In this document: positions 1 through 20,349 of the stretch, piece after piece
Numbering within the stretch: position 1 is the stretch's first letter
How the letters are laid out: every line of letters starts with the position of its first letter
Source: a virus
DNA length: 20,349 bases
IMG/VR virus record: IMGVR_UViG_3300036861_000959
Location: 1-20,349 of that record
Reading direction: 5' to 3' (one strand)
Notes under the pieces: model-generated
What the model saw: the letters and a program-made list of their open reading frames with translations, nothing else
Databases searched by the model: none
What the model was told of the DNA's origin: nothing
Program-made: the position numbers and the translations under genes

Positions 1-223
1 CATTGCCGCCGCCGAGGGTGGCCCCCTCGCCATCCGGCGCGCCCCAGGACCGGTTGTTCGTGTCGGTCCGCCAGTTGAAATGATCGAAGAAGCGGAGCCC
101 CGAATACAGCTGGTCGACCCGGCTCTTGTGGAAGGCGTCGTTGTCCTTGAGTTTCTTGAAGAACGCCTGGCGCAGCTTGGCCCGGGCGTTGGTCTCGGCG
201 TCGGTGAAGGCGGAATAGGCCAT
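1..223 (-). CDS. Partial tail-tip protein, N-terminal 74 residues only
   Basis: The gene starts with ATG at 223-221, sharing one base with the stop of the upstream gene (TGATG junction), and runs off the left edge without a stop. The visible residues start MAYSAFTDAETNARAKLRQA and continue with a basic, aromatic stretch and a glycine-rich end (GATLGGG). I do not recognise a family. Its place immediately after the putative hub protein suggests another tail-tip or fibre component. Tight coupling to the upstream gene implies the same transcript. The function is inferred from position only. Confidence 0.7.
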   Translation of the reverse strand, partial: MAYSAFTDAETNARAKLRQAFFKKLKDNDAFHKSRVDQLYSGLRFFDHFNWRTDTNNRSWGAPDGEGATLGGGN

Positions 224-1908
224 CAGCAGATCTCGTACGGCTCAAGGCCGTCGATCAGGAAGTTCCCGGAGTCGGGAGCGATCCAGGCGGATTCCTTCTC
301 GGCATCCGTGGCCGAGTTGTAATCGGTCGCCCCGCCGTCTTCGCCGATCCAGGCGGGCCGCGAGTAGTTTCCGGTCTGCAGCACGAACCGGACCTCCCCG
401 GCCGCGAAGATCTCCTCGCGCTCGACGATCTCCAGACGCTCGCCCGAGAGGCCCCGGGTCCCCGTCCGGGTGTTCGGGATCTCGTCGTGCGTCAGAGCGA
501 TGTCCTCCCCCAGCTCATAGGCCCGCTTCGTCAGCGGACACCAGACCTCGATCTGGGGTGGCGGTACGACGTAGCGCCGCAGGACGACCGCGCCCACGGC
601 CTCGGCGATCCGCGCCCCCCTGAACGCATCCCGGAAACCGGTGTTGTCCTCCTCGAAGGAGATCGTCTCCTTCGTGGCAGCCTGGTCGGCCGCGTCTTCG
701 ACCGTCGTCCGGGACTGCGGCTCGCCGGTCTCCGGGTCCAGCTCCACCCCCAGGACGCAGCGGTTGACGTGCAGCTCGTGCGCCCGCCGCCAGCGCCACC
801 GCAGGATGTCGCTCTTCAGGAGGGTCGGCAGGCCCACTTCTGCGTCGTCCGGCCAGGCGGCCCGCCAGAGCCGGAAGGAGAGCTTCCCGTCGATCGTCGT
901 TCTGGGGTAACCCAGGAAACGGTAGATCTGCTGCTCGAGGAATTTGAACGCCGGGACCGGCTCCTTGATCTCGAAGCGCCAGATCTCCCAGTCGTAGGCC
1001 CGGTCCCGCTCCTTCTGCAGCCCGGCCCCATCGATCAACCCGGCGGCGATCCCCATGCCCGTCAGCTCCCCCCGCTTCTTGGTCAGAGGGAAGGTGCCGT
1101 TCGAGAAGTCCCCCGTCTGCACTGTATAGAGGATGTTGATGGGATTCCCCTCGATGACGCTGGTCGGCCACCGCACCTCGTCCCCGGCCTTGAAGGCCTT
1201 GGTCAGTGGAATCTCCAGCCCGAGGACGTTGCCGTTCACCGTGTGCACCGTCACCTTCTCCTCCTGGCCGGTGTAGCCCCCGTCGCTCGAGGGCCCCAGG
1301 TAGAGGCCATCCCCCACGCTGCCCTGATCGTTCGAGGGCCCCGAGATGTCGGTGGCGTCCAGGACCGTGATGCTCGTCGCCCCCGCCGCGGCATCGGCCG
1401 CCAGCTTGGTGTTGACCGCCACGGACTGCTTGGCCGAGGCGTTCTCGAAGATGTCATCGTTCTGGTGTCGCCTCAGGTCGACCAGGGAGAACTTCACCGC
1501 CAGGCCGTTGTCGGTCATCTCGACGGCGTCGATCTGGCCGAAGCCGACCGGGGCATAGTCCGATTCGTTCAGGTCGGCGTACCCCGAGTACAGCGTCACG
1601 GCCCGGTTCAGCAGGGTCGGGAAAGTCGGGCTGTTCTTGTCGGTGGCGATCAGGTCCAGGATCTCCCCATCCTTTTCGGTCAGCTCGAAGGAGATCGTGT
1701 TGAGCGAGGCCTTCCCCTGGAGCTGGAAGAGCTTCTGGGCGATATTGTCCGGGACCCGCAGGAGCGGCTTCTTCGTGACGGCGGCGGCGCGGACTGGGCC
1801 GGTCGAGAAGTGCTTGGTGGTCAGCCCTTCGATCGCCATGTAGTACACCGGGTTCTTCGCCGCGGCGAGCGTGCGGGCCGTCCAGTTGGCGTTCGGGTTG
1901 AAGACCAT
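223..1908 (-). CDS. Putative tail hub / minor tail protein, 561 aa
   Basis: Large soluble protein without signal peptide or membrane segment. Residues about 1-150 form a beta-rich domain with phrases typical of baseplate/hub proteins (a rearranged stretch around YSGYADL and GFGQIDAVEM, describing an alternating strand pattern). Residues about 165-255 look like an inserted beta domain with a TSITVLDATD-type strand. The C-terminal third is again beta-rich and ends near LIDGLEPYEIC. In siphoviruses the genes after the tape measure encode the distal tail and hub proteins, and the size and position fit a hub. Start ATG overlaps the TGA of the gene before it (TGATG), and its own stop overlaps the next start in the same way, so the three genes are translationally coupled. 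The hub assignment is an inference; a side-fibre base is possible. Confidence 0.6.
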   Translation of the reverse strand: MVFNPNANWTARTLAAAKNPVYYMAIEGLTTKHFSTGPVRAAAVTKKPLLRVPDNIAQKLFQLQGKASLNTISFELTEKDGEILDLIATDKNSPTFPTLLNRAVTLYSGYADLNESDYAPVGFGQIDAVEMTDNGLAVKFSLVDLRRHQNDDIFENASAKQSVAVNTKLAADAAAGATSITVLDATDISGPSNDQGSVGDGLYLGPSSDGGYTGQEEKVTVHTVNGNVLGLEIPLTKAFKAGDEVRWPTSVIEGNPINILYTVQTGDFSNGTFPLTKKRGELTGMGIAAGLIDGAGLQKERDRAYDWEIWRFEIKEPVPAFKFLEQQIYRFLGYPRTTIDGKLSFRLWRAAWPDDAEVGLPTLLKSDILRWRWRRAHELHVNRCVLGVELDPETGEPQSRTTVEDAADQAATKETISFEEDNTGFRDAFRGARIAEAVGAVVLRRYVVPPPQIEVWCPLTKRAYELGEDIALTHDEIPNTRTGTRGLSGERLEIVEREEIFAAGEVRFVLQTGNYSRPAWIGEDGGATDYNSATDAEKESAWIAPDSGNFLIDGLEPYEIC

Positions 1909-3074
1909 CAGCCCTTGTCCTCGCGCATCAGGAGCTCGAGCGTCCAGTTGGTCGGGTGCTCGATGACCGGCTCGTCGGCGTCCAGCGCCACCATCTTCGG
2001 GAAGTAGTCGGGGGACCGGAAGCTGTCCCCCGAGACGTATCCGAACTTCAGGTTGCTCTGCGCCACCGCCTTCACGTTCGTCACGATCGACGCCACCTTG
2101 ATGATCTCGAATTCGGGCCCCGCCGCCTCGCGCAGGCGGTACTCCTTGCCCACCACGACCGTGGACGTGTCGGCCAGAGGGATGTCCTTCTGGCCGGCCG
2201 CGGCGCTGCCGTTGAGCACCAGGTCGACGACGTCGGCGGCGTCCAGGGCGAAGGCGAACTGCTTGCGCTGCTCGGCCCAGCTCCAGAACGCCTCGAGGTC
2301 ACTGCGGAACTGGGCGTCCGTGAACCTGGCGAGCTGCGCCTGAACCTGGAAGTAGTAGTGGTGCAGCAGCCCCGCCACCACGCCGCCCCCGCTGACGTCC
2401 GTCTCCCCGTCGCTCCGGAGCTTGCGCAGATAGTCCGTGAGCGGGCCCGGGAAGACCAAGGTGTTGCCGTTCCAGTTGATCTGCGTGGCGCCCATGGCTA
2501 TCGGGACCTCAACGAAGTCGCGTTCCGGGTCACCGAAGCCGAGCGTGACGTCGCCCGTGCTCTTGACTGGCGGCCTGTCAAACAGCAGCAGGAGGCGCAA
2601 GCGGTGTCCGGGCGTCGGCTTCGGGGCGGCGAACTGGTCGAGCGTGAAACCGGTGAAGACCTTCGCGCCGGTCGTCCCGAGGCTCTGGGGCGCCGATCCG
2701 GCGGCATAGGCCTCAACCGGATTCCCCTCGCCGTCATACCGGTACAACCCCACCTGCAAGCTGATGTTCGGGTTCGCCACAAAGACGTAGACCTGGACGG
2801 TCCAGAGAAGCCCTCCGGGCCAGAAGCTGTTTCCAGGCTGGCCTGCCGGCGAAAAATAGTAGCCGGCTTCGGTGGCGCCGAACGCGATGGTAACGAGGAA
2901 CGTGCCTTCGTTGTCCGGGAAGTGCAGGAGCCTCCGGTTGTAGAGGGTGGGCGCGGGACCCGCCAGGTCGCTGTCCTCGTCATCGAGCGTCCATCTCCAT
3001 CGCCCCCGGGTGGCCGGCGGCGCGTCGGGCGTCGGCCCGGTCCACCACCAGAACAGCCAGGTTGCGAGACTCAT
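1908..3074 (-). CDS. Putative minor tail protein, two-domain, 388 aa
   Basis: Starts at ATG 3074-3072 after a 24-base gap with only a weak SD. The N-terminal part (about 40-210) is rich in beta strands and aromatic residues and reads like a jelly-roll or carbohydrate-binding-like sandwich, for example the stretch around LWTVQVYVFVANPN. The C-terminal part (about 215-388) changes character: helices around residues 225-275 (DYLRKLRSDGE, then an FWSWAEQRKQFAF segment), then more strands, ending LELLMREDKG. No catalytic motif is visible. Its location between a small structural protein and the putative hub suggests a distal-tail or receptor-contact component. I do not recognise the family; the role is positional inference. 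Confidence 0.6.
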   Translation of the reverse strand: MSLATWLFWWWTGPTPDAPPATRGRWRWTLDDEDSDLAGPAPTLYNRRLLHFPDNEGTFLVTIAFGATEAGYYFSPAGQPGNSFWPGGLLWTVQVYVFVANPNISLQVGLYRYDGEGNPVEAYAAGSAPQSLGTTGAKVFTGFTLDQFAAPKPTPGHRLRLLLLFDRPPVKSTGDVTLGFGDPERDFVEVPIAMGATQINWNGNTLVFPGPLTDYLRKLRSDGETDVSGGGVVAGLLHHYYFQVQAQLARFTDAQFRSDLEAFWSWAEQRKQFAFALDAADVVDLVLNGSAAAGQKDIPLADTSTVVVGKEYRLREAAGPEFEIIKVASIVTNVKAVAQSNLKFGYVSGDSFRSPDYFPKMVALDADEPVIEHPTNWTLELLMREDKG

Positions 3075-3098
3075 GCGTCACGGTGGTCCCTGCCTGCA

Positions 3099-3749
3099 CT
3101 ACGGTTCGACGTCGGTCTCCACCTCAGCCCAGCGCGCGCTCACGCCATACAGAGGCGTGGTGCCCGCCCCGGAGAGGATCGCCACGCCCATCGCGTACCC
3201 CGGTGGGATGACCAGGGAGCCGCGCACCTCGAAGGGCTGGTCGCTCTGCCCGAAGTTCGCCGCGGCCAGCTGGAAGCTCCCGCCCCTCGAGGACCAGATC
3301 GTCCCGGCGGGCAGAGTCACCGCCGTGCCCCACCGCGCGAAAGAGGCTGCGGCCGCCTGGCCATTGGTCGGCCCCGCCCCGAACCCCGTCGCCATGGCGC
3401 CGACGGCCGTCGCGAGCTTGCCGTTGGAGATGCAGACCCAGAGGGTCAGCCCTGCGGCCGGCGTGCCCGAGACCACGAAGACGTGCAGGTGATCGATGCA
3501 CAGGATCCTGCCGCCGTCCGAGGCCGAATTGTACAGGGCGAGCTTCGCCGTGGTCGTCGGCAGGGCCGTGTCCGGCGCGATGCCATTGGCCGCGAGCTGG
3601 AGGCCTCCGTGGAACATGCGGCCGCTGCGCGCCAGCTCGAGCTGCTCCAGCTCGGTCTGCGCGATCCCGAGGCTCCCGAGGGGCGTGCCCCGGTGTTCGA
3701 GACGGCTGGTGGCCTTGGCGATCCTGCGGATGATCAGCTCTGACAGCAT
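3099..3749 (-). CDS. Hypothetical tail-associated beta-rich protein, 216 aa
   Basis: Start ATG 3749-3747 is preceded by a strong SD (AGGAGG, 7-base spacing) placed directly after the TAG of the upstream gene. The first 50 residues are helical and charged (SELIIRRIAKATSRLEHRG, ELEQLELARSG); the rest is a beta-rich, Gly/Ala-rich domain with strands such as ILCIDHLHVFVVSG and LTLWVCISNGK and a late FEVRGSLVIPPGYAMGV turn. Such a layout, a short helical N-terminus and a single beta domain, is common in phage tail or decoration proteins, but I cannot name the family. It sits inside the tail-tip operon. Confidence 0.6.
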   Translation of the reverse strand: MLSELIIRRIAKATSRLEHRGTPLGSLGIAQTELEQLELARSGRMFHGGLQLAANGIAPDTALPTTTAKLALYNSASDGGRILCIDHLHVFVVSGTPAAGLTLWVCISNGKLATAVGAMATGFGAGPTNGQAAAASFARWGTAVTLPAGTIWSSRGGSFQLAAANFGQSDQPFEVRGSLVIPPGYAMGVAILSGAGTTPLYGVSARWAEVETDVEP

Positions 3750-3760
3750 GGGCGCTCCTC

Positions 3761-4183
3761 CTAGTTCGTGGTCGTCACGTCAATTTCATTGTCGTTGTCG
3801 CCGGGCATGTCCCGTACGTCCCGGCTGAACCCCAGCCGCAGGGTCTTGAGCTCGCGCAGGATGCCCAGCAGGATCTCGTTCTGCCTGCTGATCGGCTCGT
3901 TCAGCGCCGCGGCGACCGCCGCTGTGATCGCGGCCACCGTGGCGTCCGTGGCCGCACCGGCCGGCAGGGGGAGCGCGGCAGCCGATACGGGCTGCGTCCC
4001 GGACGGGATGTTCCGGACGGGCGAAGCATACTCGCTCCCCGCCGGCGCTGTGTTGATGGGCTCGACAGCCTGGCCGGCCGCCTGGGAGCCCCCGATCTGG
4101 ACGATCTGCCGCTCCTTCCCGGAGACGGTCGAGGTGTCGATGATTTTCCCCGTACTGTCCGGCGGGACCTGTATCTGCCCCAT
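3761..4183 (-). CDS. Small tail-associated protein with LPLPAGAAT motif, 140 aa
   Basis: ATG 4183-4181 abuts the TAG stop of the preceding gene with no intervening base. The N-terminal half is low-complexity and proline-rich; residues about 72-83 read LPLPAGAATDAT, a phrase I recognise from many small phage proteins encoded near tail fibre genes, followed by an Ala-rich helix and a second helix (residues about 100-118, RQNEILLGILRELKTLRLG) that could form a coiled coil. The tail is acidic (GDNDNEIDVTTTN). No enzymatic motif. A linker or trimerising role in the tail tip is possible; this is inference. Confidence 0.6.
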   Translation of the reverse strand: MGQIQVPPDSTGKIIDTSTVSGKERQIVQIGGSQAAGQAVEPINTAPAGSEYASPVRNIPSGTQPVSAAALPLPAGAATDATVAAITAAVAAALNEPISRQNEILLGILRELKTLRLGFSRDVRDMPGDNDNEIDVTTTN

Positions 4184-4570
4184 CTATGCCCCCATCGCGG
4201 CCCGGCGTGCGTCGTAGTACAGTCGCCAGTCCGCCTTCAGACCGATCGTCGCGGCCAGGTCGTCGGGGATTAGGGAGCCACGCTTGACCAGCGCTCCCTC
4301 CGGAACCTCGCCGGAGGCGCGCACCAGGCGCGCCCGCTCTCCAGGCCTCAACTCGTAGCGCCAGCCGTCCACCGCCCAGATCCCCTTCTCGTCGTACGTT
4401 CCCCCCCACAGCAGGCCGGCCAGGTAGTAGGAATCGAACCCCGCCAGGCGCACGCGATCGCCGTCCGCCTGGATGTAGTCGACGACCTGGACGCGGTCGG
4501 CCGGCAGGTCCTCCCACTGGCCCCTCTGCCGCCAGGTCTTCTCGCCGTCGCTGTAGGTGATATCGAAAAT
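4184..4570 (-). CDS. Small phage tail-region protein, probable ATT start, 128 aa
   Basis: The frame is open from the stop at 4640 downwards and contains no ATG, and its first GTG lies only at 4453. Coding character clearly begins further upstream: the stretch starting FDITYSDGEKTW, then LPADRVQVVDYI and a G-x-D-x-Y element (GFDSYYLAG), matches the N-terminal pattern I know from small phage tail-region proteins, in which YSDG lies close to residue 5. An SD (GGAGGG) is placed 8 bases before ATT at 4570-4568, so I take ATT as the likely start; a conventional annotation would begin at GTG 4453 and lose 39 residues. The gene follows the HNH insertion and is joined stop-to-start with the next gene. 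Function unknown. An alternative is that the insertion or a point change destroyed a normal ATG. Confidence 0.65.
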   Translation of the reverse strand: MFDITYSDGEKTWRQRGQWEDLPADRVQVVDYIQADGDRVRLAGFDSYYLAGLLWGGTYDEKGIWAVDGWRYELRPGERARLVRASGEVPEGALVKRGSLIPDDLAATIGLKADWRLYYDARRAAMGA

Positions 4571-4601
4571 GCTAGTCGCCCTCCGGGAGTAGAATCCGTG
4601 A

Positions 4602-5153
4602 ATGTCCGAACTGGATCCACCGCCCGCCGCATCCCACCGTTACCGGCCGCCCCGTGCGCGGATCGTTCTCGCTTGCACGGTCTGCATGCGTCCGTATGTT
4701 CAACACAGATATAGGGCGCTCACTTCGAAGTTCTGCTCGAAGGCTTGCTGGTCCATGCGAGCGCCCAGGCCCGCATGCAGGCATTGTGGTCAGGTCTTCG
4801 CCAGGCGAACATTTCGAAAGACCTATTGCAGCCGATCCTCTAGGCAGAAGGGCATGGTCGGCCCAGACTCCACGCGCTGGATCGATGGACATACGCTCCA
4901 CCGCGAGCGAAACCGTTTCAGGGCGGAGCAGAAGCGGTGGAGGAGGGCCGTACTCGATCGGGATGGGCACTCCTGCCAGGATTGCGGATCCACGGAGAGG
5001 CTCGCCGCCCATCACCTCATGTCGTGGAAGGCGGCTCCAGACCTGAGATTCACGGTCTCGAATGGCGTTACTCTCTGTGCCGGTTGCCATGATGTAAGGC
5101 ATGGCAGACGCCATGGCAGACGCCACCACGACAAGCAGAAGTCTCAGCACTAG
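4602..5153 (+). CDS. HNH endonuclease with N-terminal zinc-binding segments
   Basis: The 183-residue protein has two Cys clusters in its N-terminal half (C25-x2-C28 with C45 and C50; C59-x2-C62 with C76), then a basic region (residues 100-120) and an HNH domain: C125-x2-C128, the H137-H138 pair, N154 in SNGVTLC, C159-x2-C162 and H163. This is the layout of phage-encoded HNH nucleases of the homing type, which nick or cut DNA using a His-metal site. It is on the opposite strand to its neighbours and its stop overlaps the stop of the gene on its right. GC is about 50% in the one stretch counted (4681-4740), well below the surrounding genes. A TAGAAT box lies 6 bases before the ATG with no convincing -35, so the transcript could be nearly leaderless. 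The HNH call is firm; mobility is inferred. Confidence 0.93.
   Translation: MSELDPPPAASHRYRPPRARIVLACTVCMRPYVQHRYRALTSKFCSKACWSMRAPRPACRHCGQVFARRTFRKTYCSRSSRQKGMVGPDSTRWIDGHTLHRERNRFRAEQKRWRRAVLDRDGHSCQDCGSTERLAAHHLMSWKAAPDLRFTVSNGVTLCAGCHDVRHGRRHGRRHHDKQKSQH
5101..5124 (+). repeat. 12-bp perfect tandem duplication
   Basis: ATGGCAGACGCC occurs twice in direct succession (5101-5112 and 5113-5124) near the 3' end of the HNH gene. It keeps the reading frame and duplicates a basic GRRH unit, giving the protein the tail HGRRHGRRHH. This looks like a slippage event. Confidence 0.9.
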
Positions 5154-5507
5154 ATCGTCCTCCAGGTGGCACCGTCCCAGCTCGAGTGCGCCCCCGTGTC
5201 CGTCGCGATGTAGAGACAGGGGTTCGCCGGCGAGGTCGGGCGGTCCCCCGCCAGCCCTGACAGGAGGACGTCGGCCAGCGTGATGGCCGTCACGCGGTTG
5301 ACCTGGTCGTATTCGACCGTCGCGTTGCCGCCCTTGATCTGCACGGGCGCCGGCGTCAGGTACTCGCCCGCCGGCGTCACGACGCTGACCCTCTCCTCGG
5401 CGATGGCCAGGTCCCCGCAGCCGGCGCGCCGCCACGGCCTGCTGGCCCGGCGTCGGTCCTGTCCCGCCGCCACCACCCCCGCCCCCGTCCCCCGGGTTGA
5501 TGCGCAT
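5150..5507 (-). CDS. Tail-tip protein with ATDTG-type C-terminus, interrupted by a one-base frameshift
   Basis: The start is ATG 5507-5505 with a GGAGG SD 7 bases upstream. Frame 1 gives MRINPGDG, a run of glycines, then TGPTPGQQAVAARRLR; after that the coding signal moves to another frame, continuing DLAIAEERVSVVTPAGEYL to the TAG at 5150. Removing one G from the GGGG at 5416-5413 (minus strand) joins the two halves into one coherent protein of about 118 residues. The C-terminal pattern LYIATDTGAHSSWDGATW is a phrase common at the ends of phage tail and fibre proteins. Without the correction the back half can only start at a GTG at 5476 that yields an Arg-rich nonsense leader. It may be a sequencing error, a recent mutation or a +1 recoding site; the function is inferred from the C-terminal motif and position. 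Confidence 0.6.
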
Positions 5508-5526
5508 CAGGCGGCCTCCGAAACTG

Positions 5527-5538
5527 GTTGCGCGCAAC
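5527..5538. promoter_or_regulatory. 12-bp palindrome overlapping the -35 box, possible operator
   Basis: GTTGCGCGCAAC is a perfect inverted repeat that contains the predicted -35 hexamer of the plus-strand cassette. A dimeric repressor bound here would block that promoter. The palindrome is seen; the operator role is inference. Confidence 0.4.
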
Positions 5539-5556
5539 GCCTCATGGGCGTACGAT
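5528..5556 (+). promoter_or_regulatory. Candidate sigma70-type promoter of the moron cassette
   Basis: TTGCGC (5528-5533) and TACGAT (5551-5556) are separated by exactly 17 bases and lie 38 bases before the ATG at 5594. The -10 matches 4 of 6 consensus bases and the -35 matches 3 of 6. The cassette opposes all neighbouring transcription and so needs its own promoter. Confidence 0.5.
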
Positions 5557-5593
5557 TCCGACACATACCGTCAGCCAGGGAGGAGGCTTCCGC

Positions 5594-6016
5594 ATGAAGA
5601 AGGTCGTCGTTGCGATGGGCATCGCCCTGTTCGTCGTGGTGTGGGCCGCAAGGGAGCTGCGCAAGATGCCTCGTCCCACCGAGGAACCGGCGCCGGCGCC
5701 CAAGCACGAAAAGCGGCCCGATGCTCAGATCACGCAGAACACGCCGAGCGATGGATCCCATCGGATATCCGTAAACCAGTGGCCTGGCTGCGCCGATCGA
5801 GAATATTTCGGTCAGCTCACGCGCTTTTCGGCTCAGGGAGACCGTGAGGCTTTCAATCGTGGACTTGCCGCCGGCATCGTCAACGGTGAATGCACCCTCT
5901 TCAAGAAGGGTGAGGTCGTGTTCACCGTGGATACTGCTATCTTCTCCGGGCTGGTTAAAGTCAGACGACGAGGCAACGTGCAGGGCTACTGGACCAACCT
6001 GGAGGCAGTTGACTGA
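5594..6016 (+). CDS. Membrane-anchored small periplasmic-type protein, 140 aa
   Basis: ATG 5594 has a long SD (GGGAGGAGG) a few bases upstream, preferred over an in-frame ATG at 5528 that would add an arginine-poor leader through the promoter. Residues 3-20 form one hydrophobic anchor (MKK then VVVAMGIALFVVVWAA), followed by a Pro/Glu/Lys linker (about 25-60) and a compact C-terminal domain with C66 and C100, which could form a disulfide, and the end pattern GLVKVRRRG followed by YWTNLEAV. I know this C-terminal pattern from many small exported bacterial proteins of unknown function. GC is about 55% in one stretch counted. It is 12 bases before the PDZ gene and probably co-transcribed with it. 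An envelope location is well supported; function unknown. Confidence 0.8.
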   Translation: MKKVVVAMGIALFVVVWAARELRKMPRPTEEPAPAPKHEKRPDAQITQNTPSDGSHRISVNQWPGCADREYFGQLTRFSAQGDREAFNRGLAAGIVNGECTLFKKGEVVFTVDTAIFSGLVKVRRRGNVQGYWTNLEAVD

Positions 6017-6028
6017 GAAGGAGGTCGA

Positions 6029-6820
6029 ATGACTGTTGAACGAATTGCTGCATGCGTTATGGGCCTCGCATCTCTCATCGTCGTATTGCCCCATCCCCTG
6101 CGAGCGGATGATGAGCTCGAGCCCCGTGGAGTCCTGGGCGTCTTCATGACTGACATTCCGCCCGGCCTGGAGGACGTCTTCGGCACGCCCAAGAGCCGTG
6201 GAGCCTTCATCGTCGATGGCATGCCCGTCCCGAGGCTGAACAGCAGCTCCCTGCCCACGAGCGAGACCGATATGGACTACCTGCGATCCGGCGATCTGGT
6301 CATTGAGATGGATGGCATGAAGATTCTGGGAACGGCCGATATGACACGAGAGCTGACCGGCAAGCGCCCTCGCCAGATCGTGCGGCTCACGGTCCTGCGC
6401 GATGGCAAGGAGACGCAGCTGCGATGCCGGCTGTCCGAAGGACCTCCGCTCCGATATGTTCCGGTCGATCTCTGCCTGGTCCCAAGCACCGGCAGCTTCG
6501 TCGGTATTGCGATGCTTGGCTCGTTGTTCGGCGTCGGACCGGTATGGGGGCTTCCGTATGGCTCTGAACTGACGGGCTGCTCCCACACCGTGCCTGCCTG
6601 CTCGGCGCTCGCCGTCGTGAGGCAGGACGAGACCCGAAGCGTCGTCGAGGTCGGCTCCGCGAACTTCCAGGCCGGCGGCGATTGGCGGCATCACACGCAT
6701 CGCACACCCGAAGAGTGCCAGAAGGAAAAGGCGCACCTGGCTGCGCTGAAGGAGCTGGCTCTCACGTCCGCACCTCGGACGACACCAACCGATACCCCTT
6801 CCTCTCCACGGCCTCGTTGA
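6029..6820 (+). CDS. Secreted PDZ-like domain protein without protease domain, 263 aa
   Basis: ATG 6029 follows an ideal SD (AAGGAGGT). Residues 1-26 look like a signal peptide ending HPLRA before DDEL. Residues about 33-137 read as a PDZ domain of the DegP/HtrA/S2P type: a GVLGVFM opening, then YLRSGDLVIEMDGMKILG and a closing VRLTVLRDGKE strand. There is no Ser-protease triad or HExxH, so it would bind rather than cut peptides. Residues about 155-178 are hydrophobic and Gly-rich; C184, C191 and C230 follow. The last 19 codons (Thr/Ser/Pro-rich) overlap the 3' end of the tape measure gene in antisense, suggesting that the insertion read into phage DNA and acquired a new C-terminus. GC is about 53% in one stretch counted. 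A role in modifying the host envelope or superinfection is inference. Confidence 0.8.
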   Translation: MTVERIAACVMGLASLIVVLPHPLRADDELEPRGVLGVFMTDIPPGLEDVFGTPKSRGAFIVDGMPVPRLNSSSLPTSETDMDYLRSGDLVIEMDGMKILGTADMTRELTGKRPRQIVRLTVLRDGKETQLRCRLSEGPPLRYVPVDLCLVPSTGSFVGIAMLGSLFGVGPVWGLPYGSELTGCSHTVPACSALAVVRQDETRSVVEVGSANFQAGGDWRHHTHRTPEECQKEKAHLAALKELALTSAPRTTPTDTPSSPRPR

Positions 6821-8702
6821 AGGCGTCGATCAAATCCCGCACGACACGTTGCTTGTCGAGGACGTGAAGATTGAATTGGGCGATGACGGACGATACGTCC
6901 GAGGATCGCCCCATGGACCGCGGTCGCCTCGCATCGCCAGCCTGCTCAGCGAGCGCGTCGAAGTTCTGCGCGAGATTGCGCGGCAGGACAACCTCTCCTG
7001 GCATGAGCATCGCGGCTACGGAATCACGACCAAGAATCCCTCCGGTGACGAGTCCTCCTTCGGCGGCGGATACAAGGCCGCCGCCGATGCTGGCGCCCCC
7101 GGCTCCGGCGGCCCCGCCAGCAATCTCGCTCCCGCCGCTCGTCGCGATCCCTAGAATGGCCCGCAGGATGAGCGCTTTCGCGATGGCCTTCGCCATATCG
7201 GCCAGCAGTCGCTTGAGAAACTGAGAGAAGGCAACCTTCGCGCCCATGGCCGCATCTATGAGCGCATCGCCTAGCTGCAGGGCACCTTGCGTCGCGGCTT
7301 CTCCAGCGGCCAGCTCGACATCACGCATTACCGAGCTCACGTTGGAAGTGGCACCGGCGGCCGCAGTCAGGTCCGTTATCCACCCTTGGGTCTGCTCGGT
7401 GATCTGAATGAGGGATTCGATGATGGCGTCGTACTGCTCCGGGTTGGCGCTCGTCTCCTGGGCTTCGGCGACCAGGGACAGAGCACGATCCACCGCCCCG
7501 GCCTGCCTCTCGAGCTGCTCGAGCGTGGGGCCGCCGAGCTGCTTCATCACCTCGTCCAGGGCCTCGGCTGCGGTGGTGACGGTCTGCAGATCGGTGCCCA
7601 CCTGCGGCACTACCTTCCCGACCCCGACGGTCCCGGTCTTCAGATTCTTGAGGGCGTCGTCCAGGGCCTTGAGCGCTTCTTCGCCGGCATCGCCCAAGCC
7701 CCCCACGAGAGCCCGTGCCCTCTCGAGGTCCGGGAGTATCTTGGCCATCCCAGCGGCGGCCCGAGCGATGCCCTCTGCGTCGAAGCCGAGCTTCTTTGCG
7801 GCGACCGCGCCCAGGGCGGTCACCAGGGTGCCGAGCGTCACGACGAACTCGGCCGCCCGGATGTTGCTCTCGATCAGCTGGACCTCCCAGGTGGCGAACT
7901 GCACCCCCAGCCGGGTGATGAAAATGGCCCCCTGGGCCCATAGCGTGATGAGCTCCCGGAAGGTGCCCCCGTGTTCCTTCACGATGCCGGTCGCCGCCTT
8001 GATCAGGCCCGAGAACACCTCGATGACCGTGCGGAAGGCCTCGCTCTCGATGATGTTCTTGCCGATCGTTTCCTCGAGGCGCTCGAACTCGATGCCGATC
8101 TGCGCCAGCGCGCCTTCGAATGTCTTCCCCTTGGCCTCGGCCGCGCCGTGCAGGTTCTGGAGCTGGCGGATGACCTGGTTGTAGCGCTCAGCCGATGTTG
8201 CCCCCTCGGCGAACTTGGTGTTGATGCCGGCGAGGCGGCCGGTCCCCTTGACGATGACGTTCGAGAGCTGGGTGGCGGCCGTGACGGCGTCGGTCCCTGT
8301 GGCGGCCGAATAGTCCAGGACCGCCCGGGTCGCCTGCTTCAGGCCCTCCCCCCGGAGCCGGCCGAACTGCGTCAGAAGGGAGAGGACGGAGGAGATGGTC
8401 TCGTCGTTGACCTTGGTCAGATCCTCCATCTCGTCGATGAAGGCGCCGAGGTCCGCACGGGTGGCCTCGGTGTTCTGGCCGACGGTCGTGAGCGCCTGGG
8501 CGAGGGCGACGTCCGACTTCTCCTGCTCGGAGGCGGCGTCGACGACCTTCTTGAACGCGATGGACATGGCGCCGGCGGCCGCCGTGACGCCGATGGCGAT
8601 GCCGGCGAACGAGGAGAGCGAGCTCAGGACCGAGTTGAGGGCCTTGCTCGCGTCGTTGCGCGCCTGGATGATGATGCTGACGGAGCGCTTCTTATCGGCC
8701 AC
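6762..8702 (-). CDS. Tail tape measure protein, 646 aa
   Basis: Sets tail length by extending inside the tube during assembly and is ejected with DNA. The N-terminal 30 residues are helical, then a hydrophobic stretch (about 30-50), long helical Ala-rich regions, further hydrophobic segments around residues 285-310 and 500-535, and a C-terminal motif at 547-575 with the GGLVTGGILGRDSVAAML and MPGEVVLPR pattern that marks many tape measures. At about 1.5 angstrom per residue 646 residues predict a tail near 97 nm. The start is GTG 8702-8700 with an AGGGGA SD; it overlaps the second chaperone ORF by 11 bases. The preceding chaperone pair confirms the call. Its stop lies inside the antisense PDZ gene. 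Confidence 0.93.
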   Translation of the reverse strand: MADKKRSVSIIIQARNDASKALNSVLSSLSSFAGIAIGVTAAAGAMSIAFKKVVDAASEQEKSDVALAQALTTVGQNTEATRADLGAFIDEMEDLTKVNDETISSVLSLLTQFGRLRGEGLKQATRAVLDYSAATGTDAVTAATQLSNVIVKGTGRLAGINTKFAEGATSAERYNQVIRQLQNLHGAAEAKGKTFEGALAQIGIEFERLEETIGKNIIESEAFRTVIEVFSGLIKAATGIVKEHGGTFRELITLWAQGAIFITRLGVQFATWEVQLIESNIRAAEFVVTLGTLVTALGAVAAKKLGFDAEGIARAAAGMAKILPDLERARALVGGLGDAGEEALKALDDALKNLKTGTVGVGKVVPQVGTDLQTVTTAAEALDEVMKQLGGPTLEQLERQAGAVDRALSLVAEAQETSANPEQYDAIIESLIQITEQTQGWITDLTAAAGATSNVSSVMRDVELAAGEAATQGALQLGDALIDAAMGAKVAFSQFLKRLLADMAKAIAKALILRAILGIATSGGSEIAGGAAGAGGASIGGGLVSAAEGGLVTGGILGRDSVAAMLMPGEVVLPRNLAQNFDALAEQAGDARRPRSMGRSSDVSSVIAQFNLHVLDKQRVVRDLIDAFNEAVERKGYRLVSSEVRT

Positions 8703-8868
8703 GTCGTCCCCTGCGCCGCTGTGCCTCGCGCATGTCGTGCGCGTCCTTCTGAACGCCCCAGTTGTGGGCCCACAGGTCGATCGTCATGGCGACGTATTCG
8801 TCCTCGACGGCCAGCACCTGAGACGGCAGGACCCCGTACCGCTTCGCGATGGAGTCGAGCCCCTCCAT
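8692..8868 (-). CDS. Tail assembly chaperone second ORF (T-like), 58 aa, made by -1 frameshift
   Basis: A 58-codon ORF from ATG 8868-8866 to TAA 8694-8692, starting MEGLDSIAKRYGVLPSQVLA and ending in an Arg-rich tail. It lies between the first chaperone ORF and the tape measure, exactly where lambda has T. The ATG shares a base with the TGA of the first ORF, and the frame is the -1 frame relative to it; the frame is open upstream through the slippery heptamer at 8886-8892, adding VQDRRV before this ATG. The fusion would be about 204 residues (140 + 6 + 58). It is most likely expressed mainly as the fusion, because its own ATG is within a stem-loop. Both products would coat the tape measure during tail assembly and be absent from the virion. 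Confidence 0.85.
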   Translation of the reverse strand: MEGLDSIAKRYGVLPSQVLAVEDEYVAMTIDLWAHNWGVQKDAHDMREAQRRRGRRGR

Positions 8869-8871
8869 CAC
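8846..8871 (-). promoter_or_regulatory. Stem-loop over chaperone ORF1 stop and ORF2 start
   Basis: On the mRNA, GTGATGGAG (8871-8863) pairs with CTCCATCGC (8854-8846): nine pairs including one U-G wobble, with an 8-nt loop. It begins 14 nt after the slippery heptamer. It may act as a frameshift stimulator, and it buries the ATG of the second ORF. Confidence 0.55.
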
Positions 8872-9305
8872 CCGGCGGTCTTGGACAAAGGGAGCACCCC
8901 CTCTCCCACCTCCTGGCTGAACCGCGACAGCGCCAGGATCTCGCGGAAGAGGATGCCCTGCTGCTCGGGCGAGAAGTCGCTCGGGCTCGGGCCGGTGGAC
9001 CCGTCGGCGCTGAGCTGGGGAGAGCGCACGCTCGCCAGGATGACCCCCTCCATCATTCGACCGATCGCCTCGCCGGCGGCGAGCTTCTGGTCGGATGATC
9101 GCTCGTCGGTGTCCTTCTCGTCCTGATCCTTCAGGCGCGCGAGCGCGCTGACGTCCGGGATGCCCCGGATGATCTGGGCGAGCTTCGCCTTCCCGACCCG
9201 GCGGATCTCCACGGTGATGCCGTCGGGCAGCTCCACGACCTTCCGGGACTGGGCCAGCAGCTCGTCGGCGCTGGTCAGACGACCGGCCCCGTTGTTCTCC
9301 GACAT
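8868..9305 (-). CDS. Tail assembly chaperone first ORF (G-like), 145 aa
   Basis: Small acidic, helical protein starting MSENNGAGRLTSADELLAQS and directly following the tail tube gene, the place of lambda G. ATG 9305-9303 has an AAGGAGG SD 5 bases upstream. Residues 28-60 form a small alpha/beta segment (VELPDGITVEIRRVGKAKL), residues 60-80 are strongly acidic, and residues 110-135 helical. Ribosomes slipping at residue 139/140 (Pro-Leu) would make the long fusion with the second ORF. The ratio of short to long form sets tail assembly in the lambda family. Family assignment rests on position, size and the slippery site rather than on a recognised motif. Confidence 0.85.
   Translation of the reverse strand: MSENNGAGRLTSADELLAQSRKVVELPDGITVEIRRVGKAKLAQIIRGIPDVSALARLKDQDEKDTDERSSDQKLAAGEAIGRMMEGVILASVRSPQLSADGSTGPSPSDFSPEQQGILFREILALSRFSQEVGEGVLPLSKTAG
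8886..8892 (-). promoter_or_regulatory. -1 ribosomal frameshift slippery site CCCTTTG
   Basis: On the minus strand the heptamer is C CCT TTG, in exact X-XXY-YYZ phase with the first chaperone ORF (codons CTC CCT TTG). It is 16 bases upstream of that ORF's stop, and slippage enters the open -1 frame of the second ORF. Confidence 0.8.
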
Positions 9306-9324
9306 CGTGTCCTCCTTCGTTGCG

Positions 9325-10287
9325 TTACGCGATGACCGACTCGCTCGTGCTGACCAGGATCGATAGCATGTCGGCCAGGCCCGTGGTCGGCAGCAGCGCC
9401 TCGAAGGCGAGCGTCGACTTCACGATGCCTGGGGCATCGACCTTGATCGGGTCGCTCACGAGCCGGCACTTGTTCATCAGGAAGTTCAGCTTGTAATTCC
9501 CGGTCCCGAGCACGGCACCGGTATGGTTGAACTCGAGCTTGAAGAGCGTGCCGGCCAGGAACTTCGTCAGATCGGCCTGGACGGCGTCGACCGTGACCTC
9601 GCCCGTGACCTCGACCATGTCCGCCCGGACCGGCTCGTCGATGTTCTTGCTGCCCAGGACGCGCTTGTCGTCGTCCAGGGCGTTGTTGATCGTCAGGGTG
9701 GCCGAGTCGAACTTCCGGACGACGTCGTCGATCTCGCAGCTCAGCTGGTGGCCGGCGACGTAGGTCGAGGTCCCCGGGAACGTCGGCGCCGTGACCGCGA
9801 CCTGGAGCATCGCTTTGGCGACGAAGTCGAGCTCGATCTGGCTGTTCCGTTTCGGGTCGAAGCTGAAGGTGCCCTGGCGGATCTTCATGCCGGCGTACTG
9901 CTCCTCCTGAGTCTGGTCCTTGAAGATGTAGCCCGTGAGGCCCTTGCCGGCCATCAGCTCGCCAGCGGCCAGGGTGAAGTTGAACTCGTTCCGGGCGCCG
10001 GCGTCGAAGGCGCTGGCGCTCGGGGAGGTCCCGGTCAGGTGCTCGAGGAGCCGCAGCAGCCCGACGTAGTTCAGCTCGCAGGCGACGGGCCCCGCGCCCC
10101 CCTGCTTCTCGTCATACAGATTCCCCTCGCGCTTGTGCAGCGCGCGGATGACCGGCCGGGCGACCTGGTCGTTGATGCCCTGGAGGCCCTCGGAGACGAT
10201 CTCGAGCCACTTGGTCGGCGGCGTGACGGGCGTCCCCCAGGGCGTCTCCTGGACCCACCCGAAGTAGCTGTTTCGGCCTGCACCCAT
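9325..10287 (-). CDS. Major tail (tube) protein, 320 aa
   Basis: Forms the stacked hexamer rings of the tail tube. Residues 1-25 contain the FGWVQETPWGTP opening that is typical of siphovirus tube proteins; the body alternates strands (GYIFKDQTQEE, GTFSFDPKRNSQIELDF) and a late RVLGSKNIDEPVRADM then VTGEVTVDAVQADLT section also familiar from this family. Lambda-type tube proteins are around 250 residues, so this one is longer. ATG 10287-10285 has an AGGAGG SD. The chaperone pair and tape measure follow immediately, which supports the identification. No odd features. Confidence 0.88.
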   Translation of the reverse strand: MGAGRNSYFGWVQETPWGTPVTPPTKWLEIVSEGLQGINDQVARPVIRALHKREGNLYDEKQGGAGPVACELNYVGLLRLLEHLTGTSPSASAFDAGARNEFNFTLAAGELMAGKGLTGYIFKDQTQEEQYAGMKIRQGTFSFDPKRNSQIELDFVAKAMLQVAVTAPTFPGTSTYVAGHQLSCEIDDVVRKFDSATLTINNALDDDKRVLGSKNIDEPVRADMVEVTGEVTVDAVQADLTKFLAGTLFKLEFNHTGAVLGTGNYKLNFLMNKCRLVSDPIKVDAPGIVKSTLAFEALLPTTGLADMLSILVSTSESVIA

Positions 10288-10311
10288 GGACCCCTCCTCG
10301 TGAGCTCGGGC

Positions 10312-10494
10312 TTACTTCGGCGCCCGCGTTCTGGCGCGCGGCGCATCGTCCGCCGGCGCGTAGTTGTCCTCCTGGCTGAGGAGGTTCTTGGCGATGGCCT
10401 CGTCCTGGACCTCGAAGGCGGCCCCGCGCTCCACCTCGCGGCCGTCGTAGAGCACTGCGCTGGGAAACGGTCCCACATACTTCAGTCGGCTCAT
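10312..10494 (-). CDS. Small phage neck/tail protein of unknown function, 60 aa
   Basis: Sixty residues starting MSRLKYVGPFPSAVLYDGRE and ending in a basic Arg/Pro/Lys tail (RARTRAPK). Its ATG 10494-10492 overlaps the TGA of the preceding gene by four bases (ATGA), strong evidence of coupled translation. The KYVGPF-x-V opening resembles other small proteins next to tail tube genes. No membrane segment or Cys. I cannot assign a function; a small connector or tube-associated protein is possible. Confidence 0.72.
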   Translation of the reverse strand: MSRLKYVGPFPSAVLYDGREVERGAAFEVQDEAIAKNLLSQEDNYAPADDAPRARTRAPK

Positions 10495-10910
10495 GGCGCC
10501 CCCCTGGCGTGCTTGTAGGTGACGTCGACGAAGATGTTCCGCACGTACACCTGGCCGGCGATCGCCACGGAGGTGGCGAAGCCCCCGACGCCCGAGACGA
10601 ACGCGACGTCTGCGAGCCCCCCCAGGCTCGGGTCGTCCTCGATTTCGGTCTCGATCGCCCCCCGCAGGTCGTCGAAGACGTCCTGGGGGTTCTCGCTCTG
10701 CAGGACGGTGGCGATGCGGAAGCGGCACTCCACCGTCTTCGACTCGGTCGGCTCGAACCGGCTGTCGTCCGAATCGAGGATGACGTAGGCGGCCGGCAGG
10801 TTGCTCTCGTCCTTCCAGAGCTTCGGCTGCGAGCTGACGTGCCCGATGCCCGAGACCTTCTTGATCTCGGTCTCGAGGGCTTCGCGCACTAGCTGGGCCT
10901 TGGTCGGCAT
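10491..10910 (-). CDS. Putative tail terminator / neck protein, 139 aa
   Basis: An alpha/beta protein starting MPTKAQLVREALETEIKKVS, with a first amphipathic helix, strands around AAYVILDSDDSRFEP and ECRFRIATVLQS, a helix at about 77-95 (NPQDVFDDLRGAIETEIE) and last strands near YVRNIFVDVTYKH. This helix-strand order and length fit the lambda U / gpU-like tail terminator fold, which caps the tube and joins the head connector. The position just before the tube gene is exactly as expected. The SD before ATG 10910 is weak. Four-base overlap with the following gene. The family call is inferred from layout and synteny. Confidence 0.72.
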   Translation of the reverse strand: MPTKAQLVREALETEIKKVSGIGHVSSQPKLWKDESNLPAAYVILDSDDSRFEPTESKTVECRFRIATVLQSENPQDVFDDLRGAIETEIEDDPSLGGLADVAFVSGVGGFATSVAIAGQVYVRNIFVDVTYKHARGAP

Positions 10911-10925
10911 AGCTCTTGCTTCTCC

Positions 10926-11399
10926 CTACTTCGTGTTCAGCAGGACCTCGAACGTTTCGGACGGCGTGGTGCCGACGATGTTCCAGCGGGCCCGGATCAC
11001 CTGGACGGCGGTGTCCGGCGAGACCTTGGCCGAATAGACGGCCGAGGTCGTGACGGCGGTCTCGGCCACCACCTTGATGACGTTGTCCGTGTGCGGGCCG
11101 GCCCCAGTGGTCGTCGCCTTGACGCGATCGTCGACTGCGCACTCGGTGAAATTGGTCCCGTCGATGCTGCATTCGAGCCAGACATCGAAGGTGGTGACGG
11201 TTCCGGAGCCGGCCGTCACCCGCACCACTGCGAAGAAGGTGCGGGCGAGCCCGACGTCTATACCGGCTCCATTCCCGGCTGTGGTCTGCGCGCCCAGCGC
11301 CTGGAGAGTGAGCCGGCCGTCCGCCAGGGCAGGAGAGGCCAGGGAGAGCGCGATCGCGGCCAGGATGGCCAGCAGAACGACAGGGCGGCGCAGTTTCAT
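10926..11399 (-). CDS. Exported beta-rich protein with signal peptide, inside the neck operon
   Basis: I take ATG 11399-11397 (GGAGG SD, 5-base spacing), giving 157 residues; a TTG at 11414 or ATG at 11411 would add a few residues before the signal. Residues 1-26 are a textbook Sec signal: MKLRR, a 16-residue hydrophobic core, then SPALA before DG. The mature part is beta-rich with a DVWLECSIDGTNFTEC segment and a closing VIRARWNIVG then TFEVLLN strand, similar to Ig-like or decoration domains found in phage structural proteins. The two cysteines in the LECSIDGTNFTEC segment could form a disulfide, fitting a periplasmic or outer location. A signal peptide is unusual for a gene between a gp10-like and a tail terminator gene. 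Whether it is a virion part or an envelope protein is open. Confidence 0.8.
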   Translation of the reverse strand: MKLRRPVVLLAILAAIALSLASPALADGRLTLQALGAQTTAGNGAGIDVGLARTFFAVVRVTAGSGTVTTFDVWLECSIDGTNFTECAVDDRVKATTTGAGPHTDNVIKVVAETAVTTSAVYSAKVSPDTAVQVIRARWNIVGTTPSETFEVLLNTK

Positions 11400-11410
11400 C
11401 AGAGCCTCCA

Positions 11411-11779
11411 TCAATTGAGGACGGGGGGGAACCCGACCAGGTCGATGACCTTCTCCTCGGTCGCCTCGAGGGCCGGCTCGGCGAACGGGAACTCCCGGCT
11501 GTGGCTGGTCCCGAACTCGAGGAAATGCGCGAAGAACGCACCCCGGCGCGTTGGACCGATGCGGGCCTCGAAGTCGATGAGGGAGTTGACCTTCACATCG
11601 AAGCTGACCGCCTTGGCCACCCGCCGGCTATGCGTGCGGGCGCGCATCTCGTCGGCCACCAGGCCGGACGCTTCCTTCAGGCGGCCGCGCTGTCCCTGCT
11701 TCAGCTCGTGGTCGACCTGGCTCAGGAGGGACTGCACCTCCGGGATGCCCAGGACCTTGGTGTCGAGGAAGAAGCTCAT
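11411..11779 (-). CDS. HK97 gp10-like head-tail joining protein, 122 aa
   Basis: The protein has the family's usual layout: an N-terminal region with VQSLLSQVDHELKQGQRG, a helix with VADEMRARTHSR, and the signature HFLEFGTSHSREFPFAEPAL where most gp10-like proteins have an E-x-G-T then P-F-x-P stretch, followed by a final helix. Length 122 is typical. It acts in the neck that joins head and tail. ATG 11779 overlaps the preceding gene's TGA by four bases, and its own TGA is followed at once by the exported-protein gene. Confidence 0.87.
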   Translation of the reverse strand: MSFFLDTKVLGIPEVQSLLSQVDHELKQGQRGRLKEASGLVADEMRARTHSRRVAKAVSFDVKVNSLIDFEARIGPTRRGAFFAHFLEFGTSHSREFPFAEPALEATEEKVIDLVGFPPVLN

Positions 11780-12726
11780 GCGGCCGCCAGTATGTAGGTC
11801 GACAGGACCGTCTCGCGCGCCTCGTCCATCTGCTGCGGTCGCATGTAGCTGATGGTCCCGTCCCCCAGGGACTGGCTCAGCAGGTGACCGGTCTCGCGCG
11901 TCATCAGCCGGTAGACGATGTCCTCGGTGGCCAGGCCGACCAGGCCCTCCGGGAGCGGGGAGAACCCGGCCCGATAGGCGGCCTTGTAGCGCCGCGGCCC
12001 CGGGGTGAAGAGGCCTCCGCCGAGCAGATCAACCCGGCCGAGCCCGTAGTAGCGGGTCTGGCTGCGGAGCCCCGCTAGGACGTACGAGCTGCGGGGTACT
12101 ACCGTCAGGACCTCGGTGACGCCGCCGGCGCCATCGTCCTGGTAGTCCACCCAGTTGAGCGAACTGAAGGAGACGAGGGGGCCGTTCCCGAGGACCAGGC
12201 TGCCCCGACCCGTGCCGTCCAGGTACTCGACGTAATCGGCCTCGGCGAACGTCCGGCCCAGGCGGCCCTGGTAGGCGTCCGAGACCTCGGAGATCAGCAG
12301 GTTGATCAGGGCGTCGAACGGATGGCTCTCGCCCGGCTGGATCGGGACCTCGGGGTTGGAGTTGGGCTTCTTCAGCATCATTCGGGCGCGCACGCGATCG
12401 AGCGAGGTCAGGAGGCCCGTGCCGACCGCGACACCCGTGCCGACGAAGACGTCGTAGGGGGTCGTGCGGCCGTCGGCGACCGGATCCGCGGGATTCGTCA
12501 GGTGCAGGGTGTACTGGCCGAGAAGCGGCAGCGTGAGCGTCACCGCGACCCAGCCGGCCACCGCGTAATCGACGAGCACCACCGGGCTGACGGCGTCGAC
12601 GAGACGGTCGGGCCCCAGCAGCTGCTTCGTGACAGCAGCCGCCTGGCCGGCGACATAGTTCTCGTTGATGTCCCTGACCGGATGGAACAGGGTCAGCGGA
12701 ACGCCCTGCTGTGCCTGGTAGCCCAT
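11776..12726 (-). CDS. Head-tail connector with extra N-terminal beta domain, 316 aa
   Basis: The C-terminal part (about 130-316) has the gp6/adaptor-like arrangement: helix with HPFDALINLLISEVSDAYQG, an ADYVEYLDGTGRGSLVLGNG strand region giving the expected turn, then YKAAYRAGFSPLPEGLVG and a helix with ATEDIVYRLMTRETG. Standard gp6-like connectors are roughly 100-200 residues. The additional N-terminal 100 residues read as a beta sandwich (FHPVRDINENYVAG, VLVDYAVAGWVAVTLTLP, GQYTLHLTNP) and may decorate the neck. ATG 12726 has a GAGGAG SD. Position after the capsid and before gp10 agrees. The connector call is from pattern and position; the N-terminal domain is unassigned. Confidence 0.75.
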   Translation of the reverse strand: MGYQAQQGVPLTLFHPVRDINENYVAGQAAAVTKQLLGPDRLVDAVSPVVLVDYAVAGWVAVTLTLPLLGQYTLHLTNPADPVADGRTTPYDVFVGTGVAVGTGLLTSLDRVRARMMLKKPNSNPEVPIQPGESHPFDALINLLISEVSDAYQGRLGRTFAEADYVEYLDGTGRGSLVLGNGPLVSFSSLNWVDYQDDGAGGVTEVLTVVPRSSYVLAGLRSQTRYYGLGRVDLLGGGLFTPGPRRYKAAYRAGFSPLPEGLVGLATEDIVYRLMTRETGHLLSQSLGDGTISYMRPQQMDEARETVLSTYILAAA

Positions 12727-12736
12727 GAGCTCCTCA

Positions 12737-12770
12737 GGGCCGCCCCGGTCGTCGCAGTCCGGGACGGCCC
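12737..12770 (-). other. Intergenic hairpin after the barrel-like gene
   Basis: GGGCCG-C-CCCGG (12737-12748) pairs with CCGGG-A-CGGCCC (12759-12770): eleven base pairs with one C-A mismatch and a 10-nt loop. It lies between the stop of the exported barrel-like gene and the connector start. No T-run follows, so it is not a classical intrinsic terminator. Confidence 0.6.
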
Positions 12771-12789
12771 CTCGTGGTGGGTCGGTTCC

Positions 12790-13287
12790 TCAGAAGCGCC
12801 AGACGACCCCGGCATCGAACTGCGTGCCGTCCGGGTCGGTGGTGGCGCCGGCGCTGTCCTTGCTCCAGACCTGGCGTGCCGTCAGCTTGAGGGCGGCGTT
12901 CTGACTGCCGCACTCGAACAGGGCGCGCGCCTCGTAGAGGACGTTCGTCGCATCGGCCGCGTCGCCCGTCGGCTTGTAGGCGGCGGCGCCGAAGCCCGGC
13001 CCGCACGTCTTCCCCAGATGCACCTCGAACGCCCCACCGAGGGCGCCGGCGTTGTAGCCGGGGCCGTCGCTCAGCTCGCCCGAGGGACCGAAGTAGACGT
13101 AATCCCCGGCCGGGATCAGGTACTCGGCGCGCGCCGTCCAGCTCGAGCCCCCGTCGTTGGGATTGAACAGGGAGGCCGAGAAGGACAGCTCCCCCTTGCC
13201 GTCCGCCGCCAGGACGGGCGCGGCCACGGCCAGGAGGATCGCCACAAGGGAGAGGCAGAGGGCACTACGGGAGACCTTGGACAACAT
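12790..13287 (-). CDS. Exported outer-membrane-like beta-barrel protein, 165 aa
   Basis: ATG 13287-13285 is chosen over a GTG 30 bases upstream because a perfect SD (AAGGAGGTGA) lies just before it. Residues 1-27 are a Sec signal (MLSKVSRS, hydrophobic core, APVLA before ADG). The mature 138 residues show about eight alternating strands (SFSASLF, WTARAEYLI, YVYFGPSGELS, AFEVHLG, GFGAAAYK, VLYEARALFE, ALKLTARQVW) and end in DAGVVWRF, that is, a terminal Phe as used for outer-membrane insertion. Size and strand count are like OmpX/Lom-type eight-stranded barrels. Lambda Lom is a known moron of this class, but a location between capsid and connector genes is odd. C93 and C123 (approximate) may pair. 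The barrel call is inference from strand pattern. Confidence 0.75.
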   Translation of the reverse strand: MLSKVSRSALCLSLVAILLAVAAPVLAADGKGELSFSASLFNPNDGGSSWTARAEYLIPAGDYVYFGPSGELSDGPGYNAGALGGAFEVHLGKTCGPGFGAAAYKPTGDAADATNVLYEARALFECGSQNAALKLTARQVWSKDSAGATTDPDGTQFDAGVVWRF

Positions 13288-13346
13288 CGTCGTCACCTCC
13301 TTCGCGAGACGGTTCACTGCGCACGTTCACTGCCGGCCGGCCCGTC

Positions 13347-13700
13347 CTACGCCTGGTGCTTGGCGCAGAACTCCGAGCCCGGGACCGGCGCCTTCTTGCA
13401 CGGGTTCCCCAGGGTCGTTGTTCCGGCGCAGCTTGCCGCCGGTTCCTTGTCCTCCGGGGTCTCGGGCTTTCGGGCATCGGGTCGCTCGGGCTGCCGGCGC
13501 CGCGGCGGCGGTTCCGGCTCGGACACCTCCTCGAAGAACTCGCCGTCGGTCTCGGCATTCGGGCTCGCCTCGACCGCCATGCCTTCCTCGATCCACTTGG
13601 CGCCCTGTCGGTCGGAGCATTTGATGATCTGGCGCGGCATGAAAAATCCCGCCCCACCGCACCCGGGGCCTGATTGACCCTGCAACAGCTTCACGTTCAT
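13347..13700 (-). CDS. Small capsid-adjacent protein with C-terminal zinc-finger motif, 117 aa
   Basis: The N-terminal 45 residues form a small domain (MNVKLLQGQSG, then MPRQIIKCSDRQGAKWIEEG); a charged Pro/Glu/Arg linker follows (50-88) and the C-terminus carries C91, C101, C112 and H115 in the pattern C-x9-C-x10-C-x2-H with a TTLGNPCKK / PGSEFCAKH context. I know this motif from short phage and bacterial zinc-binding tails where T-x-x-G-x-x-C-K and F-C-x-x-H recur. A GGAGG SD precedes ATG 13700. It follows the capsid gene across a strong hairpin and may be a head completion or capsid-associated factor; the role is not known. Confidence 0.75.
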   Translation of the reverse strand: MNVKLLQGQSGPGCGGAGFFMPRQIIKCSDRQGAKWIEEGMAVEASPNAETDGEFFEEVSEPEPPPRRRQPERPDARKPETPEDKEPAASCAGTTTLGNPCKKAPVPGSEFCAKHQA

Positions 13701-13723
13701 CGAGGCCTCCAGAGGAGAGGATG

Positions 13724-13753
13724 GCAGGGCGGGACCCGAAGGCCCCGCCCTGC
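13724..13753 (-). other. Strong hairpin directly downstream of the capsid gene
   Basis: GCAGGGCGGG (13724-13733) is a perfect inverted repeat of CCCGCCCTGC (13744-13753), ten GC-rich pairs; two more pairs close a CGAA tetraloop after one A-C mismatch. It begins 8 bases after the capsid stop. There is no T-run, so partial termination or 3'-end protection of capsid mRNA is more likely than full termination. Confidence 0.75.
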
Positions 13754-13760
13754 TGAGGAA

Positions 13761-15119
13761 CTACACCAGGTTGTGCGAGAGGAGCCTGAGAGCCCTTCCG
13801 GCCCCACCGACCATGTCGCCGTCCCAGCGGTCGAACATCACGAAACCGGTCTGGAAGAACTCGGCGTACCGCTCGGCCAGCCGCATCAGCACAGGGTTCA
13901 GGGCCCTGCGGATGATGTAGTGGTTGAAGTCTCCGAAGACGATGCTCTCCTTGTCCTCGGCGACGGTGTTGTCCATGTCCTGGTTGATGTAGATCGGACG
14001 GTTGTAGATCGTCGCCACCGATCCGATGGAATCGTTCGCGGGCCGGAAGATCGGCCGGCCATTGGAGTCGACGATCTTCTCGACGACCTTCAGGATGTCG
14101 TCGTGCATCATGAACCCCACCCTGTCGCCGGTCCGGTAGGCCGGATCGACGGCGTGGTACAGGTTCACGACGTCGCCGAAGGCGATGGCCGTGGCGGAGG
14201 CGGCCTTCAGCTCGACCGTGTCGGCGAGGATGGCCGTGACGAGGCCCCGCGGCTGGCTCGAGCCGGTCCCGAGGGTCGCGTGGTTGTTCAGGATGCGCCC
14301 GAGCCGGACGCCCAGCGCCGCCGGCAGGAAGGAATCCACCGAGAAGGCGGCGTCCTGCAGGAGCTGGTTGGGGACGCGGACGATCTTGGAGGTGTAGAGA
14401 AACGCCTGCATGGTCACCGCGGCGAGCGTCGGATCCGCGGTGTCGGCTGCCGCGCTGCCTTCGGCGAGAAGGGCGCCGATGTTCCCCGTATCGTCCATGG
14501 TCGGGAACGGCATGTCGGCGCCGGTTTCGGTGTTGACGACGCGGGCCGCCTGGGCCATGCCCGAGTAGGACTTCAGCGCGACGTCGAGCTCGCGCATGAA
14601 GTCCTCCGCCACGGTCGCGTTGGCGGCCGCGGTCAGGGCGCGCTTCTCGGCGTCGCTGCCGAAGACGTAGCTCCGGCGCCCGGGCAGGACGAACCCGTGG
14701 CCCAGCTGGCGCGCTTCCTGGGGCACGAGCTGCTGGTTCTTGGCGATGAGGGCCCGGGTTTCCTCGTCCCAGTTGGTCGGGGGCTGGGTGATGAAGGCCC
14801 GCAGGGCGCGTTCCTGGGCCTTCCGATCCTGGCTCTTGGCCGCCTCGGGATCGCCCTCCCGGCCGGCGAGCCGGGTGTCGAGCTTGTCCAGCTCCTGCCG
14901 GCGGGCCTCGTGCCGCTGCTGGCGGTCGTGCTCCCTCTCCGCCTCCTCGATCTCCAGGCGACGGGCGTCGTACTCCTGCTCGACCTTGTCCCAGGCGGTC
15001 TTCTCCTCGGGCGTGAGGTCGCGCTTCTCGGCGGCGGCCTTCTTCAGGACGGCGTCGTTCTTCGCCCAGGTTTCCTGGTTCTTGCGGCGTAGTGCCTGGA
15101 TTTCGGTGATGGTGAGCAT
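13761..15119 (-). CDS. Major capsid protein, HK97 fold, 452 aa
   Basis: Residues 1-about 110 form a highly charged coiled coil (LRRKNQETWAKNDAVLKK, EYDARRLEIEEAEREHDRQQ), the scaffold-like delta domain that the prohead protease removes. The shell domain follows, with SGMAQAARVVNTETGADMPF, a TSKIVRVPNQLLQDAAFSVD spine region, LGTGSSQPRGLVTAI, and an end with YAEFFQTGFVMFDRWDGDM, all standard for HK97-like capsids. Length fits an uncleaved precursor. ATG 15119-15117 has a GGAGGAA SD that directly abuts a hairpin. The protease gene precedes it, as in HK97. The long leader and flanking hairpins suggest that this gene has its own expression control. Confidence 0.97.
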   Translation of the reverse strand: MLTITEIQALRRKNQETWAKNDAVLKKAAAEKRDLTPEEKTAWDKVEQEYDARRLEIEEAEREHDRQQRHEARRQELDKLDTRLAGREGDPEAAKSQDRKAQERALRAFITQPPTNWDEETRALIAKNQQLVPQEARQLGHGFVLPGRRSYVFGSDAEKRALTAAANATVAEDFMRELDVALKSYSGMAQAARVVNTETGADMPFPTMDDTGNIGALLAEGSAAADTADPTLAAVTMQAFLYTSKIVRVPNQLLQDAAFSVDSFLPAALGVRLGRILNNHATLGTGSSQPRGLVTAILADTVELKAASATAIAFGDVVNLYHAVDPAYRTGDRVGFMMHDDILKVVEKIVDSNGRPIFRPANDSIGSVATIYNRPIYINQDMDNTVAEDKESIVFGDFNHYIIRRALNPVLMRLAERYAEFFQTGFVMFDRWDGDMVGGAGRALRLLSHNLV

Positions 15120-15131
15120 GGGCGGATTCCT

Positions 15132-15162
15132 CCGGTGAACCGTATGTGTGACGGCTCACCGG
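15132..15162 (-). promoter_or_regulatory. Leader hairpin touching the capsid Shine-Dalgarno
   Basis: CCGGTGA-A-CCGT (15132-15143) pairs with ACGG-C-TCACCGG (15151-15162): eleven pairs, one A-C mismatch, 7-nt loop. On the mRNA its 3' arm ends in CACCGG and the SD GGAGG begins in the last two bases of that arm, so folding should affect ribosome access or shield the 5' end. Confidence 0.7.
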
Positions 15163-15212
15163 GAACTCCGCCCCGGTGGTGGGTCACGCCCTTCCGCGCT
15201 GCTGGCGCCTTG

Positions 15213-15264
15213 CCGGAACATCCGCTCCGGTAGGTGGCCCGCGGCGACCCGCACAACGCGGTCG
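15213..15264 (-). other. Further hairpins in the capsid leader
   Basis: The gap between protease and capsid genes (15120-15283) is 164 bases, far longer than other gaps here. Besides the SD hairpin it has a 5-bp stem CCGGA/TCCGG (15213-15230, 8-nt loop) and a 7-bp stem with one bulge at 15245-15264 (mRNA CGACCGC, loop GTTGT, GCG-G-GTCG). No convincing promoter was found on the minus strand. Confidence 0.45.
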
Positions 15265-15283
15265 GGGGTGTGGGTTTATGCTC

Positions 15284-15889
15284 TCAGAGAACCTGGCGCT
15301 GCAACCGCAGACGCCGACTTCGCAACTCCATGTCTACCAGATCCGGACCCCGCTGTCCAGCCTCTGCCGCCAGCCAGGCGTCCATCGATCGGCGCGCCAC
15401 TTCGGTCGAGGCCTGAGGGTAGGCGGGGAAGGTGACGCCCGGGCTGACCTCGACGAGCGTGACCTTCTTCAGCGTCCGGACGCGCGTGCCGTCCGGCTCG
15501 GTGCCCCACTCGTCGGCGTCGGTGTAGAAGCCGAAGCTCGAGCCCGTCACATCCTTGCGCTTAAGGCTGACGACGCGGTCCCGGAACCAGGTCGTGTCGG
15601 GGGGCCGATTCTTGAAGGCGAGGCCCTTCTCGTCCTCCGAGAGCTCGAGCGTGCCCGACTTGTTGCGCCCCAGCACCAGGTCGTTCTCGTGGTTCCAGAG
15701 GGCCCGGATGTCGTGCAGGCCGATCGTCTCGGTGAAGGCCCCGGGCGCGATCCTCTCGCGCCAGCCGCCGAAGTCGTCGGAGAGTTGCCCGAAGACGGCG
15801 ATGTAGCCGGAGAGCACCGGCGCCTTGTCGTCGCCCGACAGCCGCAGCTCCGTGCCCTTCACGAACCGCGTTTCCAGTTCCCTCAGCAT
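15284..15889 (-). CDS. HK97-family prohead protease, 201 aa
   Basis: Serine protease of the herpesvirus-assemblin-like fold that removes the capsid delta domain during maturation. The sequence has GYIAVFGQLSDDFGGWRERI, FTETI, the catalytic His in LWNHEND (H67), the catalytic Ser in VTGSSFGF (S118), and the conserved LVEVSPGVTFPAYPQA segment at about 145-160. The length is normal. ATG 15889-15887 has an AGGAGG SD; the gene overlaps the preceding small ORF by seven bases. After it comes the structured leader of the capsid gene. Both catalytic residues are intact, so it should be active. Confidence 0.96.
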   Translation of the reverse strand: MLRELETRFVKGTELRLSGDDKAPVLSGYIAVFGQLSDDFGGWRERIAPGAFTETIGLHDIRALWNHENDLVLGRNKSGTLELSEDEKGLAFKNRPPDTTWFRDRVVSLKRKDVTGSSFGFYTDADEWGTEPDGTRVRTLKKVTLVEVSPGVTFPAYPQASTEVARRSMDAWLAAEAGQRGPDLVDMELRSRRLRLQRQVL

Positions 15890-16071
15890 GGCTCTCCTCC
15901 TAGGCCACGACGCTCAAGCTCGGCCCGTACGTCATCAACCATCTCGCAGCAGGACCGCGCGACGACGCGGCCGTCTTTCTCGATCTCGAGCAGGTCACCA
16001 TGCGATTCATTAGCATCTTCGTGACAGCTCGGGCAGCAGTGCGCCCCTATAAGATCCCCGCAGATGATCAA
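15883..16071 (-). CDS. Small Cys-rich protein between portal and protease, 62 aa, TTG start
   Basis: TTG 16071-16069 has an AGGAG SD placed at the stop of the portal gene. The protein has H11, C12, C13, C16 and H17 (HCCPSCH) and later C41-C42, a possible metal site, in an otherwise acidic helical sequence. It overlaps the protease start by seven bases, as expected for a real operon member. GC is lower than in its neighbours in one counted stretch (about 55% at 15961-16020). I do not know the family. Small proteins between portal and protease are common in phages, but this one's Cys pattern is not familiar. Confidence 0.65.
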   Translation of the reverse strand: MIICGDLIGAHCCPSCHEDANESHGDLLEIEKDGRVVARSCCEMVDDVRAELERRGLGGEPC

Positions 16072-16080
16072 GGCGCTCTC

Positions 16081-18168
16081 CTAATCCGCCACGATATCGC
16101 ATTCGCAGTGGTCGTGAAGGGGCGGGTGGCCGATGTCGTCGCTTGGCTTCATCGGGCCGTCCGTCCCCTCGCCCCCGTCGACGCCCTGGCCGGCGTTGAC
16201 GAAATTCTGCTGCACCCCCGCCACCCTGCCGTCCATCGCCGAGCAGAACGGGCAAGCCCCGGGGTTCGCGACCCAGCGCAGCACTGTGACGCCGGCGGCG
16301 ACATAGAGGACCTTCGCGACCGCAGCCATGGCGCGCGTGGCCTCGATGTCGGCGATCTTCCCCGGGCGCTTCTCCTTCCATTCCCCCAGCCGCGTGCTCA
16401 TCGCCAGTGCGATCGCCTCTTCGTCCCCCTCCTCCATCAGGGCGAGCAGCTGCAGCCGGCCCTCGGAGGCCTCGCGGACGCCGAAGCGCTTGGCGTAGTC
16501 GGAGATGAAGCGATCGAGCTCGGGCGACGGGTCGTCCTCCGGGTCGAGGCCGAGCTCGTCGGCCATGGCGCCGGCGATCAGCTCCCCGTACGCCTGGTAG
16601 ATCGGATGCATCTTCTTCCCGGCCCAGCCGGCGTGCTCGTCGTAGAAGTCCTCGATCGCCTTGCGCAGCCCCGGCAGGTCGCGGCGGCTGCGCGGCGAGG
16701 CCTCCAGCTGCGCCTTCAGCTCCTTCTCGATGGCGCCGATCTCACGCGTGATGATGACGCGCGCCCGGTCCTCGAGCTGCTGCCTCTGGGTCTTGCGGAT
16801 CCGGCGCCTGAGCCGCAGGCTCCGGAGACTCCGTGCCGCCCGGTCCTCGAGCTGCGGCGGCGAGGCCGGCGCCGGAGGCAGCTGGCGCTGCGAGGCCTCC
16901 CGATTGGCCATCAGGTAGAGGAGCTGCCGAGCAACCAACGCCGGCTGGGACCCGCCCCCGTCGACGAGCTCCTGGGCGTTCGCCATGTTGATGGGGGTCA
17001 GGTAGACGTCGCCCCCAGGGCCGATGTCCGGCTGGTTCTCGAGCGCCCGGATGTCGTTGGCCGAAAGGTAACCCCACTGGCGGCCGGCCTGGTAGAACGT
17101 GGTGCGCGCCGCCGCGTCGCCGCGCATCAGGCCGTCGGCGTTGAACTCGAAGTAGTAGCGGACCCGCTCCGCCGGCAGCAGGAGCTTCCGGTTCAGCTCC
17201 TGTTCCCACCGGACGAAGTACTGGCGCATGGTGTAGATGACGAACTCGAGCGACTGCATTTCGATGTTGCTGAAGGTGGCGCGATCCAGGTCGTAGAGCA
17301 GGTGCGGGGGCACTCCGAGCACGCGGGCGATCTCCGGGACCGAGAACTTGCGGCTCTCCAGCCACTGTGAATCGTTCGGCGAGATGCCGGCCGCCGTGTA
17401 CTTCATGCCCTTCGGCAGGAACGCCACCTTGTGCCAGTCCTCCCCGCGGCCCGACAGCCAGGTCTCCTCGAGGTTCTTCTTGTTGTCCTTGTTGATCGTC
17501 GGCATCTGCGTCTCGACGACGCCGGGCGGGCGCCCCCCGCTCCGAAAGAAGGTCGCGCCGTAATCCTGCACAGCCACCCCCGAACCGATGACGTCGCGCG
17601 CGGCCGACAGGACCGACTTGCCGTGGAGGCCGTCGAAGCTGATGCCGGGCACGTGCAGGATGTCGCCCGGCCCCCATTCCTCCCGCGTGCCGTCCGTCAG
17701 GGTCACGAAATAGGAGAGCCGGCCCGCGGTGCGTCTCGGTTCGACCTGGCTGCTCCGGAGCGGCCAGATCTGCCGGATATTTCCGCCGCCGTCCCGGCGG
17801 ATTGCGCCGTAGCCGTCGCCGACGGTGACGAGCTGCGCCTGCATGCACTCACGCATGAAGAACGACGTCATGTCGGGGTTCGGCTCGTCGTGCAGCAGAC
17901 GGAAGAGCGGATGCTCCATTGCCTTCCGGCGGCCGCGGGGCTCCTGGCGCTCGTACAGGCAGAGCGGCACGGAGGCCAGCGTCTCGGAGAGCAGGCGCAC
18001 GCCGCGCCAGAACGCGGATAGTCTCGTCGCGGAGTCCTGTGTGACGAGGATCCCGCTCTTCGACATGCTGCCGCTCATGGCGTCGAGGATCGATTGATAC
18101 CAGGGGGAGTTCGGGTTCTCGATCGAGCGGCGGGCGAAGTCGATGGCGCGGGAGAGGGTCTGGATCAT
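16081..18168 (-). CDS. Portal protein fused to a MuF-like C-terminal domain, 695 aa
   Basis: Residues 1-about 420 are an HK97-type portal: SATRLSAFWRGVRLLSETLA, the GDGYGAIRRDGGGNIRQIWP and ILHVPGISFDGLHGKSVLSA segments, and SVPEIARVLGVPPHLLYDLD followed by the long helix with YTMRQYFVRWEQELNRKLL. A basic linker (about 425-480) joins a second domain (about 480-695) whose end carries C639, C642 (CPFCSAMDG), H681, H685 and C688, C690 (HPPLHDHCECDI), the Cys/His signature of Mu F-like head morphogenesis proteins. Portals alone are near 400-500 residues, so this is a natural fusion. The portal ring is the DNA channel; the MuF part probably lies inside the head and may be ejected. Four-base overlap with the gene before it. 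Confidence 0.95.
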   Translation of the reverse strand: MIQTLSRAIDFARRSIENPNSPWYQSILDAMSGSMSKSGILVTQDSATRLSAFWRGVRLLSETLASVPLCLYERQEPRGRRKAMEHPLFRLLHDEPNPDMTSFFMRECMQAQLVTVGDGYGAIRRDGGGNIRQIWPLRSSQVEPRRTAGRLSYFVTLTDGTREEWGPGDILHVPGISFDGLHGKSVLSAARDVIGSGVAVQDYGATFFRSGGRPPGVVETQMPTINKDNKKNLEETWLSGRGEDWHKVAFLPKGMKYTAAGISPNDSQWLESRKFSVPEIARVLGVPPHLLYDLDRATFSNIEMQSLEFVIYTMRQYFVRWEQELNRKLLLPAERVRYYFEFNADGLMRGDAAARTTFYQAGRQWGYLSANDIRALENQPDIGPGGDVYLTPINMANAQELVDGGGSQPALVARQLLYLMANREASQRQLPPAPASPPQLEDRAARSLRSLRLRRRIRKTQRQQLEDRARVIITREIGAIEKELKAQLEASPRSRRDLPGLRKAIEDFYDEHAGWAGKKMHPIYQAYGELIAGAMADELGLDPEDDPSPELDRFISDYAKRFGVREASEGRLQLLALMEEGDEEAIALAMSTRLGEWKEKRPGKIADIEATRAMAAVAKVLYVAAGVTVLRWVANPGACPFCSAMDGRVAGVQQNFVNAGQGVDGGEGTDGPMKPSDDIGHPPLHDHCECDIVAD

Positions 18169-18356
18169 CGCTTCCTCGGCGCGCCCAGGATGCCGACCGT
18201 CACGCAGGCCAGGCCGGCGATGATGAGGCCCGCGCCCGAATGAAAGAGCCCCGCGCCCACGGCGAGCAGCAGGACGCCGGCCGCGACGAAGTAGGTGGAG
18301 GACTCGGCCGGGCCGGTGGCCGCGGCGGGCGGATCAGAGGGTTTCGATTCGGGCAT
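18165..18356 (-). CDS. Small two-span membrane protein between terminase and portal, 63 aa
   Basis: The protein begins with a polar, proline-rich N-terminus (about 1-20), then two hydrophobic segments, about 22-38 and 41-58, with a short turn, and ends in RKR. ATG 18356 lies inside the terminase 3' end (23-base overlap) and its stop overlaps the portal ATG by four bases (ATGA), so it is a real operon member. Small membrane proteins at this position are known in HK97-like genomes without a settled role; a holin-like fold is possible, but no lysis genes are near. The membrane call is firm; function is unknown. Confidence 0.72.
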   Translation of the reverse strand: MPESKPSDPPAAATGPAESSTYFVAAGVLLLAVGAGLFHSGAGLIIAGLACVTVGILGAPRKR

Positions 18357-20061
18357 CCTCGAGCGTTCCCTCGCTCACAAGCGCGCGCGCCAGCGCATTG
18401 ACCAGCGCGACAATACCATCAATTCTCTCACGGCTTTTTTTCTTGGACGGCTTCCAGTTCCCGTACGGATCCTGGTCGAGCGTCACGTTGTCGGCGCACC
18501 AGGCGAGCACCGGCTGCCCCCCGTGCCGAATCTGCCGTCGACGGTACAGCATGTCGAGCTCCTTCGTCGGGGCGCTCAGCGATCCGAATCCCTGGCTGAC
18601 CCGGGCGATGGTGAACCCGTCCTCCTGCTCGAGCTCGGTGATCAGCTTGTGGGCGTTCCAGGCATCGACGGCGACCTCCTGGATCAGATAGTCCTGGCCG
18701 AGGTCGTTGATCTTCTTCCGGATGGCGCCGTGGTCGACGGCGTCCCCTTCAGTCGCGGTCAGCCATCCGTCGCGCGCCCAGACGTCGTACGGCATGCGGT
18801 CCTTCTTCGCCCGGATCCGGATCCCCTCCTGCGGGCACCAGAACCAGCTGAGGACGTCATAGCTGGGGAGGGGATCCCCATACTCGAAGCCCGGCACCTT
18901 TGGCGCATGCGGGTCCGCCTCGAGCTCCTCCTCGGACGGGTAGTCCGCATCGTCCGGATCGATGCAGCTGTCGAAGAGCAGGACCAGGGCGGACAGGTCG
19001 GTGACGGTCGAGAGGTCGAGGCCGGCGTAGCAGGCGCGCCCCTTCAGCCGCTCGAGCAGCTCCTGGTACTCGAGGGCGCCGGCGCAGGCCGCCCACTTCT
19101 TCTGGTCGATCCACCGGAACTCCTGCTGCACCCACTCGTTCAGGTAGTAGCGCCGGAAGGTGTTCTGGAAGGCGGGCGATTCCTTGGCCTCGCGGTACTG
19201 CTGCTCGAGGAACTCCGGCTTGACCGACACGCCCAGGTTCGGGTTGCAGCGCCGCCAGACCTTGCGGTCCTCCCAGTCGTCCCCCTTCTTGCTGGCGTAG
19301 ACCACCGGCAGGAAGCTGTCGTCCTCGACCAGGCCGTCCCGCACGGCGAGGGCCTTGTCGTGCACCTCGCCGCAGAGCGTCTTCTTGCTGAACCCCGCGG
19401 TCGTCATGGCGATGGTGATGGGCTGGCGCCGGGCGCCGCCGCCGGTCCGCATGGTGTCCCAGAGCTCGCGGTCGTCCTGGACGTGCAGCTCGTCGAACAG
19501 GATGGCGTGCGGGTTCAGCCCCTCCTTGGTCGGGACGTCCGCGCTGAGGACCCGGTAGAAGCCCCCCGTCGACGGCACGAAGATCTCGCGCCGCAGGATG
19601 ACGCTGCGGGACTTGAGCTTCGCGCTGGCGCGCGACATCTCCCGCGCGACGTCGAACACCACGGCGGCCTGGCCGCGGTCCTTAGCCAGGCTGTAGATCT
19701 CGGCCCCCGGCTCGCCGTCGCAGTGCAGGAGGTACAGGCCGATGCCGGCGACGATCGCGGACTTCCCGTTCTTCCTGGGGATCTCGACGTAGACCAGGCG
19801 GTAGCGGCGCAGGCCGTCGGCGCGGCGCTTCCAACCGAAGAGCGGCCGGATGATCTCGTTCCGCTGCCACTTCTCCAGCTCGAATGGCTGCCCCGCCCAC
19901 TCGGCCTTCGTGTGGACCAGGAACCGGGGGAAGAATTCGCAGGCCCGATCGGCGGCGGCCTTGTCGAACCAGTAGGGTCCCTGGACGTTACGTCGCGGGG
20001 CTGGGGGGCGGCGCCGGCCGCGGGCCGCCGAAGAACTTCTCGTCTTCGTCTTCGCCTTCAT
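18334..20061 (-). CDS. terL: Terminase large subunit, HK97 type, 575 aa
   Basis: DNA-packaging motor and nuclease. ATPase domain: a Walker A variant EIPRKNGKS at about 93-101, Walker B AILFDE at about 186-191 and the coupling motif ITIAMTTAG at about 215-223. Nuclease domain: D349 and D355 in AGLDLSTVTDL, D466 in VAVDAWNA and D548 in RIDGIVALVNALAR, the acidic residues expected for the RNase H-like fold. The start is taken at ATG 20061-20059 (weak AGGTG SD); a GTG two codons earlier has no SD. The gene overlaps the end of the small subunit by 74 bases. The N-terminal 25 residues are Arg/Lys/Pro-rich. All motifs are intact, so it should be functional. Confidence 0.97.
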   Translation of the reverse strand: MKAKTKTRSSSAARGRRRPPAPRRNVQGPYWFDKAAADRACEFFPRFLVHTKAEWAGQPFELEKWQRNEIIRPLFGWKRRADGLRRYRLVYVEIPRKNGKSAIVAGIGLYLLHCDGEPGAEIYSLAKDRGQAAVVFDVAREMSRASAKLKSRSVILRREIFVPSTGGFYRVLSADVPTKEGLNPHAILFDELHVQDDRELWDTMRTGGGARRQPITIAMTTAGFSKKTLCGEVHDKALAVRDGLVEDDSFLPVVYASKKGDDWEDRKVWRRCNPNLGVSVKPEFLEQQYREAKESPAFQNTFRRYYLNEWVQQEFRWIDQKKWAACAGALEYQELLERLKGRACYAGLDLSTVTDLSALVLLFDSCIDPDDADYPSEEELEADPHAPKVPGFEYGDPLPSYDVLSWFWCPQEGIRIRAKKDRMPYDVWARDGWLTATEGDAVDHGAIRKKINDLGQDYLIQEVAVDAWNAHKLITELEQEDGFTIARVSQGFGSLSAPTKELDMLYRRRQIRHGGQPVLAWCADNVTLDQDPYGNWKPSKKKSRERIDGIVALVNALARALVSEGTLEDARIETL

Positions 20062-20349
20062 CGGCACCTGGTGCGTGCACGCGTGCGCGCGCCGCCGGCG
20101 TGAAGCCGAACTCCGCGGCGAACTGCCGGATCTTCTCCATCGCCGCCCTCTTGATCACCAGGGCCGGGTGCTGGATCTCCGTGCCGTTCCCCGCCACCAC
20201 CGTCAGCGGGCGGTTCGCCAGGACCCGCTCGGCGCGCTCGAAATCGGACCAGGCCGAGCAGTACGACGCCAGGGAGGCCCGGTCGATCTGCGTCAGGAGC
20301 CCCAGCCGCTTCAGCTCGGGGACGATGCGGTTCCATTCGGCCTTCGCCT
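19988..20349 (-). CDS. terS: Terminase small subunit, P27 family, N-terminus outside window
   Basis: About 119 residues are visible, entering from the right edge. The pattern EWNRIVPELKRLGLLTQIDR, then a helix with YCSAWSDFERAE, a QHPALVIKRAA helix and FGFTPAARARV is that of the P27-type small terminase, which recognises packaging sites on phage DNA. The C-terminus is an acidic then proline-rich tail (DEGEDEDEKFF, PRPAPPPSPAT). It overlaps the large subunit, typical of coupled terS-terL pairs. The start codon is not in the window. Confidence 0.93.
   Translation of the reverse strand, partial: AKAEWNRIVPELKRLGLLTQIDRASLASYCSAWSDFERAERVLANRPLTVVAGNGTEIQHPALVIKRAAMEKIRQFAAEFGFTPAARARVHAPGADEGEDEDEKFFGGPRPAPPPSPAT

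What the first reader, a model, noticed from the sequence alone, without database searches (positions are those of the whole stretch)
5520..6820. Moron-like exported two-gene cassette inserted head-on into the tail operon
Between tape measure and tail-tip genes (minus strand) lie two plus-strand genes with their own promoter: an anchored 140-aa protein (N-terminal membrane segment, C66/C100) and a secreted 263-aa protein with a PDZ-like domain and no protease. GC is about 53-55% in two counted stretches versus about 72% in a structural gene. The pairing of an anchored small domain with a free periplasmic PDZ domain suggests a host-envelope function during lysogeny or infection, for example superinfection exclusion or modulation of a periplasmic protease. 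The family role is unknown, and this is the best candidate here for an undescribed system.
Basis: partly seen in the sequence, partly recalled or inferred. Interest (0 to 1): 0.65.

Follow-up and report, generated by a model that had tools for sequence, protein, structure and literature searches.

The report
Exported SH3-like/PDZ cargo genes in phage
A virus of bacteria carries two borrowed genes, pointing the wrong way inside its tail-building genes, that make small exported proteins; a relative of the first sits right behind the dormancy switch of another virus, which suggests they alter the envelope of the infected bacterium rather than build the virus particle.

Summary
The cassette is real. 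Two plus-strand genes (5594-6016, 140 aa; 6029-6820, 263 aa), each with a strong ribosome site, lie head-on in a minus-strand tail operon. Their third-position GC is 0.70 and 0.72, against 0.85-0.95 in 19 minus-strand genes. Gene 2 reads 59 bp antisense into the tape-measure gene. Overall GC is 60-63%; only a local trough reaches 55%. No sigma-70 consensus promoter was found. A longer, 99.99% identical record has an integrase, so the phage looks temperate.

Gene 1 encodes an exported SH3-like domain with two invariant cysteines, confidently modelled, unmatched in Pfam, NCBIfam and PHROGs. It is rare and scattered in bacteria. In one unrelated temperate phage contig its start overlaps (ATGA) the end of a CI-like repressor gene, a classic place for lysogeny-expressed exclusion genes.

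Gene 2 encodes an exported DegQ-type PDZ domain without its protease. The pair occurs nowhere else that I searched, so a two-protein system is not supported. Best reading: a moron of two exported cargo proteins, gene 1 probably acting at the envelope during lysogeny, most likely in superinfection exclusion. Function is untested.

The parts
5594..6016 (+). Gene 1 (P0001, 140 aa): N-terminal signal anchor (about 4-22), Pro-rich linker, then an exported SH3-like domain (about 57-140) with conserved Cys66/Cys100 flanking a two-helix insert
6029..6820 (+). Gene 2 (P0002, 263 aa): signal peptide, DegQ-type PDZ domain (32-137) without protease, Cys-containing C-terminal region (138-245) of unknown fold with a hydrophobic stretch 157-175; last 19 residues read antisense into the tape-measure gene
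5508..5593 (.). 86-bp divergent spacer between gene 1 and the start of minus-strand gene X (ATG at 5507-5505); holds one 12-bp palindrome (5527-5538), with another (5498-5509) overlapping the gene X start
6762..8702 (-). Tape-measure protein gene, right-hand neighbour; its last 59 bp overlap gene 2 tail to tail
5150..5507 (-). Gene X, left-hand neighbour, short structural-type gene with an apparent frameshift between its first ~35 codons and the rest
4602..5153 (+). HNH endonuclease gene, a second head-on low-GC3 (0.70) insert in the same tail operon

Best explanation
A moron: two bacterial-type genes for exported proteins, placed at a gene boundary of a temperate siphovirus tail operon and transcribed against it. 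Gene 1 makes a membrane-anchored SH3-like domain, probably held by one disulfide, that stands outside the inner membrane. I infer that it is made in the lysogen and acts at the envelope, most likely by binding peptidoglycan or an envelope protein and hindering DNA entry of other phages (superinfection exclusion). Gene 2 makes an exported PDZ domain that would bind exposed C-terminal peptides and so compete with or redirect a DegP/DegQ-type protease; it is probably a separate cargo gene rather than an obligate partner. Shown: gene structure, composition, export signals, PDZ by profile, SH3-like model, conserved cysteines, and the repressor-coupled relative. Inferred: expression in the lysogen, exclusion, and the PDZ mechanism. 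The confidence given is for the moron acting at the envelope of the lysogen; for superinfection exclusion in particular it is about 0.3.
For: Composition: GC3 0.70/0.72 against 0.85-0.95 in 19 minus-strand genes; codon log-odds -0.01/-0.11 against 0.28 and 0.46 for two minus-strand genes scored the same way. Boundary insertion, with the end of gene 2 read from tape-measure antisense. Temperate: the 37.5-kb record G001, 99.99% identical and circularly permuted, has a tyrosine integrase (PHROG 1, 9.5e-67) and repressor-type HTH genes. The gene-1 domain has bacterial relatives at 54-71% identity; bacterial and phage members have an N-terminal export segment and both cysteines. Viral contigs L050/L051 (identical to each other) carry a gene-1 domain (50-55%) whose ATG overlaps the stop of a Peptidase_S24 CI-like repressor gene, with a YdaS-type gene divergent and an integrase fragment on the same locus. 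In the phage with the closest repressor, Acidovorax phage Aval, that slot holds other genes, so it is a variable cargo slot. SH3-like fold: pLDDT over 90 for most of 61-140; VIA Z 7.5/7.2 to NlpC/P60 SH3 domains. Foldseek against BFVD finds phage proteins at E 7e-6 to 6e-3; two in PaBG and one in pf16, located by length, are exported with paired cysteines. Precedent: TP-J34 Ltp, a prophage-transcribed lipoprotein outside the membrane that blocks DNA injection (PMC3952083).
Against: No sigma-70 promoter and no expression data. In bacteria the domain is found outside phages, beside a small membrane-protein gene (L009, L010, L012), so its basic role may have nothing to do with phages. Only one independent repressor-coupled phage case. 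No related phage without the cassette was found, so insertion rests on internal evidence. Z 7.5 is within the range of common arrangements.
Confidence: 0.5

Rival explanations
1. Neutral or host-fitness cargo: two host-derived exported genes picked up recently, with an envelope-stress or cell-wall role in the lysogen that has nothing to do with excluding other phages.
For: Gene-1 relatives lie in bacterial contigs beside a small polytopic membrane-protein gene in three loci. PDZ-only exported proteins exist in two of the same bacterial genomes, near sigma-factor genes (L013, L015). The pair is not conserved.
Against: The gene-1 relative coupled to a CI-like repressor and the recurrence of the fold as exported proteins in other phages suggest repeated selection by phages.
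Confidence: 0.3
2. A true two-component system: the anchored domain (gene 1) and the exported PDZ protein (gene 2) bind one another and act together on a periplasmic protease or receptor.
For: 12-base spacing and shared composition suggest one operon; both exported.
Against: None of the gene-1 relatives in bacteria or in the L051 phage has a PDZ gene beside it; P0002 has no hit in the L051 record.
Confidence: 0.12
3. Late virion or lysis function: the proteins help lysis or tail function, for example by cell-wall binding through the SH3-like domain or a holin-like segment in gene 2.
For: The SH3-like fold matches cell-wall hydrolase domains. Part of the P0002 C-terminal region resembles the WGLPYGSE motif of Dp-1 holins.
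Against: The genes run against the late operon; the holin likeness was selected by an exact 8-residue pattern, and Pfam gives no match to that region at E up to 10.
Confidence: 0.08

Closest known systems
Ltp superinfection-exclusion lipoprotein of Streptococcus thermophilus phage TP-J34 (PMC3952083)
   Same: Small phage-encoded protein tethered outside the cytoplasmic membrane; gene close to a CI-type repressor gene, as for the L051 relative of gene 1
   Different: Ltp is a lipoprotein with sequence repeats and sits in the lysogeny module; here a signal anchor, an SH3-like fold, a gene in the tail operon, and exclusion untested
P22-type 'ant moron' with sieA (PMC2629481)
   Same: Independently expressed extra genes inside a virion-gene operon, including an exclusion gene
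   Different: No sequence similarity claimed; no related phage without the insert was found here
DegP/DegQ/HtrA proteases (TIGR02037)
   Same: P0002 33-137 aligns with the first PDZ domain of DegQ/DegP
   Different: Protease domain and second PDZ absent; a longer loop inside the PDZ; unrelated C-terminal region
Bacterial-type SH3 domains of NlpC/P60 wall hydrolases (6bim, 3h41)
   Same: SH3-like barrel of P0001, Z 7.5 and 7.2
   Different: Two-helix insert flanked by paired cysteines, no catalytic domain, no sequence match to Pfam SH3 families

Membership tests
Phage moron | Extra gene(s) in an operon with different composition and orientation, no gene of the operon broken | tested here: met
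   Opposite strand; GC3 0.70/0.72 vs 0.85-0.95; tape-measure stop and gene X start with its ribosome site are in place
Phage moron | Absent at the same site in related phages | tested here: inconclusive
   No relative found except the near-identical G001
Phage moron | Own promoter and terminator | tested here: inconclusive
   No sigma-70-type match, one chance-level terminator on the other strand; the host may use other promoters
PDZ domain (PF13180) | Score above the curated cut-off | tested here: met
   29.3 bits vs 27
DegP/HtrA protease (TIGR02037) | Trypsin-like protease domain and family cut-off | tested here: not met
   34.8 bits vs 416.2; only residues 33-137 match, preceded by a signal peptide alone
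SH3-like fold (P0001 domain) | Confident model that matches solved SH3 structures over the domain | tested here: met
   pLDDT >90 over most of 61-140; Z 7.5, rmsd 1.8, 60 residues aligned; Foldseek E-values against the PDB are weak
Superinfection exclusion protein | Made in the lysogen and blocks infection by other phages | not testable with these tools
   Needs RNA-seq and plating; only a positional hint from L051
Phage_holin_Dp1 (PF16938), for the P0002 C-terminal region | Profile match | tested here: not met
   No Pfam match to the region at E up to 10

The most novel reading that the evidence does not exclude
Gene 1 belongs to an undescribed family of exported, disulfide-held SH3-like proteins that temperate phages put in lysogeny-expressed slots to close the envelope to other phages, and here it has been joined by a protease-free PDZ protein that interferes with the periplasmic DegP/DegQ response.
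Probability: 0.15. Interest if true: 0.7.

Novelty: new variant of a known kind. Interest (0 to 1): 0.42.

Why it matters
It ties an unnamed exported domain, seen both in scattered bacteria and in unrelated phages, to the repressor operon of one phage. That gives a concrete, cheap hypothesis (envelope-acting exclusion) for a class of small exported phage proteins listed only as hypothetical. A protease-free PDZ domain exported by a phage would, if it acts on DegP/DegQ, be an uncommon way to interfere with periplasmic quality control.

Tried and rejected
Viral-contig scans with P0001, P0002, tape measure, major tail and tail-tip proteins returned only the same phage. Phage and plasmid collections gave no match for P0001; for P0002 nothing covering most of the protein, the better hits being DegQ-type PDZ domains. 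P0002 C-terminal region in 301 genomes: only weak hits. PADLOC: nothing for either protein. The P0002 structure model is unusable (pLDDT 38). The gene-1 profile finds no sequence match in PaBG or pf16, so those links rest on structure and architecture, and their identity with the BFVD entries on length. Dp-1 holin likeness: set aside as pattern-selected. Palindromes upstream: 12 perfect 12-bp palindromes occur in the window; the two at 5498 and 5527 are the only pair closer than 60 bp; not pursued. tRNAs: none in G001.

Full report
What was checked. The window is a 20,349-base IMG/VR record. A second record, IMGVR_UViG_3300036859_000606 (37,535 bases), is 99.99% identical over the compared part and circularly permuted against it. 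It adds a tyrosine integrase, HTH regulators, a ParB-like protein and a replication initiator. With the HK97-type head, portal, terminase and tape-measure genes of the window this is a siphovirus that looks temperate. No other relative of its tail genes was found.

The cassette. Two plus-strand genes at 5594-6016 and 6029-6820 lie between the tape-measure gene and gene X, both on the minus strand. Each has a strong ribosome-binding site and they are 12 bases apart. GC3 is 0.70 and 0.72; 19 minus-strand genes range from 0.85 to 0.95. On a codon log-odds model of the structural genes they score near zero (-0.01, -0.11), where two minus-strand genes score 0.28 and 0.46. Gene 2 runs 59 bases into the tape-measure gene in antisense, so its last 19 residues (LTSAPRTTPTDTPSSPRPR) are probably a by-product of the join (inference). 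The picture is of an insertion at a gene boundary that broke no gene. No sigma-70-type promoter was found. A plus-strand HNH nuclease gene at 4602-5153, GC3 0.70, is a second insert in the same operon; whether it brought the cassette is unknown.

Gene 1. P0001 has one hydrophobic N-terminal segment and a domain of about 84 residues. Pfam, NCBIfam, PHROGs and PADLOC give nothing meaningful. A genome scan found four bacterial relatives (MAGs named Chloroflexi, Acidobacteria, Armatimonadetes, Thermoanaerobaculia) at 54-71% domain identity, and a profile search a fifth, more distant one with a signal peptide. The family is rare: 2 of 301 and 1 of 396 genomes sampled, both counts including the seed genome. 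Members differ in the N-terminus (signal anchor, signal peptide, or zinc ribbon plus transmembrane helix in L011) but keep the domain behind an export segment, with both cysteines invariant. In L009, L010 and L012 the gene overlaps the end of a short membrane-protein gene. The AlphaFold model of the domain is confident (pLDDT mostly over 90) and SH3-like, with a two-helix insert. VIA-align places it with SH3 domains of NlpC/P60 wall hydrolases (Z 7.5, rmsd 1.8, 60 residues), a level that may mean only a shared arrangement. Against predicted viral structures Foldseek gives E 7e-6 for the best phage protein and below 0.01 for six. Three of the listed proteins, two in PaBG (adjacent genes) and one in pf16, could be found in the genome records by their lengths; all look exported (one with a lipobox) and carry two cysteines around the helical part. 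No sequence similarity links them to P0001.

The key find. A profile scan of viral contigs found a gene-1 domain in L050 and L051, identical stretches from two samples. There the gene (5704-6237, 177 aa, exported, 50-55% identical) begins with an ATG that overlaps the TGA of the preceding gene. That gene encodes a Peptidase_S24 repressor of the CI type, 53.5% identical to a repressor-type protein of Acidovorax phage Aval. A YdaS-type gene is divergent, and an integrase fragment lies on the same locus. In Aval the genes after the repressor are different and show no gene-1 domain. So in one independent temperate phage this domain is cargo of the repressor operon, the kind of place where lysogeny-expressed genes such as lambda rexAB sit (rexAB from established knowledge). 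No PDZ partner is present there.

Gene 2. P0002 has a signal peptide, then a PDZ domain above the Pfam cut-off, best matched by the first PDZ of DegP/DegQ, with a longer loop and no protease domain. The region 138-245 has no credible match; a hydrophobic stretch at 157-175 leaves open that the protein is membrane-bound. Its short likeness to Dp-1 holins was chosen by an exact pattern and fails Pfam. The model of the whole protein is unusable. PDZ-only exported proteins also occur in bacterial genomes that hold gene-1 relatives, but elsewhere in those genomes.

Reading. The most likely account is a moron of two exported cargo proteins; the first probably acts at the envelope of the lysogen. Superinfection exclusion is the best single guess because of the repressor-coupled relative and the precedent of Ltp (PMC3952083), but it is not shown.

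Noticed in passing
4602-5153 (+): HNH endonuclease gene inserted head-on in the tail operon. The next minus-strand gene (about 4184-4570) lacks a usual start codon (reads ...TSIFDITYSDGEK), as if the insert had separated it from a start next to gene X's TAGTG end.
   Followed up: partly
5150-5507 (-): Gene X looks frameshifted: codon usage supports one frame for the first codons (MRINPGDGGGGGGGG...) and another for the rest (...GDLAIAEERVSVV...). It could be a sequencing error or a real shift.
   Followed up: partly
5498-5509 and 5527-5538: Two perfect 12-bp palindromes (TGATGCGCATCA, GTTGCGCGCAAC) just upstream of gene 1, the only pair within 60 bp in the window; each occurs once in the phage. 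Possible operator, untested.
   Followed up: no
L051 5704-6237: Exported SH3-like gene translationally coupled (ATGA) to a CI-like repressor gene in an unrelated temperate phage contig.
   Followed up: yes
L009 4288-5150, L010 4306-5150, L012 4324-5150: In three bacterial contigs the gene-1 domain gene overlaps the end of a conserved small membrane-protein gene without a Pfam match.
   Followed up: partly
6497-6580 (P0002 about 157-184): VWGLPYGSELTG resembles the IWGLPYGSEVVG motif of Dp-1 phage holins after a hydrophobic stretch; probably chance.
   Followed up: partly
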